This document shows, piece by piece, positions 1 to 34,679 of a stretch of DNA of 34,679 nucleotides. Position 1 is the first letter of the stretch. Every line of letters begins with the position of its first letter. The notes beneath the pieces were generated by a model. That model was not told the DNA's origin. It worked only from the letters and a program-made list of their open reading frames with translations, and searched no databases. The translations under genes were made by a program, and so were the position numbers. This stretch comes from Candidatus Acutalibacter pullistercoris (lineage in GTDB: Bacteria; Bacillota; Clostridia; Oscillospirales; Acutalibacteraceae): positions 1 through 34,679 of the forward strand of contig DXDU01000115.1 in NCBI GenBank assembly GCA_019115285.1. The letters run 5' to 3'.

Positions 1-229
1 AGGAAAATCCCTCCACAAAGGGCGTTCCGGGGCGCGTGCCCGCGCTGGGCAATAAAATCCCTCCGCTGAGGGGCGCTCCGGGATTTTCAGTCGCCCTGAC
101 CACCTAAGTTGCGTAGACCATCCCCGAAAACCCCGGTGAGTGAGCGAAGCGAACGGATAGGGGTTTTCCCTGGCCAGTCCGGCCACGGACCCCCGCGCGG
201 GCACGCGCCAGGCGAGACGGAGCAGGCCT

Positions 230-532
230 TTACAGCAGCAGGAACAGCAGGGCGAAGAGGAGATCCTCGTGGCCCTCCTCCTGGGAGAGGAGCAGGACCA
301 GGGCCAGGATCACCGTGCGCTCTTTGTCCTGGAAGAGGGCCGCCAAGGCCCCCTCCTCCTTGGGGGGAGGAGGCTCTTTGGGGGGCGGGCTGCTCTTCTC
401 CGAGGCAGCCGCCTTCCCCCGCCCCTGTCCGCCCCCAGGGGGGTGGGGGAACCTGGCCCGGGACTGCATCTCCCGGGCCCTGAGCACCGCCTCCTCCTGC
501 ATCCGGCGCAGATCGTATTCCGCCATGGCCAC
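230..532 (-). CDS. small hypothetical protein with hydrophobic Leu-rich C-terminus
   Basis: ORF track; first ATG MAMAEYDLRRMQEEAV; tail TVILALVLLLSQEEGHEDLLFALLFLLL; closely packed with two further minus-strand ORFs. Confidence 0.6.
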   Translation of the reverse strand: MAMAEYDLRRMQEEAVLRAREMQSRARFPHPPGGGQGRGKAAASEKSSPPPKEPPPPKEEGALAALFQDKERTVILALVLLLSQEEGHEDLLFALLFLLL

Positions 533-537
533 CCTCC

Positions 538-930
538 TTACAGCAGCCCGGCCAGCAGGCCGGAAAAAGCCCCGCTCTCCTTTAAGAGAGGCAGCAGCCG
601 CAGCAGCTGCAAAATGCGCAGGGCCTCGTCCAGCTTCTTCTGCCTGGCCTCCCCCAGCAGGGGGCGCAGGGCCTTTAACAGCCTGGCGGCGTCGTCCTCC
701 CGGGCCGCCTTGCCCAGCAGGGGGCCCAGCTTGGCCGCCAGGGACAGGGCTTCGGGCGCCAGCCCCCCGCCCCCTTGGGTCAGCCCCGCCAGGGCCCCCA
801 GGTCCGGCTCAGCAGCAGGGGCAGGGGCCTCCCCCTTGCCCTGGCCCAGAGAGGCCAGCAGCCCGGAGAGCTGCCCCTGCACCCCCGGGTCGCTGAGCAG
901 GCTTTGCAGCTGTTTCGACAGGTCGTCCAT
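538..930 (-). CDS. small hypothetical protein
   Basis: ORF MDDLSKQLQSLLSDPGVQGQLSGLL...; 5 bp from the downstream ORF, operon-like. Confidence 0.6.
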   Translation of the reverse strand: MDDLSKQLQSLLSDPGVQGQLSGLLASLGQGKGEAPAPAAEPDLGALAGLTQGGGGLAPEALSLAAKLGPLLGKAAREDDAARLLKALRPLLGEARQKKLDEALRILQLLRLLPLLKESGAFSGLLAGLL

Positions 931-939
931 GGGGCGGCC

Positions 940-1185
940 TCAGGGCTTGGGGCCCAACAGCCCCAGGCTTCGCAGCAGGCTCTGGCCCTGGGGGCTCTCC
1001 AGCAGCCGCCGGGCGGCCTGGGGGTCGGAGAGGACCTGTTCCAGCTGAGGGCCCTGGCCTTTCTGCCGCAGGGATTCCAGCAGCTCTCCGTTTTCCGCGG
1101 CCCGGCGCAGGGCCTGGGGCGTGGTGCCCAGGCGGCCGGCGGCCGCCCGCAGCAAGGCTTCCAGGCGGGGATCGTTCTGTTCCAT
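940..1185 (-). CDS. small hypothetical protein (81 aa)
   Basis: Internal ATG of the 940..1503 ORF (MEQNDPRLEALLRAAAGRLGTTPQALRRAAENG...); AAAGGAAGGG upstream as RBS. Confidence 0.6.
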   Translation of the reverse strand: MEQNDPRLEALLRAAAGRLGTTPQALRRAAENGELLESLRQKGQGPQLEQVLSDPQAARRLLESPQGQSLLRSLGLLGPKP

Positions 1186-1291
1186 GGCGCAGCCCTTCCT
1201 TTCTCCCGGGTCCCCCGGGGTACCACAGTGTATGGGCGGCGCCCCAGTCTTAGAACCAAAAAGGACACAACAAGAAGAGAGGTAAAGCAGT

Positions 1292-1765
1292 ATGCGCATC
1301 CTGGTAGTATCGGACAGCCACGGCAACGACGCCGCTTTGCGCCGGGCCCTGCTCTCCCAGCCCAAGGCGGAGGTGGTCATCCACCTGGGGGACGGGGAGG
1401 AGGAGCTGCAGCGGGCCAGGGGGAGTTTCCCCGAGAAGACCTTTTTGCAGGTAAAGGGCAATTGCGACTGGGGCTCCTCCCTGCCCCCGGCGGGGGAGTA
1501 CACCGTGGACGGGGTGAAGATCTTTTACACCCACGGCCACCTGTACGGGGTCAAGTCCGGGCTGTACACCCTGGTGTGCGCCGCCCGGGAGCGGAAAGCC
1601 CAGGTGGCCCTGTTCGGCCACACCCACCACGCCTTGGAGGAATACGACGACGGCCTCTACCTGTTGAACCCGGGCTCCCTGAACAGCTGGGAGCCCAGCT
1701 ACGGCACGGTGGACATCACCCCCCAGGGGATTGTGACCAACGTGGTAAAACTGCGGGAAAGTTGA
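1292..1765 (+). CDS. YfcE-family metallophosphoesterase
   Basis: MRILVVSDSHGN, HLGDGEEEL, VKGNCDWG, TYGH-like FYTHGH and FGHTHHA motifs typical of calcineurin-like phosphodiesterases. Confidence 0.9.
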   Translation: MRILVVSDSHGNDAALRRALLSQPKAEVVIHLGDGEEELQRARGSFPEKTFLQVKGNCDWGSSLPPAGEYTVDGVKIFYTHGHLYGVKSGLYTLVCAARERKAQVALFGHTHHALEEYDDGLYLLNPGSLNSWEPSYGTVDITPQGIVTNVVKLRES

Positions 1766-1870
1766 CTGGATTTGAGTTGACATGCACCACAAAAAATGGT
1801 AATCTTATCATAGAAACTTTGGCGGTTTGCCAGGGCGTTCCCAAGCTTTCAGAAAGGTGTGTGGCAGCGT

Positions 1871-3568
1871 ATGACAGAATATGAAAGATGGTTGCAGCAG
1901 GATCTGGATGATCCCGATCTGAAGGAAGAATTGTTGGCGGTGAAAGACCAGCCCGAGGAGATCAACGACAGGTTCTACCGGGACCTGGAGTTCGGCACCG
2001 GCGGCCTGCGGGGCGTGATCGGCGCGGGCACCAACCGGATGAACGTGTACACCGTGCGAAAGGCCACCCAGGGCCTGGCCAATTACTTGCTCAAGCACGC
2101 AAACGGCAAGCCCCAGTCCGTGGCCATTGCCCACGACAGCCGGAACAAGGGCGTGCTGTTCTGCCAGCAGTCCGCGGCGGTGCTGGCCGCCAACGGCATC
2201 AAGGCCTATCTCTACCCCCAGCTGATGCCCACCCCCTCCCTGTCCTTCGCGGTGCGGCACCTGCAGTGCGACGCGGGCATCTGCGTCACCGCCAGCCACA
2301 ACCCCGCCAAGTACAACGGCTATAAAGCCTACGGCAGCGACGGCTGCCAGGTCACCGCGGACATGGCCGACGGCATTATGAACGAGATCAACTCCCTGGA
2401 CATCTTCTCCGGGGTGAAGAAGATGGACTTCGACGAGGCCGTAAAGCAGGGCCTGATCGAGTACATCGGCGACGAGACCGTAGACGCCTTCCTGGACGCC
2501 GTGTACCAGGAGAGCCTGATCGACGACGCCAGCAACCTGAAGCTGGTGTACACCCCCTTAAACGGCGCGGGCAAGATGTGCGTTACCCGGATTCTGGACC
2601 GCATCGGCATCAAGGACGTGACCATCGTCCCCGAGCAGAGCGAGCCCGACGGGAACTTCCCCACCTGCCCCTATCCCAACCCCGAGTTTAAAGAGGCCCT
2701 GCAGAAGGGCCTGGAGCTCTCCGCCAAGCTGCAGCCTGACCTGCTGCTGGCCACCGACCCGGACAGCGACCGGGTGGGCATCGCGGTGAACCAGGGCGGC
2801 GAGTTCGTGCTGATGACCGGCAACGAAGTGGGCATTCTGCTGCTGAACTTCATCGCCCAGGTGAAGAAGGAGCAGGGCAAGCTTCCCGCTCACCCTGTGG
2901 CCGTGACCACCATCGTGTCCACGGACATGGTGGACCCCATCGCCAAGGACTACGGCGTGGAGATGCGCCGGTGCCTGACGGGCTTTAAGTACATCGGCGA
3001 CATCATCGCCGAGCTGGAGGAGAAGGAAGGCAACGCCGACAGCTACCTGCTGGGCTTTGAGGAGAGCTACGGCTACCTGTCCGGCGGCTATGTCCGGGAC
3101 AAGGACGCCGTGGACGGCAGCATGCTCATCTGCCAGATGGCCTCTTACTACAAGCGCCAGGGCAAGACGTTGGTGGACGTGATCAACGAGCTGTACGAGA
3201 AGTACGGCTACTACCAGAACGCCACCCTGAACTTCGCCTTTGAGGGCGAGGACGGCATGAAGACCATGAACAAGATCATGGACACCCTGCGCAACGATCC
3301 TCCCCAGGAGATTGCCGGGGCCAAGGTGACGGGCCGCAGCGACTACCAGCTGAGCCAGTCTTACGGGGACAAGGAAGGGGCCATCGACCTGCCCAAGTCC
3401 AACGTGCTGGAGTACCGCATGGAGAACGGCTGCAAGCTGATCGTCCGTCCTTCCGGCACCGAGCCCAAGATCAAGATCTACCTCTCCGGCAAGGGCGCCA
3501 CGAAGGAGGCGTCTCTCCAGGAGATTCAGAAGATGACCGACGCCGCCCCGGCGCTGCTGGGAATCTGA
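1871..3568 (+). CDS. phospho-sugar mutase (phosphoglucomutase/phosphomannomutase family)
   Basis: TASHNPAKYNGYK catalytic loop, ATDPDSDRVGIAV metal loop, GFEESYGYL, RPSGTEPKIKIY; start at MTEYERWLQQDL. Confidence 0.93.
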   Translation: MTEYERWLQQDLDDPDLKEELLAVKDQPEEINDRFYRDLEFGTGGLRGVIGAGTNRMNVYTVRKATQGLANYLLKHANGKPQSVAIAHDSRNKGVLFCQQSAAVLAANGIKAYLYPQLMPTPSLSFAVRHLQCDAGICVTASHNPAKYNGYKAYGSDGCQVTADMADGIMNEINSLDIFSGVKKMDFDEAVKQGLIEYIGDETVDAFLDAVYQESLIDDASNLKLVYTPLNGAGKMCVTRILDRIGIKDVTIVPEQSEPDGNFPTCPYPNPEFKEALQKGLELSAKLQPDLLLATDPDSDRVGIAVNQGGEFVLMTGNEVGILLLNFIAQVKKEQGKLPAHPVAVTTIVSTDMVDPIAKDYGVEMRRCLTGFKYIGDIIAELEEKEGNADSYLLGFEESYGYLSGGYVRDKDAVDGSMLICQMASYYKRQGKTLVDVINELYEKYGYYQNATLNFAFEGEDGMKTMNKIMDTLRNDPPQEIAGAKVTGRSDYQLSQSYGDKEGAIDLPKSNVLEYRMENGCKLIVRPSGTEPKIKIYLSGKGATKEASLQEIQKMTDAAPALLGI

Positions 3569-3593
3569 CCCACAGGGCCCGGTAAGGCCAAGT

Positions 3594-3680
3594 AAAAGTT
3601 TTTGGTCAAGCTTTTTTCAAAAAGCTTGTGGGGGTGCGGGGGCAAAGCCCCTGCGACCTTAAAGAGCGGCGCAGCCGCGA
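3594..3680 (+). repeat. Intergenic module A (HindIII-type hairpin + variable hairpin + GAGCGGCGCAGCCGCGA), copy 1
   Basis: AAAAGTTTTTGGTCAAGCTTTTTTCAAAAAGCTTG...GACCTTAAAGAGCGGCGCAGCCGCG; same block at 15023, 20022 and 34463. Confidence 0.9.
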
Positions 3681-3876
3681 AAAAGAGCAAGGCAGGGGAG
3701 ACGGCCGCACGCGCCCGCGGGGCGATAGGCCGCCTCCCCGTCCTATTTCCCGGGGAGGCGGTTTTATGAGCCTGTCCCCGTCTCGCCTGCCGTGGGGTAA
3801 TCTATAGAAAACCCACCCCCTGGTCTCGCCTGCCGGCTCGGTCGGTTCGCGGCAGAGCGCCACCGGCGCTCGCTCA

Positions 3877-3933
3877 CCCCCTCCCGCGCCCATACCAAGG
3901 TGATATACGCACCCTCGCAGGCGCGGGAGGGGG
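3877..3933. repeat. Module D long palindrome, copy 1
   Basis: ccccctcccgcgcc ... ggcgcgggaggggg, followed by tataatctcattccaaaggggg. Confidence 0.9.
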
Positions 3934-4209
3934 ATTATATTCTATAATCTCATTCCAAAGGGGGCTTTGCCCCCTTTGGGAACCCCCACTGTTGTTGCAA
4001 GCCTCCTAGATCGAGGAAGGCTCTATCATCTTGGGGGGCAAAGGGGGGCTTACGGCCCCCCTTTAATACCCCCACGGTTTATAGCTTTCCGCCTCAGAGG
4101 AAGCCATCTTCCATGGGGGTACAAGGGGATGGGGCGCAGATCACTCGCCCGAAAAACCCCCGATAGACGGGAACCTATTGTTAAATCTTGGCAAAATCTT
4201 CACAAACTA

Positions 4210-4250
4210 TTGACATTTTCTGGGCGGTGTGATACTCTAGTATTACTAGA
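4210..4250 (+). promoter_or_regulatory. putative promoter overlapped by a 15-nt palindrome
   Basis: TTGACA at 4210-4215, TACTCT at 4233-4238; tctagtattactaga at 4236-4250. Confidence 0.5.
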
Positions 4251-4347
4251 ATAGTATGATGGGGACTCCCACAGAAGGGACTCCCTTTTCTTGCTTTTTG
4301 GGGACCCGTCATGCTGTGTCATCACCTGAGGAAAGGATGGGGACCAC

Positions 4348-4881
4348 ATGAAAAAGAAGACGAAAACCACCCTTCGCGTGGCGCTGCTGGCGCTGACAGC
4401 CCTGTTCCTGCTGGCCGCCCTGGGGGGCTGCTCCGAAAGCCAGGAGGCCGCCGGGGAGGACGCCGCCCTGCAGGAGACTTTGGAGATCCTCTACACCTGT
4501 CCCACTCCCTTCGCAAAGGAGCACGGGGAGGACTTCGCCGCCGGGGAGGCGGACTTGTCGGCCGACTACGCCGCCGCCCTGGAAGAGCTCTTCCCGGGGG
4601 AGAACTTCGACCCGGACTACTTCCAGGAGCTGTGCGCCTCTGTGTACCAGCAGGCGGGTTTTGACGCCTACTGCGCCGCAAACGGCGTCACCCTCACCCC
4701 CAAAGAGGTGAGGCTGGAGCTCACCGCCCAGGAAAACGGGGTGTACACCTTCCAGGCGGACTGCGGCTGGGAGCAGAGCGGCACCCAAAAGGACCTGACC
4801 CTGGAGGGGCGGGTCCAGACCGAGGACGGCAAGATTGTGTTTGTAGATTTCGGCGACACCCTGGAGCATGTGGTGGGGTGA
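4348..4881 (+). CDS. putative lipoprotein of unknown function
   Basis: MKKKTKTTLRVALLALTALFLLAALGGCSES lipobox signal peptide. Confidence 0.8.
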   Translation: MKKKTKTTLRVALLALTALFLLAALGGCSESQEAAGEDAALQETLEILYTCPTPFAKEHGEDFAAGEADLSADYAAALEELFPGENFDPDYFQELCASVYQQAGFDAYCAANGVTLTPKEVRLELTAQENGVYTFQADCGWEQSGTQKDLTLEGRVQTEDGKIVFVDFGDTLEHVVG

Positions 4882-4906
4882 CAGCGGCAGCGGATAGGAG
4901 CGCGCC

Positions 4907-5380
4907 ATGAAAAACGGCAGATCGTTCTTGGCAGTCTGTGTGATCGAGCTGGGGCTGCTGGGGCTGGCCTTCTGGCAGATCGCCCTGTATGGGACAGGGG
5001 CGTCTCAGGCTCTGTCCCTGGCTGCGGCCTTGGACTTCTCCCCGGAGGAGGTACAGCGCATCGAGGTGCGCCACGCCGGGGCAGAGGAGCAGGCGTGGGT
5101 CCTGGAGGACCCGGAGGAAGCCCGGGAGGCGGCGGAGTATTTGGCCGCATTCCGCTACACCAAAGCCGTGGAGGTGGGCAGCCGGTCTGGCTGGGAGGAC
5201 CTGGTGGAGATCACCACCTCCGGCGGGACCTACTCTTTGGAGCTGTACCCCAACGCCGTCGAGATGGGAGAGACCCTGTACTACAGCGGGGAGCCGCATT
5301 TTTCCCACTGGCTGGCCCGCTCGGGGGGAGGGGAGTCCCCGCCCCTGCCGGAAAGCGCCTTGGAAGAATTGGAATCCTGA
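4907..5380 (+). CDS. hypothetical membrane-anchored/secreted protein
   Basis: N-terminal hydrophobic segment SFLAVCVIELGLLGLAFWQIALYGTG; 25 bp downstream of the lipoprotein gene. Confidence 0.75.
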   Translation: MKNGRSFLAVCVIELGLLGLAFWQIALYGTGASQALSLAAALDFSPEEVQRIEVRHAGAEEQAWVLEDPEEAREAAEYLAAFRYTKAVEVGSRSGWEDLVEITTSGGTYSLELYPNAVEMGETLYYSGEPHFSHWLARSGGGESPPLPESALEELES

Positions 5381-5390
5381 CAGAGAGAAA

Positions 5391-5417
5391 AGACCGCCCC
5401 CCTGGGGGCGGTCTTTT
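5391..5417 (+). terminator. intrinsic terminator
   Basis: agaccgccccc-ctg-ggggcggtcttttg. Confidence 0.85.
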
Positions 5418-5539
5418 GGCGCTGGGGGAGCGGGCCGAAAAAAGCTGGGAAATTGCGAAAAACACCTTGCCATTTTGCCTGCTCGGGTGTAAGATGCTAC
5501 TCGTGTTTGCAAAATCTTCTCCGGAAAGGCGGCGGCTGT

Positions 5540-6877
5540 ATGACAAAAGATATGACCGTAGGCTCCCCCATGCGGCTGGTGGTCAGCTTTGCCATCCCCC
5601 TGATGTTCGGCAACCTGTTCCAGCAGTTCTACTCCATGGTGGACACGGTGATCGTGGGCCGGTTTCTGGGCACGGGCCCCCTGGCCGCGGTGGGCTCCAC
5701 CGGCTCTGTCAACTTCCTGATCCTGGGCTTCTGCCTGGGGGTGTGCGCGGGCTTTGCCATCCCCGTGTCCCAGAGCTTCGGCTCCAAAGACGAGCGGGAG
5801 CTCAAGCGCTATGTGGGGAACATCGTGTGGCTGGCGGCTGTCTTCTCCGTCCTCTTCGCCGTGGTGACGGTGGCGCTGTGCCGGCCGATTCTGGAGTGGA
5901 TGGACACCCCAGCGGACATCATCGACGACGCCTACAACTACATTGTGGTCATCTTTCTGGGCATCCCGGTGACGGTGCTGTATAACACCCTGGCAAGCCT
6001 TTTGCGGGCCTTGGGAGACAGCCGCACCCCGGTGGTGTTTTTGGTGATGGCCTCGGTGCTCAACATCGGCCTGGACCTGTTCCTCATCCTGGTCATCCCC
6101 ATGGGGGTGGCGGGGGCCGCCTGGGCCACGGTGATCTCCCAGGCGTTGTCCGGCGTGGCCTGCCTGGTGTTTATCTGGAAGCGCTTCCCCCTGCTGCACT
6201 TGTCCCGGGACGACCTGCGCCCCCGGCTGGACCACATGGCCCGGCTGCTGGGCATGGGATTGCCCATGGGGCTGCAGCTGTCCATCACCGCCATTGGCAG
6301 CATTCTGCTGCAGACCTCCGTCAACGGCCTGGGGTCGGTGGTGGTGGCCTCTGTCACCGCCTCCAACAAGCTGCAGATGCTCTTTGCCTGTGTCTTCGAC
6401 GCCCTGGGGGTGTCCATGTCCACCTACGCCGGGCAGAACATCGGCGCCAAAAAGCCCGACCGCCTGGGCCCCGGCGTCCGGTCCGGGATGGTCATCGGCA
6501 GCGTCTACTCCCTGCTGGCCCTGGCGGTGGTGCTGCTCTTTGGCCGCACCATGATGCTCCTCTTCGTAGACGCCTCGGAGACGGAGATCATCCGCCAGGC
6601 CTACCAGTTCTTGGTGATCCAGGCGGCCTTCTTCATTCCCCTGGCGGGGGTGAACGTGTTCCGGCTGTTCATCCAGGGCATGGGCTACAGCAAGGTGGCC
6701 ATGTTCGCCGGCTGCTTCGAAATGGTGGCCCGCGGTGTCTTCGGCCTGTTCCTGGTGCCGAAATTCGGCTTCCTACTGGCCTGCTTCGCCAGCCCCTGCG
6801 CCTGGACTTTGGCGGACGCCTTCCTGGTGCCCACCTTCTTCAAAGTCTTGCGCCACGCCAAACGCTTCGAAACTTAA
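5540..6877 (+). CDS. MATE family efflux transporter
   Basis: MTKDMTVGSPMRLVVSFAIPLMFGNLFQQFYSMVDTVIVGRFLG; multiple TM helices; NTLASLLRALGDSRTP. Confidence 0.93.
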   Translation: MTKDMTVGSPMRLVVSFAIPLMFGNLFQQFYSMVDTVIVGRFLGTGPLAAVGSTGSVNFLILGFCLGVCAGFAIPVSQSFGSKDERELKRYVGNIVWLAAVFSVLFAVVTVALCRPILEWMDTPADIIDDAYNYIVVIFLGIPVTVLYNTLASLLRALGDSRTPVVFLVMASVLNIGLDLFLILVIPMGVAGAAWATVISQALSGVACLVFIWKRFPLLHLSRDDLRPRLDHMARLLGMGLPMGLQLSITAIGSILLQTSVNGLGSVVVASVTASNKLQMLFACVFDALGVSMSTYAGQNIGAKKPDRLGPGVRSGMVIGSVYSLLALAVVLLFGRTMMLLFVDASETEIIRQAYQFLVIQAAFFIPLAGVNVFRLFIQGMGYSKVAMFAGCFEMVARGVFGLFLVPKFGFLLACFASPCAWTLADAFLVPTFFKVLRHAKRFET

Positions 6878-6895
6878 GAGGAGTCCCCCCTGCAA

Positions 6896-6926
6896 GAAAA
6901 GGGAAGGCCTGTGTGCTTTCCCTTTT
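6896..6926. terminator. bidirectional hairpin terminator between MATE and the degV 3' array
   Basis: gaaaagggaaggcctgtgtgctttcccttttcttt. Confidence 0.7.
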
Positions 6927-6955
6927 CTTTTATCTGAAACAGGGCCAAAGCACCC

Positions 6956-7217
6956 GCTCACAAAAAAGGAAGCCCGAAGGCTTCCCCCTTTCAATCTTCC
7001 ATTTCGAGCAGGGCCCGAGGTGTTGGGGCCGCTCGCAAAAAAGGGAAGCCCTGAGGCTTCCCCCTTTTATCTTTCCGCTTCGAACAGGCCCCAGAGCGTT
7101 GGGCCGCTCGCAAAAAAGGGAAGCCCTGAGGCTTCCCCTTTTTAATCTTCCGTTTCGAGCAGGGCCCGAGGTGTTGGGGCCGCTCACAAAAAAGGAAGCC
7201 CTGAGGCTTCCCCCCTT
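6956..7217. repeat. ~75-bp tandem array: decayed degV 3' end plus hairpin terminator
   Basis: gctc[ga]caaaaaaggaagccctgaggcttcc units begin at 6956, 7031, 7106 and 7182 (periods 75, 75, 76). Confidence 0.9.
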
Positions 7218-8087
7218 TCAATCTTCCGTCTCAAACAAGATGCCCAAAGTGTTGGGGCCGCAGTGACTGGCGATGGTGCAGCTGGCGGCGGTGATGTGGA
7301 TCTCCTTGAAAGACATGGCCTTCTGCACCGTTTTCCGCACCAGCTGGATGAGAGCCGGGTCGATGGTGGAGTAGGTGATGAACAGGTGGTCCCCCTTGAC
7401 CTTGGGGTACAGGGCCAGCTGGTCCCGGACGTACTGGGGCAGGACCTTCTCCAGGCTCCCCCGGTATTTCTTCCCCACGTGCATGGCGCCGCTGGTGTTG
7501 TCCACCTCGATGCAGGGCTTCAGGTTCAGCAGGTTGGCGCCGAAGGCCACCACCGCCGAGCAGCGGCCCCCGGCCTTCATAAAGGTGAGGGTGTCCAGGA
7601 TGAAGCTGGCGTGGCAGTGCTGCCGCAGGGCGCTTACCTCCTGGGCAATCTGGGCGGCGGGCAGGCCCTGGCGAATCCTGTCTCCCGCCTCGATGACCTG
7701 CAGGGCGATGCCGGTGGACAGGCTGAAGCTGTCGATGGGGAACACGTGGCCCGCCAGGTCCGGCTCCTGAGCGGCCAGCTGGCAGTTCTTCTGGGCGCTG
7801 GACAGCGCCCCGCCCAGGCAGAAGTGGACCACATCGTAACCCGCCTCCACAAAGGGGCGGAAGTAGTCGGCGTACTCGCCCACGTTGATGGCGGCGGTGC
7901 GGGGCAGGACTTTCCTGTCGTAGTAGGCCTGGTAGATCTCCTGCACGTGGATGTCCACGTTGTCCTGGTAGTCCCTGTCCTCTAAGATGATGTGGAAGGG
8001 GTAGTAGTGCACGTCGTACCGGGCTTTCAGCTCGTCGCCCAGGTCGCAGGTGCTGTCGGCGCTCAAGATTACGTTCCGTTGTGCCAT
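7218..8087 (-). CDS. DegV family protein (fatty-acid-binding fold)
   Basis: MAQRNVILSADSTCDLGDELKARYDVHYYPFHIILED..., GGRCSAVVAFGANLLNLKPCIEV, SHCGPNTLGILFETED. Confidence 0.92.
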   Translation of the reverse strand: MAQRNVILSADSTCDLGDELKARYDVHYYPFHIILEDRDYQDNVDIHVQEIYQAYYDRKVLPRTAAINVGEYADYFRPFVEAGYDVVHFCLGGALSSAQKNCQLAAQEPDLAGHVFPIDSFSLSTGIALQVIEAGDRIRQGLPAAQIAQEVSALRQHCHASFILDTLTFMKAGGRCSAVVAFGANLLNLKPCIEVDNTSGAMHVGKKYRGSLEKVLPQYVRDQLALYPKVKGDHLFITYSTIDPALIQLVRKTVQKAMSFKEIHITAASCTIASHCGPNTLGILFETED

Positions 8088-8127
8088 GATGACCCTCCTG
8101 TCAGTGCCCGTTCCGGGCGGATGGTGG

Positions 8128-8156
8128 TTGACATCGTTTCGGGTTCGTTCTATAAT
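8128..8156 (+). promoter_or_regulatory. perfect consensus sigma-A promoter reading away from degV
   Basis: TTGACA-17 bp-TATAAT; no ORF follows before the 8213-8253 hairpin, suggesting a small RNA. Confidence 0.75.
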
Positions 8157-8162
8157 AAGGGT

Positions 8163-8255
8163 AGAAAGAGAGCCTGCCGGCAACACGGTCAGCCCTCAGA
8201 TACTGTCACTAGAAAATGACCGCATTCCTTGGCTTGGGGCGGTCATTTTCTTTTG
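8163..8255 (+). ncRNA. candidate small RNA, convergent with the 33-aa ORF (possible type I antitoxin)
   Basis: Lies between the consensus promoter at 8128-8156 and the hairpin aaaatgaccgc...gcggtcattttcttttg. Confidence 0.45.
8213..8253. terminator. bidirectional intrinsic terminator
   Basis: aaaatgaccgc (8213-8223) pairs with gcggtcatttt (8239-8249); T-rich tract on both strands; contains the stop codon of the 33-aa ORF. Confidence 0.8.
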
Positions 8256-8344
8256 TCCCAATAGGTCCACAGGGTCCACAGAAACCCGGCGAAACCCAGG
8301 AGCATGAGCATCACCTGGCAAAAGTCAGCGAGCGTCATGTACAT
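8243..8344 (-). CDS. small hydrophobic protein, putative holin-like/type I toxin (33 aa)
   Basis: MYMTLADFCQVMLMLLGFAGFLWTLWTYWDKRK: one TM segment with charged C-terminus; G-rich RBS (AAAGGGGGG) upstream; absent from the ORF track because of its length. Confidence 0.6.
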   Translation of the reverse strand: MYMTLADFCQVMLMLLGFAGFLWTLWTYWDKRK

Positions 8345-8515
8345 GGGAGATCCCCCCTTTCGAGGGGCGAAACCTTTTTAAAAGTTCCCAAAAGAATTTC
8401 CTATCCCTTACGGGATAAGACCCCTCTGCTTTCCACAGAGGGCCGACCGCAAACCGGGAGAAAGATTCCCGGTCTACCGCATACGGCAAGCTCCCGCGGG
8501 TCACCCCGCAGGTCT

Positions 8516-8544
8516 ATTCTACCAAAGACCGCGTTTTTTTACAA
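8516..8544 (-). promoter_or_regulatory. putative promoter of the 33-aa ORF transcript
   Basis: TTGTAA-17 bp-TAGAAT on the minus strand. Confidence 0.5.
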
Positions 8545-8569
8545 CAGCTTCTTCCATTTCCTCCCTGTC

Positions 8570-9814
8570 CTATTCCCTGGCCACCGCCAGCATGAGCTTG
8601 ATGCGGTTTTCCTGGTTGACCTGGGTGGCGGAGGGGTCGTAGTCGATGGGGACGATGTTGGCCTGGGGATAGAGGTTCTTCACCTTGCGGATCATCCCCT
8701 TGCCCACGATGTGGTTGGGCAGGCAGCCGAAGGGCTGGGTGCACACCACGTTCTCGTACCCGCTTTCGATGAGCTCCATCATCTCGGCGGTGAGCAGCCA
8801 GCCCTCGCCCATCTTGCAGCCGTAGCCGATGACCTTCCCGGCCAGCTCCTTCAGGTGGGCGTAGGGGGCGGGGGCGGTGAACTGGGGGTACTTCTTCACC
8901 GCGGCGATCAGGTCGCTCTCGTACTTGGTAAAATACCACTTCAGCAGGGTGCACACCTGCTTTTTGGCCTCGCTGCCCCCGTAGAGCTTAATGTCCTCCA
9001 GGCGGTTGTCCACCTTGAAGATCATAAAGCCCAGGATGCCGGGGACCATCACCTCGCAGCCCTGGCTGAAGAGGAAGTCCTCCAGGTGGTTGTTGGCCAG
9101 GGCGGAGTACTTTACGTAGATCTCCCCCACAATGCCCACCTTGGTCTTCTCCCGGCGGCGGATGGGGATCTGGGCGAAGGACTTGGCGATGCGCTGGAAG
9201 TAGTCCCGCACCTCCCGCTGGGTAAAGGCCTTGCCCTGCTCGAAGAGCTTTGTCAGCGTCAGGGTCCACTGCTCCACCAGGGCGTCGCTGGCCCCCTCCT
9301 TGATCTCGTAGGGCTTGACCTGGTTTTTCAGAAGCATCAGCAGGTCCCCGTAGGTCAGGGCGGCGATGGCCTTGCGCAGCAGGGGCAGGGTGATCTTAAA
9401 CCCGGGGTTGCTCTCCAGCCCCGAAAGGTTCACCGAGATAACGGGGATATAGTCCAGGCCGTCCTTCTTTAAGGCCTTGCGCAGCAGGTGGATGTAGTTG
9501 GAGGCCCGGCACCCGCCGCCGGTCTGGGTCATAATCAGGGCTACCTTGTGGAGGTTGTACTTGCCGCTGTGCAGGGCGTGCATCAGCTGGCCGATGGACA
9601 GCAGGGCCGGGTAGCAGGTGTCGTTGTGCACGTACTTCAGGCCCTCGTCCACGATCTCTCTCCCGGTGGTGCGCAAAAGCTCGATGTGGTACCCGTCGCT
9701 CTCCAGCACGTTTTTGATGAGCTCGAAGTGGATGGGCGCCATGTTGGGGGTCAAAATGGTGTAGTCTTTTTTCATCTCCCGGGTAAATTCCACCCGGTGG
9801 GCGTTGTCGGACAT
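8570..9814 (-). CDS. 2-hydroxyacyl-CoA dehydratase-like protein (HgdB-like C-terminal half of the large activase/dehydratase family)
   Basis: MSDNAHRVEFTREMKKDYTILTPNMAPIHFELIKNVLESDGY..., NDTCYPALLSIGQLMHAL, TQTGGGCRASNYIHLLRKAL; RBS GGAAAGGAGAG before the 9814 start. Confidence 0.85.
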   Translation of the reverse strand: MSDNAHRVEFTREMKKDYTILTPNMAPIHFELIKNVLESDGYHIELLRTTGREIVDEGLKYVHNDTCYPALLSIGQLMHALHSGKYNLHKVALIMTQTGGGCRASNYIHLLRKALKKDGLDYIPVISVNLSGLESNPGFKITLPLLRKAIAALTYGDLLMLLKNQVKPYEIKEGASDALVEQWTLTLTKLFEQGKAFTQREVRDYFQRIAKSFAQIPIRRREKTKVGIVGEIYVKYSALANNHLEDFLFSQGCEVMVPGILGFMIFKVDNRLEDIKLYGGSEAKKQVCTLLKWYFTKYESDLIAAVKKYPQFTAPAPYAHLKELAGKVIGYGCKMGEGWLLTAEMMELIESGYENVVCTQPFGCLPNHIVGKGMIRKVKNLYPQANIVPIDYDPSATQVNQENRIKLMLAVARE

Positions 9815-9987
9815 CGAGAACACTCTCCTTTCCCGTCTTTCCCGGCTGGGGAAGACGCGCAAGGACACGCCTGGGGCGTGCCGTCCTGCTTTCTTGCGAG
9901 AAAGCAGGCAAAGAACTTTTCCGTCGCGGGGGGACGCTGGGCAGGCGGCGCTTTCGCCGGCTTCCCCCAGAGGGAACGATTCCCTCG

Positions 9988-12936
9988 TCACGCTTCCCTG
10001 TTTTCCGCAGCCTCTGTCCCCAGTCCCAAAGCGGCGAACAAACTGCGCAGGCGGATGCGCACCGCCCCCAGGTTGGTGATCTCGTCGATTTTGATCTGGG
10101 TGTAGATCCGGCCGCCCTGTTCCAGGATGGACCGGACCTCGTCGCCGGTGATGGCGTCCACGCCGCAGCCGAAGGACACCAGCTGCACCAGGTTGATCCG
10201 TTTATCCTTGCTGTCCACCACGTATTTGGCGGCGGCGTACAGCCGGGCGTGGTAGGTCCACTGATTGAGCACCCCGGTGGGGAACTTCTGCTCCTGGTCG
10301 CTGACAGAGTCCTCGGTGACCACCACGGCCCCGCACTCGCAGATGAGCTTGTCGATGCCGTGGTTCACCTCCCGGTCTAAGTGATAGGGCCGGCCGGAGA
10401 GGATGATCACCGGCAGGTTCTCCCGCTGGGCCAGGGCCAGGTACTCCTTGCCCTTTTGCCGGATGCGCCCCATGTGGGCGTAGTACTCGGCGTAGGCCGC
10501 CTCGCTGGCGGCCCGGATCTCCTTCTCCGGGATGGGGGGGAAGTATTTTTTCAAAATGGCCTGCATCTTCTTGGGGAAATCCTTGGGCCGGTGCAGCCCC
10601 ACGTAGTCGTAGATGAATTTCACCTTGCTCAGGGCGGCCACGTTGGCGTCCAGCACCTCGGGGTAGTAGGCCACCACCGGGCAGTTGTAGTGGTTGTCCC
10701 CCAGGTGCTCGTCTAAGTTGTAGCTCATACAAGGGTAGAAGATGGCGTCGGGCCGCTCGTCCAGCAGGGCCTCGATGTGGCCGTGGAGGAGCTTGGCGGG
10801 GTAGCACACCGTGTCTGAGGGGATGGTGTGCTGGCCCCGGAAGTACAGCTTCCGGTCGGACTCGGGAGAGTGGAACACCCCGAAGCCCAGGGTGCGGAAG
10901 AAGGTGTGCCAGAAGGGGTAGAGCTCGAACATGTTCAGCCCCATGGGGATGCCGATGGTCCCCCGGGGACCGTGGCAGGGCTTGTAGGAGTCCAGCAGCT
11001 GGCGCTTGTAGTCGTAGAGGTTGTACTGGGTGGTCTTGCCCCCCTTGCGCAGGGGCTTGTCGCAACGGTTGCCGGCGATGTACCGGGCCCCGCCCTGGAA
11101 GGTGTTCACCGTCAGGCGGCAGCGGTTCTCGCAGCCGTTGCAGGTGATGGCCTTGACCTCGTGCTGGAAGTTCATCAGCCCCCGGCGGTCCAGAATAGAG
11201 CTCTCCCCCCGGCCCTTTTCCTTGGCGTACAGGGCGGCGCCGTAAGCGCCCATCAGGCCGGAGACGGAGGGCCGGGTCACGTTCTGGCCAATCTCCTTCT
11301 CAAAGGCCCGCAGCACCGCGTCGTTTAAGAAGGTGCCCCCCTGGACCACCACGTGCTGGCCCAGGCTCTTGGCGTCCACCACCCGGATGACTTTATACAG
11401 GGCGTTTTTCACCACGCTCATGGAAAGGCCCGCGGAGATGTTCTCGATGGAGGCCCCGTCCTTCTGGGCCTGCTTGACCGAGGAGTTCATGAACACGGTG
11501 CACCGGGAGCCCAGATCCACCGGGCTGTCGGCGAACAGGCCCAGCCTGGCGAAGTCCGCCATCTCGTAGCCCAGGGCCCCGGCGAAGGTCTGCAGGAAGC
11601 TTCCGCAGCCGGAGGAGCAGGCCTCGTTTAAGAAGATGTTGTCGATGGCCCCGTTTTTAATCTGGAAGCACTTGATGTCTTGGCCGCCGATGTCGATGAT
11701 GAAGTCCACGTCGGGCTGGAACTTCCTGGCGGCGGTAAAGTGGGCGATGGTCTCCACCACTCCCAGATCCAGGCCGAAGGCGTTTTTGATGATCTCCTCC
11801 CCGTAGCCGGTGGAGGCGGCGGACTTGATCTGGATGTCGGGATATTTCTCGTAGAGCTCTAAAAGGAACTGGCGCACCAGGGGCACCGGGTTGCCGGAGT
11901 TGGGCAGGTACCGGGAGAAGATGATCTCCTCTTGGGAGTTGACCGCCACGGCCTTCACCGTGGTGGAGCCGGCGTCCACGCCCACGAAGGCGATGTGATC
12001 CTCCAGCAGGGGGGCGTCGGTGGGGACGGTGTCCCGCTGGTGCCGGGCCTCAAACTCCGCGAACTCCTCCTGGGAGGAGAACAGGGCGGAGCTTGCCTGG
12101 TAGTGGTGGCTGGAGCTGTAGTGGGCGATCCGCTGGGTGATCTCCTTTAAGTCGAACTCCTCCCCCGGGCCGGACAAGGCGGCCCCCGCCGCCACAAAGT
12201 ACAGGGAGTTCTCAGGCCGGGTGCCCTCCACCCCCAAGATCTTGTCGAAGGCCACCCGCAGCTGGGGCAGGAAGGTGAGGGGTCCCCCCAGGTACACCAC
12301 CTTGCCGGTGATCTCCCGGCCCTGGGCCAGGCCGGCGATGGTCTGGTTCACCACCGCCACCAGGATGGAGGCGGCGATGTCGCACTTTTGGGCGCCCTGG
12401 TTTAGCAGGGCCTGGATGTCGCTTTTGGCGAAGACGCCGCACCGGGAGGCGATGCTGTAAGACCGCTGGCTGTCCATGGCGATGTTGTTCAGCTCTTCCG
12501 GGGTGATGGACAGCAGGGTGGCCATCTGGTCGATAAAGGCCCCGGTGCCTCCGGCGCAGGAGCCGTTCATCCGCACTTCCATAGAGCCGGAGAGGAAGAG
12601 GATCTTGGCGTCCTCGCCCCCGAGCTCGATGACCACGTCGGCGTCGGGGATGTACTTCTTCGTGGCGGCCCGGGTGGCGTACACCTCCTGGACAAAGGGG
12701 ATCTTCAAATCTTCCGCCAGGCCCATGCCGGCGGACCCGGACACGCACAGGGCGGCCCGCTCCACCTGTGGGAACCGCTCCTGGATCCGGGTGAGCATCC
12801 CGGAGGCCTTCTCCGGGATCTGGGAGTAATGGCGTTCGTACTCCTGGTAGAGGGGGGTGTCCCCCTCCCCGTAGACGACGCACTTTAACGTGGTGGAACC
12901 AACGTCCAATCCGATTCTCATACTTACTGTCACCAA
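9988..12936 (-). CDS. acyl-CoA dehydratase activase-like protein with two BcrAD/BadFG-type ATPase domains plus DUF2229-like region
   Basis: MRIGLDVGSTTLKCVVY and VGVDAGSTTVKAVAV repeated ASKHA motifs; NGSCAGGTGAFIDQMA and EACSSGCGSFLQTFA Cys motifs; GIPMGLNMFELYPFW. Confidence 0.9.
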   Translation of the reverse strand: MVTVSMRIGLDVGSTTLKCVVYGEGDTPLYQEYERHYSQIPEKASGMLTRIQERFPQVERAALCVSGSAGMGLAEDLKIPFVQEVYATRAATKKYIPDADVVIELGGEDAKILFLSGSMEVRMNGSCAGGTGAFIDQMATLLSITPEELNNIAMDSQRSYSIASRCGVFAKSDIQALLNQGAQKCDIAASILVAVVNQTIAGLAQGREITGKVVYLGGPLTFLPQLRVAFDKILGVEGTRPENSLYFVAAGAALSGPGEEFDLKEITQRIAHYSSSHHYQASSALFSSQEEFAEFEARHQRDTVPTDAPLLEDHIAFVGVDAGSTTVKAVAVNSQEEIIFSRYLPNSGNPVPLVRQFLLELYEKYPDIQIKSAASTGYGEEIIKNAFGLDLGVVETIAHFTAARKFQPDVDFIIDIGGQDIKCFQIKNGAIDNIFLNEACSSGCGSFLQTFAGALGYEMADFARLGLFADSPVDLGSRCTVFMNSSVKQAQKDGASIENISAGLSMSVVKNALYKVIRVVDAKSLGQHVVVQGGTFLNDAVLRAFEKEIGQNVTRPSVSGLMGAYGAALYAKEKGRGESSILDRRGLMNFQHEVKAITCNGCENRCRLTVNTFQGGARYIAGNRCDKPLRKGGKTTQYNLYDYKRQLLDSYKPCHGPRGTIGIPMGLNMFELYPFWHTFFRTLGFGVFHSPESDRKLYFRGQHTIPSDTVCYPAKLLHGHIEALLDERPDAIFYPCMSYNLDEHLGDNHYNCPVVAYYPEVLDANVAALSKVKFIYDYVGLHRPKDFPKKMQAILKKYFPPIPEKEIRAASEAAYAEYYAHMGRIRQKGKEYLALAQRENLPVIILSGRPYHLDREVNHGIDKLICECGAVVVTEDSVSDQEQKFPTGVLNQWTYHARLYAAAKYVVDSKDKRINLVQLVSFGCGVDAITGDEVRSILEQGGRIYTQIKIDEITNLGAVRIRLRSLFAALGLGTEAAENREA

Positions 12937-13228
12937 TCTTCACGTAAACTGGGGCCCCAGCCCGGGGCCGTTACCTTCTCTGCTTCCCAGAGGGACCGGG
13001 CTTGCCGGCAAAAACGAGAAACTCTCTTAAAAACCGGGCCCGCCTCTGTTATCAAATAGAAATGATACCATTTTGCGACAAAAAAATCAATAGTTCGCCC
13101 CTGTACAAAATCTGGGAAATGTGAAAAGAGAGAGGTGAGAGCACAGGGAAAAATGGAAAACTTCTGTGTGGAAAAACAGGGGCGGGGGTGCTATAATGAA
13201 AGGGACGTTCTGGAAGGAGGGATCCCCC

Positions 13229-13669
13229 GTGGCCATGGCCCACTACCTGCGCCCGGTGTACTACTACGAGACAGACAGGATGGACTGCGTCCATCACTCC
13301 AACTACATCCGCTGGTTCGAGGAGGCCCGCATCCACCTCATGCGGGAGCGGGGCTTCCCCTACGAGGAGCTGGAGGGCCTGGGGATTTTGAGCCCGGTGC
13401 TCACGGCCCAGGCGGAGTACAAGAGCATGACCCGCTTTGGGGAGACGGTGGACATCGCCGTGGACGTGGAGAGCTACACCGGCACCCGCATCGCCTTCCG
13501 GTATGAGGTGCGGGACCGGGACACCGGGGCCCTGCGGTGCCAGGGGCGCACCACCCACTGCTTTCTGGGCGGGGCCGGCCGCCCGGTGTCCCTGAAGAAA
13601 GCGGCCCCGGCCTATCACCAGAAGGTATGCGCCGCCCTGGCGGCCAGAGAACAGGAGGAATGGCAGTGA
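13229..13669 (+). CDS. acyl-CoA thioesterase (hotdog fold, 4HBT/YbgC-like)
   Basis: YYYETDRMDCVHHSNYIRWFEEARIHLMRERG; GGAAGGAGG RBS 8 nt upstream of a GTG start; TATAAT at 13192. Confidence 0.9.
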   Translation: MAMAHYLRPVYYYETDRMDCVHHSNYIRWFEEARIHLMRERGFPYEELEGLGILSPVLTAQAEYKSMTRFGETVDIAVDVESYTGTRIAFRYEVRDRDTGALRCQGRTTHCFLGGAGRPVSLKKAAPAYHQKVCAALAAREQEEWQ

Positions 13670-15012
13670 ACAAGAACGAGATCGCCCTGACCCCGCCCAT
13701 GGGCTGGAACAGCTGGGACTGCTACGGCCCGGGGGTCACCGAGGAGCAGCTGCTGGGCAACGCCCAGTACATGGCCGACCACTTAAAGGAGTTCGGCTGG
13801 GAGTACGTGGTCTGCGACATCCAGTGGAGCGAGCCCAACGCCGGGAAGGAGAGCCCCTACTACGTGCCCTTCGCCTGGCTTACCATGGACGAGTACGGCA
13901 GACTCCTCCCCGCCCCGGAGCGGTTCCCCTCCGCCGGGGAGGGCAAGGGCTTTGGCCCCATCGCCCAGAAGATCCACGACCTGGGCCTGAAGTTCGGCAT
14001 CCACATCATGCGGGGGGTGCCCAGGCTGGCGGTGCACAAGCACCTGCCTGTGCTGGGGACGGACACCACCTGCGACAAGATTGCCGCGGCCAACTCCATC
14101 TGCCGGTGGAACACGGACATGTACGGCATCGACCCCGCGAAGCCCGGGGCCCAGGCCTATTACGACTCCATCTTCCAGCTGTACGCCTCTTGGGGGGTGG
14201 ACTTTGTCAAGGTGGACGACATCTGCAACACCAACGCCTACCCCGACGCCCCCTACTCCGCGGAGAAGGAGATCGAGATGATCCGCAAGGCCATCGACAA
14301 GTGCGGCCGGCCCATGGTGCTCAGCCTGTCCCCCGGCCCGGCGGTGATTGAAAAGGCCTGGCACCTGCGCAAACACGCCAACATGTGGCGGATCACCGAC
14401 GACTTCTGGGACCGGTGGGACCTGCTGAAGAACATGTTCGAGCGCTGCGAGGTGTGGGAGCGCCAGGTCTCTCCCGGCTGCTGGCCGGACTGCGACATGC
14501 TGCCCCTGGGGCGCATCCGCCTGCACCTGAGAGGCTATCAGGGCCCCCTGGGGTATGAGCAGGGCGGCGACTGGACCGAGCTTACGAAAGACGAGCAGAT
14601 CACCATGATGAGCCTGTGGTGCATGTTCCGCTCCCCCCTGATGATGGGCGGGGAGATGCGGGAGAACGACGAGTTCACCCTGAGCCTGCTGACCAACAAA
14701 GAGATCCTGCGGATGCACCGCCAGGGGGAGGAGCCCCACCAGGTGCGGCGCTCCGACCGGTCCTGCGTGTGGAAGAGCCGGGACTGGGAAGACGGCTCCA
14801 CCTACGTGGCGCTGTTCAACCTGCGGGACAAGCCCGCGGAGGTGTCGGCGTATTTCGACGAGCTGGAGCTGACCGGCAAGTACGCGGTGCGGGACCTGTG
14901 GAACCACCGGGACCTGGGGGAGGAAGAAGAGGGCCTGGCGGCCTCTCTCCCCGCTCACGGCGCCGGGGTCTACCGGCTGAAGTGGGTGGCCTTCGAGGAG
15001 GCGGCCCAGTAA
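13660..15012 (+). CDS. GH27 family alpha-galactosidase-like glycoside hydrolase
   Basis: LTPPMGWNSWDCYGPGVTE, VDFVKVDDICN, RITDDFWDRWD, PDCDMLPLG; overlaps the thioesterase stop (ATGGCAGTGA). Confidence 0.9.
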   Translation: MAVNKNEIALTPPMGWNSWDCYGPGVTEEQLLGNAQYMADHLKEFGWEYVVCDIQWSEPNAGKESPYYVPFAWLTMDEYGRLLPAPERFPSAGEGKGFGPIAQKIHDLGLKFGIHIMRGVPRLAVHKHLPVLGTDTTCDKIAAANSICRWNTDMYGIDPAKPGAQAYYDSIFQLYASWGVDFVKVDDICNTNAYPDAPYSAEKEIEMIRKAIDKCGRPMVLSLSPGPAVIEKAWHLRKHANMWRITDDFWDRWDLLKNMFERCEVWERQVSPGCWPDCDMLPLGRIRLHLRGYQGPLGYEQGGDWTELTKDEQITMMSLWCMFRSPLMMGGEMRENDEFTLSLLTNKEILRMHRQGEEPHQVRRSDRSCVWKSRDWEDGSTYVALFNLRDKPAEVSAYFDELELTGKYAVRDLWNHRDLGEEEEGLAASLPAHGAGVYRLKWVAFEEAAQ

Positions 15013-15022
15013 AGCGGAATTG

Positions 15023-15180
15023 AAAGTTTTTGGTCAAGCTTTTTACAAAAAGCTTGTGGGGTGTGGGGCAAGGCCCCACGACCTTAAGAGCGGCGCAGCC
15101 GCGACGCGAGAGGGAAGGAGCATTGTCATACCAGCCCGAAGGGCTGTAAACAATGCTCCGGCCCTCTTTCTTGTTGCCAG
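15023..15180 (+). repeat. Modules A + B, copy 2
   Basis: aaagtttttggtcaagctttttacaaaaagcttg ... ggagcattgtcataccagcccgaagggctgtaaacaatgctccggccctctttcttgttgccag. Confidence 0.92.
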
Positions 15181-15250
15181 ATTCTGCGCTGGAGGTACCC
15201 ACCCCCGTCTCGCCTGCCGTGTGGGCGAGCTGAGCGGTACCCACCCCCTG

Positions 15251-15306
15251 CCCCCTCCCGTAAGGCTAGAGAGCTATAATCTCCACCTTTTCTGTACGGG
15301 AGGGGG
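15251..15306. repeat. Module D palindrome, copy 2
   Basis: ccccctcccgta ... tacgggaggggg. Confidence 0.9.
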
Positions 15307-15393
15307 AGTAAAATCTATAATCTCATTCCAAAGGGGGGAGACGAAAGTCTCCCCCCTTTGGCAACCCCCGATGAATTAAACTAGCCTCTTTTT

Positions 15394-16494
15394 TTAGTTG
15401 CTTTTGACGGCAACACCATAACGGAGCGTTTTATAAATTGTTACGCCAATCTCGAAAAGGGTAATTGCAACAATAAAAGCAAGAAACCCGTTGGACACCA
15501 TATCAGCGTTCCAGTAAGTGAGAAATCTTGCTCCTGAATCTGCATGATCGCCCAACGCCTGTTCAATCTCAAGTACAAAATTCGGATTCCAAATGGGTAA
15601 GACCTTTAGTACAATGATGCTCAATACAATTTGAAGTACTCCGCACACTATATTACTGATCATAACCAGTCTACAGTAGACCCCGACAACCAAGCGTAAT
15701 ATCTCGTCTGCAAGACCAATCAGCAGACTTAGTATAAAGACGGGAAGAACGATGCCCCACTGTTCCAGATTAAAAATAGGTACGGTCATTACGGTTTCGC
15801 CTTCTGTAAAGAACGCAGCAAAGAAATGAGGAGCAAAAATCAGCAGCACACTAAAAATAACGATAAATATAATGCCTACAATGCTGTCGCCCCGACTTAT
15901 GATTGCTTTTTTATCGGGTACAGGCTCTAAAAATTTTGGGGTCCAACGGGAGCGGGAAGTTGGAGTTTTGCCTTCTCCCGACAGACTTTCTAAGGACCAT
16001 TTTTCTTCCTTTTTCAGCTCGAATTGAACCTTCTTCCGCTCCATAATGGCAAAAGTCAAGGTCACTGCACCGAATGCGGACACGCAGGACAGAATAGCAT
16101 CAGTAATTCCGGTGATTAGACCATCTACAATGGCTCGGATAATGACAGAAGCAGAGTTCTGTGTAGTAATCGCAGGCATTTCTCCTATGGCATTTATCAG
16201 AGAAATAAGCAAAATCGGTATGGCAGCACAGACTATGACAACCTTAACAAACCACAGATAGGTGTCAAAATATTCCGGGCCAATCAAATATCTTTGGTCG
16301 CCTTGATATTGTTTTGCAAATTCAGCAGGATCGCCGAGTTCAGTCAGCGCCTCTTCCATAGAGCCTTTATCCGTATACATATCGCTGATCAGCTCTTCCA
16401 GCTCCATACGCACTTCATCTCGCTGAGCTTTGGAAAGCCGACGGATTACCTGGTAAATATATCGATCCATATAGTCTTTTTCATTTGGCGTCAT
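15394..16494 (-). CDS. HAAS-domain (DUF1700-like) multi-TM membrane protein
   Basis: MTPNEKDYMDRYIYQVIRRLSKAQRDEVRMELEELISDMYTDKGSMEEALTELGDPAEFAKQYQ followed by TM helices; ATGA overlap with PadR. Confidence 0.88.
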   Translation of the reverse strand: MTPNEKDYMDRYIYQVIRRLSKAQRDEVRMELEELISDMYTDKGSMEEALTELGDPAEFAKQYQGDQRYLIGPEYFDTYLWFVKVVIVCAAIPILLISLINAIGEMPAITTQNSASVIIRAIVDGLITGITDAILSCVSAFGAVTLTFAIMERKKVQFELKKEEKWSLESLSGEGKTPTSRSRWTPKFLEPVPDKKAIISRGDSIVGIIFIVIFSVLLIFAPHFFAAFFTEGETVMTVPIFNLEQWGIVLPVFILSLLIGLADEILRLVVGVYCRLVMISNIVCGVLQIVLSIIVLKVLPIWNPNFVLEIEQALGDHADSGARFLTYWNADMVSNGFLAFIVAITLFEIGVTIYKTLRYGVAVKSN

Positions 16495-16835
16495 AATTCT
16501 TCCTCCCTTAATAACCGGTCCATTCCGGCGGATAGGTTTTGCCAGTATGCTTTCAGCTTCTCATAAATTTCTGTTCCGTATTTTGTCCGCTGATAATATT
16601 TTCTCGGTTTTGCGCCACCGGTTTCCCACCTACTTTCCAAAAGTCCCTGATTCTCAAGTCGGCGAAGGAGAGGATATAGGGTGTTGGGGTCAATGGCAAC
16701 GCCTTTTTCTTCCAAACTCTGCACCAAAGCATACCCATACTTCGGTTCTTTCATCTGGCTGAGTACGCTAATTGTCAGTGTGCCTCTGCGAAGCTCCAAA
16801 AGCAAAGAGGATAATAAATCTTTTTCTTCTCCCAT
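16491..16835 (-). CDS. PadR family transcriptional regulator
   Basis: LRRGTLTISVLSQMKEPKYGYALVQSLEEKGVAIDPNTLYPLLRRLENQGLLESRWETGGAKPRKYYQRT; AGGAGGTG RBS. Confidence 0.93.
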   Translation of the reverse strand: MGEEKDLLSSLLLELRRGTLTISVLSQMKEPKYGYALVQSLEEKGVAIDPNTLYPLLRRLENQGLLESRWETGGAKPRKYYQRTKYGTEIYEKLKAYWQNLSAGMDRLLREEEL

Positions 16836-16855
16836 CAGCGTCACCTCCTAATGTC

Positions 16856-16885
16856 ATTATACTGTATGCCATACTGTATTGTCAA
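16856..16885 (-). promoter_or_regulatory. PadR promoter with tandem operator-like motif
   Basis: TTGACA (16885-16880), 18-bp spacer, TATAAT (16861-16856); ATACTGTAT-gcc-ATACTGTAT at 16859-16879. Confidence 0.75.
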
Positions 16886-16928
16886 TATAAAAATAAAAGG
16901 TCAGTCACAGGAGTTTTGAAAAGTTTGA

Positions 16929-17798
16929 ATACCCACCGCTGAAACGGAGGATTCCCCCTACAATTACGTGTTCGCCTCCTTCGCCGCCGCCTCTCCCTTT
17001 GTAGACTACCCCGGCTACGATGGCACGCCCCTGGACCGGGTGACAGCGTATCTCAAAGACCCAGGGGACATGGAGCAGTTCCTCCAAGAGACCCAGGGGA
17101 AATTCCAGATCGAAAAAACCGGCGGGGCCGTCACCAGTTTCGGGCTGGAGATGAGCGACATCACCCTGGAGGAATATCGGGAGAAATTTGAGGAACAGCC
17201 CTTTTACCAGCTCACCTCCGACCGGGAACTGTACGACATGGTGGGCAAGCCCTTGGAGCAGACCAGGGATCTGATGGGGCTGTTCCTGGCGGCGCTGCTG
17301 GCCTCCAGCCTGGTGATCCTGCTGCTGATCGTCGCCCTGCAGGTGCGGAGCCGTAAGCGGGAGTTCGCCATCCTCCTCTCGATGGGGGAGGCCAGAGGGA
17401 AAGTGATCGGCCAAATCTGCCTGGAGGTTTTGACGGTGCTTTTGGCAGCGGCGCTGCTGGGCGGCCTTGTGGGGAGCGTCCTGGTGGCTCCCGCGGCGGA
17501 GCGCACCTCCCTCTCCCTGCTGTCCGACCAGGTGGACAACACCCAGGCGGACCGGGAGTCGCTGCTGGAGGAGGCCGGCTCAGTTCCTATTGGCAGTTTC
17601 TCCGTGCCCGGGGACTTTGTAAACAGCCGCGACCCCGGAAAGACCGTAGTCTACCAGCAGGTGTCGTTCCAAGAGGGCGGCTGGGTGCTGGGCATCTATT
17701 TTGCCGCGGTGTTCGCCGCCGCGGTCCTGGCCATGGTGTTCCAGCTGTGCTACATCCTGCGGGTCAACCCGGCCCGCATGCTGGTCAGTAAAAAGTAG
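16929..17798 (+). pseudogene. 5'-truncated FtsX-like ABC transporter permease
   Basis: Open frame begins right after a TGA at 16926-16928 with mid-protein sequence IPTAETEDSPYNYVFASFAAASPFVDYPGYDG; conserved C-terminal FtsX TM region present; no signal/TM1. Confidence 0.7.
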
Positions 17799-17810
17799 GG
17801 AGGTTTAGCT

Positions 17811-18482
17811 ATGGAACCTGTCTTAACATTTGAGGCTCTCACCTATTTCTATCAAAGCGGCAGCCAGAAGGTCTCCATCTTAGAGGAGGCCGACTGCGCC
17901 TTCGAGCCGGGGAAGCTCTACACCATCGTGGGGCCCTCCGGCTCGGGGAAAACCACCACCCTCACCCTGGCCGGGGCCCTGGAGTCGCCTAAAGGAGGCC
18001 GGGTGCTGTTCCAGGGGAAAGACCTGAAGGACATCGGCTACACCAACTACCGTAACCGGCATGTTGCCATCGTCTTCCAGGCCTACAACCTGCTGGAGTA
18101 TTTGAATCCCCTGCAAAACGTGCTGGCGGCCATGGAGATCACCAAGAACGAGATTCCCAACAAAAAGCAGCGGGCGGAGGAGCTGCTCCTGCGCATGGGG
18201 CTTACCAAGGACCAGATCCACCGGCGCATCCAGAAGCTCTCCGGCGGGGAGCAGCAGCGGGTGGCCATCGCCCGGGCCCTCGCCACCAACGCGGACATCA
18301 TCTTAGCCGACGAGCCCACGGGCAACCTGGACGGGGACACGGCCCAGGGCATTATCGAGCTGTTCCAGGAGTTGGCCCATCAGGACGGCAAGTGCGTCAT
18401 CGCCGTCACCCACTCTCAAGATTTCGCCGCCCAGGCGGATGTGGTGATCGACCTGAAGGACCACAAACTGGTGGAGGAATGA
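17811..18482 (+). CDS. ABC transporter ATP-binding protein (LolD/MacB-like)
   Basis: Walker [25 protein letters not shown], Walker [13 protein letters not shown]. Confidence 0.96.
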
Positions 18483-18485
18483 CAA

Positions 18486-18746
18486 ATGGAGGAAGCCATT
18501 AAAGAAGCGGTGTGGAACATCCTGGAAAAGCGCTGCGGGGTGGACTTCCGGCAGCGCCCGGAGGACCGGGAGGAACCGCTGCTGGGGCCCAGACTGCAAG
18601 TGCCCGCCAGGGAGCTGCTCTACGCGTACGCCGACCTGGTGCGCCTGCTGGGAAAGCCTGTGGGGGAGGAAGATGTGAAAGAGGGGCGGTTTGACACGGC
18701 GGAGCATATCCTCGCCTGTGTGGAACGGGCCCTGGCCCAGAACTAG
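18486..18746 (+). CDS. small acyl-carrier-protein-like protein lacking an evident DSL serine
   Basis: MEEAIKEAVWNILEKRCGVDFRQRPEDREEPLLGPRLQVPARELLYAYADLVRLLGKPVGEEDVKEGRFDTAEHILACVERAL resembles an ACP fold and the peptide-maturation ACP-related family. Confidence 0.5.
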   Translation: MEEAIKEAVWNILEKRCGVDFRQRPEDREEPLLGPRLQVPARELLYAYADLVRLLGKPVGEEDVKEGRFDTAEHILACVERALAQN

Positions 18747-18770
18747 CCGCCGGAGGAAGGAGGGAGTTTC

Positions 18771-19994
18771 GTGAACTTTGTGAAACGAGGGCTGCGCAGC
18801 CTGATCTACCACTGGAAGAACACCGCGGCCCTGGTGGTCATCTATTTCCTCTCCTCGGCGCTGGTGCTGGTGGGGCTCAACATCCGCCAGGCCTGCCTGG
18901 CGACAGCGGAGGAGGCCGGGGAAAAGATCGGCGCTGACATCGCCGTGACCAACACCTACCAGGCCAACTCCTTTACGGCGGAGGAGCGGAATAACCTGCC
19001 CCTCACCCTGGCGGACCAGCTCGCCGCCCTGCCGGGGGTGTCCTCCGCCAGCTGGACGGCCACTTTGTCCGGGGCCTCCAATGGCTTTTCCTCCGCCGCC
19101 ATGACACGGGAGGACGGGCGGGCGCCCCTGCTCTTTTTCGCCTCTCAAACTTCCTCCCTCTTAGATCTCTTCACCTCCCAGGGGGCGTCCCTGGCCCTGG
19201 GCCGCCCCTTGGAGCGGGAGGACCGGGGCCTGGCCCTGGTCGCCCTGCCCCTGGCGGAGGAAAACGACTGGGAGCTGGACAGCTTCTTTTCGGTCACCGC
19301 CGCCAGCGGCCAGGAGATTTCCCTCCAGGTGGCGGGCATGTACCTGCCGGGAGAGGGCACGGGCCCGGAAGGGGGCCTGGGCATCCCCTGGGACAACACC
19401 ATCGTCCTGTGCCTGGAGGACGCCATGGAGCTGTTGGGCGGGGAACAGGTCTCCCAGATCCGCCTGGAGCTGGAGGACCCGAAAGACGCCCGCTCCCTTG
19501 CCGCCGCTGTGGAGGAGACGGCGGGGGCCTCCCCCCACCAGGGGGAGTTTGTGGTGCAGGTGGACGACAGCGCGTACCTGCAGGTGGCGGGCCCCCTGGA
19601 GCGCATGGTGTCCCTGATGACCCTCATGGCCGCCGCCGCGGTGCTGTTGGGAGCGGCCATCTTGTTTTTGCTCTCCCTGCTGGGGGCGAAGTCCAGGGAT
19701 CGGGAGATCGGGGTCCTGCTCTCCCTGGGGGAGGAGAAGCGCCGGATCTTTCTGCAAATGCTCTTGGAGCTCAGCCTGCCCATGTTGGCGGCGGTCACCT
19801 GCGCCGCCGGGGCGGGCGGGTCCCTGTCCCAGGGCCTGGCGGCCCTGGCTGGCACCCACAGCGGCCCGTTGAGCGGCTGGCAGATCGCCCTTCTGTATAT
19901 TGCGGGCATCCTCCTCACCGCCGCCGCGGCCATCCCCACCGCCTGGAAAGTCTCCGCCTACTCCCCCGTGAAAATGCTGCGGGAGGAGGGGTGA
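18771..19994 (+). CDS. FtsX-like ABC transporter permease
   Basis: MNFVKRGLRSLIYHWKNTAALVVIYFLSSALVLVGLNIR; periplasmic domain; three C-terminal TM helices; LLGAKSRDREIGVLLSLGEEKRRIFLQMLLE. Confidence 0.9.
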   Translation: MNFVKRGLRSLIYHWKNTAALVVIYFLSSALVLVGLNIRQACLATAEEAGEKIGADIAVTNTYQANSFTAEERNNLPLTLADQLAALPGVSSASWTATLSGASNGFSSAAMTREDGRAPLLFFASQTSSLLDLFTSQGASLALGRPLEREDRGLALVALPLAEENDWELDSFFSVTAASGQEISLQVAGMYLPGEGTGPEGGLGIPWDNTIVLCLEDAMELLGGEQVSQIRLELEDPKDARSLAAAVEETAGASPHQGEFVVQVDDSAYLQVAGPLERMVSLMTLMAAAAVLLGAAILFLLSLLGAKSRDREIGVLLSLGEEKRRIFLQMLLELSLPMLAAVTCAAGAGGSLSQGLAALAGTHSGPLSGWQIALLYIAGILLTAAAAIPTAWKVSAYSPVKMLREEG

Positions 19995-20021
19995 CCGCCC
20001 TCGGGGCGGTAGAGGCAAACG

Positions 20022-20180
20022 AAAAGTTTTTGGTCAAGCTTTTTACAAAAAGCTTGCAGAGCGCGAGACGGCGTCTCGCGGCCTTACGAGCGGCGCAGCC
20101 GCGAGAGAAGAGGGTAGGAGCATTGTCATACCAGCCCACAGGGCTGTAAACAATGCTCCGGCCCTTTTTCTTGTTGCCAG
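20022..20180 (+). repeat. Modules A + B, copy 3
   Basis: aaaagtttttggtcaagctttttacaaaaagcttg ... gagcggcgcagccgcgag ... ggagcattgtcataccagcccacagggctgtaaacaatgctcc. Confidence 0.92.
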
Positions 20181-20225
20181 CCTCTGCGTAGAAGGGTAAC
20201 CGCCCTGGGTGAGTCCCACCCCCTG

Positions 20226-20281
20226 CCCCCTCCCATGCCCTTACTATGCGTAGGAGGATAGCCTACCAGCATGGGAGGGGG
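20226..20281. repeat. Module D palindrome, copy 3
   Basis: ccccctcccatgc ... gcatgggaggggg. Confidence 0.9.
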
Positions 20282-20432
20282 AGTATAACCTATAATCTCA
20301 TTCCAAAGGGGGGAGCGTTCGCTCCCCCCTTTGAGAACCCCCCACGTTTTATAGCCTGCTGCCTCAGAGGCAACTATCTACAATGGGGGCCAAGGGGGCA
20401 ACGCCCCCTTGAAAATCCTATAAAATTAAAAT

Positions 20433-20488
20433 CCCCCTCCCGTACGGAAAGGGATGAGATCATAGCTCTCTATCCTTATGGGAGGGGG
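20433..20488. repeat. Module D palindrome, copy 4 (less perfect)
   Basis: ccccctcccgta ... ttatgggaggggg (one G-T wobble). Confidence 0.75.
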
Positions 20489-20783
20489 TGAGCGAGCGCC
20501 GGTGGCGCTCAGCCGCGCACCGGTCTACGTTGCCACGACCGTCGGTCCTGGACGCGCCCCACCGGGGCGCAGGACCCGAGCCGGCAGGCGAGACGGGGGG
20601 TGGGCACACTCGGCTCCCCCATGGGGGCGCTGGTGTCCAGTGGACACCGTTCAGCGCCGACCGAGGCGGCAGCCGAGACGCTGGCACGACGAAGTCGTGA
20701 CTGAGAGGGCTGTCCTTCAAGGGGGTTATCAAAGGGGGGAGACATTCGTCTCCCCCCTTTGAAATTAAACTATATAACTTTCT

Positions 20784-20840
20784 CCCCCTCCCGCGCCCGC
20801 GAGGGTATATATAACCCTTTGGTCTGGGCGCGGGAGGGGG
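20784..20840. repeat. Module D palindrome, copy 5 (inverted orientation)
   Basis: ccccctcccgcgccc ... gggcgcgggaggggg. Confidence 0.9.
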
Positions 20841-20983
20841 CAGGGGGTGGGCACCACATAGCCTCTCCGCCCGGCGGGCGAGACCAGGCGGTTGGTACCG
20901 CGGGCACGCGCACCGGCGCGGGCAACAAAAAACGCGACCACCGCTCAGGCGATGATCGCGAATCGGGTGCAGCGTCACGCTGC

Positions 20984-21060
20984 TGGTGGGGACAACAGGA
21001 CTCGAACCTGTGACCTCCTACGTGTGAAGCAGGCGCTCTAACCAGCTGAGCTATGCCCCC
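20984..21060 (-). tRNA. tRNA-Val(CAC)
   Basis: GGGGGCATAGCTCAGCTGGTTAGAGCGCCTGCTTCACACGTAGGAGGTCACAGGTTCGAACCTGTTGTCCCCACCA; full cloverleaf, encoded CCA, anticodon loop TTCACAC. Confidence 0.95.
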
Positions 21061-21205
21061 GTAACAGGGTATATGATACCAGTTTTCCCTTCCGGCGTCA
21101 AGCCCCAATTTTAAAAAAATCCTCTTTTTCCCGGGGGCGGGGGGAATGCACTTGGCTTTTCCTGTGAAAGAACGGCGGGATTTAGGGAAAAACCTGGGTT
21201 TTTCC

Positions 21206-21234
21206 TTGCCCTTCCCCCGGGGGGCAGGTATAAT
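21206..21234 (+). promoter_or_regulatory. sigma-A promoter
   Basis: TTGCCC-17 bp-TATAAT upstream of the 21283 ORF. Confidence 0.6.
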
Positions 21235-21282
21235 AAAACCGCCGCCGCTCCCGGCGGAAACGTGAAAAAGGAGTGACCTTTC

Positions 21283-22467
21283 ATGGCGAAACGATACCGG
21301 CACGCCCAGAAGTCCAAGGGCTCCCGGGTGAACTGGCCTGTGGCCGTGCTGTTCGGGCTGCTTGTGGTGGGCGCCGCCGCCCTGGCCCTGTGGGGCTCCC
21401 GCCAGTGGGGCAAGGCCCCTGCCTCCGGGGAGAGCTCTCCCCCGCCCCAAAGCGCCCCCGCCTCCCAGGAGGAGGCCCCGGAGGCCACCGCCGCGCCTAC
21501 GCCCGCTCCCACCCCGGCTCCCACCCCGGCCCCTACGCCGGAGCCCACCCCGCCTCCCATCCCCGACGACGGCAGCGACGGCTACCTGTCCCAGGGGCTG
21601 TACATTTGGAACAACAAGGCCTTCGAGCTGTTCTACGGCAGCAGCGACGCCGCCGCCCACTACGCCCGGGCCATCGCCTCCTACCAGCAGCGGCTGCCGG
21701 GGGTCACCGTGTACAACATGGTGGTGCCCAACCACTCGGAGTTCGGCCTGCCAGAGCGCATTCGGGACGACATGGGCTGCACCTCCCAGCGGGAGAACCT
21801 GTCTGACGTGTTTGAGAACTACGGGGAGGGCTCTCAGGTGGTCCCCGTGGACATTTACGACGCGTTGGACTACCACAAGGACCAGTACCTGTACTTCAAC
21901 ACCGACACCCACTGGGCTCCCCTGGGGGCCTACTGGGCCTACACCGCCTTCTGCCAGGCGGCCGGGCAGGAGGCCGCCCCTCTCTCGGACTTTACCGTCA
22001 CCAGTAGTATAAAGGACTTTACCGGCTACCTGTACGCCGTCACCGGGGAGAGCTGCCTTGGGGAGAACCCGGACCGGATCGACTTTTACGAGCCCGGCTT
22101 CTCCTACACCATCGAGCTCTCTTACGACGGGGCGGAGTTCACGGAGCTTTCGGGGATGTACGCCCCGGACGAGTCCATGGGCTACTCCGCCATCCTGTGG
22201 GGGGATAACCCCCTGGTGCGCATCACCAACCAGGACAAGGCCTCTGGGGGCAAGCTGCTGCTGGTGAAGGACTCCTACGGCAACGCCATCGCCCCGTTTC
22301 TGGCGGCCAACTACAGCCAGGTCCACGTGGCGGACTTCCGGTCCTTCCCCCAGGACCTGCCCAGCTACTGCCAGGAAAACGGCATCACCGACGTGTTGTT
22401 TTTCAACAACGTCATGTCCGCCAACACCTATTCCCAGGTGGAGACCATGGACGCCCTGTTCCACTAA
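21283..22467 (+). CDS. DHHW/AlgX-like (SGNH superfamily) membrane-anchored protein
   Basis: N-terminal TM, TPAPTPAPTPAPTPEPTPPP linker, YYFNTDTHW-type motif (LYFNTDTHWAPLGAYWAYTAFC), LLLVKDSYGNAIAPFLAANYSQVHVADFR. Confidence 0.8.
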   Translation: MAKRYRHAQKSKGSRVNWPVAVLFGLLVVGAAALALWGSRQWGKAPASGESSPPPQSAPASQEEAPEATAAPTPAPTPAPTPAPTPEPTPPPIPDDGSDGYLSQGLYIWNNKAFELFYGSSDAAAHYARAIASYQQRLPGVTVYNMVVPNHSEFGLPERIRDDMGCTSQRENLSDVFENYGEGSQVVPVDIYDALDYHKDQYLYFNTDTHWAPLGAYWAYTAFCQAAGQEAAPLSDFTVTSSIKDFTGYLYAVTGESCLGENPDRIDFYEPGFSYTIELSYDGAEFTELSGMYAPDESMGYSAILWGDNPLVRITNQDKASGGKLLLVKDSYGNAIAPFLAANYSQVHVADFRSFPQDLPSYCQENGITDVLFFNNVMSANTYSQVETMDALFH

Positions 22468-22543
22468 AACCCTTTCGGGAGCGGCCCCCTTCGGAGAGAA
22501 AAGTTTTCTCTTCAAATCGGGGGCCGCCCCTTGTGTTTTTGCT

Positions 22544-22593
22544 GGGGAAGTGCTATACTCTTTGTGAGGGGGAAGTGCTATACTCTTTGTGAG
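22544..22593 (+). repeat. perfect 25-bp tandem duplication of a -10 region
   Basis: ggggaagtgctatactctttgtgag repeated exactly twice (22544-22568, 22569-22593). Confidence 0.95.
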
Positions 22594-22628
22594 TATTTCG
22601 TGAGAAACAGAGAGGAAAGGAGCCTTTC

Positions 22629-23216
22629 ATGAGACAGGATGCCTTTACCGGCGGCGTGGATCCCGGCGGGCTGTGGAATCAGAACGACATCCGCATCCTG
22701 CTGTGCTACATCCTTCACAGCGTGGGGTCTCCCCTTTCCGGGGAAGAACTCTCCCAGATCCTGCAGCGGAAAGCCCTGGCCAATTACTTCGAGGCCCAGG
22801 ACGCCCTGGCTGCCTTGGAGGCCCGGGGTAACGTGGAGCGGGACAGCGCCGGCCGCTACCAGGTGACTCCCGCCGGGCGGGAGATTGCCCAGACCTTAGA
22901 CGCCACCCTGCCCCTCTCTGTGCGGGACAAGGCCCTGGAGGCCGCCCTGACCCTGCTGGCGGAGGAGCGCTCTCACCGGGAGAACCGGGTGGAGGTGGTC
23001 CCCCAGGAGGGGGGCTACCAGGTGACCTGCCACATCTCCGGGGGAGAGGGCATGGAGCTTATGGCCGTGTCCCTGTACGTACCGGACAGCGCCCAGGCGG
23101 AGCTGGTGCGGCAGCGGTTCTACCAGGCCCCGGACCGGGTGTACAAGCTGCTGCTGGCCTCTCTGACAGGGGACAGGGAAATGGCCCAGTCGATTCTGGA
23201 AGAACGTGGGGAATGA
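22629..23216 (+). CDS. DUF4364 family protein
   Basis: NDIRILLCYILHSVGSPLSGEELSQILQRKALANYFEAQDALAALEARGNVERD... winged-helix-like N-terminus. Confidence 0.8.
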   Translation: MRQDAFTGGVDPGGLWNQNDIRILLCYILHSVGSPLSGEELSQILQRKALANYFEAQDALAALEARGNVERDSAGRYQVTPAGREIAQTLDATLPLSVRDKALEAALTLLAEERSHRENRVEVVPQEGGYQVTCHISGGEGMELMAVSLYVPDSAQAELVRQRFYQAPDRVYKLLLASLTGDREMAQSILEERGE

Positions 23217-24826
23217 GGCGTATGAAGGGGAAAAACCGGCGAGGAGGCCCTGGCGCCCTGGTGGCGCTGGCGATGTTCCTCGCCGTTTTTGTGTGGCTCT
23301 CTGTGTTTTTGGGAGCGGGCCAGGACGCCCCGGTCCAGGCCGTCCCCCTGGAAGGGCTGCCGGTGAACGCCCAGCCCATCCTGTTTCAAGAGACGGAAAG
23401 CGGCGTCTTTTTAGAGGCGTGGAGCGTGCGGGGCACGGCGTTTCTCCAGCTGGATGAAAAGGGGCGCGAGAGCGCTCGAACTTCCATCCCTTCTACCACT
23501 TCGGCGGCAAAGCCCCGGGGCGGCTCCCTGTTTTTGCTGACGGAGGACGGCACCGTTTCCCAGTATTCCCAGGGCCTGCAGCTGCTCGCCCAGTGGCAGA
23601 CCCCCACGCCCACTGTGTTTCTCTATCCTTACGATTTCTCCCCCGCCGGGGACTTGTACGCGGGGGAGGGGGCTGTCCTGACCCTGTACCCCCGGGGCGG
23701 GGGCGGGGAGGCCGCCGACCGGGAGTTTGAAGGGGAGATCCGCTTTCTCCAGGTCACGCCCCAGGGGCAGCTGTACGTCTACGCCGGCGGCACCCTGTAC
23801 CACAGCGGGGACGGCTCCTTCCAGAGGCTCAGCCCGGTCAGCGGCGGGAAAGAGCCCTTCGCCCTGCTGGGGGAGGAGGGCTGGGTGGACGTGTCCGGCG
23901 GGGTCTACCGCCTGGAAAACGGCAGCCCCCGGCTGGTGACAGACCTGGGGCTCCCCCCTGTGGTGGGCACGGAACCCCTCTACGCCGGAGACGAACAGGG
24001 CTTCGCCGTGGGGCAGAACAGCGGGGAGATCACCTGGTACGGCTGGGACGGGTCGGTGCTGGGCAGCTGCCTGGTCCCCACACCCCTGCGGGCGGTGACC
24101 CCCAGCCTGGCCCTGTGCGGAGGGGACGGGGCTTTGGCCTTGGCCCAGACGGGCTTCGCCGCCCCGGCGGCCACCCCCACGCCTACGCCCACGCCTGCCC
24201 CCAGTGAGGAGCCGGAAGAGACGCCTACCCCCGCTCCCAGTGAGGAGCCGGAGGGGACGCCTACGCCCGCTCCCAGTGAGGAGCCAGAGGGGACGCCTAC
24301 GCCCGCTCCCAGTGAGGAACCGGAAGGGACGCCCTCCCCAGCTCCCAGCCAGGAACCGGGGGAGACGCCTACGCCCGCTCCCAGTGAGGGGCCGGAAGAG
24401 GCGCCTACTCCCGCTCCCAGTGAGGGGCCGGAAGAGGCGCCTACTCCCACCCCGGCGCCCCCGCCCGCCGGCTGGGCCCCGGAGCTGCAGGGGGACAAGA
24501 TCTACGTGCCCCTGGGGGCGGCGGTGGAAGACTTGCGAAATTACTTTAAGCCCATGGCGGTGAAAGTCCTGACCCCGGAGGGGGAGGCGGTGTACTACGG
24601 CAACCTGGCCACGGGGATGACCGTGGAGGAGTACACCATCGTGGTGCCGGGGGACTGCGACGGCACCGGCGCCTGCAACGACCGGGACGTGCAGGCCGCC
24701 CAGGCCCACCTGCTGGAAGAAACCCTGCTGGAGGGCCCCTGCCGCCTGGCCGCGGACTTGGATGGGGACGGAGAAGTCACCCCGGAGGATTTGGTGCTGT
24801 TCGACACCCTGGCCCCAGCCTCCTAA
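23213..24826 (+). CDS. secreted/membrane-anchored protein with Pro/Thr repeat linker and C-terminal dockerin-like domain
   Basis: N-terminal TM; seven 12-aa PTPAPSEEPEGT-type repeats; GDCDGTGACNDRDVQAAQAHLL...AADLDGDGEVTPEDLVL. Confidence 0.8.
   Translation: MRRMKGKNRRGGPGALVALAMFLAVFVWLSVFLGAGQDAPVQAVPLEGLPVNAQPILFQETESGVFLEAWSVRGTAFLQLDEKGRESARTSIPSTTSAAKPRGGSLFLLTEDGTVSQYSQGLQLLAQWQTPTPTVFLYPYDFSPAGDLYAGEGAVLTLYPRGGGGEAADREFEGEIRFLQVTPQGQLYVYAGGTLYHSGDGSFQRLSPVSGGKEPFALLGEEGWVDVSGGVYRLENGSPRLVTDLGLPPVVGTEPLYAGDEQGFAVGQNSGEITWYGWDGSVLGSCLVPTPLRAVTPSLALCGGDGALALAQTGFAAPAATPTPTPTPAPSEEPEETPTPAPSEEPEGTPTPAPSEEPEGTPTPAPSEEPEGTPSPAPSQEPGETPTPAPSEGPEEAPTPAPSEGPEEAPTPTPAPPPAGWAPELQGDKIYVPLGAAVEDLRNYFKPMAVKVLTPEGEAVYYGNLATGMTVEEYTIVVPGDCDGTGACNDRDVQAAQAHLLEETLLEGPCRLAADLDGDGEVTPEDLVLFDTLAPAS
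24175..24457 (+). repeat. 36-bp coding tandem repeat (PTPAPSEEPEGT)n
   Basis: Seven imperfect cctacgcccgctcccagtgaggagccggaggggacg units. Confidence 0.9.
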
Positions 24827-24871
24827 ACCATACAGCGCACCACCCAAACTACCAAAAAGCGAGGAGATCTT

Positions 24872-27061
24872 ATGGCAATCACCTACCTGCCGGAGAAACA
24901 GCTGTTCCGGCTGGACACCAAAACTTCCACCTACGCCTTTACCGTGTACAAAGAGGGGTACCTGGTCCACCTGTACTACGGGGCCAAGGTGCCGGACACG
25001 GACCTTTCCTACCTGATGTTCCGGGGCTGGTTCGACGAGCTCAGCCCCAGGAACCCCAAGGTGGGGGAGCGGTTCTTCTCCACGGACATCGCCCCCCTGG
25101 AGTACTCCACCAATGGCGCCGGGGACATGCGCATCTCCGCCCTGTCCGTCCGGGGCGGGGCGGGGGACTCCGTCACCGACCTGCGGTACGTCTCCCACAA
25201 GATCACCAAGGGGAAGCCCAAGCTCCCCGGCCTGCCTGCCACCTACGACGACGGCTCCCAGGCCGAAACCCTGGAAGTGGAGACCGTGGACGCCGTCACC
25301 GGGGTAAAGGCGTACCTGCTCTACACCGTGTTTGAGGACTACGGCGTCATGACCCGCAGCGCGCGGATCGAGAACGGCGGCAGCGCCCCTGTCACCCTGG
25401 AGCGGGCCTACAGCGCCTGCCTGGACCTGCCCACCATGGACCGTGACATGGTCCACGTGTACGGCCGGTGGGCCAAAGAGAACACCACCGTCCGCCACCC
25501 CCTGCAGCACGGCATCCAGTGCGTCCAGTCCAAGCGGGGCATGACCGGCCCCAACCACAACCCCTTCCTGGCCCTGGTGGACCAGGACGCCACCGAGGAG
25601 CGGGGGGAGGCCATCGGCGTGAACCTGGTGTACAGCGGCAACTTCGCCCTGGACGTGGAGGTGGACACCAGGGGCTGCCCCAGGCTGCTGGCGGGCATCA
25701 ACCCCACAGACTTCCGCTGGAAGCTGGAGCCGGGAGAGAGCTTTACCTCTCCCGAGGCGGTGCTGGTCTACTCCCAGGAGGGCCTGGGGGGCATGAGCCG
25801 CACCTTCCACCACTTCTATTTAGACCACCTGTGCCCGCCCCAGTGGGCGAAAAAGAAGCGGCCCCTGCTCATCAACAGCTGGGAGGCGGCCTTCTTCGAC
25901 TTTGACGGGGACAAGCTGGTGGCCTTCGCCAAAGAGGCCAAAGAGCTGGGCATCGAGATGCTGGTGATGGACGACGGCTGGTTCGGCGACCGGCACGACG
26001 ACTTCCGGGCCCTGGGGGACTGGACCGTCAACGAGGAGAAGCTGGGGGGCACCCTGTCCCAGCTGGTGCAGCGGGTCAACGACCTGGGCCTCTCCTTCGG
26101 CATCTGGTACGAGCCGGAGATGATCAACCCCGACAGCGACCTGTACCGGGCCCACCCGGACTGGGCCATCTGCGCCCCGGGCCGGGAGAAGTCCCTGTCC
26201 CGGAACCAGTGCGTGCTGGACATGACCCGTAAGGACGTGCGGGACTGCATCTTCCAGCAGATGTACGACGTGATCTCCCAGGCGAACATCGCCTATATCA
26301 AGTGGGACTGCAACCGCCATATCTCCGAGGCGGGCAGCGCCCTGCTCCCCCCGGACCGCCAGGGTGAGTTCTTCCACCGGTACGTGCTGGGGGTCTACGA
26401 CCTGATGGACCGGATCACCAAGGCCTTCCCCCACATCCTGCTGGAGAACTGCTCCTCCGGCGGCGGCCGGTTCGACGCGGGCATGCTCTACTACTCCCCC
26501 CAGATCTGGGCCAGCGACTGCACCGACCCCATCGAGCGGCTGTCCATCCAGTTCGGGGCCTCCCTGTGCTACCCCATCTCCTCCCTGGGGGCCCACGTGT
26601 CCGCCAACCCCCGCACCGGCCTTGCCACCAAGGGCCGGGTGGCCCTGTGCGGCACCTTTGGCTACGAGCTGGACCCCAGAAAGCTCACCGAGGAAGAGCG
26701 GGAACTGGTGCGGGGCCAGGTGGCCGATTACCACAAGTATTACGATCTCCTCCACTACGGAGACTTCTACCGCCTGACCTCTCCCACCGAAGACCCCTAC
26801 CTGTGCCGGTGGCAGTTCGTCAGCCCCGACAAGAAAGAGGTGCTCTTCACCCAGGTGATTATGCGCCAGCCCCCGGCGGTGTGCCAGTTCCAGAAGCTGC
26901 CCGGCCTGGACCCCGACGCCTGGTACCGGGACGAGGCCACCGGGGCGGTGTACTCCGGGGCCCTGCTGATGCACGCCGGCCTGAACCTCTCCGCCGAAAA
27001 CGAGTTCGTCTACGGGGACGGGGCCAGCCTGTCCATCCACCTGGTGGCCCAGGACCGGTAA
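24872..27061 (+). CDS. GH36 family alpha-galactosidase
   Basis: MLVMDDGWFGDRHDD, YIKWDCNRHISE, LLENCSSGGGRFDAGMLYYSPQIWASDCTDPIERL; start MAITYLPEKQLFRLDTKTSTYAF. Confidence 0.95.
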   Translation: MAITYLPEKQLFRLDTKTSTYAFTVYKEGYLVHLYYGAKVPDTDLSYLMFRGWFDELSPRNPKVGERFFSTDIAPLEYSTNGAGDMRISALSVRGGAGDSVTDLRYVSHKITKGKPKLPGLPATYDDGSQAETLEVETVDAVTGVKAYLLYTVFEDYGVMTRSARIENGGSAPVTLERAYSACLDLPTMDRDMVHVYGRWAKENTTVRHPLQHGIQCVQSKRGMTGPNHNPFLALVDQDATEERGEAIGVNLVYSGNFALDVEVDTRGCPRLLAGINPTDFRWKLEPGESFTSPEAVLVYSQEGLGGMSRTFHHFYLDHLCPPQWAKKKRPLLINSWEAAFFDFDGDKLVAFAKEAKELGIEMLVMDDGWFGDRHDDFRALGDWTVNEEKLGGTLSQLVQRVNDLGLSFGIWYEPEMINPDSDLYRAHPDWAICAPGREKSLSRNQCVLDMTRKDVRDCIFQQMYDVISQANIAYIKWDCNRHISEAGSALLPPDRQGEFFHRYVLGVYDLMDRITKAFPHILLENCSSGGGRFDAGMLYYSPQIWASDCTDPIERLSIQFGASLCYPISSLGAHVSANPRTGLATKGRVALCGTFGYELDPRKLTEEERELVRGQVADYHKYYDLLHYGDFYRLTSPTEDPYLCRWQFVSPDKKEVLFTQVIMRQPPAVCQFQKLPGLDPDAWYRDEATGAVYSGALLMHAGLNLSAENEFVYGDGASLSIHLVAQDR

Positions 27062-27133
27062 GGGCTCTGACCCTCTCCCCGGTTTTTCGGGAGAAACGCC
27101 CCTGTTTTCCCAGAACTCCCGGGGAAGTTCTAG

Positions 27134-27162
27134 TTGACAGGCCCCCACTTTCCTGCTATAAT
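27134..27162 (+). promoter_or_regulatory. perfect consensus sigma-A promoter for tRNA-Lys
   Basis: TTGACA-17 bp-TATAAT, 40 bp upstream of the tRNA. Confidence 0.85.
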
Positions 27163-27201
27163 GACTAAAGCTGTTCGGGCCCCTGCCCGGACAGCTCCTG
27201 C

Positions 27202-27277
27202 GACTCATTAGCTCAGTCGGTAGAGCACTTGACTTTTAATCAAGGTGTCCGGGGTTCGAATCCCCGATGGGTCACCA
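27202..27277 (+). tRNA. tRNA-Lys(TTT)
   Basis: GACTCATTAGCTCAGTCGGTAGAGCACTTGACTTTTAATCAAGGTGTCCGGGGTTCGAATCCCCGATGGGTCACCA. Confidence 0.97.
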
Positions 27278-27629
27278 AGAGAAAGCCTAGCAATTACGCC
27301 ATTTTCAAGCGTTTTTGCCAGGCTTTTTTCTTTTATAAAACGGCATATTTTGACGAGTTTTGACCGTCTGAGGCGGGTCAACCGCGGGTCACTTTTAGGA
27401 GGCGAGTATTTTGCTGGATTATGACAGGTGCGATGTATATCCATACAAAGGAGAGCCGAGGGTGAGATTATAACCCCCTGCGTTTTATAGCTCTCTGCCT
27501 CAAAGGAAGCTGTCCACCATGGGGGTCCAAGGGGGTCCTGGTGCCCAGTGGGCACCGTCCAGGACCGACCGAACCGGCAGGTGAGACCTTGCCCCCTTGA
27601 AAATCCTATTAAAATAATAAAAGAGAATC

Positions 27630-27686
27630 CCCCCTCCCGCGCCTGCGAGGGCACATAGACCTCCATGGTACGGGCGCGGGAGGGGG
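27630..27686. repeat. Module D palindrome, copy 6
   Basis: ccccctcccgcgcc ... ggcgcgggaggggg. Confidence 0.9.
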
Positions 27687-27867
27687 TAGGGGGGTGGGAG
27701 CTAGGAGGTTTGCCCACCCACCGGGCGAGTGGGGATGGGCCGCACTCGGCTCCCCCTTTAGGGGAGCTGGCCCGACGTAGTCGTGACTGAGAGGGCTGTC
27801 TTTCAAGGGGGTTACCAAGGGGGGGAGCGGACGCCCCCCCTTGGAATGAGATGATAGAGTTATATCC

Positions 27868-27924
27868 CCCCCTCCCGCGCCTGTGAGGGAACAACCCCCA
27901 CCATGGTCTGGGCGCGGGAGGGAG
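27868..27924. repeat. Module D palindrome, copy 7 (inverted, one mismatch)
   Basis: ccccctcccgcgcc ... ggcgcgggagggagg; preceded by cccccccttggaatgagatgatagag. Confidence 0.85.
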
Positions 27925-28016
27925 GTAGGGGGGTAGGAGCTATGAGGTTTACCCTCCCGCCGGGGGAGGCGGCAGCCCCCCGCGAGCCCCCGGGAGGCCT
28001 GTGGGCCGGAAAGGCT

Positions 28017-28045
28017 TTGCTTTTTCCGGCAGGCTGTGCTATAAT
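28017..28045 (+). promoter_or_regulatory. sigma-A promoter for the glycopolymer operon
   Basis: TTGCTT-17 bp-TATAAT. Confidence 0.6.
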
Positions 28046-28155
28046 ACCAGCAATTATGGTTCTCTTGTCTGGGGTCCGCCCTATTTCGGGGCGGGGACCG
28101 GCCGCCGGGCGCTCTCCGGTCCGCCGGGAAACGGGCAGGGAAAGGAGCTTTTTCC

Positions 28156-29574
28156 ATGCATACCATTAAAAAGCTGAAGCGCACCATCGTGTTCATTTTA
28201 AAGCTGGTGCTGTTTTTGTGCCTGTTCGGGATCTTTTTCGGGATCTTCGGCATCAACAATCCCTGGCTCTTTAACCTGTCCCGCACCACCGGCGTCACCA
28301 TGGTGACCTTCGTGGTGCTGGGCATCGCGCTGATGTCGGTGTACGGAGGCTACGCCGTGGGCACCCAGAAGAGCAAGCCCATTGTCCACTCCATGGCGTT
28401 GGCCACCATCATCACCGACCTGGTCACCCACTTGCAGCTGTCCATTATGAACACCAGCGAGAAGAACAACGCCCACTTCGTCTACGAGACCCCGGAGCGG
28501 CTGCTGCTGGTGATCGTGCTGCAGCTGATTGTCATCGTGTTTTTCGCCTACTTCGGCAACTATATCTACTTCTCCCTAGAGCCCCCGGAGAAGTGCTGCG
28601 TCATCTCCTCCTCCCGGCAGAGCCTGGGGTCCATCATCCCCAAGATCAGCCGGTTTCGGAAGCAGTACGAGATCGACGAGATCATCCGCTACGACGCCAA
28701 GAACGTGCTGGACGTCATCGCCCGCAACGACACGGTGTTCCTCTACGACGTGCCCATGAAGGAGCGGGTGCACCTCATCGACTTCTGCTACCAGAAGCAG
28801 AAGAACATCTACTACAACTTCGAGATGATCGACGTGGTGAGCCAGGGGGCCAAGTACATGACCCTCGACGACAAGTCCCTGGTGATGTACACCGCCAAGG
28901 ACCTGACCATGGAGCAGCGCATCGCCAAGCGGCTGATGGACCTGTTCTTCTCCCTGGTGGGCCTTGTCATCGCAAGCCCCATCATGCTCTGCTGCGCCAT
29001 CGCCATCAAGGCCGAGGACGGGGGCCACGTGTTCTACAAGCAGAAGCGCCTGACCAAGTACGGCCGGGTGTTCGAGGTGTACAAGTTCCGCACCATGAAA
29101 GAGGAAAACTCCATCCACAAGTCGGTGACAGCCGACGACGACCGGATCACCAAGGTGGGCAAGTATTTGCGGAAGTTCCGGGTGGACGAGCTGCCCCAGC
29201 TGCTGAACATCTTAAAGGGGGACATGACCGTGGTGGGCCCCCGGCCGGAGATGCTGGAGAACGTGGAGAAGTACACCGAGCAGCTGCCGGAGTTCGCCTA
29301 CCGCCTGCGGATGAAGGCGGGGCTGACGGGCCTTGCCCAGATCTCCGGCAAGTACAACACCTCTCCCAAGGACAAGCTGGTGATGGACCTGATGTACATC
29401 GAGAACTACAGCATCTGGCAGGACATCAAGCTCATCTTCCAGACCTTTACCGTGTTTTTAAAGGCCTCGGAGAGCACGGAGGCCTTTGGGGCGGAAGCGC
29501 TGTACGACTTTGACGAAGACCGGGAGCGGGACCGCCGGGCCGCCGCCCCCCAGGAACCGGAGATAAAGGAGTGA
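28156..29574 (+). CDS. polyprenyl-phosphate sugar-1-phosphate transferase (bacterial sugar transferase)
   Basis: KRLMDLFFSLVGLVIASPIMLCCAIAIKAEDGGHVFYKQKRLTKYGRVFEVYKFRTMK...KVGKYLRKFRVDELPQLLNILKGDMTVVGPRPE; N-terminal TM helices. Confidence 0.94.
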   Translation: MHTIKKLKRTIVFILKLVLFLCLFGIFFGIFGINNPWLFNLSRTTGVTMVTFVVLGIALMSVYGGYAVGTQKSKPIVHSMALATIITDLVTHLQLSIMNTSEKNNAHFVYETPERLLLVIVLQLIVIVFFAYFGNYIYFSLEPPEKCCVISSSRQSLGSIIPKISRFRKQYEIDEIIRYDAKNVLDVIARNDTVFLYDVPMKERVHLIDFCYQKQKNIYYNFEMIDVVSQGAKYMTLDDKSLVMYTAKDLTMEQRIAKRLMDLFFSLVGLVIASPIMLCCAIAIKAEDGGHVFYKQKRLTKYGRVFEVYKFRTMKEENSIHKSVTADDDRITKVGKYLRKFRVDELPQLLNILKGDMTVVGPRPEMLENVEKYTEQLPEFAYRLRMKAGLTGLAQISGKYNTSPKDKLVMDLMYIENYSIWQDIKLIFQTFTVFLKASESTEAFGAEALYDFDEDRERDRRAAAPQEPEIKE

Positions 29575-30302
29575 GCCCTGTGGCCATAGACCAGTACCTG
29601 CGCCGGGTGTTTTCCGGCACGGCCCAAGAATTCTGCAAGATCGCGGGGGACGCCATGCTCTCGGGGAAGCGGCTGTTTGTCATCACCGCCAACCCGGAGA
29701 TCCTCATGCACGGGGAGCGGGACCAGTCCATCCGGGACATGCTGCTGCGGGAGGACCACGCCGTGGTCCCCGACGGCATCAGCGTGGTAAAGGCCATGAA
29801 CATGCTGGGCCTGCCCGCCCGGGAGCGCATCACCGGGGTGGACCTGGCGGAACAGCTGCTCCGCCTGGCGGGGGAGCAGGGCAAGCGGGTGTACCTGTTG
29901 GGGGCCAAGGAAGAGGTGGTCTCCGCCCTGGCGAAAAAGCTGCGGGCCCAGTACCCCCAGATGGAGCTTGCCTACCAGAACGGCTACAGCAAAGACAAGG
30001 ACGCCGACTTTGAGAAGGTGAAGGCCTTTGGGCCGGACCTGACCCTGGTGGCCCTGGGAGTGCCCGCCCAGGAGAAGCTCATCGCCCGGCACCTGGAGGA
30101 CTTCACCCACGGGGTGTTCATGGGGGTGGGGGGCTCCTTCGACGTGCTCTCCGGCAGCCTGCGCCGGGCCCCGGCCCTGTTTGTGAAGACCAACACCGAG
30201 TGGCTGTACCGGATTCTCCGGCAGCCCTCCCGGCTTAGCCGGTTCTGGAACAACAACGTGAAGTTCATCGGCCTGGTGCGCAAGGCCGCCAAAGGCCGGT
30301 AA
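29571..30302 (+). CDS. WecG/TagA/CpsF family glycosyltransferase
   Basis: VITANPEILMHGERD, AVVPDGISVVKAMNMLG, ERITGVDLAEQLL, GVFMGVGGSFDVLSGSLRRAP; GTGA overlap with upstream gene. Confidence 0.93.
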   Translation: MSPVAIDQYLRRVFSGTAQEFCKIAGDAMLSGKRLFVITANPEILMHGERDQSIRDMLLREDHAVVPDGISVVKAMNMLGLPARERITGVDLAEQLLRLAGEQGKRVYLLGAKEEVVSALAKKLRAQYPQMELAYQNGYSKDKDADFEKVKAFGPDLTLVALGVPAQEKLIARHLEDFTHGVFMGVGGSFDVLSGSLRRAPALFVKTNTEWLYRILRQPSRLSRFWNNNVKFIGLVRKAAKGR

Positions 30303-30309
30303 GGGGGAG

Positions 30310-30420
30310 CCCGGCGCCCGCCCAGCCCCGGCCGCAGGCCGGGGCCTGGCCGCCGGCAGGCGGCCGCCCCCCGCAGGGGGGCGGGGCGGGCGCCGGGCGG
30401 AAGGCCCCGGGGGCCTTCCG
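30310..30420. repeat. cloverleaf-like compound palindrome plus adjacent hairpin
   Basis: 14-bp outer stem 30310-30323/30384-30397 enclosing three perfect hairpins; fourth 10-bp hairpin 30398-30420. Confidence 0.92.
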
Positions 30421-30509
30421 CGGGAAAGTTAGCCTGGCGCCCCGCATATCTTTAGGGAAGACACAGAAACGGGAACACCCTTTGTGGGAAAGAGAAAGGA
30501 GCGGAGGAC

Positions 30510-31646
30510 GTGAGAAAGATCAAAGTCATGTCCGTGTTCGGCACCAGGCCGGAGACCATCAAAATGGCCCCCCTGGTCAAGGAGTTGGAAGCCCGGGAGG
30601 AGTTTGAGAGCCTGGTGTGCGTCACCGCCCAGCACCGGCAGATGCTGGACCAGGTGCTGGAGGCCTTCTCCATCACCCCCGACTACGACCTGGACATTAT
30701 GAAGCCGGGGCAGACCCTGTCGGACATCACCGCCCGGGTGCTCCAGGGCCTGGAGAAAGTCATCCAGCAGGTAAAGCCGGACATGGTCCTGGTCCACGGG
30801 GACACCACCACCACCTTCGCCGGGGCCTTGGCCGCCTACTACAGCCAGACCGCCGTGGGCCACGTGGAAGCGGGCCTGCGCACGTACGACAAATACTCCC
30901 CCTTCCCCGAGGAGATGAACCGCCAGTTCGTGGGCTGCGTGGCCGACCTGCACTTCTCCCCCACGGAAGGTGCCAGGGAGAACCTGCTGCGGGAGGGGAA
31001 AAAGCCGGAGACCATCGTGGTCACCGGCAACACCGCCATCGACGCCCTGAAGACCACCGTCCGGGAGGATTACTCCGACGAGATCCTGGAGTGGGCAAAG
31101 GGCTCCCGGCTCATCGTCCTCACCGCCCACCGCCGGGAGAACCTGGGAGAGCCCATGCACCGGATGTTCCGGGCCATCCGCCGGGTGGTGGAGGAGTTCC
31201 CCGACGTGAAGGTGGTCTACCCCGTCCACCTGAACCCCCTGGTGCAGAAGGCCGCCGAGGAGGAGCTGGGCGGCTGCGACAGGGTGCGGCTCATCGCCCC
31301 CCTGGAGGTCATCGAGTTCCACAACGTGCTGGCCCGGTCTTATCTCATCCTCACCGACAGCGGCGGCATCCAGGAGGAGGCCCCCTCCCTGGGCAAGCCG
31401 GTGATTGTCCTGCGGGACACCACCGAGCGGCCCGAGGGCATCGCCGCCGGCACCTTGAAATTGGCCGGCACCGGGGAGGAGACCATCTACTCCCTGGTGC
31501 GGGAGCTGCTCACCGACGGGGAGGAGTACGCCCGGATGAGCCAGGCCAGCAACCCCTACGGGGACGGTTTGGCCAGCCGCCGCATCGCCGACGCCATTGC
31601 GGCCTGGTTTGCAGAGAAACAGCAGTCTGCGGAGGGCGGCCTGTAA
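30510..31646 (+). CDS. wecB: UDP-N-acetylglucosamine 2-epimerase (non-hydrolysing)
   Basis: KVMSVFGTRPETIKMAPLVKEL, VHGDTTTTFAGALAAYY, VGHVEAGLRTYDKYSPFPEEMNR, LTDSGGIQEEAPSLGKPVIVLRDTTERPE. Confidence 0.96.
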   Translation: MRKIKVMSVFGTRPETIKMAPLVKELEAREEFESLVCVTAQHRQMLDQVLEAFSITPDYDLDIMKPGQTLSDITARVLQGLEKVIQQVKPDMVLVHGDTTTTFAGALAAYYSQTAVGHVEAGLRTYDKYSPFPEEMNRQFVGCVADLHFSPTEGARENLLREGKKPETIVVTGNTAIDALKTTVREDYSDEILEWAKGSRLIVLTAHRRENLGEPMHRMFRAIRRVVEEFPDVKVVYPVHLNPLVQKAAEEELGGCDRVRLIAPLEVIEFHNVLARSYLILTDSGGIQEEAPSLGKPVIVLRDTTERPEGIAAGTLKLAGTGEETIYSLVRELLTDGEEYARMSQASNPYGDGLASRRIADAIAAWFAEKQQSAEGGL

Positions 31647-31680
31647 GATCGCCCAGTTTTTTCTCATGAGGAAAGAAGCG

Positions 31681-33756
31681 ATGAAAACCATGGTGCGTTT
31701 GTTCCGTGACCGTGGACCCAGAGTGACGTTCTGGGAAAAATATGGAGTGAGCATAGGTCTGCGCCCCGGCCGCTGGGAAGCGGCGGCCTCCCTGGGGGTG
31801 CTGGCCTTCTGCGCGGCGTTTTTGCTTGTGCAGCGGCTGTGGGGCTGGGTGGATGAGTCCACCGGCGCCCTGCCCCTGGCAGGCGGGGACGCTGTTCGCT
31901 TTTTGGCCCTGGGGGTCCTGGTGGCCGCCCTGTGGCTGGTGGACCTGCGCCTGCCGGAGAAAGTCCGGCGGTGGCTGGGGCTGGGGCTTTTGCTCCTGCT
32001 GCCCCTGGGGGCCTTCTTCCTGGTGGACCACATCAACGGCACCAACTACGTGAGCTTTTCCGGGGAGAAGATCTTCGCCAACTACCTGTGCTACCTGATG
32101 GTGTTCGCCCTGTGCTTCGCCCTGACCCGCCGGGTGTGGGCCACCATCCTCACAGGGGGAGCGGTCTTCCTGGTGTTCGGCATCGCCAACTACTTTGTCA
32201 CCCAGTTCCGGGGCCAGCCCCTGCTGCTGTGGGACATCCAGGCCATGGGCACCGCCGCCACCGTGGCGGGGGGCTACGAGTACGTCCCCACCGGGGCCAT
32301 GGCCATGGCGGTGCTGTGGTACCTGGGGGCGGTGGCCCTGGCGGTAAAGGTGGGCCCCAGCCCCTGGAAGGGCGTCACCCGCCGGCACAGAATCGCCCAG
32401 CGGGGCGTGGCGGCCCTGGTGGCGGCGGCCCTGTTCTGCGTGGTGTTCCCCCTCAACATGCTGCCGGACATGGGCATCTCCGTGTGGGGGTGGAACCAGC
32501 GGGCCAGCTCCGACCTGACGGGGATCACCGCCGGGTTCTTCGCCAACCTCCAGGAGGGGCTGGTGGAAGAGCCGGAGGGCTATTCCCCAGAGAAGATAGA
32601 AGCCCTGGGAGAGGAGCTGGAGGACCTGCCGGAGCTGTCCCCCTTGGGCGACCCGGGGGAGTCCCCCACCATCGTGGCGGTGATGGACGAGTCCTTCGCG
32701 GATTTTTCCGCTGTGGGGGACGTGGAGCTCTCCACGGACAACCTGTCCTTCCTCCACAGCCTGCAGCGTCGGGACGACGTGATCTGGGGCACGGCCTACT
32801 CCTCGGTGTTCGGGGGGAACACCTGCAACAGCGAGTTCGAGTTCCTCACCGGGAACACCATGGCCTTCCTCCCCGCGGGGAGCAAGCCTTACCAGCAGTA
32901 CATAGAAGGGGAGCAGAGCTCCCTGGCCCAGCTGCTGGGGGACCAGGGCTACCGCTGCGTGGCGGTGCACCCGGGAGACCCCACCGCCTGGGACCGGGAG
33001 GAAGTCTACCCCCTGCTGGGCTTTGACGAGTTCGTGGACGTGGAGGACTTCGACGTGCCCCGGCTGCTGGAGCACCGCCTGACCAGCGACCGCTCCACCT
33101 TCGACCAGCTGATTTACGAGTACGAGCACAAAGAGGAGGGAGAGCCCCTGTTCCTCTTTGGGGTGACCATACAGAACCACGGGGGCTACGAGGACGAGAC
33201 CACCAGGACCGCCGTAGAGGTGAAGGGGATGGAGGGACTGTTCCCCCAGGCGGAGCAGTACCTGACCCTGACCCAGAAGTCCGACCAGGCCCTGGAATAC
33301 CTGCTCAGCTACTTTTCCCGGCAGGAGGACCCGGTGGTGGTGCTGTTCTTCGGGGACCACTGGCCCAATCTGGAGGAGGAATTCCTCTCTCAGGTGCTGG
33401 GCACAGACGTAAACGCCCTGAGCCTGAAAAACACCATGCGGGAGTACCAGGTGCCCTTCGCCATCTGGGCCAACTACCCCCTGGAGGGCCAGGAGATCGA
33501 CGGGGTGAGCCTGAATTACCTCTCCGGGCTGCTGCTGCGGGCGGCGGGGCTGGAGGGCTCCCCCTACCTGAACTTTTTAGAGCAGCTGCGCGGGCAGGTG
33601 CCGGTGATCACCGGGGTGGGGACCATCGACAAAAACGGGGAGCAGTACCCCGTGGGCGAGCACACCCCCTGGGACGAGCTGCTGGAACAGTATGAGATGC
33701 TGCAGTACAACAACATGTTCGGCGAAGAGGAAACAGACGCCGGGCTGTTCCGATAG
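31681..33756 (+). CDS. LTA synthase (sulfatase/alkaline phosphatase) family protein
   Basis: N-terminal TM helices; PTIVAVMDESFADF, SVFGGNTCNSEFEFLTGNTMAFLPAGSKPYQQYI, TIQNHGGYED, VLFFGDHWPNL. Confidence 0.92.
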   Translation: MKTMVRLFRDRGPRVTFWEKYGVSIGLRPGRWEAAASLGVLAFCAAFLLVQRLWGWVDESTGALPLAGGDAVRFLALGVLVAALWLVDLRLPEKVRRWLGLGLLLLLPLGAFFLVDHINGTNYVSFSGEKIFANYLCYLMVFALCFALTRRVWATILTGGAVFLVFGIANYFVTQFRGQPLLLWDIQAMGTAATVAGGYEYVPTGAMAMAVLWYLGAVALAVKVGPSPWKGVTRRHRIAQRGVAALVAAALFCVVFPLNMLPDMGISVWGWNQRASSDLTGITAGFFANLQEGLVEEPEGYSPEKIEALGEELEDLPELSPLGDPGESPTIVAVMDESFADFSAVGDVELSTDNLSFLHSLQRRDDVIWGTAYSSVFGGNTCNSEFEFLTGNTMAFLPAGSKPYQQYIEGEQSSLAQLLGDQGYRCVAVHPGDPTAWDREEVYPLLGFDEFVDVEDFDVPRLLEHRLTSDRSTFDQLIYEYEHKEEGEPLFLFGVTIQNHGGYEDETTRTAVEVKGMEGLFPQAEQYLTLTQKSDQALEYLLSYFSRQEDPVVVLFFGDHWPNLEEEFLSQVLGTDVNALSLKNTMREYQVPFAIWANYPLEGQEIDGVSLNYLSGLLLRAAGLEGSPYLNFLEQLRGQVPVITGVGTIDKNGEQYPVGEHTPWDELLEQYEMLQYNNMFGEEETDAGLFR

Positions 33757-33782
33757 ACCGGGAGAAAAGGAGAGAGCGAACC

Positions 33783-34436
33783 ATGGCGAAAGTGGCGGTA
33801 CGGCGGGTCAACGAGTGGGACGGCCCGGCCATGCTGAAAATCTATGCCCCCTACACAGGCACCTGCGCCGCCCCCGAGGCGGCGCTCCCCCCGCTGCCGG
33901 AGTACGTGCAGCGCATCGACCGGTACACCTACGGCCTGGGGTGGCTGCTGTGCGAGATCGACTGCCAGCCCGCGGGGTTCTGCCACCTGCGGGAGGACCC
34001 CTTCGACCCGGAGGACCCCTGGTCGGTGGAGTTCCAGGTCTACGTCAAGGAGGGGCAGCACCGCCAGGGCGTGGGCAAGGCGCTGTGGACCCTGATGCGG
34101 GACATGCTGGAGATGGGCAGCCGCCGGCGGGTGGTGGTCCGGGTGGACCGGGAAAACCGGGAGGCGCTGGGCTTTTTCGCCGCCATGGGCTTTGAAAGCC
34201 TGGCGGACGTCCCCCAGGAAGAGGGGGCGGTGTGGCTCTCTTACCGGCTGAAGCCCTGGGACCCCCAGGCCCGCCGCCCGGTGAAGCCCTACCTGGTGGA
34301 AGCCGCCGACTACGAAGCCGCCCGGGAACACGCCGCGGGGATGGTTCGCGGGGCGCGTGCCCGCGCTGGGGCGGTTGGCACCGCAGGCCAGGAAAATCCC
34401 TCTGCACTTCGTGCGCCGGGATTTTGGGCGGGTTGA
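33783..34436 (+). CDS. GNAT family N-acetyltransferase with repeat-derived C-terminal tail
   Basis: DGPAMLKIYAPYTGTCAAPEAALP, VYVKEGQHRQGVGKALWTLMRDMLEMG, ENREALGFFAAMGF; last ~33 codons lie in an intergenic repeat. Confidence 0.85.
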   Translation: MAKVAVRRVNEWDGPAMLKIYAPYTGTCAAPEAALPPLPEYVQRIDRYTYGLGWLLCEIDCQPAGFCHLREDPFDPEDPWSVEFQVYVKEGQHRQGVGKALWTLMRDMLEMGSRRRVVVRVDRENREALGFFAAMGFESLADVPQEEGAVWLSYRLKPWDPQARRPVKPYLVEAADYEAAREHAAGMVRGARARAGAVGTAGQENPSALRAPGFWAG

Positions 34437-34462
34437 CCGCACCTGGTGCGGTAGAGACAATT

Positions 34463-34621
34463 AAAAGTTTTTGGTCAAGCTTTTTTCAAAAAGCTTGCAG
34501 AGCGCGAGACGGCGTCTCGCGACCTTAAGAGCGGCGCAGCCGCGAGAGAAGAGGGTAGGAGCATTGTCATACCAGCCCGTAGGGCTGTAAACAATGCTCC
34601 GGCCCTTTTTCTTGTTGCCAG
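34463..34621 (+). repeat. Modules A + B, copy 4
   Basis: aaaagtttttggtcaagcttttttcaaaaagcttg ... ggagcattgtcataccagcccgtagggctgtaaacaatgctccggccctttttcttgttgccag. Confidence 0.92.
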
Positions 34622-34679
34622 CCCCTGCGCTGGGGGGTCACCCTGGGTGAAGCCTACCCCCTGGTCTCACCTGCCGGCT

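What the first reader, a model, noticed from the sequence alone, without database searches (positions are those of the whole stretch)
8128..8544. Candidate type I toxin-antitoxin locus with an unannotated 33-aa hydrophobic ORF between degV and the dehydratase gene
Seen: minus-strand ORF 8243-8344 encodes MYMTLADFCQVMLMLLGFAGFLWTLWTYWDKRK (one TM segment, charged tail). Its transcript would start at TTGTAA-N17-TAGAAT (8544-8516) and carry a ~165-nt leader with several hairpins. The G-rich RBS is inside cccct-cgaa-agggg and again in gggg-gatc-tccc. Convergently, a perfect TTGACA-N17-TATAAT (8128-8156) starts a ~90-nt RNA with no ORF. Both transcripts end at a shared bidirectional hairpin (8213-8249) that contains the toxin stop codon. 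Known: par/Fst- and TxpA/RatA-type systems pair a small membrane toxin mRNA having a sequestered RBS with a convergent antisense RNA overlapping the 3' end; holin-like toxins of this size occur in Firmicutes. Inference: that this locus works this way.
Basis: partly seen in the sequence, partly recalled or inferred. Interest (0 to 1): 0.78.

Follow-up and report, generated by a model that had tools for sequence, protein, structure and literature searches.

The report
Compact BsrG-type toxin–antisense RNA cassette
Between two ordinary genes of a gut bacterium (genus Acutalibacter) sits an unannotated 33-residue membrane peptide gene facing a convergent antisense RNA; it is one of hundreds of related cassettes in gut Firmicutes that share the anatomy of the known bsrG/SR4 type I toxin–antitoxin system.

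Summary
The 33-aa ORF (8243-8344, minus) is conserved in five other copies with pN/pS 0.18 and faces a perfect-consensus antisense promoter. The locus belongs to a large cassette family: 7 strong copies in its own genome, up to 23 per genome in the genus, 25% of 295 sampled genomes of the order, scattered members across the phylum. The same anatomy occurs at annotated 'putative holin-like toxin' loci of Bacilli and at bsrG in phage SPBc2, whose published mRNA structure has helix P1 in the corresponding place. Best reading: a type I toxin–antitoxin module of BsrG/SR4–BsrE/SR5 type, in compact form. It is not par/Fst: the repeats are inverted, not direct. The toxin mRNA probably does not end at the shared hairpin. 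Expression and toxicity are untested; the peptide itself fails Pfam's Hol_Tox cut-off. Novelty: a variant of a known kind, strikingly multiplied.

The parts
8516..8544 (-). toxin promoter TTGTAA-N17-TAGAAT with TG-extended -10
   Evidence: 9/12; equivalent weak TG-extended promoters in homologous cassettes
8484..8495 (-). leader arm A (GGGAGCTTGCCG) of the long 5'-3' helix
   Evidence: pairs with 8168-8179 in the MFE; arm covaries across cassettes
8438..8449 (-). leader arm B (CGGTCGGCCCTC) of the long 5'-3' helix
   Evidence: pairs with 8186-8197 in the MFE; conserved in copies of the order and phylum
8347..8372 (-). Shine-Dalgarno region, masked in hairpin CCCCTCGAAAGGGG
   Evidence: sequence, folding; same hairpin type CCCCTATGAAAGGGG before bsrG
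8243..8344 (-). 33-aa single-TM peptide MYMTLADFCQVMLMLLGFAGFLWTLWTYWDKRK (putative toxin)
   Evidence: pN/pS 0.18 over six copies
8211..8251 (.). hairpin holding the toxin stop codon; intrinsic terminator of the antisense RNA, its U-tract templated by the C-terminal Lys/Arg codons
   Evidence: 11/11 pairs with compensatory changes in 89 copies
8168..8197 (-). 3' arms B' (8197-8186) and A' (8179-8168) that pair with the leader; the plus strand of the same stretch is the 5' part of the antisense RNA
8128..8156 (+). antisense RNA promoter TTGACA-N17-TATAAT
   Evidence: 12/12; 12/12 in 107 of 130 cassettes
8163..8256 (+). predicted antitoxin RNA (~95 nt), a leader-like hairpin plus terminator, no ORF
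   Evidence: folding z -3.1; ends inferred from promoter and terminator

Best explanation
The locus is a type I toxin-antitoxin module that works like bsrG/SR4 and bsrE/SR5 of Bacillus subtilis. A weak promoter makes a ~350-nt mRNA for a 33-aa membrane peptide. Its Shine-Dalgarno sequence is masked in a local hairpin, and its 5' leader pairs with its own 3' end (8495-8438 with 8197-8168), closing the mRNA into a compact, poorly translated form. A stronger convergent promoter makes a ~95-nt antisense RNA whose terminator is the complement of the stop-codon hairpin and whose 5' half has the same sense as the leader arms. The antisense RNA probably first contacts the stop-codon hairpin loop, then takes over the 3' arm by displacing the leader, giving a ~95-bp duplex open to RNase III. 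Shown here: coding conservation, promoters, both covarying structures, family spread. Inferred by homology: membrane toxicity, transcript ends, binding pathway, decay. Compact variant: the separate toxin terminator that stands between the 3' arm and the antisense promoter in Bacilli is missing.
For: Purifying selection on the peptide. Family in 20/29 genus, 68/300 family and 75/295 order genomes. Stop-codon hairpin covaries at all 11 pairs. Leader:3' arm pairing has z < -3 in 96 of 127 cassettes; cognate A-arm score 7.8 against 3.5 for non-cognate, with pairs taking several Watson-Crick types. Pairing is stronger on the toxin strand than on the complement in 109 of 128 (p ~1e-15), which fits RNA pairing within the toxin mRNA. 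It recurs in 24 of 31 order/phylum loci not used to build the searching model; the leader was never part of any model. Antisense promoter 12/12 in 107/130, toxin promoter weaker. Same anatomy in annotated holin-like toxin loci and bsrG. BsrG, BsrE and some cassette relatives score above the PF16935 cut-off. Model R2 hits a Paenibacillus holin-like toxin locus at 8.7e-6. The bsrG helix P1 and the SR4 binding pathway are in PMC6562991 and PMC7430163.
Against: No expression or toxicity data. The window peptide does not reach PF16935; the peptide link is transitive, via relatives such as L002 (20.9 bits, just under the 23.3 cut-off) and L122 (32.5 bits). About a quarter of cassettes show no strong leader arm in my automated search, partly through mis-set boundaries, partly perhaps decayed copies. 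A specificity test on whole leaders was weaker (cognate ranked first in 4 of 27 one way and 16 of 27 the other) than the arm-wise test, which itself used rows already selected for B-arm pairing. SD accessibility is predicted low with or without the 3' arm, so the long helix may not be the main translational block. Controls for the pairing were mononucleotide shuffles; for the window alone z is -3.9 and 4 of 500 random window segments do as well.
Confidence: 0.82

Rival explanations
1. par/Fst-type module: the antisense RNA pairs both with the shared terminator and, through direct repeats, with the toxin leader/translation start, sequestering the SD directly.
For: Convergent promoters, hairpin near the stop codon, 33-aa membrane peptide with charged tail; architecture as in PMC7472228.
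Against: The leader arms and the antisense RNA are the same sense (inverted repeats in DNA), so they cannot pair through them; no PXXXG motif in the peptide; closest match by anatomy is bsrG.
Confidence: 0.05
2. A regulated small membrane protein that is not a toxin (a signalling or membrane-modulating peptide, such as the competence inhibitor ComI) controlled by the same type of antisense RNA.
For: Some relatives match NCBIfam ComI weakly; up to 23 copies per genome is odd for killing modules; purifying selection.
Against: Antisense control by a perfect-consensus promoter and layered masking of the RBS are typical of toxins; BsrG itself, with the same locus anatomy, causes lysis (PMC7430163).
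Confidence: 0.1
3. The inverted arms are terminal repeats of a small mobile DNA element (MITE-like) rather than RNA pairing elements.
For: Many dispersed copies, tandem duplicates, and an orthologous site that is empty in nine genus genomes and filled in two.
Against: The arms lie inside the promoters, differ between copies while matching within each copy, and show G:U-tolerant pairing on one strand. Target duplications or outer repeats were not searched for systematically.
Confidence: 0.03

Closest known systems
bsrG/SR4 and bsrE/SR5 of Bacillus subtilis (peptides in Pfam PF16935 Hol_Tox)
   Same: Convergent antisense RNA at the 3' end; SD hairpin of the same form; one TM segment (BsrG ends KKK); stop codon in a hairpin; long 5'-3' helix (P1); stronger antisense promoter (PMC6562991, PMC7430163).
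   Different: No separate toxin terminator between the 3' arm and the antisense promoter; antisense RNA ~95 nt (predicted) instead of 180 and 163 nt; peptide below the Pfam cut-off; many copies per genome in Oscillospirales relatives. Only bsrG, not bsrE, was compared at the RNA level here.
txpA/RatA (B. subtilis skin element)
   Same: 3'-overlapping convergent antisense RNA, RBS sequestered in the mRNA (PMC7430163, PMC3531473).
   Different: 59-aa toxin, 222-nt RNA; no direct sequence comparison with the window was made here.
sprG1/SprF1 (toxin PepG1)
   Same: Relatives of the window peptide match NCBIfam PepG1 weakly.
   Different: Far below the family cut-off; RNA anatomy not compared here.
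AapA/IsoA of Helicobacter pylori and hok/Sok
   Same: 5'-3' long-distance pairing of the toxin mRNA (PMC6733600).
   Different: There the long-distance pairing itself masks the SD and 3' trimming activates translation; here the arms lie well upstream of the SD, which has its own hairpin.
C. difficile CD2517.1/RCd8-type modules
   Same: Clostridial, convergent, overlapping antisense RNA (PMC6563280).
   Different: 50-53-aa toxins described as lacking homology to known type I toxins; not compared directly.

Membership tests
BsrG/SR4-BsrE/SR5-type type I TA | small single-TM peptide with charged C-terminus under purifying selection | tested here: met
BsrG/SR4-BsrE/SR5-type type I TA | convergent antisense RNA overlapping the toxin 3' end, stronger promoter than the toxin | tested here: met
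   sequence level only; no transcript data
BsrG/SR4-BsrE/SR5-type type I TA | 5'-3' helix (P1) of the toxin mRNA and stop-codon hairpin complementary to the antisense terminator | tested here: met
BsrG/SR4-BsrE/SR5-type type I TA | SD sequestered in a local helix | tested here: met
   prediction:
BsrG/SR4-BsrE/SR5-type type I TA | separate intrinsic terminator of the toxin mRNA downstream of the 3' arm (seen in bsrG and Bacilli loci; the point in which the window is a variant) | tested here: not met
   present; absent between 8168 and 8156 in the window
BsrG/SR4-BsrE/SR5-type type I TA | toxicity, RNA expression, RNase III-dependent decay | not testable with these tools
   needs experiment
Pfam PF16935 Hol_Tox | score above the gathering cut-off (23.3 bits) | tested here: not met
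   no hit for the window peptide, so it is not filed as a PF16935 member; relatives in the same cassette type L122 32.5 and L217 46.4 bits
par/Fst | direct repeats DRa/DRb giving complementarity between leader and antisense RNA | tested here: not met
   arms are inverted repeats; antisense 5' part has the same sense as the leader
par/Fst | PXXXG(C) motif in the toxin | tested here: not met
   peptide sequence; motif from PMC7472228
par/Fst | bidirectional intrinsic terminator shared by both RNAs | tested here: inconclusive
   better U-tract in the antisense direction; conserved element beyond it on the toxin strand
AapA/IsoA, hok-type | long-distance interaction directly masks the SD | tested here: not met
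   arms at 8438-8495, SD at about 8347-8360 in its own hairpin
C. difficile RCd8-10 modules | sequence homology of toxin or RNA | not tested
   not compared

The most novel reading that the evidence does not exclude
The antitoxin RNA is essentially a copy of the toxin leader: leader and antitoxin compete for the same 3' arm of the toxin mRNA, so silencing works by strand exchange. This exchange is the ancestral control of the whole 'holin-like toxin' class across Firmicutes, amplified in gut Oscillospirales to 20 or more copies per genome with locus-specific arms.
Probability: 0.4. Interest if true: 0.7.

Novelty: new variant of a known kind. Interest (0 to 1): 0.55.

Why it matters
It places an unannotated class of tiny genes, present in many copies in relatives of gut commensals, next to a well-studied toxin-antitoxin system, and gives phylogenetic covariation evidence for a long-range mRNA helix of the kind probed in vitro for bsrG. 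It also supplies an RNA signature (stop-codon hairpin, 3' arms, perfect antisense promoter) that finds these loci where the peptides are too short and divergent for protein models, and it raises a testable question: why a genome keeps up to 23 such modules.

Tried and rejected
Protein-level searches (Pfam, NCBIfam, plasmids, phages) found nothing for the window peptide, and tblastn in the family gave mostly weak hits; the DNA search of the whole cassette opened the family. Rfam: no relevant match even at a permissive threshold. A viral-contig pattern scan for the Acutalibacter-type 3' arm found none. L077 looks like a chance match inside coding sequence. Whole-leader cognate/non-cognate ranking was inconclusive and was replaced by the arm-wise test. 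I considered that the long helix itself masks the SD, but predicted accessibility is similar with and without the 3' arm. A paper on bsrE/SR5 structure (PMC4705377) was not held. Nothing was found in the held literature on such cassettes in Oscillospirales, but most subscription papers are not held, so the novelty judgement rests on limited reading.

Full report
What is in the sequence. The minus-strand ORF 8243-8344 encodes MYMTLADFCQVMLMLLGFAGFLWTLWTYWDKRK. A weak TG-extended promoter lies at 8544-8516 and a perfect TTGACA-N17-TATAAT at 8128-8156 on the plus strand. The flanks are degV (PF02645, start 8087) and a gene with a CoA-enzyme-activase domain (DUF2229). The mRNA 8508-8160 folds far better than shuffles (z -7.4), the antisense RNA moderately (z -3.1).

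Relatives. Neither Pfam nor NCBIfam names the peptide. A DNA search of the whole cassette found copies in other genomes of the genus. Pattern hits in named records place the genus as Acutalibacter (Candidatus Acutalibacter stercorigallinarum, and an 'uncultured Neglecta' chicken MAG). Five copies carry nearly the same 33-aa peptide, with pN/pS 0.18 in the coding frame and 0.39 to 6.1 in the other five frames. Other copies, including several in the window's own genome, carry 28-33-aa peptides such as MSDFELLSIVLMILAIIVTLMVELFKSMKK-like sequences.

A covariance model of the 3' part of the cassette (R1) found 7 strong copies in the window's genome, copies in 20 of 29 genus genomes with up to 23 each, and in 68 of 300 genomes of the family. 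A broader model (R2) found 75 of 295 genomes of the order and 19 of 399 of the phylum. E-values of these models are rough, so independent support matters: most hits have a short hydrophobic ORF ending in the expected hairpin and the leader pairing described next, which no model contained.

Two structures conserved by compensatory change. First, the hairpin that contains the toxin stop codon: in 89 copies 97% of cells pair and all 11 stem pairs show changes on both sides; over the whole 14-pair structure 12 pairs do, against 5.4 in shuffles. Stop codons TGA, TAA and TAG are each matched on the other side. In the antisense direction the U-tract after this hairpin is templated by the Lys/Arg codons at the end of the peptide, so the hairpin looks like a good antisense terminator and a poorer toxin terminator.

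Second, a long-range helix. The leader has an arm A (GGGAGCTTGCCG, 8495-8484) and an arm B (CGGTCGGCCCTC, 8449-8438). Beyond the hairpin are B' (GAGGGCTGACCG, 8197-8186) and A' (CGGCAGGCTCTC, 8179-8168). The predicted mRNA structure closes on these arms. In 96 of 127 cassettes the leader pairs with the 3' segment at z below -3. Arm A differs widely between cassettes (TAGAGCATACC with GGTATGCTCTA; CAGAGTGTACC with GGTACGCTCTG; AAGGTGTTGTC with GGCAACACCTT) yet matches its own partner: mean score 7.8 against 3.5 for foreign partners, and best of all in 34 of 54. The pairing is better on the toxin strand than on the complementary strand in 109 of 128 (p about 1e-15), which points to RNA pairing in the toxin mRNA rather than a DNA repeat. 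It recurs in 24 of 31 loci from the wider order and phylum. For the window alone the statistic is modest (z -3.9); the weight lies in the family.

Consequence. The 5' half of the antisense RNA has the same sense as the leader arms. It cannot pair with the leader as RNA II of par does, but it is fully complementary to B'-A' and so would compete with the leader for them (inference).

Link to known systems. Annotated 'putative holin-like toxin' loci on plasmids of Paenibacillus, Virgibacillus, Shouchella and Lactobacillales, a Bacillus subtilis plasmid locus, a Brevibacillus phage and bsrG in phage SPBc2 show the same order: leader arm, SD, peptide, stop-codon hairpin, 3' arm, then an intrinsic terminator-like hairpin in the toxin direction, then the antisense promoter region (L226 and L227 did not show the pairing clearly). 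The bsrG leader even has the same SD hairpin form, CCCCTATGAAAGGGG against CCCCTCGAAAGGGG. BsrG and BsrE score above the Hol_Tox cut-off (peptide letters recalled, BsrG confirmed by a 100% match to SPBc2), as do the cassette relatives in L122 and L217. R2 finds the Paenibacillus locus at 8.7e-6. In published work bsrG RNA has a helix P1 whose 3' part is bound by loop 3 of SR4 after first contact between loop 3 of bsrG and the SR4 terminator loop (PMC6562991; PMC7430163). That the window's long helix is the counterpart of P1 is my inference from position and.

How the window differs. There is no separate toxin terminator: the antisense -10 lies about 12 bases beyond A', so the antisense RNA is about 95 nt, against 180 nt for SR4. 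Its promoter is perfect consensus in 107 of 130 cassettes, with the toxin promoter clearly weaker (the -10 but not the -35 was part of the search model).

Mobility. degV and its neighbour are adjacent with a gap of 97-185 nt (or 129-539 nt in more distant or duplicated cases) and no cassette in nine or more other genus genomes, and with a cassette only in the window's genome and G223, so the cassette was gained or lost at this site. Whether it moves by itself is unknown.

Limits. No RNA or toxicity data; genomes are mostly unnamed assemblies of varying completeness; literature was limited to open-licence papers.

Noticed in passing
G215 cassettes, e.g. L066 2650-3140, L145, L146, L147: Tandem cassette pairs about 430 bp apart; many lack an ATG: a strong SD is followed by ATA or ATT at the start position (ITVYETLHL...), suggesting non-canonical starts or decay.
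   Followed up: partly
L177, L180 (G125, G216): Two cassettes in inverted orientation flank a MATE-type transporter gene in two genomes; a similar inverted pair flanks another gene in L176.
   Followed up: partly
window 8385-8397 and L234-L237: ATTCTTTTGGGAA of the cassette leader, unique in its genome, resembles sequence upstream of degV at empty sites of related genomes and recurs in cassettes L062, L063, L065 elsewhere; the MYMTL subtype may have arisen at the degV site.
   Followed up: partly
window about 7040-7140: Two identical hairpins (GGGAAGCCCTGAGGCTTCCC, 75 bp apart) in repetitive sequence downstream of the MATE gene.
   Followed up: no
L070 and L076 (own genome C150, G223 C4): Cassettes with extra hairpin-forming sequence inserted inside the 3' arm.
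   Followed up: no
L233 (G220): Direct duplications of the C-terminal end of the DUF2229-type gene upstream of degV at an empty cassette site.
   Followed up: no
L089, L108, L165, L175: Weak model hits with a different peptide type ending in APKAC but several still with leader:3' arm pairing; possibly another small-protein class using the same RNA frame.
   Followed up: no
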